The notes below the pieces were generated by a model. That model did not search any database. It had not been told where the DNA came from and worked only from the letters and a program-made list of their open reading frames with translations. 64,000 bases of DNA from Fusobacterium varium (GTDB lineage: Bacteria; Fusobacteriota; Fusobacteriia; Fusobacteriales; Fusobacteriaceae): NCBI GenBank assembly GCA_002356455.1, contig AP017968.1, positions 744,001 through 808,000 of the forward strand. Reading direction: 5' to 3'. Position 1 is the first letter of the stretch, and each line of letters begins with the position of its first letter. Both the position numbers and the translations under genes were made by a program. This document shows positions 1 to 64,000 of this stretch, piece after piece.

Positions 1-322
1 CACTTACTGTTTCAAAAAAAGCGTCTATAAATGAAGGTATTCTGTTGCTGAACACAAAAGGAAGAGCACCAAAAAGTGACAATGCTATCCATGAAACAGA
101 TACTATGACAAGGCCTTCTTTGGCATATATCTTTTGATTTTCAGGAACTTTTTTAGAAATAAGAAGACTGGAAAACAAAAGCGATATTATAGTAAAAATA
201 TAAGACTTTTTTACAATGAAACTTTCATGATAAAAAAAACTTAATGCTAATGGAATCAGCATAAAAGCAGTTTCTATTTTTAGGATATGTCCAATAACAT
301 ATCTCACCATTTTATTATTCAT
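1..322 (-). CDS. trkH: TrkH-type potassium uptake membrane subunit (partial, N-terminus only)
   Basis: About 107 codons of the N-terminus are present; the rest lies beyond the window. The translation has hydrophobic segments followed by the GALPFVFSNRIPSFIDAFFE stretch, which matches the TrkH/KtrB membrane subunit just before its first pore region. It starts 12 bases after the trkA stop on the same strand, the usual partner arrangement. I chose the ATG at 322 because GGGGA then sits about 7 nt upstream; an in-frame ATG at 328 directly abuts that GGGGA and would lack spacing. Expected role: the ion-conducting half of a K+ uptake system gated by TrkA. Confidence 0.85.
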   Translation of the reverse strand, partial: MNNKMVRYVIGHILKIETAFMLIPLALSFFYHESFIVKKSYIFTIISLLFSSLLISKKVPENQKIYAKEGLVIVSVSWIALSLFGALPFVFSNRIPSFIDAFFETVS

Positions 323-334
323 ATTCATTCCCCA

Positions 335-1690
335 TTATTTTAATATTTTGTTGATATCATCTAAGAATTTTTCAGTAGTTACAATAATAACTCTGTCCTT
401 TGGTTTCATAACATCAAGTCCTCCTGGAAATATCAGCTGACCATTTCTTAAAATATATGCAATCAAAAGATTATCTTTTGTATCTAAGTCTTTTAATGGA
501 ATATTAATAACATTGCTATTTTCAGGAACTTTAAATTCAATAGCTTCAACATTATTATCAACAAGTCTGTAAAGAGTTTCAATATTTTCTCCTTGCGAAC
601 TTACCAGTGATCTAACTATTCTGACAATATAATCGGCAATTATTTTTTTAGGAGTAACAATAGATTGAAGTCCTACAAGTTCTAAAACGTTAAATAGAGA
701 TATTCCATTTATTTTTGTAATAGTTTTTTTTATTCCTAATTTGTTGGCATACATAGAGAGAATGATGTTTTCTTCATCTATACCAGTGAGAGATACACAA
801 GCATCGTACTCTCCAAATCTTTCTTCATCAAGAAGTTCACTATCAGTTCCATCTCCATGAACTACAACAGCATTTTCATATATACCACTTAGTTCTTGAG
901 CCTTATCTTCATTGATTTCAATTATCTTTACATCTATCATTTTTTCTAAAAGTATATCTGTTAAGTAATAAGTGATACGTCCTCCACCAATTATAATAAC
1001 AGATTTTATACGTTCCTCTTTGTGTCCGAGAGATTTATAAAATTTTGAAAGCTCACTTTGAATACCAGTTACATATATTCTGTCTCCAGCCTGTAAAATA
1101 AAATTTCCAGTAGGAATATGTATTTCCTGTCCTCTTTTTACAATACAGACAAGCAAACTGGCAAAATATTTATTTTTAAATTCCATCAACTTTATTCCAT
1201 CCAGATAAGTATCTTTTTCTACAAGTACTTCTACAAGGTTCACTTTGTTACCAGCAAAAGTTTCAACATTTAAAGCATTTGGAAATTCAAGATTTCTAGC
1301 TATAAAAAAGGCAGCCTCTGCTTCTGGATTCAGCATTATGTCTATTCCCAGAGAGTCGCTCATAAATTTCATTTGTGAAGAATATTCAGGGTTTCTTACT
1401 CTGGCTATTGTATATTTAGCTCCCATTTTTTTGGCTATTACTGATGAAATAATGTTTATTTCATCTGAATGTGTAACAGCTATAAAAATATCAGCTGTTT
1501 CAACAGAAGCTTCTTTTAATACTTCACAATTGGCACCATTTCCAACCAAACCCATAATATCCGAAGATGAAAGAATTCTGTCAAGTATTTTTGGGTCTTC
1601 CTCAATGAGTGTTATATCATTTCCTTCTATAGCAAGGTCTTTGCAGAGCAGTTCCCCTATTTTTCCTGCACCAACAATTGTAATTTTCAT
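335..1690 (-). CDS. trkA: TrkA, NAD-binding regulatory subunit of Trk K+ uptake
   Basis: The 451-aa protein has the full bacterial TrkA architecture: two tandem RCK modules. The first nucleotide-binding fold opens at residue 3 with IVGAGKIG, and the second at about residue 230 with IIIGGGRITYYL. Each is followed by an RCK-C ligand-binding half (about 140-220 and 370-451). It lies peripherally on the membrane and gates TrkH according to NAD(H)/ATP state. trkH follows 12 nt downstream, so the two are probably co-transcribed from the promoter at 1740-1768. The long antisense frame over the 5' half of the gene is a shadow. Confidence 0.95.
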   Translation of the reverse strand: MKITIVGAGKIGELLCKDLAIEGNDITLIEEDPKILDRILSSSDIMGLVGNGANCEVLKEASVETADIFIAVTHSDEINIISSVIAKKMGAKYTIARVRNPEYSSQMKFMSDSLGIDIMLNPEAEAAFFIARNLEFPNALNVETFAGNKVNLVEVLVEKDTYLDGIKLMEFKNKYFASLLVCIVKRGQEIHIPTGNFILQAGDRIYVTGIQSELSKFYKSLGHKEERIKSVIIIGGGRITYYLTDILLEKMIDVKIIEINEDKAQELSGIYENAVVVHGDGTDSELLDEERFGEYDACVSLTGIDEENIILSMYANKLGIKKTITKINGISLFNVLELVGLQSIVTPKKIIADYIVRIVRSLVSSQGENIETLYRLVDNNVEAIEFKVPENSNVINIPLKDLDTKDNLLIAYILRNGQLIFPGGLDVMKPKDRVIIVTTEKFLDDINKILK

Positions 1691-1739
1691 ACCATACTCC
1701 TATTTAAAAATATAATTCTGTCAATTTTAGTATGAGCTA

Positions 1740-1768
1740 ATTATATCACAAGATTCAAATGTTTCCAA
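1740..1768 (-). promoter_or_regulatory. Sigma-70-type promoter of trkA-trkH
   Basis: On the minus strand this reads TTGGAA, a 17-nt spacer and TATAAT, ending about 50 nt before the trkA ATG. Both hexamers and the spacing are near consensus. Confidence 0.7.
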
Positions 1769-1831
1769 AATTAAAAAATATAAAATAAAACTTAAAGGTT
1801 CTTTTATATTATTTCTTCATAAGTTTTTATT

Positions 1832-2000
1832 AAATAAAAAGTTGTCTACTTTAAGGGGGTATGTCTATCCTTTCTCTTTCCTCTTTTTTGAGGGCTTATA
1901 ATCAAGATTTGTGAACCCGCCCCCCATTGGTAATGGGAAATATTCCTTCTTGGAAACAAGGGGGGATGTATAAAAAAATCTTTTTAAAGGGGAGATAATT
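1832..2000 (+). promoter_or_regulatory. Conserved structured leader of porin copy 1
   Basis: Same element as at 5827-5996. Visible parts in order: stem AGGGGGTA/TATCCTTT with loop TGTC; CCTC-T6-GAGG; a TATAAT box at 1897-1902 (possible -10, no good -35); C-rich run at 1919-1925; hairpin CCCATT-GGT-AATGGG (1923-1937); hairpin CCTTCTTG-GAAA-CAAGGGGG (1945-1964) with a GNRA tetraloop; ribosome-binding site AGGGGAGAT at 1988-1996. The C-run could pair with the G-run at 1960-1965, competing with the GNRA hairpin. The pairings are read by eye; a regulatory role is inferred. Confidence 0.6.
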
Positions 2001-3065
2001 ATGAGAAAATTAGCACTTTTACTAGGTTCTTTACTTGTAGTAGCATCAGCATCTGCAAAAGAAGTTGTACCAGCTCCAGTTGTAGTTGAAGAAGCACCAG
2101 TTCAAGTAATCGAAAAAGAAGTTATAGTTTACAGAGACAAAGAAGAAGGATTCAGACCTAATGGATTTGTAGATCTTCAATACAGAGTATATGGTGAAAC
2201 TGAAGGGCAAGACAAAGTTGGAGGAGATAATTGGAATAAAAATAACAATTATGGAAGACTTCAATTAGAAGGAAAAATTAATATGACTGAAAATCAATCA
2301 TTTAATTACAGATTGAGAACTTATGATTCTTTAAATTCTGATCAAAGTTGGGATAAAAATGACCAACTAAGATTGAGATATAATATGAATCATGGAAATC
2401 TTGGAGACTCAAATATTAATTTTACTTCAAGAGTTCAATATATAAAAGATGGCAGTCATGCATTAAGATATGAAGCAAGATTTGATTTTGCAGATTATAT
2501 GTTCAACAATAATTTTATAAAAACTACAGAAATGGTAGTTGCTCCTTACTATGAATATACATGGAATAGAGATGGAGTAGATGCTTCAGGGGATAATTAT
2601 GATAATGAATTAGGATTGTATGCAAACTTTGTAAATGAATTACCATATGGATTTGGATTACAAGTTGAATTAGATACATTAGGATTTCATAACTATGGAG
2701 ATAAACTTCATGGTGTAGATGATGGTAAGAAAAAATCTGATACTAATACTGATGTAGCAGTAAATGTTTATTTAACTTATGGAGCAAACTTATACTCAAA
2801 TGAAAAAATTTCAGTAGATTTCTTTGCTGAATCAGGATATGACTCTTATACTTGGTCAGATAAAGTAGCAGAAAATAAAGATCATGCAGGTTATAACTTG
2901 AAAACAGATCCACAAGTTACTTTAACTTATTCTGCAACACCAAGTTTCAAAGTATATGCAACTGTTGGTGCTGAATATAGAAACTGGGTAAATACTTCTG
3001 AAAGTGGAGCATCTAACTGGAGATGGCAACCATTTGGAATTGTAGGATTTAGATCTACATTCTAG
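2001..3065 (+). CDS. FomA-family major outer-membrane porin, copy 1
   Basis: The 354-aa protein has a clear signal peptide (residues 1-19, cut after SASA, before KEVV). A proline/valine/glutamate-rich segment ends in VYRDKE, then RPNG-VDLQYR begins a beta-barrel with alternating hydrophobic strands. The chain ends in phenylalanine, as BAM-inserted proteins do. The N-terminus and layout match fusobacterial FomA, an abundant trimeric porin and adhesin. Residues 1-47 are identical in the two paralogues at 3817 and 5997, while the barrel loops differ. The start has the AGGGGAGAT ribosome-binding site 4 nt upstream. A dedicated terminator follows. I do not assign the name fomA to any one copy, since orthology among the three cannot be decided here. 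Confidence 0.88.
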   Translation: MRKLALLLGSLLVVASASAKEVVPAPVVVEEAPVQVIEKEVIVYRDKEEGFRPNGFVDLQYRVYGETEGQDKVGGDNWNKNNNYGRLQLEGKINMTENQSFNYRLRTYDSLNSDQSWDKNDQLRLRYNMNHGNLGDSNINFTSRVQYIKDGSHALRYEARFDFADYMFNNNFIKTTEMVVAPYYEYTWNRDGVDASGDNYDNELGLYANFVNELPYGFGLQVELDTLGFHNYGDKLHGVDDGKKKSDTNTDVAVNVYLTYGANLYSNEKISVDFFAESGYDSYTWSDKVAENKDHAGYNLKTDPQVTLTYSATPSFKVYATVGAEYRNWVNTSESGASNWRWQPFGIVGFRSTF

Positions 3066-3096
3066 TTTGGTTTAAAAAATTAAATAAAAAATTTTT

Positions 3097-3125
3097 AGTG
3101 CTTGTCTTTAGGCAGGCACTTTTTT
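3097..3125 (+). terminator. Rho-independent terminator of porin copy 1
   Basis: Ten-pair stem starting AGTGCTTGTC and closing GGCAGGCACT around loop TTTA, followed by T6. The outer AGTGC/GCACT is shared with the terminators of copies 2 and 3, while the inner stem differs but stays paired. Confidence 0.9.
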
Positions 3126-3194
3126 AATTATAAAATAACAATTGATCAATTATTTTAAGTAAGTAAATATAAAAAATAAAATATTAAAAAACTT

Positions 3195-3466
3195 TTAAAC
3201 TTTTTTAAACAACTGAGAGTCTAAATATCATAGAAATAAAACAACAAATAATAAAGATTTTTTCTCCCCCAGAAAAAATGATCTCCCCTCTGATAAAAAA
3301 GAGGGGAGAAAACAAAAAAATAAAAAATATTTAAACTTTTTAAGAAAAATAAAAGTCTAAATAATATAATAGAAAATAATAAAGAATCTAGTAAAAATGT
3401 TAATACCCCCATTAAATAAAAAAAGATTTTTCCCAGAAAATCTTATGAACCCTCTCAATAAGAGGG
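3195..3466. repeat. Two-unit degenerate tandem repeat (period about 135 bp)
   Basis: Unit 1 begins TTAAACTTTTTT at about 3195 and unit 2 TTTAAACTTTTT at about 3330. Both then carry AGTCTAAATA (about 3218 and 3354), an AATAATAAAGA tract, GATTTTT and a pair of hairpins. Unit 2 has roughly 34 extra bases before its hairpins. Each unit ends in a stem made of a C-rich arm and an AGAGGG(G) arm. Confidence 0.6.
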
Positions 3467-3512
3467 AAACGCTAATAATAAAATTTTATATAAAAAATCT
3501 CTCCCCGAGGTT

Positions 3513-3545
3513 GAGACTGTTCTAAGAAGATCAGTCTCTTTTTTT
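3513..3545 (+). terminator. Orphan rho-independent terminator upstream of porin copy 2
   Basis: GAGACTG/CAGTCTC stem with a 12-nt loop and T7 on the plus strand. No coding gene lies between this and the porin 1 terminator at 3125, so it presumably ends a non-coding transcript or backs up the first terminator. Confidence 0.8.
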
Positions 3546-3577
3546 ATTTTCTTTTTTATCTTCACAAAAAAAACATA

Positions 3578-3816
3578 AATAAAAGTTGTCTACTTTAAGG
3601 GGGTATGTCTATCCTTTCTCTTTCCTCTTTTTTGAGGGCAGTTTAAAGTATCATAATTAGGAGATTTGTGACTGAAATATGAAAATTTTGTGAAGAAATT
3701 TTAAAAAAAGTATTTACAAATCTGGAAAAATAATGTATAACATTGGTAATGGGAAATATTCCTTCTTGGAAACAAGGGGGAATGTATAAAAAAATCTTTT
3801 TAAAGGGGAGATAATT
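3578..3816 (+). promoter_or_regulatory. Leader of porin copy 2 (variant with insertion)
   Basis: Shares the upstream block (about 3578-3639) and the last ~75 nt with the leaders of copies 1 and 3, but the middle differs. After AGATTTGTGA, copies 1 and 3 have a short C-rich segment where copy 2 has about 80 nt of AT-rich DNA containing a good promoter (3713-3741). The GNRA hairpin CCTTCTTG-GAAA-CAAGGGGG is intact at 3761-3780. A G-to-A change next to it turns a T-G pair into T-A, preserving pairing. The ribosome-binding site AGGGGAGAT is at 3804-3812. Confidence 0.6.
3713..3741 (+). promoter_or_regulatory. Promoter of porin copy 2
   Basis: TTTACA, 17-nt spacer, TATAAC. Predicted start near 3748 gives a 5' UTR of about 70 nt containing the GNRA hairpin. 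This promoter has no equivalent in the leaders of copies 1 and 3. Confidence 0.65.
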
Positions 3817-4902
3817 ATGAGAAAATTAGCACTTTTACTAGGTTCTTTACTTGTAGTAGCATCAGCATCTGCAAAAGAAGTTGTACCAGCTCCAGTTGTA
3901 GTTGAAGAAGCACCAGTTCAAGTAATTGAAAAAGAAGTTATAGTTTACAGAGACAAAGAAGTAGGGTTCAGACCTAATGGTTATGTTGATCTTCAATACA
4001 GATGGTATGGTGATACTGAAGGTAAAAATGAAGGGTCTTGGAATGGTGGAGCTAATAACTATTCAAGAACTCAATTAATGGGAAAAATCAATATGACTGA
4101 AAAACAATCTTTTGAATATAGAATTAGAAATTATAATGATTTAAATAGTTCAAGCGCAAAAGATGAAGAAGGAAAATCAACTAGAAATTCTGGAGCAGAT
4201 GTAAGATTAAGATATTTCTATAATCATGGAAATCTTGGAGATTCTAAAGTTAACTTTACTTCAAGAATCCACTATAGAGATAGAGATGATTTATCTGGAG
4301 CACAAGAAGTAGAATATCAAGCAAGATTTAACTTTGCTGATTATATGTTCAATAATGATTTTATTAAAACTACTAACTTTGTAGTAGCACCTAAATACAA
4401 ATATGTATGGGATGCATCAAATGATGATGGTTATGATAATAGATTAGGATTTGATATTGCATCATTCCATGAATTACCATATGGGTTCTCATTTGAATTA
4501 AATTTCTATGTTGATCAACATTTCTATGGAAAAGATCAAGCATTTGATGGTGGAAGAAAAAATAAAGATGACAACTTTACAGTAGATATGGAAGCATATT
4601 TATATAATACAACTAATCTATATACAAATGGAAATATAGGTATTGATTTCAATTTTGAAGGTGGATATGACGCTTACAATTGGTCACAAGAGAAAAAATT
4701 TGGAATCGAAAAAGATGAAAATGCAGCTTATTCATTATATGCATTACCAACAATTCAAGTTAACTATCAAGCAACTCCTAATTTTAAAGTATATGCAGCA
4801 GCTGGTGCTGAATACAGAAACTGGGATGTTACAGGAAATGGAGAAGCTTCTCACTGGAGATGGCAGCCAACTGTATTTGCAGGATTTAAAACTACATTCT
4901 AG
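3817..4902 (+). CDS. FomA-family major outer-membrane porin, copy 2
   Basis: The 361-aa protein has a signal peptide and mature N-terminus identical to copy 1 up to residue 47. A beta-barrel with aromatic-rich strands (for example SRIHYRD, EYQARFNFADYMF) follows, ending FKTTF with C-terminal phenylalanine. In the C-terminal half it is closer to copy 3 (shared NTTNLYTNG, NFEGGYDAYNWSQEKKFG) than to copy 1. Located in the outer membrane, expected to be a general porin and surface antigen. Transcribed from the promoter at 3713-3741 and ended by the terminator at 4934-4962, so it appears to be monocistronic. Confidence 0.88.
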   Translation: MRKLALLLGSLLVVASASAKEVVPAPVVVEEAPVQVIEKEVIVYRDKEVGFRPNGYVDLQYRWYGDTEGKNEGSWNGGANNYSRTQLMGKINMTEKQSFEYRIRNYNDLNSSSAKDEEGKSTRNSGADVRLRYFYNHGNLGDSKVNFTSRIHYRDRDDLSGAQEVEYQARFNFADYMFNNDFIKTTNFVVAPKYKYVWDASNDDGYDNRLGFDIASFHELPYGFSFELNFYVDQHFYGKDQAFDGGRKNKDDNFTVDMEAYLYNTTNLYTNGNIGIDFNFEGGYDAYNWSQEKKFGIEKDENAAYSLYALPTIQVNYQATPNFKVYAAAGAEYRNWDVTGNGEASHWRWQPTVFAGFKTTF

Positions 4903-4933
4903 TTTGGTTTAAAAAATTAAATAAAAAATTTTT

Positions 4934-4962
4934 AGTGCTCACTTTTGTGGGCACTTTTTTTT
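4934..4962 (+). terminator. Terminator of porin copy 2
   Basis: AGTGCTCAC-TTTT-GTGGGCACT followed by a T8 run; inner stem differs from copies 1 and 3 by paired changes. Confidence 0.9.
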
Positions 4963-4990
4963 GTGTATACATAAATATTCATTGATTTTA

Positions 4991-5017
4991 TTTGAAAAAA
5001 AGGTTAACATATATAAT
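4991..5017 (+). promoter_or_regulatory. Probable promoter of the small-protein/zeta-toxin pair
   Basis: TTTGAA, 15-nt spacer, TATAAT, about 30 nt before the first start codon. The spacing is short, so the -35 assignment is weak; the -10 is consensus. Confidence 0.45.
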
Positions 5018-5046
5018 AAGACTAAGATATTTATGGAGGTCAGAAT

Positions 5047-5220
5047 ATGGAAATAAGAGATGTGAATATATATGAGTATTTTAAAACTTTAAAAATAGAT
5101 GAATATTTTGAATTAATAAAGTCAGCTAAAACAAAAGAGGAAAAAGAATTTTATTTTAATGCAAGAAATTTTTTATTACAGGAAGAGCAAAAAAGGATTA
5201 TAAAAGAAGGAATATATTAA
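5047..5220 (+). CDS. Small protein, putative antitoxin partner of the zeta-like toxin
   Basis: A 57-codon frame (MEIRDVNIYEYFKTLK at its start) with a good GGAGG site about 7 nt upstream. Its stop is 1 nt before the ATG of the zeta-like kinase, so the two are translationally linked. It is charged and probably all-helical (KTKEEKEFYFNARNFLLQEE), with no domain I recognise. Size, order and coupling fit the antitoxin of an epsilon/zeta-like module, but it need not be homologous to epsilon or PezA. The role is inferred only from position. Confidence 0.65.
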   Translation: MEIRDVNIYEYFKTLKIDEYFELIKSAKTKEEKEFYFNARNFLLQEEQKRIIKEGIY

Positions 5221-5221
5221 T

Positions 5222-5788
5222 ATGAAGATATATACTATTTTTGCTGGAGTAAATGGAGCTGGGAAATCAACCTTATATAATATTGAAATAATAAAGAATA
5301 ATGATTTAGGAAAAAGAATTAATACTGATGAAATAGTAAAAGAGATTGGAGAGTGGAAAAATTCATCTGATCAGATAAAGGCTGCCAGAATTGGAATTAG
5401 TTGGAGAAATGAATATATAGAAAAAGGAATTTCTTTTAATCAGGAAACTACTTTGACAGGTAATACTGTTTTAAAAGGGATTTTAAAAGCTAAAGAAAAA
5501 GGTTTTAAAATATATTTACACTATATTGGAGTAAAAAATGTAGAAATTGCTAAAGAGAGAGTAAGAATAAGAGTAAAAAATGGTGGTCATGGAATACCAG
5601 ACAAAGATATAGAAAAGAGATATGTTGAATCTTTTGAAAACTTAAAAAAAATTTTTAAGATATGTGATAAAATAACTATATATGATAATAGTGAATATAT
5701 AAAAGAATGCCTTCTTGTGGAAAATGGCAATATTATATGGGATGAAAATATTCCAGAATGGTTAGAAAATATAATTAAATGTATTTAA
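5222..5788 (+). CDS. Zeta-toxin-like P-loop kinase
   Basis: The 188-aa protein has Walker A GVNGAGKST at residues 9-17, then NTDEI, NQETTLTG and a GGHGIPDKDIEKRY segment. These are the sequence marks of the zeta toxin / AAA_33 kinase group, whose best-known members phosphorylate UDP-GlcNAc and block cell-wall synthesis. It is shorter than classical zeta (about 280 aa) and resembles the compact chromosomal form. The gene follows the 57-aa frame at once and has its own terminator, forming a self-contained two-gene cassette between porins 2 and 3. A non-toxic small-molecule kinase is the alternative. Confidence 0.75.
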   Translation: MKIYTIFAGVNGAGKSTLYNIEIIKNNDLGKRINTDEIVKEIGEWKNSSDQIKAARIGISWRNEYIEKGISFNQETTLTGNTVLKGILKAKEKGFKIYLHYIGVKNVEIAKERVRIRVKNGGHGIPDKDIEKRYVESFENLKKIFKICDKITIYDNSEYIKECLLVENGNIIWDENIPEWLENIIKCI

Positions 5789-5791
5789 TAA

Positions 5792-5818
5792 AAGTTTGTC
5801 TTTATGGCAGACTTTTTT
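5792..5818 (+). terminator. Terminator of the toxin pair
   Basis: Stem AAGTTTGTC/GGCAGACTT with loop TTTAT, then a T run. It ends only about 9 nt before the leader of porin copy 3. Confidence 0.85.
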
Positions 5819-5826
5819 ATTTTTTA

Positions 5827-5996
5827 TAAATAAAAAGTTGTCTACTTTAAGGGGGTATGTCTATCCTTTCTCTTTCCTCTTTTTTGAGGGCTTATAATCA
5901 AGATTTGTGAACCCGCCCCCCATTGGTAATGGGAAATATTCCTTCTTGGAAACAAGGGGGGATGTATAAAAAAATCTTTTTAAAGGGGAGATAATT
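5827..5996 (+). promoter_or_regulatory. Conserved structured leader of porin copy 3
   Basis: Practically identical to 1832-2000: same stems, C-run, CCCATT-GGT-AATGGG hairpin, GNRA hairpin (5941-5960) and ribosome-binding site AGGGGAGAT (5984-5992). The upstream terminator ends at 5818, so unless there is read-through the porin 3 promoter must lie inside this element. Candidates are TATAAT at 5893-5898, or the TTGTCT-18-TATCCT pair further up that is shared by all three leaders. Confidence 0.6.
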
Positions 5997-7196
5997 ATGA
6001 GAAAATTAGCACTTTTACTAGGTTCTTTACTTGTAGTAGCATCAGCATCTGCAAAAGAAGTTGTACCAGCTCCAGTTGTAGTTGAAGAAGCACCAGTTCA
6101 AGTAATTGAAAAAGAAGTTATAGTTTACAGAGACAAAGAAGAAGGATTCAGGCCTAATGGATTTGTAGATCTTCAATACAGATACTATGGAAAAACTGAA
6201 GGACAAAAAGAAAAATTTGATACTGTTTCTAAAGTTACTGAAGGAAATGGAAACTGGAATACAGGAAATGAGTATACTAGACTTCAATTAAGTGGAAAAA
6301 TCAATATGACTGAAAACCAATCTTTAGAGTACAGAGTAAGAGATTACAATGCAGCAACTACTCATGAAGGAAATGGAAAAGATGGAACAGATACAAGATT
6401 AAGATATTTCTATAACCATGGATTACTTGGAGATTCTAAAGTTAATTTAACTTCAAGAATTCATTATAGAGATAATGGACATGTAGATGATTCACAAGAG
6501 ATTGAATACCAAGCAAGATTTAACTTTGCTGAATATATGTTCAACAATGATTTCGTAAAAACAACTAACTTTGTAGTAGCTCCTAAATATGGATATTCAT
6601 GGGATTCATCAAATGATGATTCATACGATAATCAACTTGGTGTAGATTTATATACAATGAATGAATTACCATGGGGATTCTCATTTGAATTAAATGTATA
6701 TGCAACTCAGCATTTCTATGGACAAGATCAATATTTTGATGCTGTAGATAAAAAAGAGGATAAAAACTTTACAGTAGATGTAGAAGCATATATTTATAAT
6801 ACAACTAACCTATATACAAATGGAAAAGTATCAGTAGATTTCAACTTTGAAGGTGGATATGATGCTTATAACTGGTCACAAGAGAAAAAATTTGGAGCAC
6901 CTCGTGATGGTGGACGTTATAACAAAGAATATCATACAGCTAATGATACAGTAGTAGTTAATAAGGATAAAACTGGTATAGAAACTAAAGAAGCTAAAGG
7001 TGTAGGAACAGATAATTCTAAATACTCATTATATGCATTACCAACAATCCAAGTTAACTATCAAGCAACTCCATCAGTAAAAGTATATGCAGCAGCTGGT
7101 GCAGAATATAGAGACTGGGCAGTTAACAGTGGAAGTTCAGCAACTAACTGGAGATGGCAACCAACTGTATTTGCAGGATTTAAAACTGTATTCTAG
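5997..7196 (+). CDS. FomA-family major outer-membrane porin, copy 3
   Basis: The longest paralogue, 399 aa, with the shared signal peptide (1-19) and a C-terminal phenylalanine (FKTVF). Compared with copy 2 it has about 40 extra residues after NWSQEKKFG (roughly codons 301-341), hydrophilic and likely an extracellular loop. That insert uses CGT arginine codons twice, whereas the rest of the array uses AGA almost exclusively, so the loop may have a different origin. Otherwise the strand pattern follows copy 2. Surface-exposed loop variation on a constant frame is typical of antigenic or phage-receptor porins. Confidence 0.88.
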   Translation: MRKLALLLGSLLVVASASAKEVVPAPVVVEEAPVQVIEKEVIVYRDKEEGFRPNGFVDLQYRYYGKTEGQKEKFDTVSKVTEGNGNWNTGNEYTRLQLSGKINMTENQSLEYRVRDYNAATTHEGNGKDGTDTRLRYFYNHGLLGDSKVNLTSRIHYRDNGHVDDSQEIEYQARFNFAEYMFNNDFVKTTNFVVAPKYGYSWDSSNDDSYDNQLGVDLYTMNELPWGFSFELNVYATQHFYGQDQYFDAVDKKEDKNFTVDVEAYIYNTTNLYTNGKVSVDFNFEGGYDAYNWSQEKKFGAPRDGGRYNKEYHTANDTVVVNKDKTGIETKEAKGVGTDNSKYSLYALPTIQVNYQATPSVKVYAAAGAEYRDWAVNSGSSATNWRWQPTVFAGFKTVF

Positions 7197-7227
7197 TTTG
7201 GTTTGAAAAATTAAATAAAAAATTTTT

Positions 7228-7258
7228 AGTGCTTACCTCAGGTAGGCACTTTTTTTTT
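7228..7258 (+). terminator. Terminator of porin copy 3
   Basis: AGTGCTTACC-TCA-GGTAGGCACT stem followed by T9; covaries with the terminators of copies 1 and 2. Confidence 0.92.
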
Positions 7259-7427
7259 GAGAAAAATCAAGGTATAATATAAAAGTAGTGTATTAGTTAT
7301 AATATAGTATTTTAGAGAAATATTAAAGGATAAAATATAGGGATGACTCATAAGGTCATCCTTAAAAATTTTTTGAAAAATATTTAATATTTCTTTTAAA
7401 TAAATAATTTATTCAGGAGGTTTTATT

Positions 7428-7763
7428 ATGTGTAGAGAGTATAGTAGATATGACAAAAATTTGAAATTATCAGTTGTAAAAGCATATTTAAAATCTAATG
7501 TCAGTGCTGAAATGTTGGCAAAAGAATATGGAGTTAAGTCTGATACACAAATACTGGATTGGGTAAAAAAGTATAAAGAATTGGGAGAGAAGGCTTTTGA
7601 TAGAAGAAGAAACAGTAAAAATATAATCTTAAAAAAGATAAAAAATATTTCTAATGATAAAAATATATCTATAAAAAAAGAAAATAAGTATTTAAGAATG
7701 GAGAATGAGTACTTAAAAAAGTTGTACATTCTGCAGCTGGAAGAGACAGATATAGAGCTATAG
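7428..7763 (+). CDS. IS3-family transposase OrfA (helix-turn-helix subunit)
   Basis: A 111-aa basic protein with an N-terminal helix-turn-helix (KLSVVKAYLKSNVSAEMLAKEY region, about 12-45) and a lysine-rich leucine-zipper-like helix near the C-terminus, as usual for IS3 OrfA. The start has AGGAGG about 8 nt upstream. Near its end the gene carries A-AAA-AAG, so a share of ribosomes should shift to the -1 frame and make the OrfAB transposase. The OrfA stop lies 2 nt before the first ATG of orfB. Confidence 0.9.
   Translation: MCREYSRYDKNLKLSVVKAYLKSNVSAEMLAKEYGVKSDTQILDWVKKYKELGEKAFDRRRNSKNIILKKIKNISNDKNISIKKENKYLRMENEYLKKLYILQLEETDIEL
7715..7721 (+). other. Programmed -1 ribosomal frameshift site (A AAA AAG)
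   Basis: In the orfA frame this heptamer reads as the end of TTA, then AAA, AAG. Slipping back one base enters the orfB frame, which is open from here (VVHSAAGRDRYRAIEM...) into the DDE domain. This is the canonical IS3/IS150 slippery sequence. Confidence 0.88.
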
Positions 7764-7765
7764 AG

Positions 7766-8623
7766 ATGTTAGAGGATGAATATTCAGTTACATCTTTATG
7801 CTGGGCTGCAGGAGTGTCTAGGAGTGCTTACTATAAATGGAAAAAGAGCAGATATGATGTAAGTAAAAGAGAAAAAGAAAATAAAAAAATAGAAGAGTTG
7901 ATTATAGAAATAAATGAGAGATATAATGGTACTTATGGAGTGAGAAGATTATGTTCATATATTAATAGTAATACAGAATTTAAAGTAAATCATAAAAGAA
8001 TATATAGAATAATGAGAGAACTAGGAGTAAAATCAATAATAAGAAATCAAAGCTATAAAGGAAAGAGCTGGGCTGGGAAAATTGTAGATAATATTTTAAA
8101 TAGAGATTTTAATTCAGGGAGACCTTTGGAAAAACTATGTATGGATATTACTGAAATAAAAATGTATAATTTTACTGTATATATGAACGCTGTAAAAGAT
8201 GTTTTTAATGATGAAATAATTGCCTATGATCTAGGACTCACTGATGGCTTTGAGCTTGTTGTAAAAACTTTGGATAAAATCTTTGAATTTCCATTAGAAG
8301 AAAAATGTATTTTACATACTGATCAAGGTTTTCAGTATACAGGAGAAAAATATTGTGATATGCTAAGAGAAAGAGGAATTACTCAATCTATGTCAAGACG
8401 TGGAAACTGCTGGGATAATGTACCTATTGAGATATTCTTTGGACATTTTAAAGCGGAACTGATATACTTATTAGATAGAGGAATAACATATGAAAATTTA
8501 TCTCAAAAAATAAAAGATTACATAACATTTTATAATAATGAGAGAATACAATTGAAACTTGGCGGAATGAGTCCTGTAAAATATAAAGAAAAATATATAA
8601 AAAGTAAAAAATATAAAATATGA
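7766..8623 (+). CDS. IS3-family transposase OrfB / DDE catalytic domain
   Basis: 285 aa from its first ATG, but the frame is open upstream to the slippery site, so the working product is an OrfAB fusion. An HTH_21-like region (NGTYGVRRLCSYI) is followed by the rve integrase core with the catalytic triad D127 (CMDITEI), D186 (HTDQGFQY) and E222 (NVPIEIFFGHFK). The C-terminal NERIQLKLGGMSPVKY is the standard IS3 ending. All key residues are present, so the element looks intact and possibly active. Confidence 0.92.
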   Translation: MLEDEYSVTSLCWAAGVSRSAYYKWKKSRYDVSKREKENKKIEELIIEINERYNGTYGVRRLCSYINSNTEFKVNHKRIYRIMRELGVKSIIRNQSYKGKSWAGKIVDNILNRDFNSGRPLEKLCMDITEIKMYNFTVYMNAVKDVFNDEIIAYDLGLTDGFELVVKTLDKIFEFPLEEKCILHTDQGFQYTGEKYCDMLRERGITQSMSRRGNCWDNVPIEIFFGHFKAELIYLLDRGITYENLSQKIKDYITFYNNERIQLKLGGMSPVKYKEKYIKSKKYKI

Positions 8624-8655
8624 CATAAAATGTCTATAAATTAGAGGAGGAAAGA

Positions 8656-9219
8656 ATGAAAAAAATAATAATATTAGGATTGATAGCTTTAAATATTTCA
8701 GCTTTTGCTGCTAAGCAGGAGATACCAGAAGATGTTGAGAAAGCTATAATCAGAGAATCTCAGTCTTTTGAAGGAAGTGACAGAATGTCTTTCAGAAGAT
8801 GGCAGACAGAATCATATTTAAAAATGGAGAAAATGGGAGAAGAATCTGGAATACCTGCTGTGGAATTTCAAAGAATAAAACAAAGGTTAAGACAAATGTA
8901 TGGATCAAACTTTGTAAAACAATATCAGGTTCTTCCAAGTGAAATTTCAAATTATAATGAACTTGTAGAAAGAGTAAAAGTAGAAACATTAAAAAATGCA
9001 GAAGTAACTGAAGAAAAGAATAATGCAGCTAAAGAGCAATTAGCTAAAGAGATAGCCTCTTCTAAAGTTCCAGCTGAAGTTGTAGAGATATTTAAAGAAT
9101 CAGCAGCAAAACTTTATCCAAATAACTATGTAGGACAAAAAGCATATATAAATGCAGCAATGGAAGATTACTTTAAAATAATAGATTTTGTAAAGAAAAA
9201 TAAAAAAGTATTGAACTAA
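8656..9219 (+). CDS. Secreted (periplasmic) protein of unknown function
   Basis: 187 aa with a signal peptide of about 19 residues (hydrophobic IIILGLIALNI core, cut near AFAA). The mature part is highly charged and helical with repeated Glu/Lys; I recognise no family. GAGGAGG lies 7 nt upstream of the ATG. The IS3 element ends only about 20 nt before the start, so the native promoter has probably been separated from the gene. TATAAT-like boxes remain on the far side of the IS at about 7273-7310. A terminator shared with coaX follows. Confidence 0.75.
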   Translation: MKKIIILGLIALNISAFAAKQEIPEDVEKAIIRESQSFEGSDRMSFRRWQTESYLKMEKMGEESGIPAVEFQRIKQRLRQMYGSNFVKQYQVLPSEISNYNELVERVKVETLKNAEVTEEKNNAAKEQLAKEIASSKVPAEVVEIFKESAAKLYPNNYVGQKAYINAAMEDYFKIIDFVKKNKKVLN

Positions 9220-9225
9220 AAAATC

Positions 9226-9265
9226 AAGCCTGACAAAGTATAAAAACTTATAAGTCAGGCTTTTT
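9226..9265. terminator. Bidirectional terminator between the secreted protein gene and coaX
   Basis: AAGCCTGAC/GTCAGGCTT stem with a 19-nt loop; T run on the plus side and an A run (T on the minus strand) on the other. Confidence 0.85.
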
Positions 9266-9272
9266 GATTTAA

Positions 9273-10046
9273 TTATAAATTTTGATTATATTTGTAGAGG
9301 GTATAAAGACCTTTTATACTTAAATCAGGAGAATAAACATCAATTTCTTCTATTTCAGCAGAAAGAATTTTACCAAGACCACCTGTTGCAATAATGAATG
9401 GATCTTTTACTACTTCTTTTATTTTTTTGATTATATGTTTTATCTGTCCTGCGTATCCATAGAAAATTCCAGCCTGAATCTGTTCAATTGTATTTTTTCC
9501 AAGTACAGAATCAGGAGTACTGAATTTTACTTTTGGTAATTTTGCGGTATTTGCAAATAGTGCATTAATAGACATTTCTATTCCAGGAAGGATACCTCCT
9601 CCTATATAGATATTTTTTTCAAGCACTTCATAAGTAGTGGCACTTCCAAAATCAAATATAACAAGATTTTTATCTGGATAATCGTTTAAAGACTGAACTA
9701 TATCAATTATTCTGTCAGCACCAAAACCAGTTGGATTAAGATTTGGAGCAAAGCTGAAAGGTTTTTTTAATTCTGAATTGACTATCATAGGTTCTATATT
9801 AAAATATTTTTTTCCAAGGAAATGAAATATAGTAATAAGATTTGGAACTACAGATGCAACTATCATTCCATTAATTTTTTCAATGTCTATTTTATTAAAT
9901 TTCGAGATATTTCTTAGATATGAAAAATATTCATCTTCAGTTAATTTATCATTAGAAGCAACTCTAAAAGTAAGAAGAACATTTCCAGTGTTATCTAACA
10001 GACCTGTCACTATATGGGTATTTCCAATATCAATAGCTAAAAGCAT
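9273..10046 (-). CDS. coaX: Type III pantothenate kinase
   Basis: 257 aa, the usual size for CoaX. The ASKHA-fold phosphate-binding motif DIGNT is at residues 6-10, FDFGSATTYEV in the middle (family form DFGTATT), then GGGILPGI and ATGGLG near the C-terminus. It phosphorylates pantothenate in the first step of CoA synthesis, is insensitive to CoA feedback and needs a monovalent cation. Monocistronic, divergent from tmcAL, with AGGAGG before the ATG and a promoter at 10079-10106. Confidence 0.95.
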   Translation of the reverse strand: MLLAIDIGNTHIVTGLLDNTGNVLLTFRVASNDKLTEDEYFSYLRNISKFNKIDIEKINGMIVASVVPNLITIFHFLGKKYFNIEPMIVNSELKKPFSFAPNLNPTGFGADRIIDIVQSLNDYPDKNLVIFDFGSATTYEVLEKNIYIGGGILPGIEMSINALFANTAKLPKVKFSTPDSVLGKNTIEQIQAGIFYGYAGQIKHIIKKIKEVVKDPFIIATGGLGKILSAEIEEIDVYSPDLSIKGLYTLYKYNQNL

Positions 10047-10078
10047 ATGATTTCCTCCTTATATCCAGTGTATACTTA

Positions 10079-10106
10079 ATTATAAACTAAAATTTTGAAA
10101 AAGCAA
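10079..10106 (-). promoter_or_regulatory. Promoter of coaX
   Basis: Minus strand TTGCTT, 16-nt spacer, TATAAT, about 33 nt upstream of the start codon. Confidence 0.6.
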
Positions 10107-10127
10107 TAGTAAAGTAACAAATATTGA

Positions 10128-10156
10128 TTGATTTGTTAATAAACAACTGATATGAT
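10128..10156 (+). promoter_or_regulatory. Promoter of the tmcAL operon
   Basis: TTGATT, 17-nt spacer, TATGAT. The predicted transcript start (near 10163) lies after the in-frame ATGs at 10152-10155, so it supports the later start codon at 10185. Confidence 0.6.
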
Positions 10157-10184
10157 GATAAGTAGGAAAAAGAAAGGAGCAGAG

Positions 10185-11363
10185 ATGAGAGCAGCTGGAT
10201 TAGTTGTAGAATATAATCCTTTTCATAATGGACATAAATATCATTTTGAAAAGGCATGTGAAATAGATAAAGAAAGTGTGAAGATAGCTGTTATGAGCGG
10301 AGATTTTGTTCAAAGAGGAGAACCTGCTATTATAAATAGATGGAAAAGAGCAGAAATGGCTTTGAAAAATGGAATAGATATAGTGGTTGAACTTCCAGTA
10401 TTTTATTCATGTCAGAGTGCTGAAATTTTTGCTGTGGGATCAGTAGGAATTCTTAATGAATTAAAATGCAGCAATATTATATTTGGATCAGAGAAATCAG
10501 ATATAGACAATTTAAAGAGAATTGCTGAAATAGAAGAAACAGAGAAATTTAAAGATATGATAAAAGAAAATCTCTCGAATGGAGACTCATATCCAACAGC
10601 TTATTCTAAAACTTTAAAAAGAATTGAAGGAAAGAATATTTTTCTTGCTTCAAATGATATTTTAGGTGTGGAATATATAAAAGCTATAAAATATTGGAAC
10701 AGCAGTATGGTTCCCATGCTTGTAAAGAGAGAAAAAACTGGATATTATGAAGAAAATATATATGAAAATTTTGCCAGTGCAACTGCTGTAAGAAAGTTTT
10801 TAAAGGAAAATACAGATATAGATGATTTAGTACCAAAAGAAAGTTTTGAGATATTAAAAGAAGAGAAAGAAAATAATAAACTTGTATATCTGGAAAACTT
10901 TTATTCTTTATTGAGATATGAAATAATAAAAAATAAAAATACACTATTTAATATTCAGGATATGGAAAAAGGATATGAGAACAGACTTTATGAAACAGCA
11001 GTAAAAAATTATGAATTTAAGAATTTCTATGAAGGGATAATAAGTAAAAGATTTACTCAAGGAAGAACTCAGCGGATACTAATTCATATTTTAACTGGAA
11101 TAACGCAGAAACTTACTCAGGAAGTAAAAAAAGAAATTCCTTATGTAAAAATATTAGGATTTAATAATAAAGGGAGAGAGTACCTTAACTTTCTGAAAAA
11201 AGAAGAAAACAATAAAATTATGACATCTATGAAAAATATTAAAGATAAGTTTCCTAGTGATGTAAGGAAGCTTATAGAGTTTAATGAGAGAGCCTCTCTT
11301 ATATATAAAATGATAAATTATTATGAAGATTCAAAAATACCACTAATGATAGAAACTAGATAA
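10185..11363 (+). CDS. tmcAL: tRNA(Met) cytidine acetate ligase (TmcAL, YlbM family)
   Basis: 392 aa from the ATG at 10185, which has AGGAG at proper distance; the longer frame from 10152 would start at the promoter. The N-terminal nucleotidyltransferase fold shows VVEYNPFHNGH with the HxGH motif at 14-17, then MSGDFVQRGEPAI, the family signature. In Bacillus this enzyme uses acetate and ATP to make N4-acetylcytidine at the wobble base of elongator tRNA(Met). First gene of an operon running to 15367. Confidence 0.9.
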   Translation: MRAAGLVVEYNPFHNGHKYHFEKACEIDKESVKIAVMSGDFVQRGEPAIINRWKRAEMALKNGIDIVVELPVFYSCQSAEIFAVGSVGILNELKCSNIIFGSEKSDIDNLKRIAEIEETEKFKDMIKENLSNGDSYPTAYSKTLKRIEGKNIFLASNDILGVEYIKAIKYWNSSMVPMLVKREKTGYYEENIYENFASATAVRKFLKENTDIDDLVPKESFEILKEEKENNKLVYLENFYSLLRYEIIKNKNTLFNIQDMEKGYENRLYETAVKNYEFKNFYEGIISKRFTQGRTQRILIHILTGITQKLTQEVKKEIPYVKILGFNNKGREYLNFLKKEENNKIMTSMKNIKDKFPSDVRKLIEFNERASLIYKMINYYEDSKIPLMIETR

Positions 11364-11376
11364 AAAGGAGAAAGTG

Positions 11377-12699
11377 ATGGGAAAAAGAATACCTCTAAGT
11401 ATACAGATATTTTATGGATTAGGAGTTAGTTATGCTATTGTAGATCAGATTTTTGCACAATGGATATTATATTTTTATCTTCCGCCTGAAAATTCAGGAC
11501 TGAAACCAGTAATGGCTCCATTGTTTATTTCACTTGCACTTGTTATATCAAGACTGGTAGATATGATAACAGACCCTGTAGTTGGATTTTTATCAGACAG
11601 AGTAAATACAAAATGGGGAAGAAGGATTCCATTTATTGCAATAGGAACTATTCCTCTGGCAATATGTACAGTAGCATTTTTTTATCCGCCAATGGGAAAT
11701 GAGAAAGCAGCTTTTATTTATCTTGCAGTAATAGGGTCACTGTTCTTTTCATTTTATACAGTTGTAGGAGCTCCTTATAATGCCCTTATACCAGAAATAG
11801 GGCAGACACAGGAAGAAAGACTTAACCTTTCTACATGGCAGTCTATATTCAGGCTTTTGTACACTGCAGTAGCAATGATAATTCCTGGAGTATTGATAAA
11901 AGTGATAGGAAAGGGAGATGTTCTTTTTGGAGTTAGAGGAATGGTTGTTTCTTTGTGTGTTATAGCAGCAATTGGAGGGTTTATAACAGTATTTTTAGTT
12001 CCAGAAAGAAAGTATTCTTTAGGGCAAAGTTCAGATGCAGGGTTTAAAGATACAATGGGAATACTATTTAAAAATAAATCTTTTGTATTATATCTTTTAG
12101 GGCTTTTATTTTTTTTCATAGGATTTAATAATCTTAGAGCAGTTATGAATTATTTTGTAGAAGATATAATGGGATATGGAAAAGGAGCAATAACATTGGC
12201 ATCTGCTCTTCTTTTTAGTATGTCAGCATTATGTTTTTACCCTACTAATCTTCTTTCAAGAAAATATGGATATAGAAAAGTTATGCTGAGTTGTTTAATT
12301 ATGCTGATAATATTTACAGCTACTTTATTTTTTCTTGGAAAAGCAATCCCAGCAAAATTTGGATTTGTATTATTTGCTTTAATAGGAATACCAATTGCAG
12401 GTGCAGGATTTATTTTTCCGCCTGCTATGCTTAGTGAGATAGGAAGCAAAATAAGTGATGAAACAGGACATAGAATAGAAGGGGTTTGTTTTGGAATACA
12501 AGGGTTCTTTTTAAAAATGGCATTTTTAGTATCTATACTCATTTTGCCTATAATTTTAGTTTCAGGAAATGGAGATATTTTATCAGCAATAACAGGAACT
12601 CCAAAAGGAGTGGAAAAGAGTGGTATATACCTTACTTCTATTGTGTCTACGATTTCATTTGTTATATCATTCATATTTTATTATAAGTATGAGGAATAG
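11377..12699 (+). CDS. MFS transporter, glycoside-pentoside-hexuronide:cation symporter type
   Basis: 440 aa with about 12 membrane segments. DMITDPVVGFLSDRVNTKWGRRIPF (a split version: DPVVGFLSD and KWGRRIPF) is the hallmark of the GPH/MFS_2 subfamily, which takes up sugars or related solutes with Na+ or H+. The substrate cannot be told. The ATG at 11377 follows GGAG by 5 nt; the GTG just before it is too close. It sits 13 nt behind tmcAL in the same operon, with no sugar-metabolism genes nearby. Confidence 0.85.
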   Translation: MGKRIPLSIQIFYGLGVSYAIVDQIFAQWILYFYLPPENSGLKPVMAPLFISLALVISRLVDMITDPVVGFLSDRVNTKWGRRIPFIAIGTIPLAICTVAFFYPPMGNEKAAFIYLAVIGSLFFSFYTVVGAPYNALIPEIGQTQEERLNLSTWQSIFRLLYTAVAMIIPGVLIKVIGKGDVLFGVRGMVVSLCVIAAIGGFITVFLVPERKYSLGQSSDAGFKDTMGILFKNKSFVLYLLGLLFFFIGFNNLRAVMNYFVEDIMGYGKGAITLASALLFSMSALCFYPTNLLSRKYGYRKVMLSCLIMLIIFTATLFFLGKAIPAKFGFVLFALIGIPIAGAGFIFPPAMLSEIGSKISDETGHRIEGVCFGIQGFFLKMAFLVSILILPIILVSGNGDILSAITGTPKGVEKSGIYLTSIVSTISFVISFIFYYKYEE

Positions 12700-12725
12700 A
12701 AATATTCAAAAATCGGAGGCAAAAT

Positions 12726-14081
12726 TTGGAACTTATTTATATTCTGGCATTAGAAGTTTTCATAATTATGACTATTTTTAATATATTTTCTTTGTGGTAT
12801 TCGATATTTCTTACTATTTTATTGGTAGGAGGAATTTGGATATTTTTTAAAAATAAAGATAAACTTATTTATATAGTACCAATTTTATTAGTTATAAGAG
12901 TGCTTTTATGTATTCATTTTAATGATTCTGAAAGATTAGATATAGTTAAAATGAAAGTAGAAGTTAATAATGGAATGGGACAGATAATAAAAATAGATAA
13001 CAGATATCCTAAAATAAAAAGTTATACATTTATTCCAGAAATACCTAATGGAAAATATATGATTTTAGCTGAAATAGCTAAGATAGAGAATAGAGAAGGG
13101 ATGCAGTACTTCTATATAAACAAAATAACAGAAGAAAAGATAGAAAAAAGCTGGTTAAAAAATTATTTTGAAAATAATGTCAAAAAATTTATTAAGAATG
13201 GAAATTCTGAATTTAAAAGAGTTTATAGAGCAGTTATACTTGGAGAAGGAAAACAGCTTACCAGAACTATGAGAAAAGAATTCAGCTATGTAGGAATATC
13301 ACATCTTATGGCACTTTCAGGATTACATATAGGAATTATTTTAGGGATATGCGGTTTTATTTCTAAAAAATTACCTATCCCAAGAAAGGATAGATATATT
13401 TTTATGCTGTGTTTCTTAAGCATATATTTTTTTGGAGTAAAGCATTCACCATCTTTAATTAGAGCTTATATAATGGCACTAATATTCATAGGAGGAAAAA
13501 TATTTTATGAAGATGTAGATGCAGCTAAATCTTTAGCAGCAGCATTCATAGGGGGAATATTTGTAAGTCCTGTATCAATGAATGAAGTATCATTTATATT
13601 ATCATATTTAGCAGTATTTGCTATAATATGTATATATCCAATAATAAGAAAGGTTATATATAAAGGAAAATCTAAATTTATAGAAAAATTGATACTTCTT
13701 ACAACAATTCAATTTTTTCTTATACCTATTTTAATTAAGGAATTTGGAACTATTCAGTTTCTTTCTTTTTTTAGCAATTTAATTATTTTACCAATAGGGA
13801 CTTTATATATAGTAGTTTCATTTATTGGACTTTTATTGGAAAATGTGGGACTTGGTTTCATTATTTTTCCAATAGCAAATATTATATTTGAAACATTTAT
13901 GAAATTAGTGGAAATTTTTTCTAAAGTTCCATATTTGACTTTAAGATATAATGGCAGCAAGGATAATGCTCTATTTTTGATTTTTTATGTTATAATATTT
14001 GGGATAGTATTTTATAATAAATTTAAAATGGAAGGTAAAAAAGATGAAAAGATTTCTGGAAGAACTAAAATATTTAAATAG
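12726..14081 (+). CDS. ComEC/Rec2-type membrane protein (short form)
   Basis: 451 aa starting at a TTG 6 nt after CGGAGG. It has several membrane segments, a soluble N-terminal insertion (about 70-160), then VGISHLMALSGLHIG at about residue 190, the ComEC competence-domain signature. In competent bacteria ComEC forms the inner-membrane channel for incoming single-stranded DNA. This protein lacks the C-terminal metallo-beta-lactamase domain of the long ComEC form, ending in a lysine-rich tail. Role in transformation is therefore plausible but not shown. It overlaps the next gene by 38 nt. Confidence 0.8.
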   Translation: MELIYILALEVFIIMTIFNIFSLWYSIFLTILLVGGIWIFFKNKDKLIYIVPILLVIRVLLCIHFNDSERLDIVKMKVEVNNGMGQIIKIDNRYPKIKSYTFIPEIPNGKYMILAEIAKIENREGMQYFYINKITEEKIEKSWLKNYFENNVKKFIKNGNSEFKRVYRAVILGEGKQLTRTMRKEFSYVGISHLMALSGLHIGIILGICGFISKKLPIPRKDRYIFMLCFLSIYFFGVKHSPSLIRAYIMALIFIGGKIFYEDVDAAKSLAAAFIGGIFVSPVSMNEVSFILSYLAVFAIICIYPIIRKVIYKGKSKFIEKLILLTTIQFFLIPILIKEFGTIQFLSFFSNLIILPIGTLYIVVSFIGLLLENVGLGFIIFPIANIIFETFMKLVEIFSKVPYLTLRYNGSKDNALFLIFYVIIFGIVFYNKFKMEGKKDEKISGRTKIFK

Positions 14082-14778
14082 TGGAATGTCTAACTTAACA
14101 AAAGTTATTCTAGTAATTATAGTTTTATATTTTCTTTTTGGAACTGGAGGAAATATTCTCACAAATCCAATGATATTTTTAAATATAGCTATACTTCTTT
14201 TGTCACTTTTGATACATGAGGTAGCTCATGGAGTGATGGCATACATATGTGGTGATCCTACAGCAAAAAATTATGGAAGATTAAGTTTGAATCCATTGAA
14301 ACATTTAGATCCACTTGGAACATTGTTTCCTATTTTGTTGATACTTTCTGGCTCATCTTTTGTATTTGGTTGGGCAAAACCAGTTCCAATCAATTATTGG
14401 AGATTAAAATATGGAAGATTAGGAGAATTTTTAGTGGCAGTAGCTGGAGTAACTTCAAATTTTGTACTTGCAGCAATAGGATTATTTCTTTTTAAATATG
14501 CAGCACCACATTTAGGTAATCCATATATTTATGCTGTTGTAATCTATATGATAAGATTAAATATACTTCTTGCAGTATTTAACCTTATTCCTATTCCACC
14601 ATTAGATGGGTCAAGGGTTTTAGCATCTCTGGGAAATGATGATTTAAGAAATACAATTTTTTATATGGACAGATATGGAATAATAATTATACTTCTTTTG
14701 AATATGACAGGTCTGTTAGGAAGAATAATAGCTCCAATATATTCAGGAGTGCTTTATATTTTAGAAAAATTAATATAG
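14044..14778 (+). CDS. Site-2-protease family zinc metalloprotease (M50)
   Basis: 244 aa, about six membrane segments. HEVAH at residues 58-62 gives the two zinc ligands and the catalytic glutamate. NLIPIPPLDGSR (about 180-191) carries the third ligand D188. This is the compact rhomboid-sized M50B form (Bacillus YwhC-like), with no PDZ domain. Such enzymes cut within membranes, but the substrate is unknown. Its start lies inside the end of the comEC-like gene, suggesting translational coupling. Confidence 0.88.
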   Translation: MKRFLEELKYLNSGMSNLTKVILVIIVLYFLFGTGGNILTNPMIFLNIAILLLSLLIHEVAHGVMAYICGDPTAKNYGRLSLNPLKHLDPLGTLFPILLILSGSSFVFGWAKPVPINYWRLKYGRLGEFLVAVAGVTSNFVLAAIGLFLFKYAAPHLGNPYIYAVVIYMIRLNILLAVFNLIPIPPLDGSRVLASLGNDDLRNTIFYMDRYGIIIILLLNMTGLLGRIIAPIYSGVLYILEKLI

Positions 14779-14788
14779 GCAGGAAAAA

Positions 14789-15367
14789 ATGAAAAGTGTA
14801 GAAAAAGAGTGTTCAATAGAATTTGAAGAAAGAAAATCAAAATTTATTGGGTATGTAAAACCTATAGGAAGCAAACAGGAAGCAGAAGAGTTTATAAGTA
14901 AAATAAGAGAGAAGCACAAAGATGCAACTCATAATTGTACTGCATATAAAGTTATTGATAATGGACAGGAATATTTTAAAACTGATGATGATGGAGAACC
15001 TAGTGGGACAGCAGGAAAACCAATGGGGGATATAATAACATATATGGATGTTACAAATTTAGTTGTGATTGCAACAAGGTACTTTGGCGGAATAAAACTA
15101 GGAGCTGGAGGACTTGTCAGAAATTATGCAAAAACTGCAAAACTTGCTATACAAGAAGCTGGAATAGCAGAATATATAGAAAAAAAAACATATATAATAG
15201 ATTTTCCATATGAAAAGATAAGTGAAATAGAAAGTATAATAGATAGTTTTAATGGTGAATATTTAGATAAAGGATTTAATGAAAGAGTAACATATAAAGT
15301 AAAAACTGATATAGAAACTTTTAAAATTTTAAAAGAAATAAAAGGATTACTTGTAATAGAATTATAA
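14789..15367 (+). CDS. YigZ/IMPACT family protein
   Basis: 192 aa. It begins with the UPF0029 domain marks FEERKSKFIGYVKP, DATHNCTAYKV, DDDGEPSGTAGKP and VVIATRYFGGIKLGAGGL. A C-terminal ferredoxin-like half (DUF1949 type) follows. The family is related to eukaryotic IMPACT and to the EF-G domain IV fold; its bacterial role is not settled. Last gene of the tmcAL operon, closed by a palindromic terminator directly after the stop. Confidence 0.9.
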   Translation: MKSVEKECSIEFEERKSKFIGYVKPIGSKQEAEEFISKIREKHKDATHNCTAYKVIDNGQEYFKTDDDGEPSGTAGKPMGDIITYMDVTNLVVIATRYFGGIKLGAGGLVRNYAKTAKLAIQEAGIAEYIEKKTYIIDFPYEKISEIESIIDSFNGEYLDKGFNERVTYKVKTDIETFKILKEIKGLLVIEL

Positions 15368-15391
15368 AAAGAGGGTTGCAACCCTCTTTTT
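15366..15391. terminator. Bidirectional terminator (perfect 26-bp palindrome)
   Basis: AAAAAGAGGGTTG followed by its exact reverse complement; works for the IMPACT gene on the plus strand and the YwaF-like gene on the minus strand. Confidence 0.92.
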
Positions 15392-15394
15392 GCT

Positions 15395-16081
15395 TTAAAA
15401 ATATTTTGTACTGTATTTAAAAGTTTTTCTTCTGAATGGAAAATAAATTGCATATGTCAGTATTAAATATATTCCTTCTACCACAGCAATATAGTATGGC
15501 CACTTTCCAAAATGGTCTAGTGGAGAAGTAAAGTCTGGAATTCTATTAACATAAAGATAATTTGTTCCAAGATTTGAATTTATAAAGAAAATTATAACTG
15601 CCAGAACGTTTAAGAATACAAATGAATCTACCCAGCCTCTGAAAGTGGGTTTAAATTCAAAGAAAATTACTCCATAAATAGCAGCAAAAATTAAATAAAA
15701 GTGTGTGATATAAAAACTCAATGTCAATGGATGAGGGAAAGAATATTTTACATCAGGAGTAAGGATTGCAAAAAGAGCACCTAAACTCCAATAATAAGTT
15801 ACCTGAAATAACGATGGAGATTTGCTGAACATCATAAGTATAGCAAATATCAATGTAAGATTACACAAATGAAGAGGAAGCAGACCTATTATAGGTTCTC
15901 CAAAATAAAAATGTCTATAACTTAATTCACTAACTTTTATAATCAAGATTATCAAGGCAGAAATCTGAGCAAATCTATATTTTGGGAGAAAAGCAGCAAT
16001 AATAATAAAAGCAAATACTGCAAGAAAGCCTCCTCCTATGAACCAAAAGTGTTCAGTACTAAAAAGTGTAAAAGTATCCAT
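15395..16081 (-). CDS. YwaF-like integral membrane protein (TIGR02206 type)
   Basis: 228 aa with about seven hydrophobic segments. LLPLHLCNL (about residue 67), HPLTLSFYITHFY and GTNYLYVNRIP are conserved marks of the YwaF/TIGR02206 group. No function is established. It follows the RNase H gene by 9 nt on the same strand, so the two form an operon, and it ends at the shared palindromic terminator. Confidence 0.85.
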   Translation of the reverse strand: MDTFTLFSTEHFWFIGGGFLAVFAFIIIAAFLPKYRFAQISALIILIIKVSELSYRHFYFGEPIIGLLPLHLCNLTLIFAILMMFSKSPSLFQVTYYWSLGALFAILTPDVKYSFPHPLTLSFYITHFYLIFAAIYGVIFFEFKPTFRGWVDSFVFLNVLAVIIFFINSNLGTNYLYVNRIPDFTSPLDHFGKWPYYIAVVEGIYLILTYAIYFPFRRKTFKYSTKYF

Positions 16082-16090
16082 ATTTTCCTC

Positions 16091-16729
16091 CTATTTGTGG
16101 AATCCTAAATCTGCAGGATTTATATCACCTGAGACATATTCAATTCTTCCACCTGTTTTTTCAAAATTTTTTCTTTTTTCTGTAACTTTAAGTATTAAAG
16201 ATATTGTATCATCATTTAAGGAATCTTTTCTAAATATTCCTTTAGACCAAAAGAAAATAACGAGATTGCTGTCACCGAATATTTTCTTTTCACCAGTTTG
16301 AGATGCTATATCCATAGCCAGATACAATCCGAGAAGTTCTCCATAATTATTTGTTTTGTCAGTACCAAGATGGATATTTCCATATGAATTAACAGAAAAT
16401 CCAAGGGAGTTTTTTTCTAAAAGAGAAGTTCCATCTATATCAGTAACTCTAACTTCAACACCAATTCCACGTCCTGTTCCAGAATCAAAATATATTCCAT
16501 TAACAAGAGATTCTTTTAATTTTTCTTTTTTTAATTTAGGAGATTGTTCACCTGTCTTTTTTTCATAATGTGCTCCTGATTCAAGCCATTGTTTTCCTTC
16601 TTTTTCTGTTGGAAAAGACTTATATCTAGCTTTTTTGCCATGGACAAGGCTTTTGCATTTATCCCAATTATCAACCATCCCCTTAATATTTTCATCTTCT
16701 AAGAAGTAAGCATAATATTTTTTACCCAC
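16091..16729 (-). CDS. Ribonuclease H with N-terminal viroplasmin-like domain
   Basis: 212 aa from a GTG start that has AGGAGG 4 nt upstream; a longer frame starting at 16753 has no such site. Residues 1-50 (KKYYAYFLED...GKKARYKSFPTEKEG) are the caulimovirus viroplasmin/RNase H1 hybrid-binding domain. The RNase H fold follows, with likely acidic residues in YFDSGTG, YGELLGLYLA, FGDSNLV and INPADLG. It should cut RNA in RNA:DNA hybrids. The N-terminal domain makes it resemble eukaryotic RNase H1 and not the short E. coli RnhA. Confidence 0.82.
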   Translation of the reverse strand: MGKKYYAYFLEDENIKGMVDNWDKCKSLVHGKKARYKSFPTEKEGKQWLESGAHYEKKTGEQSPKLKKEKLKESLVNGIYFDSGTGRGIGVEVRVTDIDGTSLLEKNSLGFSVNSYGNIHLGTDKTNNYGELLGLYLAMDIASQTGEKKIFGDSNLVIFFWSKGIFRKDSLNDDTISLILKVTEKRKNFEKTGGRIEYVSGDINPADLGFHK

Positions 16730-16862
16730 AATTCCTCCTGAAAAAATAATCATATAGAATATATTAACTTATAAAAAGAAATTTTACAAATATATTTATT
16801 GAAATATATTTTATGAACAGATTAATGATAGAAAATTTTTAATAAATGCACTTAAAAAAAAG

Positions 16863-16891
16863 TTGCAAAACTTATATATTTATGATAAAAT
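16863..16891 (+). promoter_or_regulatory. Promoter of rpmE
   Basis: TTGCAA, 17-nt spacer, TAAAAT, about 45 nt before the start codon. Confidence 0.65.
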
Positions 16892-16935
16892 CTCTTGTGA
16901 TATTAAGAAAATTTTTGTTAGGAAGGTGAAAATCA

Positions 16936-17148
16936 ATGAAAAAAAATATTCATCCACAATACAATGTTATAACTGTTGAATGTACATGTGGAGAAAAATT
17001 TGAAACAAGATCAACTTATGCTAAAGGGAGCGAGCTTAAAATAGCTGTTTGTTCAAAATGCCACCCATTCTATACAGGAAAAGCTAAGTTTATCGATGCT
17101 GCTGGTAGAGTTGATAAATTCAACAAAAGATATAATATTAATAAGTAG
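16936..17148 (+). CDS. rpmE: 50S ribosomal protein L31
   Basis: 70 aa, the zinc-binding (C+) form: Cys16 and Cys18 in ECTCGE, Cys39 and Cys42 in [10 protein letters not shown]. The zinc-independent paralogue, often induced on zinc starvation, is not in the window. Monocistronic between its own promoter and terminator, with AGGAAGGTG upstream of the ATG. Confidence 0.97.
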
Positions 17149-17157
17149 TAGTATCAG

Positions 17158-17184
17158 AACAGGACTTTGTAGTCCTGTTTTTTT
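17158..17184 (+). terminator. Terminator of rpmE
   Basis: AACAGGACT-TTGT-AGTCCTGTT followed by T6. Confidence 0.92.
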
Positions 17185-17200
17185 ATAGCATAATTTAATT

Positions 17201-17229
17201 TTGAAAAACTTTAAGTTTTTTGGTATAAT
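17201..17229 (+). promoter_or_regulatory. Promoter of upp
   Basis: TTGAAA, 17-nt spacer, TATAAT; near-consensus, with a short 5' UTR of about 30 nt. Confidence 0.75.
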
Positions 17230-17265
17230 ATATGAGAAAAAAATTTAGTAAAACAGGAGGAAAAA

Positions 17266-17889
17266 ATGGCAGTAATAGAAATCAATCATCCATTAATTCA
17301 ACACAAATTGACAATACTTAGAAATATAGGAACTGACACAAAAGCTTTTAGAGAAAATCTAAATGAAATAGCAAAACTTATGACTTATGAAGCAACAAAA
17401 AATCTAAAATTAGAAGAGGCAGAGGTAACAACTCCTTTGATGTCTACTATAGGATATACTCTTCAAGACAGACTTGCTATTGTACCTATTTTAAGAGCTG
17501 GATTAGGAATGGTAGATGGAATACAGGATCTTATTCCAACTGCAAAAGTTGGGCATATTGGAGTATACAGAAATGAGGAAACATTAGAACCTGTTTATTA
17601 CTATTGTAAACTTCCTGTAGATATAACTTCTAGAAAAGTAATTGTTGTAGATCCAATGCTGGCAACAGGTGGATCAGCAGTTTATGCAATAGATTATTTA
17701 AAAGCAGAAGGAGTTAAGGATATCATATTTATGTGTCTGGTAGCTGCTCCAGAAGGAATAGCAAAACTTCTTAATAAACATCCAGATGTAGCTATTTATA
17801 CTGCTAAGATTGACCAAGGATTAACAAAAGAAGGATATATTTATCCTGGGCTTGGAGATTGTGGAGATAGAATATTTGGAACTAAATAG
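17266..17889 (+). CDS. upp: Uracil phosphoribosyltransferase
   Basis: 207 aa, normal length. [16 protein letters not shown] (about residues 126-141) is the PRPP-binding loop, and the C-terminal [17 protein letters not shown] is the uracil-binding segment. It salvages uracil to UMP with PRPP in the cytoplasm. It stands alone between a strong promoter and terminator; no uracil permease is adjacent. Confidence 0.97.
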
Positions 17890-17911
17890 GATATAAAAAA
17901 TCAAATTTTAC

Positions 17912-17961
17912 AAGAGCAGCTGAAAGCAAAAAAAATTTGCTAATTCGGTTGCTCTTTTTTT
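17912..17961 (+). terminator. Terminator of upp
   Basis: Long interrupted stem: AGAGCA, CTGAA and GCAAA pair in order with TTTGC, TTCGG and TGCTCT, then T7. Its 3' arm overlaps the -35 box of the next promoter. Confidence 0.85.
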
Positions 17962-17976
17962 GGAAAATGGTATAAT
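17949..17976 (+). promoter_or_regulatory. Promoter of the Nudix-hldE-tsaE-tsaB operon
   Basis: TTGCTC, 16-nt spacer, TATAAT. The -35 lies within the 3' arm of the upp terminator. Confidence 0.6.
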
Positions 17977-17998
17977 TTTTATTGAGGTGCTAAAGGAT

Positions 17999-18634
17999 AT
18001 GAGAGAAAAAATTGTAGAATTATTGAAAAATACCAAAGAAAGAATAATCGGACAGGATAAATATGTTAACTCTGCAGTCCTTATTGCCATAGCTGAATTA
18101 GATGCAAAGGAATATATAGTTCTAGAGAAAAGAGCTGTTGAGATAAGGCAGGGAGGCGAAATATCTCTTCCTGGGGGAAAATGTGATGAAAGAGATAAAA
18201 CCTCTGAAGAAACAGCAGTGAGAGAAACAATAGAGGAGTTAGGAATACCTAGAGAAAAAATAGATGTAGCTGGAAAGTTGGGAATACTTGTAAATCCTTC
18301 TGGAATGATATTGGAAGTATATATAGGGTTTATAAAACTGGAAAGCAGGGAAGATATTAAGCATAATAGTGATGAAGTAGAGAGGGTAATTTTTGCACCA
18401 ATAGAGTTTTTCTTAAAGAATGAGCCTAGGATTGAAAAAATTGGAATAGAAAATGTTCCGCAATTTTCATCAGAGGAGCTTGGACTGCCAAAAAGATATC
18501 ATGGACCTTGGCAGGGAAATCCAAGAGAAGTATATTTTTATAATTTTCATGGAGACATAATCTGGGGAATGACAGCAGAGATTATATTGGATTTTATAAA
18601 AACATTAAGAAAAGATATGGAGGTAGTGAAATGA
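17999..18634 (+). CDS. Nudix hydrolase, CoA-pyrophosphatase type
   Basis: 211 aa. I take the ATG at 17999; the frame is open further upstream but that part overlaps the -10 box. The Nudix box GGKCDERDKTSEETAVRETIE continues to EELGI (about 59-82) with all catalytic glutamates. Just before it, LEKRAVEIRQGGEISLPGG resembles the motif of CoA-specific Nudix enzymes (NudL/YeaB), which cut CoA to 4'-phosphopantetheine and 3',5'-ADP. Its stop overlaps the hldE-type start by 4 nt (ATGA), so the two are coupled. Confidence 0.82.
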   Translation: MREKIVELLKNTKERIIGQDKYVNSAVLIAIAELDAKEYIVLEKRAVEIRQGGEISLPGGKCDERDKTSEETAVRETIEELGIPREKIDVAGKLGILVNPSGMILEVYIGFIKLESREDIKHNSDEVERVIFAPIEFFLKNEPRIEKIGIENVPQFSSEELGLPKRYHGPWQGNPREVYFYNFHGDIIWGMTAEIILDFIKTLRKDMEVVK

Positions 18635-19128
18635 TTTTGAGTAAAGAAACGGCTGCAAAACTAATAGAAGAGTTAAAATTACAAGGTAAAAAAGTGGTTT
18701 TCACAAATGGATGTTTTGATATCCTGCATGTAGGACATTTAAGATATCTGAACGAAGCAAAAAAACAAGGAGATATATTGATAGTAGGGGTTAATTCAGA
18801 TGTTTCTGTAAAGCAGCTAAAAGGACCTACTAGACCTATTAACAATGAGATAGACAGAGCAGAAATGCTTTCAGGATTAAAAGCTGTTGATTTTACAGTT
18901 ATATTTGATGAGCTGACACCAATAGAAACACTTGATAAATTAAAGCCATCTATTCATGTGAAAGGTGGAGATTATGACAAAAATACTCTTCCTGAAACTC
19001 CAACTGTAGAAAAGCATGGTGGAGAAGTTAGAATACTTTCTTTTATAGAGGGAAAATCAACTACAAATATTGTAAATAAGATACAATTTAAAGATGGAGG
19101 AGAAAATGAAGAAAATAATGAGCTTTAA
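18631..19128 (+). CDS. rfaE2: D-glycero-beta-D-manno-heptose 1-phosphate adenylyltransferase
   Basis: 165 aa corresponding to the C-terminal half of E. coli HldE as a stand-alone protein. FTNGCFDILHVGHLRYL has the nucleotidyltransferase HxGH motif at 33-36, and GKSTTNIVNKI is the second signature. It makes ADP-heptose for the LPS inner core, consistent with the lpt genes elsewhere in the window. The partner heptose kinase (rfaE1) is not here. It ends inside the tsaE start region. Confidence 0.92.
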   Translation: MILSKETAAKLIEELKLQGKKVVFTNGCFDILHVGHLRYLNEAKKQGDILIVGVNSDVSVKQLKGPTRPINNEIDRAEMLSGLKAVDFTVIFDELTPIETLDKLKPSIHVKGGDYDKNTLPETPTVEKHGGEVRILSFIEGKSTTNIVNKIQFKDGGENEENNEL

Positions 19129-19570
19129 GGAGCTTGATACTTTAGCAGAAAAACTTTCTGATTATGCTGAAGAAAATACTACTATAGCTCTCATAGGGGA
19201 TTTGGGTACAGGGAAAACAACATTTACTAAAACTTTTGCAAAAAAACTAGGAGTGGAAGAAAGCATAAAAAGTCCTACTTTTAACTATGTGCTTGAATAT
19301 TTCAGTGGAAGACTTCCTTTATATCATTTTGATGTATATCGTTTGTGCAGAGCAGAAGAGATATATGAAGTGGGATATGAGGATTATCTTAATAGTGGCG
19401 GAATAGTTTTAATAGAATGGGCAGATATAATAAAAAGTGAGCTTCCAAAGGAATATATTGAAATAAAATTATTCTATCATGAAGATGAAACTCGTGAAGT
19501 AGAATTGAGCTATATTGGAAATCCTGCAAAAGAAAAGGAGATGTTGAAGTATGTTGATTTTAGCAATTGA
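19106..19570 (+). CDS. tsaE: tRNA t6A37 biosynthesis ATPase TsaE
   Basis: 154 aa from the ATG at 19106, which has GGAGGAG 3-4 nt upstream inside the previous gene; the in-frame ATG at 19094 precedes that site and is less likely. Walker A GDLGTGKTTFTK, then SPTFNYVLEY and YHFDVYRL, conserved in TsaE. It energises the TsaBDE complex that places threonylcarbamoyl on A37 of ANN-decoding tRNAs. Overlaps both neighbours (rfaE2 and tsaB), so strongly coupled. Confidence 0.95.
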   Translation: MKKIMSFKELDTLAEKLSDYAEENTTIALIGDLGTGKTTFTKTFAKKLGVEESIKSPTFNYVLEYFSGRLPLYHFDVYRLCRAEEIYEVGYEDYLNSGGIVLIEWADIIKSELPKEYIEIKLFYHEDETREVELSYIGNPAKEKEMLKYVDFSN

Positions 19571-20243
19571 TACTGCTACAAAAATAGGAAGTGTAGCTTT
19601 ATATGATGACAAAATCGGAATAGTAGGAGAAGTAAACTTATATGTTAAAGTAAATCATTCAAATGTAATAATGAAAGCTATGGATTCTTTATTTGAACTA
19701 TCTGGATATACAATAAAAGATGTAGATAAAATAGCTGTAACAATAGGTCCGGGATCTTTTACGGGAATAAGAATAGGAGTAGCAATAGCAAAAGGACTTG
19801 CTTATTCTTTAAGTAAACCTATCATTGGGATAAATGAATTAGATGTTCTGGCAGAAATGGGAGAAGAAAGGGAAGAACTTATAGTTCCTCTTATTGATGC
19901 AAGAAAAGAGAGAGTATATTATTCTCAATATAAGTATGAAAATAAGAAATTAATAAGAAAAGAAGAATATAAAGATGGAGAATTAAGAGATATACTTGAA
20001 AATTTAAAAGGGAAAAAAGCTGTATTTATAGGTGATGGAGCTGTAGTTAACCAAGAACTTATAGAAGAAATTATGGGAAATGGAAATGTTATATTTTCTA
20101 AAGCAGGTTCTATTCCAAGAGCTGCAGTAGCAGCTCAAATGGCTTCAGTATATAAAGATGATAATATATATACATTGGAACCTTTTTATATAAATAAATC
20201 ACAGGCAGAGAGAGAAAAAGAAGAAAGAGAAAAAAATAAATAA
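19551..20243 (+). CDS. tsaB: tRNA t6A37 biosynthesis scaffold TsaB
   Basis: 230 aa, an ASKHA-fold protein related to TsaD. AIDTATKIGSVAL opens the fold, and IGPGSFTGIRIGVAIAKGLAY is the TsaB signature (about residues 65-85). It lacks the metal-binding histidines of TsaD, as expected. It acts with TsaE (gene just upstream, 20-nt overlap) and TsaD, which is not in the window. Lysine/glutamate-rich tail. Followed by a terminator. Confidence 0.95.
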   Translation: MLILAIDTATKIGSVALYDDKIGIVGEVNLYVKVNHSNVIMKAMDSLFELSGYTIKDVDKIAVTIGPGSFTGIRIGVAIAKGLAYSLSKPIIGINELDVLAEMGEEREELIVPLIDARKERVYYSQYKYENKKLIRKEEYKDGELRDILENLKGKKAVFIGDGAVVNQELIEEIMGNGNVIFSKAGSIPRAAVAAQMASVYKDDNIYTLEPFYINKSQAEREKEEREKNK

Positions 20244-20257
20244 TATTTGAAGCAATT

Positions 20258-20297
20258 AAAGGGCAGCTAAAGAAATTTATTAAAAGCTGTCCTTTTT
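20258..20297 (+). terminator. Terminator after tsaB
   Basis: AAAGGGCAGCT pairs with AGCTGTCCTTT (one G-T pair) across a 16-nt loop; short T run. Confidence 0.8.
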
Positions 20298-20332
20298 ATA
20301 TTGTATAAATGTTATTTTTGTAATAATTACAA

Positions 20333-20361
20333 TTGAAAAAAAGGATTTAATATGATAAAAT
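20333..20361 (+). promoter_or_regulatory. Promoter of the rubredoxin-flavoprotein gene
   Basis: TTGAAA, 17-nt spacer, TAAAAT, about 40 nt before the ATG. Confidence 0.65.
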
Positions 20362-20401
20362 TGAAAAAAGGGTATAGAGTAGGAAGGAAAGGGAGGAAAT
20401 T

Positions 20402-22015
20402 ATGGGAATAAAAAAATGGAGATGTACAATATGTGGAGAAGAGTTTGAAGGGGATACTCCTCCAGAAGTGTGTCCTGTATGCAATGTTGGAAGTGAATTT
20501 TTTGAAGAAGTAAAAAATGAAAAGGAAATAATAGCATCTGCAAATAAAATTGAAAAGAAAAAAAATATTTCTGGAAAAGCATGGAAATGTACAGTATGTG
20601 ATGAAATATTTCAAGATGGTGAAGTGCCTGATACATGTCCTGTCTGTGGAGTAGGAAAAGAACTTTTTGAAGAGATAGAAATTAAACCAGTTTCAGAGAC
20701 AAGTTGGAAATGTACAGTATGTAGTGAAGTAATAGATGGAGAAGAATGTCCAGCTATTTGCCCTGTCTGTGGAGCAGGAAAAGAAGCTTTTGAAAAAATA
20801 GAAAATAAAAAAGAAAATTCTGATTCAAATAAAATAGAAAAAGTAGTCATAATTGGTGGAGGAGTAGCAGCTGTATCAGCAGCAGATGCAGTCAGAAGTA
20901 AAAATAAAATGGCAGAAATAAAAATAATAACTAAAGAAAATATAATGCCATATTATAGAACTATGCTTACAGAACATCTTCATGCAGATATGTCAGAAGA
21001 AAAATTGAAAATAAAAAAAGATAAATGGTATGAAGAAAAGAATATAGAATTAATTACAGGAGATACAGTAGTATCTATAATACCAGAAAGTAAAAAGGTA
21101 ATTTTATTAAGTGGCAAAGAATATTTATATGATAAGCTAATACTGGCAACCGGATCAGAATGCTTTGTACCACCTATAAAAAATGCAGCTTTAGATGGTG
21201 TTTTTACTATAAGAAGCATGAAGGATACAGAAAATGTAAAGGAATATGTAAAGAAGTGCAAAAGAGCAGTTGTAATAGGAGGAGGAGTTCTTGGTTTAGA
21301 AGCAGCCTGGGGATTAAAAGAATTAGGATTAGATGTTTCGGTAATAGAAATGATGCAAAGAATTCTGCCTAAACAACTGGATGAAAAAGGTTCTAAAATG
21401 TTGGAACAAGCTATAATTCGTTCTGGAGTAAAAGTATATAAAGGTGTTGTTGTAGATCATTTAGAAGGAGAAGAAAAAGTATCATCTGTTGTTCTTGAAA
21501 AAGGAGAACATATTATGGCTGATTTAGTAATTATAAGTGCAGGAATACTTCCTAATAAACAACTTGCTGCAGATATTGGGATTAAGACGGGAAGAGGAAT
21601 AATTGTAAATGGAAAAATGGAAACATCAGAAAAAGATATTTATGCCTGTGGAGATGCAGCTGAATATGAAGGAAAAGTAATAGGACTTTGGCAGGTAGCT
21701 ATGGAACAGGGAAAAACAGCAGGATTAAATGCAAGTGGAGAGAGTGCTGTTTATAAAGAACAAATTCAACCTCTTAATTTTGATGGAATGAATATTAAAC
21801 TTATTTCTATCGGTTTGATTGGAAATGGAAAAGAATGTGAAGAATTTGTAGAAGATATAGACACTAAAAAAAATATTTATAAAAAATTATATTTTGAAGA
21901 AAATAAGCTAAAAGGTGCTATATTAATAGGAGATGTTTCAAAAGGTATCACAATAATAAAAAATGTCAGAGAAAACGCTGAAAAGGACATCGTTTTAGGG
22001 AAAATATACTCTTAA
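20402..22015 (+). CDS. Triple-rubredoxin / NAD(P)H-dependent FAD oxidoreductase fusion
   Basis: 537 aa. Three rubredoxin-like domains lie in a row, each WKCxxC...CPVCGxGKxxFE: Cys 8/11/24/27, 63/66/79/82 and 104/107/120/123. They are joined by charged linkers to a pyridine-nucleotide disulfide-oxidoreductase-type flavoprotein. That part has an FAD fold (VVIIGGGVAAVSAADA, from about 148), an NAD fold (VVIGGGVLGLEAAWGL, about 290) and an FAD C-terminal motif (DIYACGDAAEY). The domains resemble the C-terminal iron site of rubrerythrin. Expected to pass electrons from NAD(P)H via FAD to the iron sites and on to oxygen- or peroxide-reducing partners. One rubredoxin domain fused to such an enzyme is known; three is unusual. 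No acceptor gene is adjacent; thioredoxin follows. Confidence 0.88.
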   Translation: MGIKKWRCTICGEEFEGDTPPEVCPVCNVGSEFFEEVKNEKEIIASANKIEKKKNISGKAWKCTVCDEIFQDGEVPDTCPVCGVGKELFEEIEIKPVSETSWKCTVCSEVIDGEECPAICPVCGAGKEAFEKIENKKENSDSNKIEKVVIIGGGVAAVSAADAVRSKNKMAEIKIITKENIMPYYRTMLTEHLHADMSEEKLKIKKDKWYEEKNIELITGDTVVSIIPESKKVILLSGKEYLYDKLILATGSECFVPPIKNAALDGVFTIRSMKDTENVKEYVKKCKRAVVIGGGVLGLEAAWGLKELGLDVSVIEMMQRILPKQLDEKGSKMLEQAIIRSGVKVYKGVVVDHLEGEEKVSSVVLEKGEHIMADLVIISAGILPNKQLAADIGIKTGRGIIVNGKMETSEKDIYACGDAAEYEGKVIGLWQVAMEQGKTAGLNASGESAVYKEQIQPLNFDGMNIKLISIGLIGNGKECEEFVEDIDTKKNIYKKLYFEENKLKGAILIGDVSKGITIIKNVRENAEKDIVLGKIYS

Positions 22016-22064
22016 AAAAACTTGATTTTTTCTCAATAAATTTGTACAATATATTCAGTATGTA

Positions 22065-22073
22065 TGATATAAT
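22065..22073 (+). promoter_or_regulatory. Extended -10 promoter of trx
   Basis: TGATATAAT, an extended -10 element with no clear -35 box, about 40 nt before the thioredoxin start. Confidence 0.5.
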
Positions 22074-22121
22074 AGTATGGATTTGCAGATAAGAATTTTC
22101 TTAAAGCAGGGAGGATAAGTA

Positions 22122-22436
22122 GTGAGCAGTTTAATCAATCTAAATGAGATTACTTTTGAAAAAGAAGTTATAAATAATAAAGGGATTGTAATTGTGGATT
22201 TTTGGGCTGAATGGTGTGGACCTTGCAAAGTACTTGCTCCAATTTTAGAAGAAATTTCTGAGGAGAGAAAAGTAAAAATATACAAAGTCAATGTTGATGA
22301 GAATCCAAGTCTGGCAGGACAGTTTGGAATAAAAAGCATTCCTACTATGGTAATCTTTGAAAATGGAATAAGAGTAGATCAAGTAGTTGGATTAAGACCA
22401 AAAGAAGAGATAAAAGAAAAATTAGCTGCATATTAA
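22122..22436 (+). CDS. trxA: Thioredoxin
   Basis: 104 aa with the classical active site WCGPC (Cys32, Cys35) and the cis-proline loop SIPTMVIF. Starts at GTG with GGGAGG 7 nt upstream. It reduces disulfides in the cytoplasm; the reductase is not in the window, although the flavoprotein just upstream is a possible electron source. It has its own promoter and terminator. Confidence 0.95.
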   Translation: MSSLINLNEITFEKEVINNKGIVIVDFWAEWCGPCKVLAPILEEISEERKVKIYKVNVDENPSLAGQFGIKSIPTMVIFENGIRVDQVVGLRPKEEIKEKLAAY

Positions 22437-22451
22437 TTTAGATATTTTTAA

Positions 22452-22499
22452 AGAGACTGTTGTTTTCTAAAGGGAAGCAGTCTCTTTTTATTTAAAGAA
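22452..22499 (+). terminator. Terminator of trx
   Basis: AGAGACTG/CAGTCTCT stem with a long loop, then T5. Confidence 0.85.
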
Positions 22500-22534
22500 A
22501 ATATTGCTCTGTTATTCTAATTTGTTCATATTTG

Positions 22535-22543
22535 TGTTATAAT
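22535..22543 (+). promoter_or_regulatory. Extended -10 promoter of lptD
   Basis: TGTTATAAT extended -10; no convincing -35. About 37 nt upstream of the ATG. Confidence 0.45.
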
Positions 22544-22579
22544 TATTTCAAACATTAATTAAGGAGAAGGATTGAGATT

Positions 22580-25500
22580 ATGAGAAGAAAAATTTATCTT
22601 ACAGCAGCATATATTATAATTTCTTTAAATATTCTGGGAATGAGCAGTGTTCCCACGGGAAATATTGAAAACACCAGTGACAGAATACTAGGTGGAGCTG
22701 ATGAGATAGAGGTAGATCTTCTTAGTGATACAATTACTTCTCAAAGCGGTGTCAATGTGAAATATGGAGATTTAAAATTAAAAGTTTTTGACATGCAGAG
22801 AGATAAGGAAAAAAATAGAGCATACCTTAAAGGAAATATAATAACTCAAGTAGACCAGCCTACAGGAATTCTTAAGTTGGAATCAACTAATGGGGATGTA
22901 TCTTTAGATGGAAACCAAGGGGTTTTTTATAATAACTTTGGATATCTTGAGATAGGAAAAGTAACTGGTGGAGAAGCTCCAAATGACAAAATTTATTTTG
23001 GTGGAAAAGTATTTGAATATGAAAATGGAAATCTTTATATAAATAATGGTTGGCTGACAACAGACTATAATGTAGCTGAAACAGCTGATCCAAATCAAAC
23101 AGGATATCATTTTCTTTCTAAAGAAATAATAGTGGAACCTGATAAGCAGCTTACTTTAAAAGGAAGCGATTTATATTTAGGAGATAATGATGTTTTTCCT
23201 TTCAGTATTCCATGGTATAGAGTTAACATAAGACAAGATTCAGAAGTACCTTTGTTTCCAGAATGGGGAACAAAAGATTACTATGGATGGCAGACTTCAT
23301 GGGGGGTTCTTTATGGAGATAAGGATAGTAAATTTAAAGGAGGATTTGCTCCTAAGTTTGCTGACCAAATGGGATTGCTGATAGGAAGATGGGAAAACTG
23401 GTATAAAACAGATAAATTTGGTACAGCAAAACTAAATATAGATGATGCATTAATATGGTCAAAAACTGATAAAAAAGAAAAATATAGTGACCCTGTTGAT
23501 TATGAAGAAAAAAATAAAAGATATAGACTAAACTATACTCATGAATATAGTGGAGAGAAAGGAATTCTGCAATTTAGTGCTATCAACGGAACATATAATA
23601 TGATTCCCAAGTTAGAAGATATAATTACAGATTATGAAGGTAATGGAAGATTTTTAAATAATACAAGACCTAAACTGGACTCTACAATAAGTTTTTTCTC
23701 AATGAATTCAGATCTTAAAGAATTAGGACCAGATAAGGATATTACTTTAAAGACAAGATTAAAATTAACTGATGATAAAGAAGCTTATGCTCTCATGGTT
23801 TATGATGATATTGATGATATTGATTATGGAAGCAACATAGATAATGACCTTTATTCACAAATTGAATTATACAAAGATAATAATAGATACAGAGTTGGAG
23901 GTTACTATAATTATTTGTATGATATGGATCCAGGTTCAACTTTAAATGATACTCAGTCAAGGGCTGAAGATTTTGGATTTGAATTTTTTGAAAAGAAAAA
24001 CAATATAGGATTCAGCTATGATGAAAAGAATGGAGATAAATTCAGAAGATTAGGACTATGGGAAAGAGATCCAAATCTTGATTCTATGATTCAGTATAAC
24101 AGCCTTTTAGGAGGGAATTTTTATTATAAATATAACCCAAGTACAATAAGAGAATATTCTCAATATGACAGCAGAGATTTGAGAGTATCTTTTGGTGATT
24201 ATGATTTTTGGGGAAATTACAGAGTAAAAGCTGGGTACAATATAAATGAATATGAAAGAAAGCTTGATTTAATGGATGATCCTTTAAGAAAAAATGTTAT
24301 AAATAAAGAGTATAATTCTGTAACAAACAAAATAGAAGACAAAACATTTGGAACTAATAGAACAAATGAACGAGATAAAGAATACAATAGATTTGAAAAT
24401 ATAATATACAACGATTTCAGAGAAGAGAGAGCGTATGTAGATTTCTATAATGATACCACTAAGTTTACTTTTGCAACTGGACAGACAAAGGAAAAATTCT
24501 GGGATAGAGAAGGAATATATTATGAACCAGCTTTTTCAATTAATTCATACAGACAATATGTAAATGAATCTAAATTCTATGAGTTTGGGGCTGAAAGAAA
24601 TGAAATACCTCTTGGAGCTTTTGGACAATTAGCACTATTTGGTGGAGTAAGATATGATAAATATGATAAAGGATATAATCCATATACGAAACATTATGCA
24701 AGTGGTGAAGATTCGACTCTTAGAACACAGTTAAAACTTAATCATACAATACAGCTTTTTGATAATACAGATAATAAAGACAGAAGAATGGATTTTGCTT
24801 TAAGCAATGATTTGAGCCTTTTTTATCAAAGATATGATTATGATTCTGGTGATATTAAATTTGGTACTGCCTACAATGATATCAGAAAGAAAACTATGAG
24901 CTCTGAGGATATTAGATTAAAAAATAAAGATAATATTTATGAAATCAAAGATACAATTAATGCAATGATAGGAAATACAGAAACAGCGTATAACATTGAG
25001 TACAAGAGAAGAGAAAATCCTGCCGATACAAGTGAACTTAATGGACAAGCATTTAAAAATGATATCAATTTTAAAATTGATGACAAACAGTCATTAACAC
25101 TGAATTATGGACAGGACAGACAATATACAAGTGAAAATGAAAGAGACAGAAATTATAATGACTTAACTTTTAGAAATTATGGTGCAGTCTACAACTATGA
25201 AGGACATAGATTATCTTATCAAAATCAAGGTATAGATTCTAAGATATGGGACATGAAAAATGTTGATAACGCCAAAGAAAAAATCAGAGCAAATACATAT
25301 GCATATCAATACTCTTTTGGAGATAATAGATTAGGATTTGATTTCAGTCAAGGTACAGATGTAAGAAGAAATTATTCAATTGACCTTAAAGAAATAGATG
25401 TAGACAATAAAATTTATGGAATTTCATTTTTAGATGGTGGAGATGTAGAGAATTATTATAGAGTTACATATGAAGATTATAACCATAAAGAAGATACAGC

Positions 25501-26317
25501 AAAATATAGATTTTCAGATGGAAGAGTTAAGAATATTAATAACTCTGATGTATTGTCATTTACTTATGAATACAGAGATAAAAGATTTACAGATGAGGAA
25601 TTAAAGAAATATGCTGAACTTGAATTCAATAAAGATTCTAATCAGCTGACACAGGCAGAACTTTACAGAGTAAGAGATATCTTGAGAGACAGAGAAAGAA
25701 ATAGTGTAAATTTCAATCTTAACAGTATAATGTATGATAGATTTAATAGTCTTGGAGATTACAAACGTAACTTTAAGATACATCTTATGATGCAGAGAAA
25801 TGATGCAAGATATGATAAAACTGGAGATTTATGGGATTCTCTGGAAGAAGTAAAAGCAAGAATATTCTATTCTCAAAACAGAGTTGGAGTGGGATATGAA
25901 ATAGAGGAAAATTCGGGATGGAACAGTGGAAGCTGGGATAGATTGAATAGAGAGCATAAAGTAAGTCTGATGGCAAAAATTGGAAAACCAAGTGAAGGCT
26001 GGAATGTAAAAACCTATGCTAAATTCTATGAAAACTTTAAAGATACTTCTAATAAGAATAGAAGAAAAAGTTCACTTGATGGTTTAGGAGTAGAGATAGG
26101 TAAAGAGTTCGGATATTATGAATGGGCAGTAGCTTATGAGAGAGAATATGATCTAGGAACAAGAGATTATGAATGGAGAGTAGCTCTTCAATTTACATTA
26201 CTTACATTCCCAGACAAACCTATATTTGGTCTTGGAGCAGATACAGATGCCAAGAAAAAAACAAGTCCTCAAACTTACTTGTTTGATGGAATAAAACCAC
26301 AAGATATAGTAGATTAA
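22580..26317 (+). CDS. lptD: LptD-like LPS-assembly outer-membrane protein
   Basis: 1245 aa, much longer than E. coli LptD (784). Signal peptide of about 20 residues. The N-terminal periplasmic part has OstA-type features (ADEIEVDLLSDTITSQSGV, VKYGDLKLKV). The segment GDNDVFPFSIPWYRVN and the aromatic-rich stretch after it fit the LptD plug/barrel junction. The remaining ~1000 residues alternate like a large beta-barrel. Together with LptE (not seen here) it would put LPS in the outer leaflet. It is co-transcribed with thrS 28 nt downstream, an odd pairing. Extra length presumably lies in long extracellular loops (residues 300-1150 rich in Asp, Lys, Asn). Confidence 0.85.
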   Translation: MRRKIYLTAAYIIISLNILGMSSVPTGNIENTSDRILGGADEIEVDLLSDTITSQSGVNVKYGDLKLKVFDMQRDKEKNRAYLKGNIITQVDQPTGILKLESTNGDVSLDGNQGVFYNNFGYLEIGKVTGGEAPNDKIYFGGKVFEYENGNLYINNGWLTTDYNVAETADPNQTGYHFLSKEIIVEPDKQLTLKGSDLYLGDNDVFPFSIPWYRVNIRQDSEVPLFPEWGTKDYYGWQTSWGVLYGDKDSKFKGGFAPKFADQMGLLIGRWENWYKTDKFGTAKLNIDDALIWSKTDKKEKYSDPVDYEEKNKRYRLNYTHEYSGEKGILQFSAINGTYNMIPKLEDIITDYEGNGRFLNNTRPKLDSTISFFSMNSDLKELGPDKDITLKTRLKLTDDKEAYALMVYDDIDDIDYGSNIDNDLYSQIELYKDNNRYRVGGYYNYLYDMDPGSTLNDTQSRAEDFGFEFFEKKNNIGFSYDEKNGDKFRRLGLWERDPNLDSMIQYNSLLGGNFYYKYNPSTIREYSQYDSRDLRVSFGDYDFWGNYRVKAGYNINEYERKLDLMDDPLRKNVINKEYNSVTNKIEDKTFGTNRTNERDKEYNRFENIIYNDFREERAYVDFYNDTTKFTFATGQTKEKFWDREGIYYEPAFSINSYRQYVNESKFYEFGAERNEIPLGAFGQLALFGGVRYDKYDKGYNPYTKHYASGEDSTLRTQLKLNHTIQLFDNTDNKDRRMDFALSNDLSLFYQRYDYDSGDIKFGTAYNDIRKKTMSSEDIRLKNKDNIYEIKDTINAMIGNTETAYNIEYKRRENPADTSELNGQAFKNDINFKIDDKQSLTLNYGQDRQYTSENERDRNYNDLTFRNYGAVYNYEGHRLSYQNQGIDSKIWDMKNVDNAKEKIRANTYAYQYSFGDNRLGFDFSQGTDVRRNYSIDLKEIDVDNKIYGISFLDGGDVENYYRVTYEDYNHKEDTAKYRFSDGRVKNINNSDVLSFTYEYRDKRFTDEELKKYAELEFNKDSNQLTQAELYRVRDILRDRERNSVNFNLNSIMYDRFNSLGDYKRNFKIHLMMQRNDARYDKTGDLWDSLEEVKARIFYSQNRVGVGYEIEENSGWNSGSWDRLNREHKVSLMAKIGKPSEGWNVKTYAKFYENFKDTSNKNRRKSSLDGLGVEIGKEFGYYEWAVAYEREYDLGTRDYEWRVALQFTLLTFPDKPIFGLGADTDAKKKTSPQTYLFDGIKPQDIVD

Positions 26318-26345
26318 AATTTGAATGTATAAATAGGAGGAAATT

Positions 26346-28259
26346 ATGAAAGTAGAATTACCAAGCGGAGATATAAAAGAATTTGAAGGACAGGCGAATA
26401 TGTTTGAAATAGCAAAGAGTATCAGTAATTCTTTAGCTAAAAAAGCAGTAGCTGTTAAAATAGATGGAACACCAATGGATATGGCAACAATTTTAGACAG
26501 AGATGCAAAAGTAGAATTTATACCTGCTGACAGTGAAGAGGGAGAAGAGATAATAAGACATTCAACAGCTCATCTAATGGCACAAGCTGTTGTCAGATTA
26601 TTTCCAGGAACAAAAGTAGCAATAGGACCTGCAATAGAAAATGGTTTTTATTATGACTTTGATCCAAAAGAGCAATTTACAGAAGAAGATTTAGTAAAAA
26701 TTGAAGATGAAATGAAAAAAATAGTAAAAGAAAATGAAAAAATTGAAAGAGTTATGATGACTAGAGAAGAAGCTATAGAGCATTTTGAAAAATTAGGTGA
26801 AATCTATAAAGTGGAAATTATAAAAGAGATAGCTCAAGGAGAAATGCTTTCTTTCTATAAACAGGGAGAATTTATGGATCTTTGCAGAGGACCTCATGTG
26901 CCATCTACATCATATTTAAAAGCTTTCAAATTAAAATCAGTTGCTGGAGCTTATTGGAGAGGAGACTCTAATAATAAAATGCTTCAAAGGATATATGGAT
27001 TTGCTTTCTCTGATGAAACTAAATTAAAAGCGTATTTAACTCTTTTAGAAGAAGCTGAAAGAAGAGATCATAGAAAACTGGGAAAAGAATTGGATTTATT
27101 CTTTGTAAGTGAATATGGACCAGGATTTCCAATATTTCTTCCAAAAGGAATGGTTATCAGAAATACTCTTATAGATCTTTGGAGAAGAGAGCATACTCTT
27201 GCAGGATATCAAGAAATTACTACTCCAATAATGTTGAATAAAGAACTATGGGAAATTTCTGGACACTGGTTTAACTATAGAGAAAATATGTATACTTCAA
27301 CAATAGATGAAACTGAATTCGCTATAAAACCGATGAACTGTCCAGGTGGTATCTTGGCATATAAATATCAACTGCATTCATACAAAGATTTTCCAATTAG
27401 ATGCGGAGAATTAGGAACAGTTCATAGACACGAGTTTTCAGGAGCTTTACATGGACTTATGAGAGTAAGATCATTCACTCAAGATGATGCTCATATATTT
27501 ATGACTCCAGATCAAATAGAAGAAGAAATTATTGGAGTAGTTGAATTGATAGATAAATTTTACAGTAAACTATTTGGATTTGAATATCACATTGAATTAT
27601 CAACTAAACCAGAAAAAGCAATTGGATCAGATGAAATATGGGAAAAAGCAGAAGCGGCACTTGCTGGAGCTCTTGACAAAATTGGAAAACCATATAAATT
27701 AAATCCTGGAGACGGAGCTTTCTACGGACCTAAATTAGACTTCAAAATCAAAGACGCTATTGGAAGAACTTGGCAATGTGGAACTATTCAATTAGACTTC
27801 AATCTTCCTGAAAGATTTGATATCAGTTATATAGGAGAAGATGGAGAAAAACATAGACCTGTAATGATTCACAGAGTTGTTTATGGTTCAATAGAAAGAT
27901 TTATAGGAATTCTTATTGAACACTTTGCAGGAGCTTTCCCATTATGGTTAGCACCTACTCAAGTAAAAATATTAACTATCAATGATGAAGTAGTTCCTTA
28001 TGCTAAAGAGATATTTAAAGCTCTTCAAGAAAGAGGAATCAGAGCAGAAATTGATGATAGAGCAGAATCTATTGGATATAAAATCAGAGAAGCTAATGGA
28101 AAATATAAAGTTCCTGTACAGCTGATTTTAGGTAAAAATGAAGTTGAAAATAAAGAAGTAAATATAAGAAAATTTGGTTCTCAACAACAAGAGTCTATGA
28201 AGCTGGACGAATTCCTAGATATTATTGTTGATGAAGCTAAAATAAGATTTGATAAATAA
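26346..28259 (+). CDS. thrS: Threonyl-tRNA synthetase
   Basis: 637 aa, full length: TGS domain (1-60), editing domain with HSTAHLMAQA and CRGPH (about 75-225), class II core with motif 2 RCGELGTVHRHE and motif 3 near GSIERFIGILIEHFAG, and the anticodon-binding domain from about 540. Charges tRNA(Thr). GGAGGAAATT precedes the ATG, 28 nt after lptD. No T-box leader can fit in that gap, so regulation would come through the lptD promoter or a site inside lptD. Confidence 0.97.
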   Translation: MKVELPSGDIKEFEGQANMFEIAKSISNSLAKKAVAVKIDGTPMDMATILDRDAKVEFIPADSEEGEEIIRHSTAHLMAQAVVRLFPGTKVAIGPAIENGFYYDFDPKEQFTEEDLVKIEDEMKKIVKENEKIERVMMTREEAIEHFEKLGEIYKVEIIKEIAQGEMLSFYKQGEFMDLCRGPHVPSTSYLKAFKLKSVAGAYWRGDSNNKMLQRIYGFAFSDETKLKAYLTLLEEAERRDHRKLGKELDLFFVSEYGPGFPIFLPKGMVIRNTLIDLWRREHTLAGYQEITTPIMLNKELWEISGHWFNYRENMYTSTIDETEFAIKPMNCPGGILAYKYQLHSYKDFPIRCGELGTVHRHEFSGALHGLMRVRSFTQDDAHIFMTPDQIEEEIIGVVELIDKFYSKLFGFEYHIELSTKPEKAIGSDEIWEKAEAALAGALDKIGKPYKLNPGDGAFYGPKLDFKIKDAIGRTWQCGTIQLDFNLPERFDISYIGEDGEKHRPVMIHRVVYGSIERFIGILIEHFAGAFPLWLAPTQVKILTINDEVVPYAKEIFKALQERGIRAEIDDRAESIGYKIREANGKYKVPVQLILGKNEVENKEVNIRKFGSQQQESMKLDEFLDIIVDEAKIRFDK

Positions 28260-28267
28260 TTAATTAT

Positions 28268-28300
28268 AAAAGCCTTGACTTGTTCAGGGCTTTTATTTTT
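28268..28300 (+). terminator. Terminator of lptD-thrS
   Basis: AAAAGCCTTGA pairs with TCAGGGCTTTT (one wobble) with loop CTTGT, followed by ATTTTT. Confidence 0.9.
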
Positions 28301-28340
28301 AAAATAAAATAAATTTTTTATTCTAATGTGGCTAGTTATA

Positions 28341-28369
28341 TTGAAAAAATATCATAAATATGGTAAAAT
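28341..28369 (+). promoter_or_regulatory. Promoter of the dus-mutS-lpt-alaS-sec operon
   Basis: TTGAAA, 17-nt spacer, TAAAAT, 50 nt before the dus start. It is the only good promoter I see before the eight-gene run. Confidence 0.7.
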
Positions 28370-28418
28370 TTTTAGATTGAGATACCTTTTTTATTTAATG
28401 GTGGAGGAAGAAAAATTT

Positions 28419-29381
28419 ATGATAAAAATATACACTGCTCCTATTGCTGGAGTGACAGATTATACATATAGAGGAATTTTAAAAGAATTTGAGCCAGATC
28501 TTTTATTTACAGAAATGGTAAGTATAAATGCTTTAGAAGTAGCATGTGAAAAGACTCTTAAAGTTATTTTAAGACTTAGGGAAGGAGATTCTGTACAGCT
28601 TTTTGGCAAAGATATCAAAAAAATGGTGGAGAGTGCAAAATTTGTAGAAAGTCTTGGAGTAAAGCATATAGACATAAATTCAGGCTGTCCAATGAAAAAA
28701 ATAGTTAATAATGGATATGGAGCAGCTCTTATGGAACAGCCAGAGTTAGTAAAGACAATGCTTTCTGAAGTCAGAAGTGCTTTAAATGACAAAACAGATC
28801 TTTCTATAAAAATAAGAGTAGGTTACAAGGAAAGTAAAAATCCGGTAGAAATAGCTAAAATAGCTCAAGAGACTGGATGTAAGCATATAACTGTTCATGG
28901 AAGAACAAGAGAACAGATGTATACAGGAAAAGCTGACTGGAGTCTTATAAAAGAAGTGAAAGAAAGTGTAAATATACCAGTTATAGGAAATGGAGATATA
29001 TTTACTGCTGAAGATGCTAAGGAGAGAGTAGATTATTCTGGAGTAGATGGAATCATGCTGGCTCGAGGCATATTTGGAAACCCTTGGTTGATAAGAGATA
29101 TTAGAGAATATTTTGAATATGGAAAAATACTTCATCCAGTAACAGATACAGAAAAAATTGATATGGCAATAAAACATACTGAAAGAACAGAGATTGAACA
29201 TCCAGAAAGACCTTTTATTTTCGAGCTTAGAAAACATTTGTGCTGGTATTTAAAAGGGATAAGGAATACTGCTGAAATAAAAGATAAAATAAATCATACA
29301 GATAACTACAATGAAATAATAGAACTTTTAAATAGAGTGAAAGATAATCTTCTTTCAGAACCAGAAATAGTAACTATGTAA
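28419..29381 (+). CDS. dusB: tRNA-dihydrouridine synthase (DusB-like)
   Basis: 320 aa from the ATG at 28419; the frame stays open upstream across the promoter, and GGAGG lies 11 nt before this ATG. TIM-barrel FMN enzyme: APIAGVTD at the start, DINSGCPMKKI with the catalytic cysteine, SIKIRVGY, ITVHGRTREQMYTG and GVDGIMLARG. It reduces uridine in the tRNA D-loop. The DusB assignment over DusA/C is by general resemblance and is less sure than the family. Confidence 0.92.
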   Translation: MIKIYTAPIAGVTDYTYRGILKEFEPDLLFTEMVSINALEVACEKTLKVILRLREGDSVQLFGKDIKKMVESAKFVESLGVKHIDINSGCPMKKIVNNGYGAALMEQPELVKTMLSEVRSALNDKTDLSIKIRVGYKESKNPVEIAKIAQETGCKHITVHGRTREQMYTGKADWSLIKEVKESVNIPVIGNGDIFTAEDAKERVDYSGVDGIMLARGIFGNPWLIRDIREYFEYGKILHPVTDTEKIDMAIKHTERTEIEHPERPFIFELRKHLCWYLKGIRNTAEIKDKINHTDNYNEIIELLNRVKDNLLSEPEIVTM

Positions 29382-29393
29382 GGAGTTGAGAAA

Positions 29394-32018
29394 GTGGCTG
29401 GAGATACACCTTTAATGAGTCAATACAAAGAAATAAAAGAGCAAAATAAGGATAATCTTCTGTTTTTTCGTTTAGGAGATTTTTATGAGATGTTTTTTGA
29501 TGATGCAGTTATAGCTTCTAAAGAGCTGGGATTGACATTGACAAGCAGAAACAGAGAGAAAGGACAAGATGTGCCTCTTGCTGGTGTTCCTTATCATTCA
29601 GTATCTTCGTATATAGCTAAATTGGTTAATAAAGGCTATAAAGTGGCTATCTGTGAACAAGTAGAGGATCCCAAAAGTGTAAAAGGGATAGTAAAAAGAG
29701 AGGTTGTAAGAGTTATAACACCTGGAACTGTTATTGATACAGATTATCTTGATGAAAAAAGTAATAACTATCTTATGGGGATAAAAATAGATGGAAATAA
29801 GGGAGCAATAGCTTATGTAGATATTACAACTGGTGAATTTAAGGCCAGTGAACTGGAAGGAGAAGATATAATATTTAAACTTTTGGGAGAAATAAATAAA
29901 ACTGCTCCTAAAGAAATATTGTTGGAAGAAAAAACTTATGATAAATACTATGAAGAGTTAAAAAAACATAATACTTTATCAGATGTTAACATAAGCAAAA
30001 TAACTGAAAAAAGAAAATGTGAAGACTATCTTAAAGATTATTTCAATGTAATATCATTGGAAAGTTTTGGATTAAAAGATAAAAAAATGGCTGTTACAAT
30101 ATCAGCAACTGTTTTAAATTATGTAGCAGAACTGCAAAAGGGAAAAGAACTTCCTGTAAATAACATATTATATACCAGCAGTGAAAATATAATGGAGCTT
30201 AATATAACTACTCAAAAAAATCTGGATATAGTGGATAATTATAGAGAAAAAAATGGAGCAGGAACACTTTTATGGGTGATGGATGAATGTATGACTTCTA
30301 TGGGAAGCAGACTTTTGAAAAAATTTATAAAAAATCCTCTTCTTGACATAGAAAAAATAAATGAGAGACAAAAGGATATAGCTTTTTTCATTGAAAATGT
30401 ACTTCTTAGAGAAGAAATTAGAGAAAAATTGAAAAGTATATATGATATAGAAAGAATAATAGGAAAGCTTATTCTTGAAACTGAAAATGGAAGAGATTTG
30501 ATTTCACTGAAAATTTCTATAAAAAATTCCCTAGAAATATTAAAACTTTTACAAGGAAATTCAATATTTTCTATTGAAGTAAAAACTTTGATTGATATCT
30601 ATAATTTAATAGAAAAAACTATTGTAGATGATCCGCCTTTTTCAGTGAGAGAAGGAGGAATTATCAGACAGGGATATAATGAAATGCTTGATGAACTTCA
30701 TGGCTTATCAAAAGATGGAAAGGATTATATTCTTGAAATAGAAAACAGAGAAAGAGAAAGAACAGGGATAAAAGGTCTGAAGATAAAATATAATAAAGTA
30801 TTTGGTTATTTTATAGAGGTGACAAGAGCTAATGCACATTTAGTTCCAGCTGATTATATTAGAAAACAAACCTTAGCTAATGCTGAAAGATATATAGTTC
30901 CCGATTTGAAAGAATATGAAGAAAAGGTATTGAATGCTAAGGATAAGATAGAAAATTTAGAATACCAGCTATTTAAAGAAGTTGCTTATGAAATAAAAAG
31001 CCATAAAGGAATACTTCAAGATTTGGCATATAAGATAGCCTACCTTGATGTGGCAAGCAATCTGGCTCACATAGCAATAAAAAATTCATATATCCAGCCT
31101 GAAATACATGCAGGTAAAGATATAGAAATAATTGCTGGAAGACATCCCATAGTAGAAAAGCTTATTCCAGCAGGAGAATATGTAAAGAATAATATAGTAT
31201 TTGATGATAATAAAGAAATGATAATACTTACAGGGCCAAATATGTCAGGTAAATCTACTTATATGAAGCAGGTAGCTTTAATCATAATTATGGCTCATAT
31301 GGGATCATATGTACCAGCTAACTATGCTAAGATAGGGTTGGTAGATAAAATCTTTACAAGAATAGGTGCAAGTGATGATCTTCTTACAGGGCAGTCTACA
31401 TTTATGCTTGAAATGAGTGAAGTTGCTAATATAGTAAACAGTGCAACAAACAGGTCATTTATAATACTTGATGAAATAGGAAGAGGAACTTCAACTTTTG
31501 ATGGTATTTCCATAGCAACAGCCATCACTGAATATATTCATGAAAGAATAGGAGCAAAAACAATATTTGCGACACATTATCATGAGCTTACTCAATTGGA
31601 AGATAAACTGGACAGGGCTGAAAATTATAGAATAGAAGTAAAAGAAAATGATAAAGAGATAGTTTTTTTAAGAGAAATAGTAAAAGGTGGAGCAGATAAA
31701 TCTTATGGAATAGAAGTAGCAAGACTTGCAGGATTGCCTAAAGAGATATTGGATAGATCAAAATCTGTATTAAAAAATTTAGAAGATAGAAAACAAATAA
31801 TTGAAAAAAAATTAAAAGGAGAGCAGCTTATACTTTTTGGAACTCCTCAGAAGGAAGAACCAGTTGAAGAAGAAAAAAATAATTTAAAAGGGAAAGAACT
31901 GACAAAAGAACAAAAAATAGTTATGAGAGTATTGGAAGAGTTAGATCCTAATGGAATGACACCTTTGGAAGCCTTATTAAAGCTTAATGAGCTGAAAAAA
32001 ATATTAAATAGGAGTTAA
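29394..32018 (+). CDS. mutS: DNA mismatch repair protein MutS
   Basis: 874 aa beginning at GTG with AAGGAG 8 nt upstream. The mismatch-binding domain has LLFFRLGDFYEMFFDDA, containing the Phe-x-Glu motif. The connector, lever and clamp follow. The ATPase has Walker A TGPNMSGKST (about 613-622), LDEIGRGTST and the His loop ATHYHEL. It recognises mismatches and recruits MutL, which is not in this window. It is embedded in an operon with LPS and translation genes; the next start is 2 nt after its stop. Confidence 0.97.
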   Translation: MAGDTPLMSQYKEIKEQNKDNLLFFRLGDFYEMFFDDAVIASKELGLTLTSRNREKGQDVPLAGVPYHSVSSYIAKLVNKGYKVAICEQVEDPKSVKGIVKREVVRVITPGTVIDTDYLDEKSNNYLMGIKIDGNKGAIAYVDITTGEFKASELEGEDIIFKLLGEINKTAPKEILLEEKTYDKYYEELKKHNTLSDVNISKITEKRKCEDYLKDYFNVISLESFGLKDKKMAVTISATVLNYVAELQKGKELPVNNILYTSSENIMELNITTQKNLDIVDNYREKNGAGTLLWVMDECMTSMGSRLLKKFIKNPLLDIEKINERQKDIAFFIENVLLREEIREKLKSIYDIERIIGKLILETENGRDLISLKISIKNSLEILKLLQGNSIFSIEVKTLIDIYNLIEKTIVDDPPFSVREGGIIRQGYNEMLDELHGLSKDGKDYILEIENRERERTGIKGLKIKYNKVFGYFIEVTRANAHLVPADYIRKQTLANAERYIVPDLKEYEEKVLNAKDKIENLEYQLFKEVAYEIKSHKGILQDLAYKIAYLDVASNLAHIAIKNSYIQPEIHAGKDIEIIAGRHPIVEKLIPAGEYVKNNIVFDDNKEMIILTGPNMSGKSTYMKQVALIIIMAHMGSYVPANYAKIGLVDKIFTRIGASDDLLTGQSTFMLEMSEVANIVNSATNRSFIILDEIGRGTSTFDGISIATAITEYIHERIGAKTIFATHYHELTQLEDKLDRAENYRIEVKENDKEIVFLREIVKGGADKSYGIEVARLAGLPKEILDRSKSVLKNLEDRKQIIEKKLKGEQLILFGTPQKEEPVEEEKNNLKGKELTKEQKIVMRVLEELDPNGMTPLEALLKLNELKKILNRS

Positions 32019-32020
32019 AT

Positions 32021-34708
32021 ATGAATAAAAAGAAAATCTATATAATTATTTTTGTAGTTATAATAATATTAGGTTACTTAAACTATTTTAAAGATGAAAA
32101 TGATCTTTCTGATATAAAAAAAGCTATAGAAACAACTAATGTTACTTATGATAGTGAAGATTATCATGTTGAAGCAGATAAACAAGTAGATTATGTAGAT
32201 GATAATGAAACAAACTTTGAAAAAGCAAAAGCATTAGTAAAGGATATGATAATAAGTGGAGATAATGTATTTATAGACAAAGTGAGAAATTTAGCATTGA
32301 AAAATAATATCCTTGGAATAAGTCCAAATGGATGGAAGTTTAATACAGAAGCAGCTCATTATGACAAACTAAAAGATGAAATAACATCTGATGCTGGAGT
32401 GTCAGCAGAGAATGCTGAAAAAAAGGTAAAAGTTTCTGGAAAGAATTTTATTACTGACAGTAAAATGAGTTATATAGAACTTAAAGATAATGTAGTTCTG
32501 GAAAATGAAAAAATAAAATTAAAAGGTGATATTGGTAGATACAGTGATGCCAGCAAGATAGTTACACTTTCAGGAAATATAATTATTGATGGGACAGACA
32601 GAGAAAATGCTGAAATATCTGGAAATTTTCTCAATTTAAAATATTCAGTAGACGATAAAATTCTTGAAGCTTGGGAACCTTATGATGTAACATATAATGG
32701 AGCAAAACTTTCAGCAGGAAATTTATGGTATCAAGACAGTACAGAAGCTTTTTTAATTACTAAAAATGTAATAATAGAAGCTAATGGATATAAAATATAT
32801 GTTGATAAGATACAAAGAGAGGCAAATAGTGATATAATTAAATTCTTTGGAAAAATAACTGGAAGCAATGGAATATATTCTTTTTCTGGTAAAGAAGCAG
32901 TTTATAATATAACTACTGGAGAGTTAACTTTTTATGGAGATGTAAAAATTACATCAACAAAAGGGGAGGAACTGACAGCAGATAAAATAGTATACAATAA
33001 TAATACTAAATTTATAACTGCATATGGAGAAAAAAGAGATGCAGTATATATTTCAGATAATGGAGAATTGAAAAGTAAAGAATTTAGGTACAACAATGAA
33101 ACAAAAGAGCTGTTTGCAGATAAAAAATATGATTTTAAAAGCCAAAAATATGATAGTGTTGGAGATAAATTTTATTTTAATGATTTAACAAAAGATGGGT
33201 ATATAGTAAATGGAACTATGTATGATAAAATTAAAAAACAAACTGCAAAAGGTAAAAGAATGGATTTTAATACTGAAACAAAAATATATATGGTAAAAGA
33301 AAACTCAGTGTTTGAAAATCAGGACTATAGATTGGAAAGTAATGATATAACATATAATGGAGTTACTGGAAAAGTAGAAACACCAGATAAGTATAAAGTT
33401 ATATCTTTAAAAAATGCTACATCTTTTACAGGAGTTGGAGCAGTATATGATGAAAATACAGGAGAATTAATCAGTAATGGGACAATAAATGCTTCTGGAA
33501 GAAATTTTATTGCCAGTGGAGAAAACCTTACATATAATAATAAAGATGGAGTAGGAGAACTTCAAAGTAAAATTTCTTTTACAAATACTGAAAATGGAAC
33601 AACAGTAACAGGAGATAAACTTTTATTTCAAAAAGATAATTATATGGAACTTATAGGTAATCTTGTAATAAATAGTGAAAAAATAGTAGCAAAATCATCA
33701 AGAGGAAAGTATAATTTAGAAGAAGAAAAAGTATACATTCCTGAAAAAATAGATTTTGAAAGCCATGATAAATTAACATCAGGAACTATGTCAAAGGGAG
33801 TATATGATGTAAAAGCTTCTGTATTTACTGGTGATAATTTTAAAGGTAAAAATAAAGAAAATGATATAAAAAGTGATAAAATGAAATATTATACAAATGA
33901 GGATAAGGTAGAATTTGGAAAAAATACTGTTATAGTGACTCCAGAAAGCAAATTAAGAGGAAACAAACTTGATTATAATCTTAATACTGAAGTAGTTGTT
34001 TCTCCTGAAAAATATACAATAGATTATGGAGATTTTACTATAGTTGGAAGTGAAGGAACATTTGATAATAAACAGGGATTGTTAAAAAGTACAAACGCAG
34101 ATATAACTTCTAAAGCTGGGGATAGATTCAAATCAGACAAAGCAGATGGAAATTTGAAAGAGATGAGAATAGATTTTATAGGAAATGCTAATGGACATAT
34201 GGTTCATCAAGGGAAACGTACAGATTTCACAGGAGATTTTGCTAGAGTATATTTTAAGAATGATGGTGGATATAAAGCGATAAGAAGTGAAATTAAAAAG
34301 AATGCAGTATTTATTCAAGAGGATAAAAAACTTCAATCTGATTATATTGAAGCAGATATAGAAAGAAATCTTATTTTCTCAAGAGATAATACAAAACTTA
34401 CAGTAACTGATGCTAAAAATGGAGATACTATTGTAACTTCCGATACTGCTGAAATAGATATTAACAGAGATATAGCTACTTTAGTAGGAAATGTTTATAT
34501 TGAAAATAAAAATCCAGAGCAAGGAATTACTATTATCACTGCTGAAAAAGGAATAATTAGACAAAAAACTGGTATACTTGATCTTATGGGAAATGTAAAG
34601 ATTGAAAATAAGGAATCTATAATAGAAGCAGATGAAGGAAGTTATAATATGAACACAAAAAAAATAAAAGCAAGAGGTCATGTATTTATAAACCATAAAA
34701 ATAATTAA
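32021..34708 (+). CDS. LptC/LptA-like giant LPS-transport bridge protein
   Basis: 895 aa. One N-terminal membrane anchor ([14 protein letters not shown], about 5-18) and no cleavage site, as in LptC (191 aa in E. coli). The rest is periplasmic and built from many degenerate OstA/LptA-type repeats with the pattern AD-x-x-x-YN-x-x-T-x-x-I-x-A-x-G-x-V-x-I. Clear examples are [28 protein letters not shown] and [16 protein letters not shown]. Directly followed by lptB. I infer one protein doing the jobs of LptC and several LptA units, a ready-made jellyroll bridge from inner to outer membrane. No separate lptA is seen. The family is certain from the repeats; the exact boundary between C-like and A-like parts is not. 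Confidence 0.82.
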
Positions 34709-34718
34709 GGAGGAGCTA

Positions 34719-35444
34719 ATGAGAAGTTTAGTAGCTCAGAATCTTTGCAAAAGCTATAAAAAGAGAACAGTAGTGGATAATGTCAGCCTTGAAGTAAATA
34801 AAGGAGAAATAGTAGGGCTTTTAGGTCCTAATGGAGCAGGGAAAACTACTACTTTCTATATGATAACAGGAATAATAAAACCTGAAAGTGGTAAAGTTTA
34901 TTGTGATAATGCTGATGTGACAACTTATCCTATGTTTAAAAGAGCTAATTTAGGAATAGGGTATCTAGCTCAAGAGCCATCTGTTTTCAGAAATCTTACA
35001 GTAGAAGAAAATATTGCGGCAGTTCTTGAAATGAAGGGAGTAGTTTCTAAAGAACAACAAGAGATAATAGAAAAGCTTATGGAAGAATTTAAACTTACTC
35101 ATGTAAGAAAATCTTTAGGGTATTCATTATCTGGTGGTGAAAGAAGAAGAATAGAAATAGCCAGAACAATAGCAAATAACCCAAGTTTTATACTGTTGGA
35201 TGAGCCTTTTGCTGGAGTTGACCCAATAGCAGTTGAAGATATACAGCAGATAATAAGATATTTGAGAAACAGAGGATTGGGAATACTGATAACGGACCAC
35301 AGTGTAAGAGAAACATTGCGTATTACAGAGAAAGCATATATAATGGCAAATGGGAAAGTTTTAATCAGTGGAACACCAGAAGAGATATCTAATGATGAAA
35401 CAGCAAGAAAAATTTATTTAGGTGAAAAATTTAAATTAGATTAA
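34719..35444 (+). CDS. lptB: LPS export ABC transporter ATPase LptB
   Basis: 241 aa, the LptB size. Walker [11 protein letters not shown]-loop with [14 protein letters not shown], signature [13 protein letters not shown], Walker [15 protein letters not shown] and switch [16 protein letters not shown] and ITDHSV are typical of LptB over other ATPases. It powers LPS extraction with LptF and LptG, whose genes are at 43640-45805 in the next operon. Starts 10 nt after the bridge-protein gene. Confidence 0.96.
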
Positions 35445-35467
35445 ATTTTAAATAGTTGGAGGAGAAC

Positions 35468-38068
35468 ATGTTAACAGGAAATCAAATTAGAAAAGAGTTT
35501 ATTGAGTTTTTTGAAGCAAAACATCATAAACACTTCGAGAGTGCATCTCTTATCCCTGATGATGCAACTTTATTATTAACAGTAGCAGGAATGGTTCCAT
35601 TTAAACCATATTTTTTAGGTCAGAAAGAAGCTCCATATCCAAGAGTGACAACATATCAGAAATGTATCAGAACAAATGATCTTGAAAATGTTGGAAGAAC
35701 AGCAAGACATCATACATTCTTTGAAATGCTTGGAAACTTTTCTTTTGGAGATTATTTTAAAAAAGAAGCTATAGAATGGTCTTGGGAATTTGTTACTGAA
35801 GTATTGAAAATAGATAAAGACAAACTTTGGGTATCAGTTTTTACAACGGATGATGAAGCAGAGCAAATATGGATAGAAAAATGTAATTTTCCAAAAGAAA
35901 GATTAGTAAGATTAGGAGAAGATGAAAACTGGTGGGCAGCAGGACCAACTGGATCATGCGGACCTTGTTCAGAAATCCATGTAGATTTAGGACCAGCTTA
36001 TGGTGGAGATGAGAACTCTAAACTTGGTGATGAGGGAACTGATAATCGTTTCATTGAGATATGGAATCTTGTATTTACTGAATGGAACAGAATGGAAGAT
36101 GGAAGTCTTGAACCTCTTCCTAAAAAAAATATAGATACTGGAGCAGGGCTTGAAAGAATAGCTGCTATGGTACAAGGAAAATCTAACAATTTTGAAACAG
36201 ATCTTTTATTTCCATTGATAGAAGAGGCAGCGAAACTCACTAACTCTCAATATGGAAGAGATGAGGAAGAAAATTTCTCATTGAAAGTAATAACAGACCA
36301 TTCAAGAGCAGTTACTTTCTTAATTAATGATGGAGTTATCCCATCAAATGAGGGAAGAGGATATGTTCTAAGAAGAATATTGAGAAGAGCAGTAAGACAT
36401 GGAAGACTTTTAGGACAATCAGAATTATTTTTATATAAGATGGTAGATAAAGTAGTAAATATGATGGAGAATGCTTATCCAGACCTTAGAAGTAATATTG
36501 ACCATATCAAAAAAGTTGTAAAAATAGAAGAGGAAAAATTCTCTCGTACTCTTGATCAAGGTATGCAGCTTGTAAATCAGGAAATTGAAAAGTTAAAAGC
36601 AGCAGGAATTACTAAACTTGATGGAGAGGTTACATTTAAACTTTATGATACTTATGGATTTCCTTATGAACTGACAGAAGAAATTTGTCAGGAAAAGGGA
36701 ATAGAAATATCTAAAGTGGAATTTGAAGCTAAAATGACTGAGCAAAAAGAAAAAGCAAGAGCAGCAAGAGAAGTTGTAATGGAAAAAGGGCAGGATAGCT
36801 TTATTGAAGAATTTTATGATAAATATGGAGCAACAGAATTCAGCGGTTATACAACTCTTAAAGATACCGGAAAACTGTTGAGTTCAAGAGATGGCAAGGA
36901 TAATAAAAAACTTATTATATTTGATACAACTCCATTTTACGGAGAATCTGGAGGGCAAGCAGCAGATATTGGTATCATTACTGGAAATGGATTTGAAGGT
37001 AAAGTTATAGATGTTCAAAAACAAAAAGGAATATTTATTCATACTGTGGAGGTATTAAAAGGAGCTCCAATAGAAGGAGAAGAATATTTTCTAGAAATTG
37101 ATGAAGCTAACAGAATGGCTACAGCTAAAAATCATACAGCTACTCACTTACTCCATGAAGCATTGAGAGAAGTTCTAGGTTCTCATGTTCAACAGGCTGG
37201 GTCTTTTGTAAATGGTGAGAGATTAAGATTTGACTTTAACCATTATGAAGCTATGACTGCTGAAGAACTTGAAAAAGTAGAAGAGTTGGTAAATGAGAAG
37301 ATAGCTGAAGCTATAGATGTAAAAATTGCTAATATGAGTATGGATGAAGCTAAAAAAGCTGGAGCTACAGCATTGTTTGGAGATAAATATGGAGATGTAG
37401 TAAGAGTAGTGACTGTAGAAGGTTTTTCTGTGGAACTTTGTGGAGGAACTCATATAGACAATATAGGAAAAATAGGACTATTCAAAATAGAAAGTGAAGC
37501 AGGAATAGCTGCTGGAATCAGAAGAATTGAAGCTGTAACTGGAAAGGGAGCATATAAAGCAGTTAAAGAAATTGAAATACTTCTGAAAAATGTAGAAAAA
37601 ACTGTAAAAGCTGATGAAGCGAATCTTCTGGACAGAATTGAAAAAATGGTAGAAACTATTAAAGAAAGTGGTAAAGAATTAGAGGAATTAAAAAGTAAAT
37701 TTACTCAAATAGAAGCTCAGGCTTTAGCTGAAAATTCTGAAATCATCAATGGAGTAACAGTTATTATGAAAACTTTTAAAACTAGAACAGCTGATGATTT
37801 AAGAAAAATGATTGATTATGTAAAAGATAAAATGACTAATACTGTTGTAGTTTTAGCGTCTGGAGCGGATAAAGCTATATTTGCTGCTGGAGTAACTAAA
37901 GAACTTACTTCAAAAGTAAAAGCTGGAAACTTGGTAAAAGAAGCAGCTGTAATTACTGGTGGAAATGGTGGAGGAAGACCTGATTTTGCTCAAGCTGGAG
38001 GAAAAGATACAACTAAGATACAAGAAGCAATGGATGCAGTAAGAGAAATTTTGAGAAATTCTTTATAA
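35468..38068 (+). CDS. alaS: Alanyl-tRNA synthetase
   Basis: 866 aa from the ATG at 35468 (GGAGGAG just upstream; the TTG at 35456 precedes the ribosome-binding site). Class II core with TNDLENVGRTARHHTFFEMLGNF (given as TARHHTFFEMLGNF), GPTGSCGPCSEIH and GRGYVLRRILRRA. The editing domain has NHTATHLLHEALRE and CGGTHI zinc/catalytic sites, and a glycine-rich C-terminal domain (GGNGGGRPDFAQAGG) follows. Charges tRNA(Ala) and clears mis-charged Ser/Gly. No T-box; 23 nt after lptB. Confidence 0.97.
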   Translation: MLTGNQIRKEFIEFFEAKHHKHFESASLIPDDATLLLTVAGMVPFKPYFLGQKEAPYPRVTTYQKCIRTNDLENVGRTARHHTFFEMLGNFSFGDYFKKEAIEWSWEFVTEVLKIDKDKLWVSVFTTDDEAEQIWIEKCNFPKERLVRLGEDENWWAAGPTGSCGPCSEIHVDLGPAYGGDENSKLGDEGTDNRFIEIWNLVFTEWNRMEDGSLEPLPKKNIDTGAGLERIAAMVQGKSNNFETDLLFPLIEEAAKLTNSQYGRDEEENFSLKVITDHSRAVTFLINDGVIPSNEGRGYVLRRILRRAVRHGRLLGQSELFLYKMVDKVVNMMENAYPDLRSNIDHIKKVVKIEEEKFSRTLDQGMQLVNQEIEKLKAAGITKLDGEVTFKLYDTYGFPYELTEEICQEKGIEISKVEFEAKMTEQKEKARAAREVVMEKGQDSFIEEFYDKYGATEFSGYTTLKDTGKLLSSRDGKDNKKLIIFDTTPFYGESGGQAADIGIITGNGFEGKVIDVQKQKGIFIHTVEVLKGAPIEGEEYFLEIDEANRMATAKNHTATHLLHEALREVLGSHVQQAGSFVNGERLRFDFNHYEAMTAEELEKVEELVNEKIAEAIDVKIANMSMDEAKKAGATALFGDKYGDVVRVVTVEGFSVELCGGTHIDNIGKIGLFKIESEAGIAAGIRRIEAVTGKGAYKAVKEIEILLKNVEKTVKADEANLLDRIEKMVETIKESGKELEELKSKFTQIEAQALAENSEIINGVTVIMKTFKTRTADDLRKMIDYVKDKMTNTVVVLASGADKAIFAAGVTKELTSKVKAGNLVKEAAVITGGNGGGRPDFAQAGGKDTTKIQEAMDAVREILRNSL

Positions 38069-38078
38069 GAGGTAATAG

Positions 38079-38498
38079 ATGTATAAAAAATATATTTCCT
38101 TAGATGTAGGAGATGTGAGGATAGGAGTAGCAAAATCAGATATAATGGGGATAGTTGCTACTCCCCTCGAAGTAATAGACAGAAAAAAAATAAAGGCAGT
38201 AAAAAGAATCAAAGAACTTTGTATTCAAGAAAATACAAAAGCATTAGTAGTAGGTATCCCTAAAAGTCTGGATGGAACTGAGAAAAGACAGGCAGAAAAA
38301 GTCAGAGAGTTTATAGCTAAATTGAACAAAGAGATTGAAGGCTTGGAAATAATAGAAGTTGATGAAAGACTTACTACTGTATCAGCAGACAGAATGCTGA
38401 ATGAATCAAATAAAAAAGGTGCTTTGGAAAAAAGGAAGGTAGTTGATAAAATAGCAGCTGCTATAATACTTCAAACTTTCTTAGATACAAAAAGATAA
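38079..38498 (+). CDS. ruvX: Holliday-junction resolvase-like protein / pre-16S rRNA nuclease (YqgF)
   Basis: 139 aa. RNase H-like fold with LDVGDVRIGVAKSD at residues 8-21, VVGIPKSLDGTE and EVDERLTT, and a conserved aspartate near the end in VVDKIAAAIIL. The family matures the 5' end of 16S rRNA in E. coli; the older name implies Holliday-junction cutting. alaS-yqgF is a common gene order. 10 nt after alaS. Confidence 0.95.
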   Translation: MYKKYISLDVGDVRIGVAKSDIMGIVATPLEVIDRKKIKAVKRIKELCIQENTKALVVGIPKSLDGTEKRQAEKVREFIAKLNKEIEGLEIIEVDERLTTVSADRMLNESNKKGALEKRKVVDKIAAAIILQTFLDTKR

Positions 38499-38518
38499 AC
38501 TAATATTTTGGAGGAGAA

Positions 38519-39751
38519 ATGGGATCAAAATTATTAATGAGATTGTCTCTTGTGATAGTTGTGGTAATAGGAGCTATATGGCTTAGCTTTTTTAAACCAA
38601 CTAAACTTGGACTGGACTTAAAAGGTGGAGTATATGTAGTGTTGGAAGCTGTACCAGATGAAGGGGTAACTCTTGATGATGCAGCAATGAACAGACTTAT
38701 TGAAGTTTTGGACAGAAGAATAAATGGATTAGGAGTAGCAGAATCACTTGTACAAAAAGCTGGAAGCAACAGAGTAATAATAGAGCTTCCAGGAATAAGC
38801 AATACAGAAGATGCTATAAATATGATAGGAAAAACAGCTTTGTTGGAATTTAAACTTGAGAATTCAGATGGAACTCTTGGCGAAACTCTTTTGACAGGAG
38901 GAGCATTAAAAAAAGCAGATGTATCTTATGATAATTTGGGAAGACCTCAAATTCAATTTGAAATGAATCAAGAAGGGGCAATAAGATTTGCTGAAATTAC
39001 AAGAAATAATATAGGAAAAAAACTTGCTATTACATTAGATGGAAAAGTACAGACAGCTCCTATGATTAATTCAGAAATACCAAGTGGAAATGGAGTAATT
39101 ACAGGAAATTATACTGTTGAAGAGGCAAAAGCAACAGCTACATTATTAAATGCAGGAGCTCTTCCAGTAAAGGCTGAAATAGTGGAGACAAGAACTGTCG
39201 GAGCTTCTCTTGGAGACGAGTCTATAGCTCAAAGTAAACAGGCAGCAATATTTGCAATGATACTTATAGGAGTATTTATGATGGTATTCTATAGACTTCC
39301 TGGAATAGTAGCAAATATAGCATTGATAATATTTGGACTTATAACTTTTGGATGTCTTAATTTTATAGATGCAACATTGACCCTTCCAGGTATAGCAGGA
39401 CTTATTTTGTCAGCAGGGATGGCAGTTGATGCAAATGTTATTATCTTTGAAAGAATAAAAGAAGAACTTAGGCTTGGAAATACTATACGTAATGCAATAG
39501 ATGCAGGATTTAGTAAGGGATTTGTAGCAATCTTTGACTCAAACCTTACAACATTGATAATAACTGTTATTCTTTTTACTTTTGGAACTGGTCCTGTAAA
39601 AGGATTTGCTGTAACACTAACAATAGGTACATTAGCATCTATGTTCACAGCTATTACAATTACAAAAATACTTTTAATTACTTTCATCACAGTATTTAAT
39701 TTAAGCAGACCAGAATTATTCGGAGTTAGGGGGAAAACAGCATGCAGATAG
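38519..39751 (+). CDS. secD: Protein translocase subunit SecD
   Basis: 410 aa, shorter than E. coli SecD (615) because of a reduced periplasmic P1 domain. LGLDLKGGVYVVLE (about residues 30-43) is the SecD start of the P1 domain; AGMAVDANVIIFERIKEE is the conserved TM4-TM5 D-A-N-V motif. With SecF it uses the proton or sodium gradient to complete export through SecYEG. The last 10 nt overlap secF. Confidence 0.95.
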   Translation: MGSKLLMRLSLVIVVVIGAIWLSFFKPTKLGLDLKGGVYVVLEAVPDEGVTLDDAAMNRLIEVLDRRINGLGVAESLVQKAGSNRVIIELPGISNTEDAINMIGKTALLEFKLENSDGTLGETLLTGGALKKADVSYDNLGRPQIQFEMNQEGAIRFAEITRNNIGKKLAITLDGKVQTAPMINSEIPSGNGVITGNYTVEEAKATATLLNAGALPVKAEIVETRTVGASLGDESIAQSKQAAIFAMILIGVFMMVFYRLPGIVANIALIIFGLITFGCLNFIDATLTLPGIAGLILSAGMAVDANVIIFERIKEELRLGNTIRNAIDAGFSKGFVAIFDSNLTTLIITVILFTFGTGPVKGFAVTLTIGTLASMFTAITITKILLITFITVFNLSRPELFGVRGKTACR

Positions 39752-40686
39752 AAATTATAAAAAACAGTAAAAAATTTGTAGGATTTTCATTAGTTATTGT
39801 TGTTCTTTCTCTTGGAGCTTTCTTTATAAAAGGACTTAACTATGGTATTGATTTCTCTGGAGGAAATTTATTTCAGCTGAGATTTGAGAAGCCAATAACA
39901 TTGAATGATATTAATAATAATTTAGATGAAGTTTCTAAAGATATAAATCAGGTAAATCCAAATAGCAGAAAAGTACAGATTTCTGAAGATAATACTGTTA
40001 TCATAAGAACTCCTGAACTTAGTGAAGCAGAAAAAACAGAAGTTTTAGACAATTTAAAAAAAATTGGAGCTTTTGATATAAATAAAGAAGAAAAAGTAGG
40101 AGCAAGTGTAGGAGAGGAATTAAAAACTTCAGCAATATATGCTCTAGGGATAGGAGCTTTTCTTATAATTCTTTATATAACTTTTAGATTTGAATTTACA
40201 TTTGCAGTAGCAGCAGTTACAGCATTATTCCATGACCTTGTTATAGCTATTGGAGTAATTTCACTTTTAGGATATGAAGTAGATACTCCGTTTATAGCAG
40301 CAATTTTAACTATACTTGGATATTCCATCAATGACACAATAGTTGTATTTGATAGAATAAGAGAAAATTTGAAACGTAAAAATAAAGGATCATTTGAAGA
40401 TTGTTTGAATAAAAGTGTAAATCAGGTTATGATAAGATCTATCAATACATCTGTAACTACATTATTTGCAATAATTGCTATACTTGTTTTCGGTGGAGAC
40501 AGCTTAAAAACATTTATAGTTACTCTTTTAATAGGTATACTTGCAGGAACTTATAGTTCAGTATTTATTGCAACACCTTTAGTTTATTTCCTAGACAAAA
40601 GAAAAAAAGGTCCCAATAAAGGACTTCGTAGCCTCGGAGAAGAAAAAAAGAAAGAATCAAATAATGAAGAAAAAATATTAGTTTAA
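39742..40686 (+). CDS. secF: Protein translocase subunit SecF
   Basis: 314 aa. GLNYGIDFSGGNLFQLRF after the first membrane segment and GYSINDTIVVFDRIREN in the fourth are the SecF signatures; six membrane segments. Ends in a charged tail (KKKESNNEEK). Last gene of the run that began at dus. Confidence 0.96.
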   Translation: MQIEIIKNSKKFVGFSLVIVVLSLGAFFIKGLNYGIDFSGGNLFQLRFEKPITLNDINNNLDEVSKDINQVNPNSRKVQISEDNTVIIRTPELSEAEKTEVLDNLKKIGAFDINKEEKVGASVGEELKTSAIYALGIGAFLIILYITFRFEFTFAVAAVTALFHDLVIAIGVISLLGYEVDTPFIAAILTILGYSINDTIVVFDRIRENLKRKNKGSFEDCLNKSVNQVMIRSINTSVTTLFAIIAILVFGGDSLKTFIVTLLIGILAGTYSSVFIATPLVYFLDKRKKGPNKGLRSLGEEKKKESNNEEKILV

Positions 40687-40710
40687 TAATAAAATATAAT
40701 ATATAATATA

Positions 40711-40750
40711 AGAGGGCAGCTGAAAATGAAAAAATTTAAAGTCGCCCTCT
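40711..40750 (+). terminator. Weak terminator or attenuator hairpin between secF and alr
   Basis: AGAGGGC/GCCCTCT stem with a 26-nt loop but no T run after it, so termination may be partial and the alr operon may receive read-through. Confidence 0.5.
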
Positions 40751-40789
40751 ATAAATTTAAATCATAATAGAAAAGGGAGCATAGAAAAA

Positions 40790-41884
40790 ATGAGAGCTTG
40801 GTTAGAAATCGATATGGACAATCTAAAATATAATCTGAATAAAATTAAAGAATTAGTCCATGGCACGAATGTATTAGGAGTTATAAAAGCTAACAGTTAT
40901 GGATTCGGAGCTATCGAAACTGCTAAAGAGCTTTCAAAGAATGGAGTAGAAATTTTTGGAGTAGCCTCTCTGGAAGAAGCAATGGAACTAAGAGAGGGAG
41001 GAATAGAAGAAGAAATTCTTATATTGGGGTCACTTTTTAATGATGAAATAGAAATAGCTGCAGAAAAAAAATTTCAAATAACTATAAGCAGTATGAGACA
41101 GATAGAATTTTTGGAATCTAATAAAATAGATGCTGAAATACATATAAAAATAGACACAGGTATGGGAAGATTAGGTTTTACTCCTGAAAAAGGAAAAGAA
41201 GCTGTGGATTATTGTATAGAAAGAGGGCTAAAAGTAGTTGGTATTTATTCACATCTTTCTGATGCAGATGGAATGAGTGATGAAGCATATAATTATACTA
41301 AAGAGCAAATAAATAAATTTAAAGTATTTGAAGGGTATAAAACAATAAAATATATACATATTTTAAACAGTGGTGGAATACTTAGGTTCAATGATGGATT
41401 TAAAGGAAATCTGGTAAGAGCTGGTATATGTATGTATGGTATGTTAGGGAATGAAAGAATACCAGAATTTAAAAGAGTTTTTACAATGAAAACAAGGATA
41501 CTTTTTATAAGAACACTTGAAGATGAGTCATACATATCTTACGGAAGAACTGTAAAATTAAAAAAAGGAGAAACGTTTGCTACTCTTGCAATAGGATATG
41601 CTGATGGTATGAAAAAAGAATTTTCTAATAAAACCTATGCTTTAATCGAAGGAGAGAAGTGTCCAATAGTTGGAGAGATATGTATGGATATGTGCATGGT
41701 AAAAATACCAGAGTCAATTTTAAAAAAAATAAATATAGGTACTGAAGCAATTGTAATAAGAGATGATATAATAGAGGAAATAAATTCTATCCATAAATCA
41801 ACTTGGGATATACTAACTGGGATAGGAAGAAGAGTATATAGAGTCTACAAAAAGAATGGTACTCCATATTTAATAACAAGGTAA
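40790..41884 (+). CDS. alr: Alanine racemase
   Basis: 364 aa. The PLP lysine is K33 in VIKANSYGFG and the second catalytic base Y251 in YISYGRTVK. HILNSGGILRF, RAGICMYG and GEICMDMCMV are further family motifs. Makes D-alanine for peptidoglycan. GGGAG lies about 10 nt upstream. It heads a ten-gene same-strand run to 50826. Confidence 0.96.
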   Translation: MRAWLEIDMDNLKYNLNKIKELVHGTNVLGVIKANSYGFGAIETAKELSKNGVEIFGVASLEEAMELREGGIEEEILILGSLFNDEIEIAAEKKFQITISSMRQIEFLESNKIDAEIHIKIDTGMGRLGFTPEKGKEAVDYCIERGLKVVGIYSHLSDADGMSDEAYNYTKEQINKFKVFEGYKTIKYIHILNSGGILRFNDGFKGNLVRAGICMYGMLGNERIPEFKRVFTMKTRILFIRTLEDESYISYGRTVKLKKGETFATLAIGYADGMKKEFSNKTYALIEGEKCPIVGEICMDMCMVKIPESILKKINIGTEAIVIRDDIIEEINSIHKSTWDILTGIGRRVYRVYKKNGTPYLITR

Positions 41885-41896
41885 AAAGGAGAACTG

Positions 41897-43078
41897 ATGA
41901 CAAAAATTATATTGATAAGTGGTAAGGAAAAGAAAATAATAAATTTCTATCCCAATGTTTTCAAAGATGAGATAAAAACTATAATAGGATCTGTAAAAAA
42001 TGGAGATATAGTAGATGTATGTTCATCTGATATGGCCTTTGTAGGAAGAGGTTATGTAACAGATTCTACATCAGCTTATGTGAGGATACTTACAACAAGA
42101 GATGAAAAAATAGATAAAAATTTTATTCTTGAAAAAATTAGAAAAGCTTATAAAAAAAGAGAACATCTTTTTAATGAAACTAATTGTATAAGGGCTTTCT
42201 TTTCAGAAGGAGACGGAATTCCAGGATTAATTATAGATAAATTTGATAAATATGTATCTGTACAGTTTAGAAACTCTGGAGTAGAAACTTTTAGACAGGA
42301 TATAATAAATAGTATCAAGAAAGTAATGAAACCAAAGGGAATATATGAAAGAAGTGATGTTGAAAATAGAACTCTTGAAGGAGTAGAACAAAAAACAGGA
42401 ATTGTTTTTGGTGAAATACCTGAAAGAATTATAATGGAAGACAATAATCTTAAATATAATATAGATATAATAGATGGGCAAAAAACTGGATTTTTCTTAG
42501 ATCAAAGAGAATCAAGAAAATTTATAAGAAAATATCTTACAAAAGACATTAAATTTTTAGATGTGTTTTCGAGTAGTGGAGGATTTTCCATGGCTGCTTT
42601 AAAGGAAAATTGTAAAAAAGTAGTAGCCATAGATAAAGAACCACATGCATTGGAACTTTGCAGGGAAAACTATGTTTTAAATGAATTTACAGGAGATTTT
42701 GTAACCATGGAAGGAGATGCTTTTCTCCTGTTAAAAACTTTAGTAGGGAGAGGGGAAAAATTTGATGTAATTACATTGGATCCACCATCTTTAATAAAAA
42801 GAAAAGCTGATATTCATAGAGGAAGGGACTTTTTCTTTGATCTTTGTGATGACAGTTTTAAACTCTTAAATGATGGAGGGATATTAGGAGTAATAACTTG
42901 TGCATATCACATATCTCTTCAAGATTTGATAGAAGTGACAAGAATGGCAGCATCTAAAAATGGAAAACTTCTTCAAGTTATAGGAATAAACTACCAGCCA
43001 GAGGATCACCCATGGATACTTCATGTGCCAGAAACTTTATATTTGAAAGCTTTATGGGTAAAAATAGTAGATAACTAA
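41897..43078 (+). CDS. Class I SAM-dependent rRNA methyltransferase (RlmI-like)
   Basis: 393 aa: N-terminal PUA-like domain (about 1-80), an RlmI-type middle with FFSEGDGIPGLIIDKF, then a Rossmann methyltransferase with FLDQRESRKFIR, LDVFSSSGGFSMAAL and ITLDPPSLI. RlmI makes m5C1962 in 23S rRNA. Family clear; exact target base inferred. The cysteine in ITCAYHIS is placed as the catalytic cysteine of m5C enzymes. Confidence 0.9.
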   Translation: MTKIILISGKEKKIINFYPNVFKDEIKTIIGSVKNGDIVDVCSSDMAFVGRGYVTDSTSAYVRILTTRDEKIDKNFILEKIRKAYKKREHLFNETNCIRAFFSEGDGIPGLIIDKFDKYVSVQFRNSGVETFRQDIINSIKKVMKPKGIYERSDVENRTLEGVEQKTGIVFGEIPERIIMEDNNLKYNIDIIDGQKTGFFLDQRESRKFIRKYLTKDIKFLDVFSSSGGFSMAALKENCKKVVAIDKEPHALELCRENYVLNEFTGDFVTMEGDAFLLLKTLVGRGEKFDVITLDPPSLIKRKADIHRGRDFFFDLCDDSFKLLNDGGILGVITCAYHISLQDLIEVTRMAASKNGKLLQVIGINYQPEDHPWILHVPETLYLKALWVKIVDN

Positions 43079-43096
43079 AAAGAAAGGTGATAGGGG

Positions 43097-43630
43097 ATGT
43101 ATTTAGATATATTAGTAGGAGTTATAATAGTTTTCTCTCTTATTTATGGATTGAGAAATGGATTATTTGTGGAATTTTTAGCTATTTTTGGATTGGTAGT
43201 AAATTTTATTATTGCTAAAAAATATACTCCAGCTGTGATAGAATTTTTAGGATTATCAAAAGATAAAGATCGTTATTTTATAACATATATAATAACTTTC
43301 TGGGCAGTATATATTTTACTAGGAATAGTTATACATCTAGTGAGAAATGTACTTAAAAATCAGAGTAAAGGAATTATAACAAGAGTGTTGGGGGGAATAA
43401 TTGGAATAGCAAAAGGGATACTTCTTTCTGTTTTGATTCTTTTAATTTATAATTATTCAACAGATATGTTCACAAAGCTGAAGAAATATTCTAAGGGAAG
43501 TTATGCAAATGAAATTTTTCTAGAAGTGGTTCCAAATATAGAAAAATATGTACCTGAAGTTTTTCAAGATAAAATAAAGGAATTAAAAAATTTGGAGTTA
43601 GTCAACAGGTATGTAAATAAACTTTTTTAG
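43097..43630 (+). CDS. CvpA family membrane protein
   Basis: 177 aa with four membrane segments and the CvpA pattern LIYGLRNGLFVEFLAI near the start and RVLGGIIGIAKGILLS in the third segment. The family is linked to colicin V production and to envelope integrity or purine-operon context in other bacteria. No precise function is known. 18 nt after the methyltransferase gene and 9 nt before lptF. Confidence 0.85.
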   Translation: MYLDILVGVIIVFSLIYGLRNGLFVEFLAIFGLVVNFIIAKKYTPAVIEFLGLSKDKDRYFITYIITFWAVYILLGIVIHLVRNVLKNQSKGIITRVLGGIIGIAKGILLSVLILLIYNYSTDMFTKLKKYSKGSYANEIFLEVVPNIEKYVPEVFQDKIKELKNLELVNRYVNKLF

Positions 43631-43639
43631 GAGAAATTT

Positions 43640-44716
43640 ATGAAAATAATAGAAAAATATATTTTAGAAGAGGTGAAAATGCCAATATTGTTTGGAATCT
43701 CTTTGTTTACATTTATTTTTCTCATAGATATAATAGTAGCTATGATGGAAAATATAATAGTTAAAGGGATATCAATTATTGATATAATGAGGATATTATC
43801 ATTTTATCTTCCACCTATTTTATCTCAGACTATTCCTATGGGAATATTTTTAGGGGTAATGCTGACATTTTCAAAATTTACAAGAACTAGTGAAGCAACA
43901 GCTATGAGTTCTATAGGTATGGATCTTAGAGAGATAGTAAAACCTATATTTATTCTGGCATGTGTCACAACACTTTTTATATTTTTTCTTCAAGAAAGTA
44001 TAATTCCAAGATCTTTTACTAAACTTCAGTATATAACTACTAAGATAGCTTATGAAAATCCTGTATTTCAATTAAAAGAAAAAACTTTTATAGATGAGGT
44101 TGATGAATATAATCTTTATATAGATAGAATAGAAGGAAAAGATAGAATTGCTCAGGGAGTACTTATATTTCAAAAAGACGAAGATGTAGCATTTCCTACT
44201 GTCTTGGTAGGGAAAGAAGCTTATTGGAAAGACTCTTCAATGGTAATAACAGACTCAAAATTTTATGATTTTGATAAAGATGGAAAAGAAAAGTTAAGAG
44301 GAGAATTTGATGATAAAAGGGTTCCTCTTACTGCTTATTTTGATGGTATAGATATCAAAGTGAAGGATATAGAAGCTATGAGTATAAGTATGCTTATTAA
44401 AGAGATGAAAGAGCTTCCTAAAAATGAAAAAATACCATATAAAGTAGAAATAAATAGAAAATTGGCTCTGCCATTATCTACAATAATGCTTTCTCTGCTT
44501 GGGGTATTTATTTCAATAGGACATCACAGAAGTGGAAAGGGAGCTAATTTTGCTTTAAGTCTGGCAGTGATATTTTCATATATAACATTTCTGAACATAG
44601 GAATGGTTATGGCTAACAGAGGTAAAATTCCTCCATTCATAGGAGTATGGACACCAAATATAATTTTATTTTTAGTGACTTTTTATTTCTATAAGAAAAA
44701 ATCTAGGGGGATATAA
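43640..44716 (+). CDS. lptF: LPS export permease, YjgP/YjgQ family (LptF position)
   Basis: 358 aa, three membrane segments at each end around a periplasmic beta-jellyroll (about 130-250). YILEEVKMPILFG, IPMGIFLGVMLTFSKFTRTSEATAMSSIGMD (core TRTSEATAMSSIG) and the C-terminal LPLSTIMLSLLGVFISIG are family marks. Forms the LptB2FG transporter. I assign LptF over LptG by gene order, so the individual letter is tentative. Confidence 0.88.
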   Translation: MKIIEKYILEEVKMPILFGISLFTFIFLIDIIVAMMENIIVKGISIIDIMRILSFYLPPILSQTIPMGIFLGVMLTFSKFTRTSEATAMSSIGMDLREIVKPIFILACVTTLFIFFLQESIIPRSFTKLQYITTKIAYENPVFQLKEKTFIDEVDEYNLYIDRIEGKDRIAQGVLIFQKDEDVAFPTVLVGKEAYWKDSSMVITDSKFYDFDKDGKEKLRGEFDDKRVPLTAYFDGIDIKVKDIEAMSISMLIKEMKELPKNEKIPYKVEINRKLALPLSTIMLSLLGVFISIGHHRSGKGANFALSLAVIFSYITFLNIGMVMANRGKIPPFIGVWTPNIILFLVTFYFYKKKSRGI

Positions 44717-45805
44717 ATGAAAATAAAAATAATAGACAGATATATAAGTAAAAATTTTATAAAATCATTTTTCCTTAGTTTAATAGCTTTTGTAGGAATA
44801 TTTTTAGTAAGTCAATTATTCAAAGTCATAAGATATGTAAGTGATGGAAGATTTTCAGCAGATGAGTCAATAATTTATATACTTACGATGATACCAAAGA
44901 TATTGATAGATGTAGCACCATTAGCAGTGCTTTTAGGATCATTGATGACAGTGAGTTCCATGGCTTCAAATCTTGAAGTGATATCATTGAAAACAGCTGG
45001 AATAAGCTTTAAAAGAATAGTACTTTTTCCTATCCTTATTTCAGCAGTAATAGCTGTAATAGTTTTTTATATAAATGATAGCCTTTATCCCTATTCAATA
45101 AGAAAAAATAGGGAGATAAAAGATGGTGAAAGAGCAAAAAGAGAGATGCCAGCAGAAAAAAGAAATGCTTTTTTACGAGGAGAAAATTCTAACTATGTTT
45201 ATCTTATGGGAAAAATAAATAGAGAAACTGGTTTTGGTGAAAATATAGAGATAGTTGATTTAAATGAAGAATTTAATAAAGTTAAAAGAATAATTACTGC
45301 AAAAGAAGGAAGATATAATTTTACAAAAAAGGTATGGGTATTGAAAGATGCTAATATTTATAATGGAGAAAAATTAGAAAAAGCAAAAGAAGTAAAGATT
45401 TTTACAGAAGATAAATATGATGATGAACCAGATAAATTTATAACGAAGAGTGTAGAACCTAAAACACTTACAATAAAAGAATTGAAAAAATCTGTAAGAG
45501 AAATAAAGAGTATAGGTGGAGATACAAGAGAACTTCTTGTTGAAATTGGGAATAGATATTCTTTTCCATTTTCAAGCTTTATAATTTCGTTTTTAGGGCT
45601 TTCACTTGGAAGCAGATATGTAAGAGGAGCTTCTGCAATAAGTATGGCATTATCTGTGGCACTAGGATATGGATATTATATAGTACAGGCCTCTTTTGAA
45701 GCCTTAAGTATAAATGGATTTTTAAATCCATTTGTTAGCGGATGGATTCCTAATATAATTTTTTTAGGAATAGGGATATATTTTATGTATAGAGCAGAAT
45801 ATTAA
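44717..45805 (+). CDS. lptG: LPS export permease, YjgP/YjgQ family (LptG position)
   Basis: 362 aa with the same layout as the preceding protein. VAPLAVLLGSLMTVSSMA and NLEVISLKTAGIS correspond to the coupling region, and the C-terminal half holds the last three membrane segments (SFPFSSFIISFLGLSLG). Its start is immediately after the lptF stop, with the ribosome-binding site AGGGGG inside lptF. Works with LptB (34719) and the LptC/A-like bridge. Confidence 0.88.
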   Translation: MKIKIIDRYISKNFIKSFFLSLIAFVGIFLVSQLFKVIRYVSDGRFSADESIIYILTMIPKILIDVAPLAVLLGSLMTVSSMASNLEVISLKTAGISFKRIVLFPILISAVIAVIVFYINDSLYPYSIRKNREIKDGERAKREMPAEKRNAFLRGENSNYVYLMGKINRETGFGENIEIVDLNEEFNKVKRIITAKEGRYNFTKKVWVLKDANIYNGEKLEKAKEVKIFTEDKYDDEPDKFITKSVEPKTLTIKELKKSVREIKSIGGDTRELLVEIGNRYSFPFSSFIISFLGLSLGSRYVRGASAISMALSVALGYGYYIVQASFEALSINGFLNPFVSGWIPNIIFLGIGIYFMYRAEY

Positions 45806-45820
45806 GAGTGGAGTGAGTAA

Positions 45821-47044
45821 ATGAATATAGAAATAAGAAAGTTGGACAATGGTATACCTGTCTTAATGGAAAATATAGACAGTGTAAGTACTGTGAGTCT
45901 TGGGATATTTGTTAATACTGGTTCAAGAAATGAATATCCAGATGAGAGCGGAGTTTCTCATTTTATAGAGCATATGATGTTTAAAGGAACAAAAACAAGA
46001 AGTGCAAAAGAAATATCTGAGTTAATAGATAATGAAGGTGGATTAATAAATGCATATACAAGCAGAGATATGACTGCATATTATATACAAATGCTTTCAA
46101 GTAAAATTGATACTGGTATAGATGTATTATCAGATATGTTTTTAAATTCTACTTTTACACAGGAGAATCTTGATAAAGAGAGAAATGTAATTATAGAAGA
46201 AATAAGAATGTATGATGATATTCCAGAAGAAATAGTGCATGATGAGAATGTAAAATATGCAATAACTGGAGTGCAGTCAAATATAGTATTAGGAACTATT
46301 GAGAGCCTTAATAATATAACTAGAGAGAAATTCTTAAAATATTTTGATGAACAATATACAGCATCAAATCTGGTAGTATCAGTTGCTGGGAAAATAGATT
46401 TTGATCATGTAGTGGCAGAGTTAAATAAAGGATTAGGAAAATTTAGAGATAGTAATTTCAAAAGGGATATGGATGTTTCATTTACTATAAATCATGGTGA
46501 GAATAGAATAAAGAGGGAAACTAATCAAGTTCATCTTTGTTTTAATACAAGAGGAAACAGTCAAATAGAAGATATGAAATATCCTGGAGCTATAATTTCA
46601 AGTGTATTAGCTGGAAATATGAGTTCAAGATTATTTCAGAAAATAAGAGAGGAAAGAGGACTAGCTTATTCAGTTTACAGTTATGGAACAGCATTTATAG
46701 AAGGAGGACTTTTTACTATATATGCAGGGACTACTAAGGAAAGTTATCAAGAGGTTATAGATATAATTAAAGAGGAATTTGAAGATATAAAGAAAAATGG
46801 AATAACTCCTTATGAACTTCAAAAGTCTAAAAATCAGTTTTTAAGTATGCTTACTTTCAGTCTTGAAAACAGCAAAGGAAAAATGACTAGAATGGCAAGT
46901 ACTTATATGCTTTATGGAAGAGTAACTGAAATTGATGAAATAATATCAAAAATAGAAAATATAACATTAGAAGATATAAAAAAGACAGCAAAATATTTAT
47001 TCCAAGAAGAATTTTATTCTTGTACAATACTTGGAGATATATAG
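45821..47044 (+). CDS. M16 family zinc peptidase
   Basis: 407 aa. Inverted zinc motif HFIEH at 47-51 with the distal glutamate in EERNVIIEEIRMYDD (core VIIEEIRMY), and the second domain contains SSRLFQKIREERGLAYSVYS (core REERGLAYSVYS), the R/Y pair of active M16B subunits. Same class as mitochondrial processing peptidase and Bacillus YmxG/PqqL-like proteins. Cytoplasmic, substrate unknown. It lies between lptG and dut. Confidence 0.92.
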   Translation: MNIEIRKLDNGIPVLMENIDSVSTVSLGIFVNTGSRNEYPDESGVSHFIEHMMFKGTKTRSAKEISELIDNEGGLINAYTSRDMTAYYIQMLSSKIDTGIDVLSDMFLNSTFTQENLDKERNVIIEEIRMYDDIPEEIVHDENVKYAITGVQSNIVLGTIESLNNITREKFLKYFDEQYTASNLVVSVAGKIDFDHVVAELNKGLGKFRDSNFKRDMDVSFTINHGENRIKRETNQVHLCFNTRGNSQIEDMKYPGAIISSVLAGNMSSRLFQKIREERGLAYSVYSYGTAFIEGGLFTIYAGTTKESYQEVIDIIKEEFEDIKKNGITPYELQKSKNQFLSMLTFSLENSKGKMTRMASTYMLYGRVTEIDEIISKIENITLEDIKKTAKYLFQEEFYSCTILGDI

Positions 47045-47057
47045 AAGGAGATAAGGA

Positions 47058-47498
47058 ATGGAAAAAGTTATAGTAAAAGTAGTAAAAGAGAAAAATGTAT
47101 CACTTCCAAAATATGAAACATCTGGTTCAGCAGGAATGGATGTAAGAGCAAATATAGATGAACCAATAGTATTAGGATCATTAGAAAGAGTATTAGTTCC
47201 AACAGGGCTTAAAATTGCTATACCTGAGGGATATGAAGTTCAGGTAAGACCTAGAAGCGGACTGGCAATCAAACATGGAATAACTCTTTTAAATACACCA
47301 GGAACTATTGATAGTGATTATAGAGGAGAATTAAAAATAATAATGGTAAATCTTAGCAAAGATGAATATACAATAAATCCCCAAGAAAGAATAGGACAGC
47401 TTATTTTAAATAAAGTTGCACAAATGGAATTAATAGAAGTGGACTCTTTAGATGAAACTGAAAGAGGAGCAGGGGGATTTGGTCATACAGGAAAATAA
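47058..47498 (+). CDS. dut: Deoxyuridine 5'-triphosphate nucleotidohydrolase
   Basis: 146 aa, trimeric dUTPase with all five motifs: SAGMDVRA, RPRSGLAIKHG, NTPGTIDSDYRGE, RIGQLIL and the C-terminal arm RGAGGFGHTGK. It hydrolyses dUTP to dUMP and keeps uracil out of DNA. 13 nt after the peptidase gene and 13 nt before rodA. Confidence 0.97.
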   Translation: MEKVIVKVVKEKNVSLPKYETSGSAGMDVRANIDEPIVLGSLERVLVPTGLKIAIPEGYEVQVRPRSGLAIKHGITLLNTPGTIDSDYRGELKIIMVNLSKDEYTINPQERIGQLILNKVAQMELIEVDSLDETERGAGGFGHTGK

Positions 47499-47511
47499 GG
47501 AGTAGCAATAT

Positions 47512-48618
47512 ATGGGAAAAAGCAGAGATACAGCTTTGGTATTAAAAAAGATAAAAAAAATGAACAATCTTCTTCTGCTTAATGCAGTGATTATCGTTGT
47601 GATAAGTGTACTGACAATTTATAGTGCTACTATACATAAAACTACTCTTTTTTATAAAAGAGAAGCTTTTTGGGGAATAATAGGTATTTTTGTATATCTA
47701 TTTTTTTCTTTTGTAGATTATAGAAAATATGCTAAATATTATAAATTAATCTATATTTTTAATATTTTAGTTCTGCTTTCAGTATATGTGTTAGGGGTAA
47801 AAAGACTTGGAGCTCAGAGATGGATAGACCTTGGTCCTATAAGTATACAGCCTTCTGAAATAGGAAAGATACTTGTTATCTTAACTTTTTCAGAATTTCT
47901 TGTTTCAAAATATAGAGATAGATTTATAGGATTAAAAAGTGTTATGATATCATTTCTTCATATTCTTCCAGTATTTATATTGATATTGAGACAGCCTGAT
48001 TTAGGAACAGCTCTCATACTTATGATGACTTATTTTGTTCTGATATTTATACATGGAATAGATTGGAAATCAATAATAATAATGATTATTACAGGAATTA
48101 TATCTGTGCCAACAGCATTTTTCTTCTTTTTAAAAGATTATCAAAAACAGAGAGTACTTACATTTTTGAATCCTGAAGCTGATCTTTTAGGAAGTGGATG
48201 GAATGTTACACAATCTATGATAGCTATTGGTTCTGGTGGTCTTTATGGGAAAGGGTTTTTAAATAGTACTCAAAGTAAATTAAGATTTCTTCCAGAGTCA
48301 CATACAGACTTTATTGGGTCAGTATTTTTAGAAGAGAGAGGATTTGTTGGAGGAATTGTTTTATTGGGATTATATCTTCTTTTAATTTTACAAATAGTCT
48401 ACATAGCGGATACTACAGAAGACAAATATGGAAAATTAATTTGCTATGGAATAGCTTCTATATTTTTATTTCATTTGATTATAAATGTAGGGATGATAAT
48501 GGGAATAATGCCAGTAACCGGAAAGCCTCTTCTTTTGATGAGCTATGGAGGAACTTCACTTTTAATAAGTTTTATGATGCTTGGAATTGTTCAAAGTGTA
48601 AAAATGTATAGAGATTAG
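47512..48618 (+). CDS. rodA: RodA, SEDS-family peptidoglycan glycosyltransferase
   Basis: 368 aa, about ten membrane segments. Family marks: GAQRWIDLGPISIQPSEIGK, LRQPDLGTALIL, LPESHTDFI and MPVTGKPLLLMSYGGTSLL. Length and the short N-terminus fit RodA better than FtsW. It polymerises lipid II for side-wall growth, with a class B PBP that is not in this window. The rod-shaped cell form of fusobacteria fits. Confidence 0.9.
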   Translation: MGKSRDTALVLKKIKKMNNLLLLNAVIIVVISVLTIYSATIHKTTLFYKREAFWGIIGIFVYLFFSFVDYRKYAKYYKLIYIFNILVLLSVYVLGVKRLGAQRWIDLGPISIQPSEIGKILVILTFSEFLVSKYRDRFIGLKSVMISFLHILPVFILILRQPDLGTALILMMTYFVLIFIHGIDWKSIIIMIITGIISVPTAFFFFLKDYQKQRVLTFLNPEADLLGSGWNVTQSMIAIGSGGLYGKGFLNSTQSKLRFLPESHTDFIGSVFLEERGFVGGIVLLGLYLLLILQIVYIADTTEDKYGKLICYGIASIFLFHLIINVGMIMGIMPVTGKPLLLMSYGGTSLLISFMMLGIVQSVKMYRD

Positions 48619-48625
48619 GAGTAAT

Positions 48626-49498
48626 ATGGAATACATAGTGGATAAAGAGTTTGAAGATGTAAGACTTGATAAATTTCTTAGAAAAAAATATGAAGAAATA
48701 CCATTGACTGAAATTTTTAAAGGTATAAGAACTGGAAAAGTAAAAGTTAATGGAAAAAAAAGTAAAGAAAATTACAGACTTCAACTTAATGATGAAATAA
48801 AAATCTTTTTTAAAGGTGGAGAAACTAAAGAAGAAAAATTATTAGAGATTGAAGATAAAGAAATTGAAAAAATAAAAAAATCAATTGTTTATGAAGATGA
48901 AAATGTTCTTATTTTCAATAAAAGAAATAATATGGTTATGCATAAAGGAAGCGGCTATGACTTTGGAATATCAGAAATTTTAAAGGGGTATTTAAAAAAT
49001 CCTAACTTTAATTTTGTAAATAGAATAGATAAAGCGACTTCAGGATTGATTATTGGTGCTAAATCTTTGGTAATAGCCAGAGAATTAGCTGAGGAGATAA
49101 GAAATAGAAATATAGAAAAGAAATATTATATCCTTGTAGAAGGAATAGTAAAAAATAAGGAATTTACTATAAAAAGTTATTTGAAAAAAATAGAAGATAA
49201 AGTTATAGAAGTGGAAGAATTTGAAGAAGGAGCAAAGGAGAGCATAAGTTATTTTAAAATAAAAAAATATGGAAAAGACTGCACTTTGCTTGAAGGGACA
49301 CTTGGAAGCGGAAGAACTCATCAATTGAGAGTTCAATTATCTAATATGGGAAATGCAATAGTAGGTGACACTAAATATGGAAAAGGAAATGAAAAAATAA
49401 TGTATCTATTTTCTCACTACTTAAAAATAAAAAAATATGGAATAGAGATAGATCTTCCTGTTCCAGATGAATATATTAAAAGACTTGGTAGTAATTAA
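48626..49498 (+). CDS. RluC/RluD-type pseudouridine synthase
   Basis: 290 aa: N-terminal S4 RNA-binding domain (VRLDKFLRKKY ... GKVKVNGKK, about 10-60), then the catalytic domain with FVNRIDKATSGLIIGAK, holding the active aspartate, and GSGRTHQLRVQLSNMG. Usual members read HRLD, here NRID; the aspartate is kept. It converts U to pseudouridine in 23S rRNA; the exact site cannot be told. Confidence 0.9.
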   Translation: MEYIVDKEFEDVRLDKFLRKKYEEIPLTEIFKGIRTGKVKVNGKKSKENYRLQLNDEIKIFFKGGETKEEKLLEIEDKEIEKIKKSIVYEDENVLIFNKRNNMVMHKGSGYDFGISEILKGYLKNPNFNFVNRIDKATSGLIIGAKSLVIARELAEEIRNRNIEKKYYILVEGIVKNKEFTIKSYLKKIEDKVIEVEEFEEGAKESISYFKIKKYGKDCTLLEGTLGSGRTHQLRVQLSNMGNAIVGDTKYGKGNEKIMYLFSHYLKIKKYGIEIDLPVPDEYIKRLGSN

Positions 49499-49521
49499 AT
49501 TTTAACATAGGAGGAAAGAAA

Positions 49522-50826
49522 ATGTCACAAAACAATGGTATTTTAGAAGGAATGTTTAAAATATCTGAAAGAGGAAGCACAGTAAAACAAGAGGTTATTG
49601 GAGGAGTAACTACATTCCTTGCAATGTCTTATATCATTTTTGTTAATCCATCTATACTTGGAGATGCTGGAATGAATGTAGGAGCTTTAATCACAGTAAC
49701 TTGTCTGGCTTCAGCACTGGCAACTTTATTATCTGGAGTTTGGGCAAATGCACCATTCGCATTAGCACCAGGAATGGGATTGAATGCATTTTTTACTTAT
49801 ACCTTAGTATTAGGTAAAGGAGTGCCTTGGGAAACAGCCCTTGGTATCGTATTTATTTCTGGATTCTTTTTTCTTTTACTTTCAATAGGTGGAATAAGAG
49901 AGAGAATTGCAAATGCCATACCTCTTCCATTGAAAATAGCAGTGGGTGGAGGAATTGGAATGTTTATTACTTTAATAGGACTTAAAAATCTTGGATTAGT
50001 AGTAGCAAGTCCTGCAACATTAGTAGCTTTAGGACCTATAACAGTTCCTGTAATAATAGGAATAGTTGGACTTATTGTAGCTATGGTATTGGAAATAGAG
50101 CAAGTAAAAGGTGGAATTCTTATTGGGATAATAGTTTCTACTATTTTGGCTTTTATAACTGGAAATGTAGATATCCCCAGCAGAATAGTATCTTTACCTC
50201 CAAGTATTGCTCCAATAGCAATGAAATTGGATATATTATCAGCTATGAAACTTTCTTTAATAGGACCAATATTCTCATTTATGTTTGTTGATTTATTTGA
50301 TACATTGGGAACTCTTATTTCTTGTTCTAAACAGATGGGAATGGTAGACGAAAAAGGACATATTAAAGGCCTTGGAAGAATGCTTTATACAGATGTAAGT
50401 GCAACAATATTTGGATCTATGCTGGGAACAAGTACAGTAACTACTTTTGTTGAATCGGCAGCAGGGGTGGCTGTTGGGGCAAGAACAGGTCTGGCTTCTG
50501 TGGTTACAGCTTTAATGTTTATAGGTGCATTGTTTTTTTCACCAATAGTAGGAGTAGTACCTGCATATGCAACTGCACCAGCTCTTATCATAGTTGGTGG
50601 ATATATGTTTAAAAATGTTAAAGACTTAGATTTTACAGATATGAAATCATTATTTTCAGCATTTATCATTATTGTAATGATGCCTTTAACATACAGTATC
50701 AGTATTGGGTTAAGTTTAGGATTCCTAACTTACATACTTCTTCATCTGGTAACTGGTGATTTCAAAAAATTAAATATTACTTTATTATTTATAGGAGCTC
50801 TTTGCTTAGTCAATCTTATGATATAA
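49522..50826 (+). CDS. NCS2 family purine/hypoxanthine-guanine permease (AzgA/PbuG-like)
   Basis: 434 aa, about 12-14 membrane segments. EVIGGVTTFLAMSYIIFVNP, ALAPGMGLNAFFTY, GGGIGMFITLIGLKN and SFMFVDLFDTLGTLI are the marks of the AzgA-like NCS2 branch (PbuG, PbuO, AdeP/Q), taking up adenine, guanine or hypoxanthine. No purine riboswitch precedes it: only 23 nt separate it from the previous gene. Last gene before a strong terminator. Confidence 0.92.
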   Translation: MSQNNGILEGMFKISERGSTVKQEVIGGVTTFLAMSYIIFVNPSILGDAGMNVGALITVTCLASALATLLSGVWANAPFALAPGMGLNAFFTYTLVLGKGVPWETALGIVFISGFFFLLLSIGGIRERIANAIPLPLKIAVGGGIGMFITLIGLKNLGLVVASPATLVALGPITVPVIIGIVGLIVAMVLEIEQVKGGILIGIIVSTILAFITGNVDIPSRIVSLPPSIAPIAMKLDILSAMKLSLIGPIFSFMFVDLFDTLGTLISCSKQMGMVDEKGHIKGLGRMLYTDVSATIFGSMLGTSTVTTFVESAAGVAVGARTGLASVVTALMFIGALFFSPIVGVVPAYATAPALIIVGGYMFKNVKDLDFTDMKSLFSAFIIIVMMPLTYSISIGLSLGFLTYILLHLVTGDFKKLNITLLFIGALCLVNLMI

Positions 50827-50850
50827 AGTATAGAAAAATACAATACAGTA

Positions 50851-50888
50851 AAAAACCTCTCTTAATATCACTATAAGAGAGGTTTTTT
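50851..50888 (+). terminator. Terminator after the NCS2 permease gene
   Basis: AAAAACCTCTCTTA and TAAGAGAGGTTTTTT form a long stem with a short loop and a T run. Confidence 0.93.
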
Positions 50889-50993
50889 AATTAAAACAAT
50901 TAAAATAAAAATATTTTACAAAATAAATCATTTCAATATATCCGTTATAAACACTAAAAAGATAAAAATAGAACAAAAAAATAAAAAAATAGC

Positions 50994-51022
50994 TTGAAAT
51001 AATTTTTAATAAGTGGTATAAG
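50994..51022 (+). promoter_or_regulatory. Promoter of the DUF401-C-S lyase block
   Basis: TTGAAA, 17-nt spacer, TATAAG. Just downstream, TAGTTAA-GTAAA-TTAATTA (51031-51049) is an imperfect palindrome in the position of an operator. The rest of 50889-51060 is very AT-rich with no other structure I can support. Confidence 0.55.
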
Positions 51023-51079
51023 TTATTTAATAGTTAAGTAAATTAATTATTAATCAAAAAATGTGTTGGGGTGATAAAA

Positions 51080-52285
51080 TTGGATATTGTAAAATTGGTA
51101 ATTATATTTACAGGAATAGTATTCTTTATAAAACTAAAGAAACCATTATATATTTCCATATTGGCAGGGGCAATTATAAGTATTATTCTCTATAGAATTC
51201 CTATAGCAACATCGTTGCAGCTTGCAGTTAAATCTTGTACTAGCCGAGATACAATATCTTTGGTACTTGCATTTTATACAATAACGTATGTTCAAAGAAT
51301 GATGGAGAAAAGAGGACATCTCCTACTAGCAGAAAAATCTTTAGATAATATATTTAACAGCCGAAGGATAAATGCAATGATAGCACCATTTGTTATAGGA
51401 CTGCTTCCATCAGCTGGAGCTGTACTCATAGCAGCACCAATAGTTCAGAATGCCAGCGGAGATTATTTAACAAGAGAAGAGCAGACATTTGTAACAAGTT
51501 ACTATCGGCATATATCAGAAGCTTTTCTTCCAACATATTCCTCAATACTTTTAGCATTAGATCTTTCTGGAGTAGATATGACAAAATTTGTTGTTGGAAT
51601 GCTTCCAATGGTAGCAATATTATTTGTTTTAGGATATATTTTTTATGTAAGAAAAATACCTAAATCTACTGAAATCAGTCATTCTAAAAATAAGAAAGAA
51701 GATATAGTAAATCTTGTAATAAGCCTATGGCCAATAGCAGTAACTATAACAATAATATTAACAATGAAAATACCAGTATACATGGCAGTGGTACCAGTAA
51801 TAATAGTTTCAGCCATTTTAAATAGATTTTCTGTAGATGAACTTATTTCAATGATAAAAACAGCTTTTGAAACAAAATTAATAGTAAGTACAGTAATGAT
51901 AATGGTATTTAAAGAATTACTTACTTTTACAGGAGTAATAGGAAGACTTCCAGAATATTTTGAAAAACTTCCAATACATCCAGCAATAATATTTTCTTTA
52001 ATATTTGTCATAGGAACTTTAGTAGCAGGTTCACAGGCAATAATAGCCTTAGCCCTTCCTCTTGCTTTTGCAACTATACCAAATGGAGGACTTGCATTAA
52101 TGATACTTCTTATGTGTATGACATATATAGCAATGCAGGTATCTCCTACACATATATGCCTCGCAATAGTAACAGAAGCTTTTGATGTGTCTTTTATAGA
52201 ACTGGTTAAAAAAACCTTTCCGATATTAGTAATATTTACAGCAATAACAGCAATATACAGTTACTTGTTATTTGTGTTAACATAA
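51080..52285 (+). CDS. DUF401 family membrane transporter
   Basis: About 401 aa with roughly ten membrane segments. The layout (FIKLKKPLYISILAGAI at the start, FVIGLLPSAGAVLIAAPIV, then SPTHICLAIVTEAF near the end) matches the DUF401/anion-permease-like group. Substrate is unknown; neighbours suggest a sulfur-containing or other amino-acid-derived anion. Start unclear: the TTG at 51080 has GGGGTGAT at good distance, while a GTG at 51071 is in frame without one. Confidence 0.75.
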   Translation: MDIVKLVIIFTGIVFFIKLKKPLYISILAGAIISIILYRIPIATSLQLAVKSCTSRDTISLVLAFYTITYVQRMMEKRGHLLLAEKSLDNIFNSRRINAMIAPFVIGLLPSAGAVLIAAPIVQNASGDYLTREEQTFVTSYYRHISEAFLPTYSSILLALDLSGVDMTKFVVGMLPMVAILFVLGYIFYVRKIPKSTEISHSKNKKEDIVNLVISLWPIAVTITIILTMKIPVYMAVVPVIIVSAILNRFSVDELISMIKTAFETKLIVSTVMIMVFKELLTFTGVIGRLPEYFEKLPIHPAIIFSLIFVIGTLVAGSQAIIALALPLAFATIPNGGLALMILLMCMTYIAMQVSPTHICLAIVTEAFDVSFIELVKKTFPILVIFTAITAIYSYLLFVLT

Positions 52286-52342
52286 ATATTTTATAAAGAG
52301 TTTTACCAAAAACATCATATATCTAGAAAAGGAGGAATAAAA

Positions 52343-53530
52343 ATGAGTTATGATTTTACAACACTTGTATCTAGAAAAAATACTGGGGCATCAAAATGGG
52401 AACAGATGTATAGCTGGAATCCAGAAGTAGCAGATGACGTGGTACCTTTATCAGTAGCAGATATGGAATTTAAACCAGCTCCTGAGATTGTAGAAGGGCT
52501 AAAAAATCACTTAGACAAAGCTATATTAGGATATACAAAAGCTTATCCAGCTTTTCTTGATTCAGTTATATCATGGATGGACAGAAAACATCAGTATAAG
52601 GTAGAAAAAGAATGGATATTAAATACACCAGGTGTAGTTAATGCTTTTTATGCAGCAGTTAATGCTTTTACAGAACCAGGTGAAGGAGTAATAATATTTA
52701 AACCTGTGTATTATCCATTTTCTATGGCAATTGAAAAAAATAAGAGAAATATTGTAAATTGCCCCCTAATAGAAAAAGATGGATATTATACAATAGACTT
52801 TGAAAAATTTGATGAAATTTCAAAAGATCCTAAAAATAAACTTCTCATCTTCTGCAGCCCTCATAATCCAGTAGGAAGAGTATGGACAAAAGAAGAACTA
52901 AAAAAAGTAGCTGAGATATCGGTAAAAAATGATTTAATTGTAGTGTCAGATGAAATATGGGCAGATCTTATTATGCCAGGTTATGAACATTATGTAATGG
53001 GCAGACTGGGAGGAGAAATAGAAGAAAGACTTATTACATGTACAGCTCCATCTAAAACATTTAATCTTGCAGGGTTAGCAACATCTAGTATTATTATAAA
53101 AAATAAGGAAATAAGAGAAAAATATTCAGAAATGCTTCAAATTATGAGAAGTGCATCAGTAAATATATTAGGATTTAAAGCATGTGAAATTGCATATAAT
53201 CAAGGAGAAAAATGGCTTGAAGAACTGATTACTGTGTTGGATATTAACCAGAAGCTAGTAAAAGAATTCTTTGAGAAAAAGTTTCCTAAAATCAAGGCCA
53301 GATTAATAGAGGGAACATATCTTCAATGGTTGGATTTCAGAGCATTGGAAATAAGTGATGAAGAACTGGAAAGATTTATGCATATGGATGCTCAATTTTT
53401 TACAGATGAAGGATATATTTTTGGAAAAGAAGGAAGTGGTTATGAAAGAATAAATCTAGCAGCTCCTACTTGGGTAATAGAAGCTGAATTAGAAAGACTT
53501 GGAAAAGTACTAGAAAAAATCTATAAATAA
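52343..53530 (+). CDS. MalY/PatB-type PLP C-S lyase (cystathionine beta-lyase-like aminotransferase)
   Basis: 395 aa fold-type I PLP enzyme. PLP lysine K238 in TAPSKTFNLAGL, D203 in VVSDEIWADL, CSPHNPVGRVW, and the MalY/PatB opening VPLSVADMEFKPAPEI. Members split cystathionine or cysteine to ammonia, pyruvate and a thiol or H2S; fusobacteria are strong H2S producers from cysteine. Flanked by a transporter on each side, so probably part of a catabolic operon. Aminotransferase activity is the alternative. Confidence 0.88.
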   Translation: MSYDFTTLVSRKNTGASKWEQMYSWNPEVADDVVPLSVADMEFKPAPEIVEGLKNHLDKAILGYTKAYPAFLDSVISWMDRKHQYKVEKEWILNTPGVVNAFYAAVNAFTEPGEGVIIFKPVYYPFSMAIEKNKRNIVNCPLIEKDGYYTIDFEKFDEISKDPKNKLLIFCSPHNPVGRVWTKEELKKVAEISVKNDLIVVSDEIWADLIMPGYEHYVMGRLGGEIEERLITCTAPSKTFNLAGLATSSIIIKNKEIREKYSEMLQIMRSASVNILGFKACEIAYNQGEKWLEELITVLDINQKLVKEFFEKKFPKIKARLIEGTYLQWLDFRALEISDEELERFMHMDAQFFTDEGYIFGKEGSGYERINLAAPTWVIEAELERLGKVLEKIYK

Positions 53531-53702
53531 ATTTGTGGGAAATTATTTATAGAAAAATCAAATTATTTTAAAAAATAAAAATATTTAGGGTTGAATAATA
53601 ATGTCATAATTTTTTATGGGTTAGAAAGATATGATATTGATGTGAGGGAAGGGAAAAGCAGCTTATTAATATTTTTTCAATAAATTATTTGGAGGTATAA
53701 AA

Positions 53703-55073
53703 ATGAGCAATCTGACTTCAACAAAAGAACTAAAAAGAACACTTGGTTTTTGGGATTTGATGGGAGCATCTGTGGGGCAGATAATAGGAGCTGGAATAAT
53801 GTCATTGACTGGAGTAGCAATAGGTATGACGGGAAGGTCAGCACCATTAGCATTTATTTTGTCTGCTGCAATGGTACTTATTTCATGGTATCCTTTAACT
53901 CTTATCAACACTACTGCAAGATTCAGAGGAGGGCAGTATTCAATAATAGGCTCACTTCTTGGAGAAAAATATACAGGAGCTTATACAATAATATTTATTC
54001 TGACAAATATATCTTTATCAATGTACTGTCTGTCATTCGCAGATTATGCATTACCATTTTTGCCATTTGTACCAAGAAAACTTTTGGCTATTGGAATATT
54101 GATAATATTATATGGATTAAATTTTTTAGGAATAGATAAATTTGCAAAATTTCAAAATGTAATAGTAGTTTCTCTAGTAGTTGCACTTACAACATTTACA
54201 GTTTATGGATTTGGAAAAATTGATGCTAACTATATGGATCCAGCAAGTTTTATGACAGGTGGATGGCTAGGACTGCTTAGAGCTACTGCTCAGCTAACTT
54301 TTGCAACAGGTGGTGCACAGGTAATAGCAAATCTATCTGGAGAGGCTAAGAATCCAACTAGAGACATTCCTAGAGTTATGGTGACATCTACTCTTGCAGT
54401 TGCTGTTCTTTATGGATTTATGGCAACTGTGGCAGCTGGAGTGTTTCCAGTAGCACATGTGGCTAATGAACCTCTTACTCATGTAGCTAAGGAAATACTT
54501 CCAAAACAACTCTATGTATTCTTTATTGTAGGTGGAGCATGGGCAGCGCTTATTTCAACTTTAAATTCACAGCTTGCTTCTGCGACAAAACCATTGATGC
54601 AGGCAGCAAATGATGGATGGCTTCCAGCAAAACTTGCTACATTACATAGAAATTACAAAACACCAATGTATCTATTGACAATATTCTTTTTTGTAGGATT
54701 ATTACCAATAGTTTTTAATCTAAATATAAGTATAATATCAAAAATAGTAACAACTGTACAAAGTGTTACAAATTCCATGATAGCTCTTTGTTTATTGAGT
54801 GTAGCTAAAAAGCTGCCTAAACAATGGGAAAATTCACCATTACATATAAAAGAAGGTGCAGTAAAAGCATTAGTAACAGCAGCAGTAATGATATTTATAT
54901 TACAAGCTATACTTCTTGGAACAAGTCTATCATTACCATTACTTATAGGAAATGGGTGTGTTGTAATTTTCGCTTTTACATATGCTAATATAAGATATAA
55001 TAGTGGAAAAATAAAATGTGATATAAGTTATGAAATTGAAGATGCAAAAGAAGAAGAAAAAAGTGAAGAATGA
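53703..55073 (+). CDS. APC superfamily amino-acid permease
   Basis: 456 aa with about 12 membrane segments. GASVGQIIGAGIMSLTGVAIG at residues about 17-37 is the APC substrate-binding helix 1, and LSGEAKNPTRDIPRVM the conserved cytoplasmic loop. Substrate cannot be told; location after the C-S lyase suggests a sulfur amino acid. It is preceded by 172 nt of AT-rich DNA in which I see no confident promoter, and GGAGG precedes the ATG. Confidence 0.88.
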   Translation: MSNLTSTKELKRTLGFWDLMGASVGQIIGAGIMSLTGVAIGMTGRSAPLAFILSAAMVLISWYPLTLINTTARFRGGQYSIIGSLLGEKYTGAYTIIFILTNISLSMYCLSFADYALPFLPFVPRKLLAIGILIILYGLNFLGIDKFAKFQNVIVVSLVVALTTFTVYGFGKIDANYMDPASFMTGGWLGLLRATAQLTFATGGAQVIANLSGEAKNPTRDIPRVMVTSTLAVAVLYGFMATVAAGVFPVAHVANEPLTHVAKEILPKQLYVFFIVGGAWAALISTLNSQLASATKPLMQAANDGWLPAKLATLHRNYKTPMYLLTIFFFVGLLPIVFNLNISIISKIVTTVQSVTNSMIALCLLSVAKKLPKQWENSPLHIKEGAVKALVTAAVMIFILQAILLGTSLSLPLLIGNGCVVIFAFTYANIRYNSGKIKCDISYEIEDAKEEEKSEE

Positions 55074-55105
55074 AAATATAAAATAAGTTGATATGGAGTG
55101 ATATC

Positions 55106-55660
55106 ATGATAGTGAGAAAAAATGAGTTCATTGAAAATTTTAAATATGATACAGCATATGAAGCAAGAAAGGATTATTTTAAAAGTAAAGGCAATAAAAT
55201 AGGAGTATTAGCTTTTTTGAGATATTATGGCTGTACAATATGTCAATTAGATATCATGGAATTTAATAAATTATCTGAAAAATTTGAAGAAATTGGAACA
55301 GATATCAAGATAATATTACAATCTACACCTGAAATTATAAAGGAAGCTGATAAAGAAATAAAATTGAAATTTGAAATAATATGTGATCCTAAACAAGAGC
55401 TATATGAGAAATTTGAAATAAAAGGAGCAGAATCTTTAGAAGCTTTAAAATCAGGAAAGATAATAGAAAAAGTGACAGAAGCAAAGAATATGGGATTATC
55501 TCATGGAGAGTATGAAGGAAATGAACTTCAGCTTCCAGCAGTATTCATTATAGATGAAAATAATAAAGTAATATATTCACATTATGCAGAAGATGGAGCA
55601 GATATTCCAAGAGCAAGGGAAATATTGGATATAGTATATGAGTACATTAATAAAAAATAA
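55106..55660 (+). CDS. Peroxiredoxin-like (AhpC/TSA) thiol protein
   Basis: 184 aa from the ATG at 55106, preceded by GGAGTGAT. Thioredoxin fold with FLRYYGCTICQLDI: a CxxC pair sits where typical peroxiredoxins have PxxTxxC. LQLPAVFIIDENNKVIYSHY matches the AhpC/TSA Prx-like-1 group. It may reduce peroxides or act as a thiol-disulfide enzyme. It closes the transporter/lyase block; the inserted IS1182 element begins 29 nt after its stop, and an IS-borne hairpin may serve as its terminator. Confidence 0.75.
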   Translation: MIVRKNEFIENFKYDTAYEARKDYFKSKGNKIGVLAFLRYYGCTICQLDIMEFNKLSEKFEEIGTDIKIILQSTPEIIKEADKEIKLKFEIICDPKQELYEKFEIKGAESLEALKSGKIIEKVTEAKNMGLSHGEYEGNELQLPAVFIIDENNKVIYSHYAEDGADIPRAREILDIVYEYINKK

Positions 55661-55689
55661 TAGCTTCCTATATCGTAATATCCTTAAAA

Positions 55690-55745
55690 AAGGGGCTGTT
55701 GCAAATTAGTGATTGATAAACTAATTTGTGCAGCCTCTCTTATTT
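55690..55745 (+). terminator. Hairpin at the left end of IS1182, possible terminator for the upstream gene
   Basis: AGGGGCTG and CAAATTAGT pair with ACTAATTTG and CAGCCTCT across a 9-nt loop; a T-rich tract follows. It includes the terminal repeat itself. Confidence 0.6.
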
Positions 55746-55846
55746 TACATAAAAAAATAGAAATCTATTTTATAGATTTCTGCTAATTTATATTTTTATA
55801 TTTATTTTTAAGTATCAAAAAAAGAAGTAGATGATTTTTTATTTAT

Positions 55847-57325
55847 CTAAGCTACTTTTAATGAGTGAAGTGTTGTTCCTAAGCGATTATTTATATTTCT
55901 GCTTAGATATCTGTTGAAGTTGTAAGCGATACAAAACAAACATATTTCTCTTAAAACACTTTTTTTACTTCGAACTTTTAATTTTCGCAATTTCATATCT
56001 TCTTTCAAAACTGCAAAAGCACCTTCTACTTGAATACTTCTGTTCATTCTTAATTGTTTTCCATAATTGCTTGATACATTCTCTTTTGATTTATTTGATA
56101 AAATTCTAAATCTCGCATTGTACTTAATTTTTTTGTTAGTTTCAGGATTCCAAAAATATTGAACTGTATTATTTTTGTTAGAGTATAGAAATTCTAATTC
56201 TAATCCATCTTTTCTAAATAGTTTATTTTCAGAATGATTATATATTAAATTTTCTACTCTGTTTAAATCATTTTTAAACTTTCTGATTTTAGATTTTTCA
56301 AAATATATTGGTTTTATATATGAAGTATAGTCCATTTTTTCCAAGTATTCATAATTTGAAATGCTTTCATATCCTGCATCAGCTACAATATTTTTAATTT
56401 CTAAATTTTGAGATGAAATTTTCTCTAAAAATGGAATCAAAGTTTTAGAATCAGAAGGGTTAGAAAAAATTTCATATGAAGAAATATATTCACTAATCAC
56501 TCCTATTTGTAGATTATATCCAGGTTTTAATTGACCATTTCTCATATGGTCATCTTTCATTCTCATAAAAGTAGCATCTATATCAGTTTTTGAATAGCTA
56601 TTTCTACCATTAAGATTTTTAAAATGATTAGAATATTTTTGATACTTTTCTAAGTATTCTTCGCATAATTCTAAATATTTTTGTTCTTTAGATTTTCGCT
56701 TTCCTCTACCTTTGACTATTTGAAAATTCAAATTAGAAAGATATGAATATATTTCAAGGAAGTTGTCATATTGTAAGTTGAAATCATCATTAAAATTTGA
56801 AATTAATTCAAGAATTTTTTCATCTAATCTAGTTCTATATTTCTCAATAGATTTTTTCCAAACAAATGTATATTTATTAGCATATGCTTCAATTTTAGTG
56901 CCATCAATATATATTGTTTCAGTGGAAATATTTTCCATTTCAAAAATTTTTTCAACGAATTGTTCAAATAGATCTGGAAGAATATCTTCAGTTTTTACTA
57001 AGAATCTAGAAATAGTAGAGTGATCAGGAATTTTAGAATCTTGTAAAAGAAACCTAAATTTAATATTTTCATGGCAAGCCATTTCTATATCTCTAGTAGA
57101 AGTTAAATTGCGCGAATAGGCATAAACAATGATAGAAAACATTCTGATAGGATGTACCTTTGTTTTGTAAGAAAATGCTTGCATTAAACTACTAAAATCT
57201 AATCCCTCCAATATTGAGCTAAGTTTTCTTACAGGATCATTATCAGAAATTTCATATTGTAAAAAGTTAAAAAGTTTAGGTTGATTTAATTGAAAAAAAA
57301 TGTTATTATTAGTTGGTTTTTGCAT
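55847..57325 (-). CDS. IS1182-family transposase
   Basis: 492 aa, full length. N-terminal DUF772-type domain (HPIRMFSIIVYAYSRNLTS, CHENIKFRFLL, DHSTISRF) followed by a DDE_Tnp_1 core. Likely triad: D in YIDGTKIEAYANKY, D in VADAGYES, E in SIQVEGAFAVLKED. No internal stops, so the element seems intact. A strong stem-loop at 57390-57427 lies between its start and the IS end. Confidence 0.92.
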   Translation of the reverse strand: MQKPTNNNIFFQLNQPKLFNFLQYEISDNDPVRKLSSILEGLDFSSLMQAFSYKTKVHPIRMFSIIVYAYSRNLTSTRDIEMACHENIKFRFLLQDSKIPDHSTISRFLVKTEDILPDLFEQFVEKIFEMENISTETIYIDGTKIEAYANKYTFVWKKSIEKYRTRLDEKILELISNFNDDFNLQYDNFLEIYSYLSNLNFQIVKGRGKRKSKEQKYLELCEEYLEKYQKYSNHFKNLNGRNSYSKTDIDATFMRMKDDHMRNGQLKPGYNLQIGVISEYISSYEIFSNPSDSKTLIPFLEKISSQNLEIKNIVADAGYESISNYEYLEKMDYTSYIKPIYFEKSKIRKFKNDLNRVENLIYNHSENKLFRKDGLELEFLYSNKNNTVQYFWNPETNKKIKYNARFRILSNKSKENVSSNYGKQLRMNRSIQVEGAFAVLKEDMKLRKLKVRSKKSVLREICLFCIAYNFNRYLSRNINNRLGTTLHSLKVA

Positions 57326-57389
57326 AGGTATATTATATTAGAAATTTGAAAAAATTTTTAGTATTTTATACCTTTTTTTATTTTAAAAG

Positions 57390-57427
57390 AAAAAGCTGAC
57401 AGGAAGAAAACTTCAAGTCAGCTTTTT
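57390..57427. terminator. Bidirectional terminator inside the IS1182 right end
   Basis: AAAAAGCTGAC/GTCAGCTTTTT with a 16-nt loop. It lies upstream of the transposase, so it would stop transcription entering the IS from marR. Confidence 0.88.
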
Positions 57428-57473
57428 GGGTAATTGGGCTATTTTGAATTTGCAACAGCCTCTTTATATAAAT

Positions 57474-58031
57474 TTATTTCTTTTTCTCTCTTTTTTCTTC
57501 TCCCTCTAATAATATTGAGGTATATTCTTCAAGAATGTTATCAAAAGTAACCAAATCATCAACAGAAAATTTTTCTAAAAGTGATTTGTTGGTTTTTACT
57601 ATATCAATGTTGTCATATCTTTTATGAGCAAGAGCAAAATCTTTGGCTTTATCATATGGATAAAGGTAAAAGAATTTAGCATCATCTTTAGAATTCACTC
57701 TATAAATATATTCTTTTTTTAATAAACTTTTTATAGTTTGAGATATGGCACTTCTAGTTTTTTTCCATTTTTTTGAGAGCTCAGTAACTGTAATACCTTC
57801 ATAATCAACTATATCTGTAAGTATGTGAGCCTCTGTCATGGAAAGTTCTTCTCCAGTTCCATAGTCCCTCTTTTCATTCATATAATTTGTGTAGGCAATA
57901 ACAAAATTATATAATATCTCTGATTTTTTATTTAGAGATTTAAATCTTTTATTAACTACTTCTTCACTTTCATCCATGCTGACCCATTTATCAACAATTT
58001 CGTCATAGTACAAGTTCTTATGATTTTCCAA
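57474..58031 (-). CDS. MarR family transcriptional regulator
   Basis: 185 aa, a winged-helix protein: recognition region ITVTELSKKWKKTRSAISQTI (split: ITVTELSKKWKK and TRSAISQTIKSLLKK, about 85-120) and wing YRVNSKDDAKFFYLYP. Long N-terminal extension (about 40 residues) before the dimer helix. Ligand unknown. It faces the DUF401-lyase-APC-Prx block, with the IS between, so it is a candidate regulator of that block. Stop codon is 8 nt from the IS end, so its own terminator may have been displaced. Confidence 0.85.
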   Translation of the reverse strand: MENHKNLYYDEIVDKWVSMDESEEVVNKRFKSLNKKSEILYNFVIAYTNYMNEKRDYGTGEELSMTEAHILTDIVDYEGITVTELSKKWKKTRSAISQTIKSLLKKEYIYRVNSKDDAKFFYLYPYDKAKDFALAHKRYDNIDIVKTNKSLLEKFSVDDLVTFDNILEEYTSILLEGEEKREKKK

Positions 58032-58066
58032 ACCTGAACCTCCAATACTTATAATTTCTTATTTAT

Positions 58067-58094
58067 ATTATATCACAGCATTATTTATATTCAA
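58067..58094 (-). promoter_or_regulatory. Promoter of marR
   Basis: Minus strand TTGAAT, 16-nt spacer, TATAAT, about 35 nt before the start. Confidence 0.6.
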
Positions 58095-58110
58095 ATTCTA
58101 TTTAAAAGAT

Positions 58111-58154
58111 AAACAATATTTAAAATATTCATGCTTTTTAATAATATATTGTTT
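58111..58154 (-). terminator. Possible terminator of the citC-citXG operon
   Basis: AAACAATAT/ATATTGTTT stem with a 26-nt loop and a T-rich tail on the minus strand; all A/T, so weak. Confidence 0.35.
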
Positions 58155-58193
58155 TTTTTATATTTATATTTTGATGTTTTCAGTAAAAAGTCT

Positions 58194-59546
58194 TTAAAAG
58201 AAAGTATTTTTTAATTTATATAAAAAAATTGTAACTGCAAGGAGATCAGCACTTCCTCCAGGACTTATTCTTTCTTTTATATAGATTTTCTCCATATTTT
58301 CGGCAGTCTGTCGTCCTAATTCACTATAGATTCCTCCAGCAGCAAAAAATTCCTCAGCTTCTCTTTTTACTCGACGAAGCATATGAATATCATGTCTATG
58401 AACAATAGTACTGTCCATTACTTTTCCCATAAGAAAAATAAGCGTCTGAAGAGAAGCAAGATTCATATCATTATTTTTTTTAATTGAATCTTCAAGAATA
58501 TTGAGGGAACCATTAAAAATTACATCAAGTCCTTCTCTAACTTCACCTCTTACTCCAGTAAAACCATAATTTTTATATAATTTTTCTCCATGAGTAAGTT
58601 CAGTTTTATTTTTTAAATTTTCAAAATCTTTTAATATATCTTTACACATATTTTTTATCATAGGTTGAATATCGTTAAAAGAAGCCCCTTCATACAATAC
58701 TCTTGCTGCAGTTACTACAGCTATACCAAGAAGAAAAATCATTCCTTTGTGAGTATTAATATTTTCAGTAGCTTCAAACATTGCCTTTTCAGTTTCTATT
58801 CCTATTTTTCTTGTTCTTAGAAAAGCTTCTTCAAGTGTAAGATAGGAATATGAAATTCTTGCCATTTTTTCAAATCCTTCTTTGATAGCAAAGGAACTTT
58901 TTAAAAAAGTAAAAAAGTCCATATCATCATGTGACCCTTGTGTAAGTGGGGAAACCAATCCAAAAGATGGTGAAGTAGCAGCTTCAAATATCATAGCTTC
59001 AACAGCAATATCCCCAATTTTTTTTATTATTTTTTCCCTTTTGGTAATATAATTATTATATTGTATATATTTTTCCATAAGAATATTTTTTATTTCCTGA
59101 TGGGAATGTTTCATTGTTCTTCCACAGATAAAAGCAATATCATCACATAGGAGACATTTTCTTTTTTCATATCCAAATTGACTTCTGGAAAGTCCATTTC
59201 CTTTTGTATCATAAACATCTATATCCAGACATCTTCCTAAAATATGGTGTTCTTCAAAATAGATAGTAGTTTTTTTTATATTTTCAGCCTTTTCATCTAT
59301 TACAAAAAGATATATTTTTCCTTCAAGATTTTTTAAAATTTCTTTATATATTATTTTTCCAGAAAAATATTTCTCTATCTCATCAGCAGCTATATCAACT
59401 ATGCTTAAAGAAAGAGGTTCAAGTTTATTTTCACCTGGATAATTAGTTCTTACAGCAACAAGAGGAAGAGAATACTTTTTAATAAGTGAATTTTGAAGTT
59501 CAACCCTTTCTTCCCTAAGTTCTAAAAATTTATTTAAATCAAACAT
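58194..59546 (-). CDS. citXG: CitXG fusion: holo-citrate lyase synthase / triphosphoribosyl-dephospho-CoA synthase
   Basis: 450 aa, two enzymes in one chain. Residues 1 to about 170 are CitX (GRCLDIDVYDTKGNGLSRS, KRKCLLCDD, GRTMKHSHQE). Residues from about 180 are CitG (SPSFGLVSPLTQGSHDDMD, NTHKGMIFLLG, ISPGGSADLLAVT). CitG makes the prosthetic-group precursor and CitX transfers it to the acyl carrier subunit CitD. Such fusions are known in other bacteria. Lies 4 nt after citC on the same strand. The lyase subunits citD/E/F are not adjacent. Confidence 0.93.
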   Translation of the reverse strand: MFDLNKFLELREERVELQNSLIKKYSLPLVAVRTNYPGENKLEPLSLSIVDIAADEIEKYFSGKIIYKEILKNLEGKIYLFVIDEKAENIKKTTIYFEEHHILGRCLDIDVYDTKGNGLSRSQFGYEKRKCLLCDDIAFICGRTMKHSHQEIKNILMEKYIQYNNYITKREKIIKKIGDIAVEAMIFEAATSPSFGLVSPLTQGSHDDMDFFTFLKSSFAIKEGFEKMARISYSYLTLEEAFLRTRKIGIETEKAMFEATENINTHKGMIFLLGIAVVTAARVLYEGASFNDIQPMIKNMCKDILKDFENLKNKTELTHGEKLYKNYGFTGVRGEVREGLDVIFNGSLNILEDSIKKNNDMNLASLQTLIFLMGKVMDSTIVHRHDIHMLRRVKREAEEFFAAGGIYSELGRQTAENMEKIYIKERISPGGSADLLAVTIFLYKLKNTFF

Positions 59547-59550
59547 TAAA

Positions 59551-60585
59551 TTAATGAGGAGAGTTGCTATTTTTCAGCTTCTCTTCTATCTCCTTTCCTT
59601 CTGGACTTATTAAAAAATCAAAGGTTGTAGAAGGAACAAATTCTTTTAATTCTTCAATTTTTCCTTCTTTTAATTTTTCTCTGACAATAGAAGCACTGAT
59701 AGCTGTATGATGAAGTTCTTTTCTAGGTACAAGAATAACTTCCATTCCATATTCAGGAAGTATTTCCATTAAAGCATCATTGTATTTTTTAGTTACAGGG
59801 CAATAAGGCTCTTCTCCTATGTATCTTTTATTTATACCAAGTTTTTTGCCAAATTGCTTTCCAGCTATAGTAGCATCTAATTTTGTATATTCCATAAGAG
59901 AATCATCTTCTTTACGAAGAAAATAATTCGGGAAAGTAGCAGAAGAAATTATATATTCAGTTCCAGGAATTACTTTCACATTAGTAAGATGAGCAGTACC
60001 TTTTTTTACAAGTTCATATCTTGTTGTAAAAGGAAAAACAGATTTATCCTCCTGAACTACAAATATAAGAACTTCTTCATTTTCAGCTGCAGCTTTTTCT
60101 ATGAGAAATTGATGACCATAAGTAAATGGGTTGCAATTCATAACAAGCATAGCTTTTTGAGTTTCGTTTTTTATATTAAAATCTTTTTTTATTTTATTTA
60201 TAGTTTTATCAATACTATTGATTCCCATTTCCATAAGAATAACTTTATCAGTATGAGCTACTTCTTTATAACCTATTCCAAGAAATATATCCTGATTGAT
60301 TGTTTTAGTAAATACCATACTATGAAGATATCCTTGGTCAAACATTTTATTTGTAACATTTGTGAGAATAGAACCAGATATTCCTTCACCTTGATGATTT
60401 TTATCAATAGCAAAACATTTTATGATATTTTTTCCTTTTGAAGCAGTAGCTATAATTTTATCATTTTCTCTGATGACAACAGTATAGTCAATATTTTCAT
60501 CATATTTAAGATCAAAACTGGCTAAAAAATCTACAACTTCTTTTTTTTCAAAAGGATTGCTTAAGTTAACTTTTTCTATATTCAT
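59551..60585 (-). CDS. citC: [Citrate (pro-3S)-lyase] ligase
   Basis: 344 aa: N-terminal GNAT-like domain (FAIDKNHQGEGISGSIL, about 55-75) and a nucleotidyltransferase domain with LVMNCNPFTYGHQFLIEKAA (HxGH variant YGHQ), EDKSVFPF and the C-terminal ISASIVREKL. It acetylates the prosthetic group of citrate lyase with ATP and acetate to activate the enzyme. Upstream, 29 nt away, is a lipoprotein gene apparently in the same transcript. Confidence 0.93.
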   Translation of the reverse strand: MNIEKVNLSNPFEKKEVVDFLASFDLKYDENIDYTVVIRENDKIIATASKGKNIIKCFAIDKNHQGEGISGSILTNVTNKMFDQGYLHSMVFTKTINQDIFLGIGYKEVAHTDKVILMEMGINSIDKTINKIKKDFNIKNETQKAMLVMNCNPFTYGHQFLIEKAAAENEEVLIFVVQEDKSVFPFTTRYELVKKGTAHLTNVKVIPGTEYIISSATFPNYFLRKEDDSLMEYTKLDATIAGKQFGKKLGINKRYIGEEPYCPVTKKYNDALMEILPEYGMEVILVPRKELHHTAISASIVREKLKEGKIEELKEFVPSTTFDFLISPEGKEIEEKLKNSNSPH

Positions 60586-60614
60586 GGTATTTTTCTCCTA
60601 ACATAATTTTGAAA

Positions 60615-61163
60615 CTATTCCTCATCAGATAATTTATCTTTTGTATTCAAAAGTCTTCCAGAAATATCTTCTAAGAATGTAGAGAATACATTTTTTGATT
60701 GAGTGGCTACATCATCTCTTTCTACAACAAAAAGTGAATAAACTTTTTTATTATTTTCCCAAGCTCCTTTTTGAGAAGAATTTTTAAGAATAAGTTCAGA
60801 AGCATACTCAGTAAGATCAGGCAGAACAGGAGCTGCTAATCCTTTTGAATATGAATCCATATTAAGCATAAAAGAGTTAAAGTGGATAGCTACTTCTTTT
60901 TTAATTTTTCCTTTCAGTAGATCTTTAGCATTTTTATTAGCTTTTGATTGAGCAATAATAGCACCACTTGTTTCTATTTCTGCTGAGCCAAGAGCAAATA
61001 ATTCTTGTTCAGGGTTTACTCTAGTAGCCATTTGTTCCTGTAATTCTAAAGGAACTGCATTAGATTTATTGGGAAGTACATTAGATAGTGCGCTATCTAA
61101 ACTGCTGCACCCAGTTGTTAAGATAATAAGAAATAAAAGTAGTGTAAAATTGATTTTTTTCAT
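60615..61163 (-). CDS. Lipoprotein, LPP20-like
   Basis: 182 aa from the ATG at 61163 (AGGAGG 6 nt upstream; a frame open further upstream has no such site). Lipobox LTTGC with the lipidated Cys19. The mature part has GSAEIETSGAIIAQSKANKNA followed by a helical segment, which resembles the LPP20 lipoprotein family. Probably anchored in the outer membrane. Function unknown. First gene of an apparent operon with citC-citXG, which may be chance. Confidence 0.75.
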   Translation of the reverse strand: MKKINFTLLLFLIILTTGCSSLDSALSNVLPNKSNAVPLELQEQMATRVNPEQELFALGSAEIETSGAIIAQSKANKNAKDLLKGKIKKEVAIHFNSFMLNMDSYSKGLAAPVLPDLTEYASELILKNSSQKGAWENNKKVYSLFVVERDDVATQSKNVFSTFLEDISGRLLNTKDKLSDEE

Positions 61164-61285
61164 GAAAAACCTCCTAGAGAAAAAATAATTTTTAATTTTA
61201 AAAAAATTATTTTTGTAATTTTTAATTCGAAAATTTCCCTCTATCATTCATTTTTAAGTCGTTAGAAGATTGTATATTACTTTAT

Positions 61286-61314
61286 ATTTTATAATATAAA
61301 GAAAGTAAAATCAA
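61286..61314 (-). promoter_or_regulatory. Possible promoter of the lipoprotein-citC-citXG operon
   Basis: Minus strand TTGATT, 17-nt spacer, TAAAAT. It would give a 5' UTR of about 115 nt, AT-rich with a possible TAATTTTT-type stem. Confidence 0.45.
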
Positions 61315-61321
61315 ATATTTA

Positions 61322-61350
61322 TTGAAATAATTCAAAAAATCTTATAAAAT
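61322..61350 (+). promoter_or_regulatory. Promoter of accD-accA-pfkA
   Basis: TTGAAA, 17-nt spacer, TAAAAT, 35 nt before the accD start. Overlaps closely with the divergent minus-strand promoter. I see no clear FapR-type palindrome. Confidence 0.65.
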
Positions 61351-61384
61351 TAGTTATTAGAGAAAAGTAAACGAGGAGGAAGAA

Positions 61385-62284
61385 ATGGGTTTTTTTTCTT
61401 TGAATAAAAAGAATTTTTCATTAAATAAAAGCAGAAAAAAATACGTGACTTTAACAGTAGAAAGTACAGAAGATCAAGTAGAACAGAAGGATACAAAGCA
61501 TATAGATAATAAGTCAACAGGACTATGGGTAAAATGCCCTCAATGTCAGGAAATTTTATATAAAGTTGACATAGAAGGAAATTTGAAAAAATGCAGTCAT
61601 TGTGATTATTATTTTGAAATGACAGCAAGGGAAAGAATAGCTCTATTGATAGATGAGGGAACTTTTAAAGAGGAAGATTCAGAACTTGAATCTGTAAATC
61701 CACTTAATTTTCCAGGTTATGAAGAAAAAAATAGAAAAGCTAGAAATGAATGTGATATGAGAGAAGGTGTTATCTCTGGAACAGGAGATATCAACGGAAT
61801 AAAAGTGAGCATTGCAGCCATGGATTTTAAATTTATGGGTGGAAGTATGGGTTCTGTAGTTGGAGAAAAAATTACAAGAGCTATGGAAAAAGGACTTAAG
61901 GAAAGAATTCCAGTCATTGTTGTTGCTACTTCTGGTGGAGCAAGAATGCATGAAGGAATATTATCTTTGATGCAGATGGCAAAAACTTCAGCAGCAGCAG
62001 AAAAATTAAGAATAGCAGGAGTACCATTTATAGCTGTTCCTGTAAACCCTACTACTGGAGGGGTAACAGCTTCTTTTGCTATGCTTGGAGATATAATAGT
62101 GAGTGAACCTAAAGCTATGATTGGATTTGCAGGGAAAAGGGTTATAGAACAAACTATAAAACAAAAACTTCCTGATGAATTCCAGACAAGTGAATTTTTA
62201 CAAAAAAGCGGAATGGTTGATGTAATAACTAAAAGGGAAGACATGAAAAATACATTACATACTATTCTAAGTAATTTAATATAA
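61385..62284 (+). CDS. accD: Acetyl-CoA carboxylase carboxyltransferase beta subunit
   Basis: 299 aa. Zinc ribbon Cys51, Cys54, Cys70, Cys73 (CPQCQ...CSHC) followed by the crotonase-fold carboxyltransferase with GGARMHEGILSLMQMAKT and TTGGVTASFAMLGD. Forms the alpha2-beta2 transferase with AccA, encoded 19 nt downstream, making malonyl-CoA for fatty acid synthesis. accB and accC are not in this window. Confidence 0.96.
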   Translation: MGFFSLNKKNFSLNKSRKKYVTLTVESTEDQVEQKDTKHIDNKSTGLWVKCPQCQEILYKVDIEGNLKKCSHCDYYFEMTARERIALLIDEGTFKEEDSELESVNPLNFPGYEEKNRKARNECDMREGVISGTGDINGIKVSIAAMDFKFMGGSMGSVVGEKITRAMEKGLKERIPVIVVATSGGARMHEGILSLMQMAKTSAAAEKLRIAGVPFIAVPVNPTTGGVTASFAMLGDIIVSEPKAMIGFAGKRVIEQTIKQKLPDEFQTSEFLQKSGMVDVITKREDMKNTLHTILSNLI

Positions 62285-62303
62285 ACTTAGGTAGGAGGAA
62301 AAG

Positions 62304-63260
62304 ATGGAATTTGAATTTGAAAAGGAAATAACTGAAATTGAGAAAAAAATAGAGGAATTGCAAAAATTTTCCGAAGAAAAAGGTATAGATTTATCTGGTG
62401 AGATAGAAAAATTTAAGAAAACAAGAGATGAAAAACTAAAAACAATATATAAAAATCTGAGTTCATGGGATAAAGTCTTTGTAGCAAGACATCCAGAAAG
62501 ACCATATACGCTGGATTATATAGAGAATATGACTACAGACTTTCTAGAGCTTCATGGAGATAGATTATTCAAGGATGATCCTGCAATAGTTGGAGGTTTT
62601 TGTAAAATTGATGGTAAGAAAGTATTAATAGTTGGACATCAAAAAGGAAGAACTACTGATGAAAAAATTTACAGAAACTTTGGAATGGCTAATCCTGAAG
62701 GCTATAGAAAAGCTTTAAGACTTTTTAAAATGGCTGAAAGATTTTCAATTCCTATTTTAACATTTATTGATACTCCAGGAGCATATCCAGGATTAGAAGC
62801 TGAAGAACATGGACAGGGAGAAGCTATTGCCAGAAATCTTATGGAAATGAGTGGACTTAAAGTTCCAGTTATTTCTGTAGTTATTGGAGAAGGTGGAAGT
62901 GGAGGAGCACTTGGACTTGGAGTTTCAGATAAAATATTTATGCTGGAAAATTCAGTATATTCAGTTATTTCACCAGAAGGATGTGCAGCAATATTATACA
63001 AAGATGCTTCAAGAGCTGAAGAAGCAGCAGAAAGTTTAAAAATATCTGCTCAAAGTTTATTCAGACTTGGAGTTATTGATGGTATCATAGAAGAACCTTT
63101 AGGAGGAGCTCACAGAGATCATAAATGTATAGCTCTTAACCTAAAAAATATCATTTTATCATCATTTTCTGAATTAGAAAAAATATCAGTGGAAGAACTA
63201 GTAGAAAATAGATATAATAAGTTTAGAAAGATGGGTTCTTTTATTGGGACTGAGATTTAA
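62304..63260 (+). CDS. accA: Acetyl-CoA carboxylase carboxyltransferase alpha subunit
   Basis: 318 aa, normal length. N-terminal helical hairpin ([17 protein letters not shown]), [33 protein letters not shown] (central part) and [15 protein letters not shown], which holds the oxyanion-hole glycines. Partner of AccD in the same operon. Confidence 0.97.
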
Positions 63261-63276
63261 AGGAGATTGATATATA

Positions 63277-64000
63277 ATGAAAAAAATAGCAATATTGACA
63301 AGTGGTGGAGATTCTCCTGGAATGAATGCCGCTATCAGATCTGCAGCTAAAATAGCAATGAGTAAAGGAATAAAAGTATATGGGATTCAAAGAGGATATT
63401 TAGGAATGCTTAATGATGAAATTTTTCCGATGGATGATCGTTTTGTATCTGGAATAATAGACAGAGGAGGAACTCGTTTATTAACAGCAAGATGTCTTGA
63501 ATTCAAAGACCCTAAATTCAGAGCTATTGCAGCACATAATCTTAAAAAAAGAGAGATAGAAGGAATAGTTGTAATTGGAGGAGATGGATCTTATCGTGGA
63601 GCTGATGCACTTTCTAAAGAACATGGTATAAAAGTAGTTGGAATACCTGGTACAATAGATAATGACATCAAAGGAACTGATTTTACCCTTGGATTTGATA
63701 CATGTCTTAATACTATTCTTGATGCTATATCAAAAATAAGAGATACAGCTACTTCTCATGAAAGAACTATTCTTATAGAAGTAATGGGAAGACATGCAGG
63801 TGATTTAGCTCTTCAGGCTTGTATTGCTGGTGGAGGAGATGGAGTTCTTATTCCTGAAATGGATAATCCTATTGAACTTCTTGCTCTGCAAATAAAAGAA
63901 AGAAGAAAACATGGAAAACTTCATGATATAGTTTTGGTTGCTGAAGGTGTAGGAAAAGTACAAGATATAGAAGCAGCTTTAAAAGAGAGAATAACTACAG
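63277..64000 (+). CDS. pfkA: 6-phosphofructokinase (partial, C-terminus beyond the window)
   Basis: 241 codons visible. ATP-dependent PfkA: LTSGGDSPGMNAAIRSA at residue 7, GGDGSYRGA, PGTIDNDIKGTDFTLGFDT (catalytic Asp in TIDND) and EVMGRHAGDLAL. Phosphorylates fructose 6-phosphate, the committing step of glycolysis. GGAG is 8 nt upstream and the gene begins 16 nt after accA, so glycolysis and fatty acid synthesis genes share a transcript, as in some Firmicutes. Confidence 0.95.
   Translation, partial: MKKIAILTSGGDSPGMNAAIRSAAKIAMSKGIKVYGIQRGYLGMLNDEIFPMDDRFVSGIIDRGGTRLLTARCLEFKDPKFRAIAAHNLKKREIEGIVVIGGDGSYRGADALSKEHGIKVVGIPGTIDNDIKGTDFTLGFDTCLNTILDAISKIRDTATSHERTILIEVMGRHAGDLALQACIAGGGDGVLIPEMDNPIELLALQIKERRKHGKLHDIVLVAEGVGKVQDIEAALKERITT

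Follow-up and report, generated by a model that had tools for sequence, protein, structure and literature searches.

A one-piece bridge gene upstream of lptB

The window, by which we mean the whole 64,000-nucleotide stretch of DNA analyzed here, carries at positions 32021 to 34708 of the forward strand a single open reading frame (ORF) for an 895-amino-acid protein. Based on the ORF itself, its Pfam and NCBIfam matches, a predicted model, and homologues throughout the phylum, it is described here as a one-piece LptC-LptA bridge gene. The ORF begins 2 nt past mutS and is followed by lptB, encoding the LPS exporter ATPase (34719 to 35444, forward strand; TIGR04406, 373 bits against a cut-off of 240), with a gap of 10 nt between the bridge end at 34708 and the lptB start at 34719. 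Further downstream lie alaS, ruvX, secD, and secF; these neighbors, like mutS, are named by sequence appearance. Two LptF/LptG-family permease genes are also present on the forward strand, at 43640 to 44716 (PF03739, E 2.0e-77) and 44717 to 45805 (PF03739, E 3.5e-78).

A 1,245-amino-acid outer membrane protein, the presumed partner of the bridge, is encoded at 22580 to 26317 of the same strand. No match to the LptD barrel (PF04453) was obtained in the complete genome at E<=10, and a profile of this protein family matched no LptD chain among PDB sequences. Because neither model nor structure matches, we call the gene LptD-like only, a presumed identity that rests on sequence appearance, co-occurrence, and neighborhood. 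The protein is missed by PF04453 and by the PDB sequences, though its family co-occurs with LptF/G in the same genomes.

The gene content given in a preliminary description of this DNA, with lptB 10 nt downstream of the bridge and with lptF and lptG in the window, is thus borne out, LptD being present as the LptD-like gene. The bridge ORF is not a product of chance, since 73 such intact ORFs, counting the one in the window, were read in the phylum. An LptF-LptG fusion, considered on account of an apparent shared open frame of about 720 amino acids, was rejected, as a stop separates the two ORFs. The same open-frame check that exposed this false fusion upheld both the fusobacterial bridges and the Bdellovibrionota fusions described below.

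The bridge is predicted to form a continuous jellyroll with LptC-like and LptA-like ends

AlphaFold, supplied with a 46-sequence alignment, predicted the bridge with a mean pLDDT of 88, as a helix at residues 3 to 22 and strands only from residue 35 to residue 892. The strands make up an uninterrupted β-taco/jellyroll, with 57 bent strands after pieces split at the kink are merged. The continuous jellyroll supposed in the preliminary description is therefore what the model contains, all beta from 35 to 892. The pTM is only 0.55, so that the overall shape (straight, bent, or supercoiled) is uncertain.

The helix (32027 to 32086, forward strand, as are the parts that follow) is a single N-terminal membrane helix of the LptC anchor type, as judged from DSSP of the model and from the match of a half-length homologue to LptC. 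It precedes an LptC-like module at residues 33 to 167 (32117 to 32521), which superposes on LptC of the LptBFGC complex (6mit_C) with a Z score of 15.1 and an rmsd of 2.3 Å over 133 residues (VIA-align). The central taco, residues 168 to 765 (32522 to 34315), is continuous in its model strands and is the part shortened in half-length homologues. At the C terminus, residues 766 to 894 (34316 to 34702) form an LptA-like module, presumed to be the LptD-docking end, which VIA-align superposes on LptH (4uu4; Z score of 14.5, 1.8 Å over 124 residues) and on LptA (2r1a_C; Z score of 14.4, 1.6 Å over 123 residues). Because LptA and LptC have a common fold, the assignment of the N- and C-terminal modules amounts to a ranking of best structure matches.

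The C-terminal module accounts for 8 of the 57 strands, from which the modeled bridge would be about seven LptA-equivalents long, one of them LptC-like. Strand-count arithmetic (0.47 to 0.48 nm per strand, with an unbent sheet assumed) gives a contour of about 27 nm. Conservation is higher at both ends than in the middle, with relative entropies of 2.24 for residues 35 to 167, the most conserved part, 1.87 for residues 766 to 895, and 1.73 for residues 168 to 765 (Mann-Whitney P values of 1e-9 for the N-terminal and 0.002 for the C-terminal end). Averaged over the alignment, hydrophobicity alternates along the strands, with a lag-2 autocorrelation that was reached in 0 of 1,000 shuffles and is positive in each part of the bridge (z of 1.8 to 3.0). 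This is the pattern required of a sheet with two faces and a groove for lipid. A cruder test of strand alternation on the single sequence yielded nothing (observed, 0.230; shuffled, 0.242).

A probable single-polypeptide replacement for LptC and LptA

In Pfam, the LptC model (PF06835) matched the bridge in seven stretches with 92.1 bits, against a cut-off of 21, and the LptD_N/LptA model (PF03968) in six stretches with 65.4 bits, against a cut-off of 20.4. Together with the ORF and the predicted fold, these matches uphold the earlier description of one 895-amino-acid chain with an N-terminal anchor and OstA/LptA-type sequence along its length. Among NCBIfam equivalogs, LptC (TIGR04409) scored 123.5 bits, with a cut-off of 38, and LptA (TIGR03002) scored 59.4, below its cut-off of 71.7. 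A profile of 46 bridge homologues, compared by sequence with solved structures, matched LptA at 7e-9, LptD at 0.004, and LptC weakly at 0.06.

Like LptC, the protein has one N-terminal membrane anchor (helix 3 to 22), after which taco strands start at residue 35. However, one taco module and about 190 amino acids are expected of LptC, and because the chain has 895 amino acids and about 57 bent strands, it is more than a simple LptC. LptA, in turn, is a free soluble subunit able to oligomerize, whereas the LptA-like module here ends a membrane-anchored chain. The protein is therefore classed as an LptC-LptA fusion and not as LptA. Pfam matches up to E 10 included no AsmA or TamB model, as an AsmA/TamB-type (DUF490) identity would lead one to look for. 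SnoaL, Pcf11_C, and SLIDE matches all fell below cut-off and, like the MORN/junctophilin fold matches to the bridge models, were taken as generic hairpin-sheet similarity.

The absence of a separate lptA from the window, remarked on in the preliminary description, extends to the complete genome (G000; 4,122,841 bp in 3 contigs). Searches with PF03968 and PF06835 at E<=10 found no matches outside the bridge ORF, and the 46-homologue bridge profile at E<=1 detected no ORF other than the bridge of the window; the suggested check for lptA or lptC elsewhere in the genome thus came back empty with all three profiles. That the protein might instead be an over-long LptC, with a separate and very divergent LptA completing the bridge to LptD, would agree with the NCBI equivalog models, of which the LptC model names the protein and the LptA model stays below its cut-off. 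Moreover, PF03968 misses the LptD-like N terminus in this very genome, an imperfect sensitivity that a very divergent LptA could escape. Against this, the C-terminal module fits LptA-type structures at 1.6 to 1.8 Å and shows higher conservation than the central taco. No second OstA protein turned up in this genome with any of the three profiles, nor in the half-length species with the bridge profile, and the contour of about 27 nm already exceeds a 21-nm periplasm (PMC5575297). We consider an over-long LptC with a hidden LptA to be very unlikely. That one polypeptide replaces both LptC and LptA is well supported in silico.

The bridge co-occurs with the other Lpt genes across Fusobacteriota

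Of 98 Fusobacteriota genomes, 89 gave long OstA frames with PF03968 or the bridge profile; for G045 and G046, both counted here, no bridge ORF was read. These genome surveys are profile searches; the lengths relied upon were read from actual ORFs, 73 of which were intact and ranged from 430 to 1,093 amino acids. lptB comes next after the bridge in 60 of the 73 loci, at a spacing of −20 to 149 nt (median, 10 nt). LptF/G and the LptD-like family were present in the same 89 OstA-positive genomes and missing from the same nine.

The nine genomes without the bridge, LptF/G, the LptD-like family, and LpxC (G064, G082, G083, and G091 to G096) apparently represent a loss of LPS and its export. Because they all belong to one Leptotrichiaceae-like family (f4), this may have been a single event. 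Overall, LpxC agreed with the Lpt set in 96 of 98 genomes.

The cargo of the bridge might in principle be an amphiphile other than LPS, such as a different glycolipid or a phospholipid, as in the spirochetes Treponema pallidum and Borrelia, which keep Lpt sets without LPS (PMC8407342, PMC10353723). Two reduced genomes, G001 (0.8 Mb, 91% complete) and G067 (1.2 Mb, 88% complete), fit such a reading in that they retain the bridge along with the LptF/G and LptD-like genes and gave no match to LpxC; these are either incomplete assemblies or carriers of an Lpt system with another cargo. LpxC is, however, present in the genome of the window (E 1e-96). Altogether it was found in 87 of the 89 Lpt-positive genomes and in none of the nine negatives. 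For the family at large, a cargo other than LPS is the least probable of the explanations considered here, and LPS is the cargo we favor, although G001 and G067 mean that it may not always be LPS.

Two loci depart from the usual arrangement. In one genome, the bridge frame is split into 136 and 752 amino acids (L083:4668-7366) by a frameshift or a sequencing error, and the two congeners have an intact 899-amino-acid bridge. The class-level outgroup G097 (L123, L124, and L125) carries three genes of the LptD-like kind, a pair of intact bridge-like genes, and an additional bridge-like gene that is probably frame-shifted. Its 906-amino-acid bridge gene adjoins a 1,149-amino-acid LptD-like gene, an adjacency that suggests cognate pairs.

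Proposed path of LPS along the bridge

Our preferred reading, to which we give a probability of about 0.88, is that this one chain makes up the entire periplasmic portion of the fusobacterial LPS exporter, consisting of LptC and about six covalent LptA equivalents. It draws on the ORF, homology, the predicted continuous fold with LptC- and LptA-like ends, the lack of detectable separate copies, and the shared gene distribution; from these we infer LPS binding, the partners for docking, and the transport direction. The N-terminal helix and first taco module would act as LptC, sitting with LptB2FG in the inner membrane, as suggested by co-occurrence and by the neighboring genes, and this end would take LPS from LptF. 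The approximately six LptA-equivalents would form one V-shaped β sheet with a hydrophobic groove along which lipid A would cross the periplasm. The last module would serve as the terminal LptA and dock head-to-tail with the taco at the N terminus of the LptD-like protein. In E. coli, an ATPase-driven "PEZ" mechanism operates (PMC6164715); here, ATP hydrolysis by LptB would likewise push LPS along the bridge, without LptC-LptA or LptA-LptA joints. Because those joints are covalent, the bridge could not be shortened by subunit loss, and only the docking at LptF and at LptD could be made or broken.

Bridge length varies between genera

Inside genera, bridge length is nearly constant. It is 893 to 896 amino acids within the genus of the window, 918 in 10 of 10 intact bridges read in a Cetobacterium-like genus (g3), and 782 in five of one Leptotrichiaceae genus. 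The variation across the phylum, from 430 to 1,093 amino acids, is due partly to C-terminal Ig-like domains and for the rest to the taco itself. An aBig_2 domain (PF20578), an atrophied bacterial Ig domain, lies C-terminal to the taco in L112, L104, and L120 (Leptotrichiaceae) and in L082 and L086; it accounts for the bridges of 1,074 and 1,093 amino acids and sits at the end expected to meet LptD.

Half-length bridges of 430 to 468 amino acids were found in three species of two genera, with different internal deletions and with both ends kept. Model positions 258 to 698 are missing from the 468-amino-acid bridges of G031 and G034 (L075 and L077), and positions 162 to 630 from the 430-amino-acid bridge of G048 (L089). 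The bridge profile found no second OstA ORF in the half-length species. The 468-amino-acid bridge was modeled with a pLDDT of 89 and a pTM of 0.78 as 27 bent strands; confidence is low in just two places, the anchor linker and the junction at 257 to 264. The periplasmic part of a half-length bridge is predicted to be about 13 nm long. LptC matches its N-terminal module and LptA its C-terminal one, the same polarity as in the full-length protein, and in the half-length homologue, the helix together with the first taco aligns to residues 9 to 175 of V. cholerae LptC (6mjp_C). Mis-assembly or collapsed repeats behind the 468-amino-acid forms are unlikely, since the endpoints are identical in two species whose genomes were assembled separately, the repeats have diverged from one another, and good folds were predicted in both models.

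These lengths bear on the proposal, made in the preliminary description, that a covalent bridge of fixed length sets the width of the periplasm. Such a ruler, setting or matching the distance between the membranes, would be compatible with the preferred reading and would agree with the near-constant length inside genera (893 to 896, 918, and 782 amino acids). However, length runs from 430 to 1,093 amino acids across the phylum, and the half-length forms of the two genera differ in their deletion endpoints and have no longer LptD to offset them, the LptD-like frames being 1,169 to 1,175 amino acids compared with 1,200 to 1,201 in full-length congeners. For E. coli, the periplasm width is given as 21 nm and the length of an assembly containing a single LptC and a single LptA as about 16 nm (PMC5575297). 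The predicted contour of about 27 nm exceeds that width even before the LptF/G and LptD domains are added. On the E. coli scale, by analogy, half the length would already be enough and the full length would be long, which leaves the ruler idea unsupported. Either the fusobacterial periplasm is wide, or the bridge is bent, or its length has slack; our literature search found no value for the fusobacterial periplasm width. Of the preliminary interpretation, a single chain replacing LptC and LptA stands, given the absence of separate copies, the end modules, and the shared distribution, and a fixed length that sets periplasm width is not supported. We regard a ruler as unlikely, and sequence alone would fit a ruler as well as an adapted spacer, cause as well as effect.

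Alternatively, and only slightly less doubtfully, the bridge may be a phylum-wide joint-free LPS conduit whose length is reset by in-register internal deletion of strands, so that length and periplasm width coevolve. The strand counts, 57 in the species of the window versus 27 in another genus, differ by an even number. If coevolution holds, half-length species would have a markedly narrower periplasm.

Comparison with known Lpt systems

The fusobacterial system shares with LptB2FGCADE of E. coli, Vibrio, and Enterobacter the β-taco fold, the order from inner to outer membrane, the lptB neighbor, and the LptC anchor type, and its terminal modules superpose on theirs at 1.6 to 2.3 Å. Those systems, in contrast, use a separate LptC of about 190 amino acids and a self-associating LptA of about 185, where fusobacteria have about seven jointless modules. 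Because LptA self-associates variably, the number of LptA subunits and the permanent or transient nature of the bridge are open questions in E. coli (PMC5575297, PMC6164715). In the fusobacterial bridge, stoichiometry is fixed by one gene. Thanatin-type compounds target the joints of the Lpt bridge, and since these joints are covalent in fusobacteria, such drugs may act differently on them. We found no paper describing the fusobacterial bridge protein; the 2015 Lpt review (Putker et al.) lay outside the search, and earlier notice is possible.

A related arrangement is found in Bdellovibrionota, where an anchor, an LptC domain, and then an LptA domain are likewise encoded by one ORF directly upstream of lptB. 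Such fusion ORFs have 326 to 331 amino acids (L161:4678-5658 and L217:5514-6506 by Pfam; L307 to L309 by reading frame and position), and in most of 59 Bdellovibrionota genomes LptC is matched within a frame of about 300 to 440 amino acids, so that a short LptC-LptA fusion is apparently the rule in this phylum. No paper on it was recovered. Unlike the fusobacterial bridge with its roughly six LptA equivalents, the fusion of about 330 amino acids has one LptC and one LptA module. Bacteroidota OstA-like proteins (PF13100, OstA_2) also join several LptA-type modules covalently (476 amino acids at L173; frames of 481 to 568), but their LptC is separate, at about 190 to 225 amino acids (194 at L173). 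The Negativicutes and Halanaerobiales, also diderm lineages with OstA-domain LptA/LptC near LptB, have a pair of proteins of about 200 amino acids each and not one long chain (PMC5007114).

A degenerate lptB pattern yielded 80 loci from many phyla, of which 30 genomes were checked, a sample biased to AT-rich and mid-GC genomes that leaves out Deinococcota and other GC-rich phyla. In these 30 genomes, LptC usually occupies a separate frame of about 150 to 240 amino acids, and LptA-like frames have 163 to 440, or 481 to 568 in Bacteroidota. LptC-LptA fusion therefore occurs in at least two phyla and is not unique to fusobacteria, and within the sample the multi-LptA length seems particular to Fusobacteriota. 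The natural series of short (Bdellovibrionota, about 330 amino acids), half-length (430 to 468), and full-length (about 900) bridges allows bridge length to be compared directly with periplasm width.
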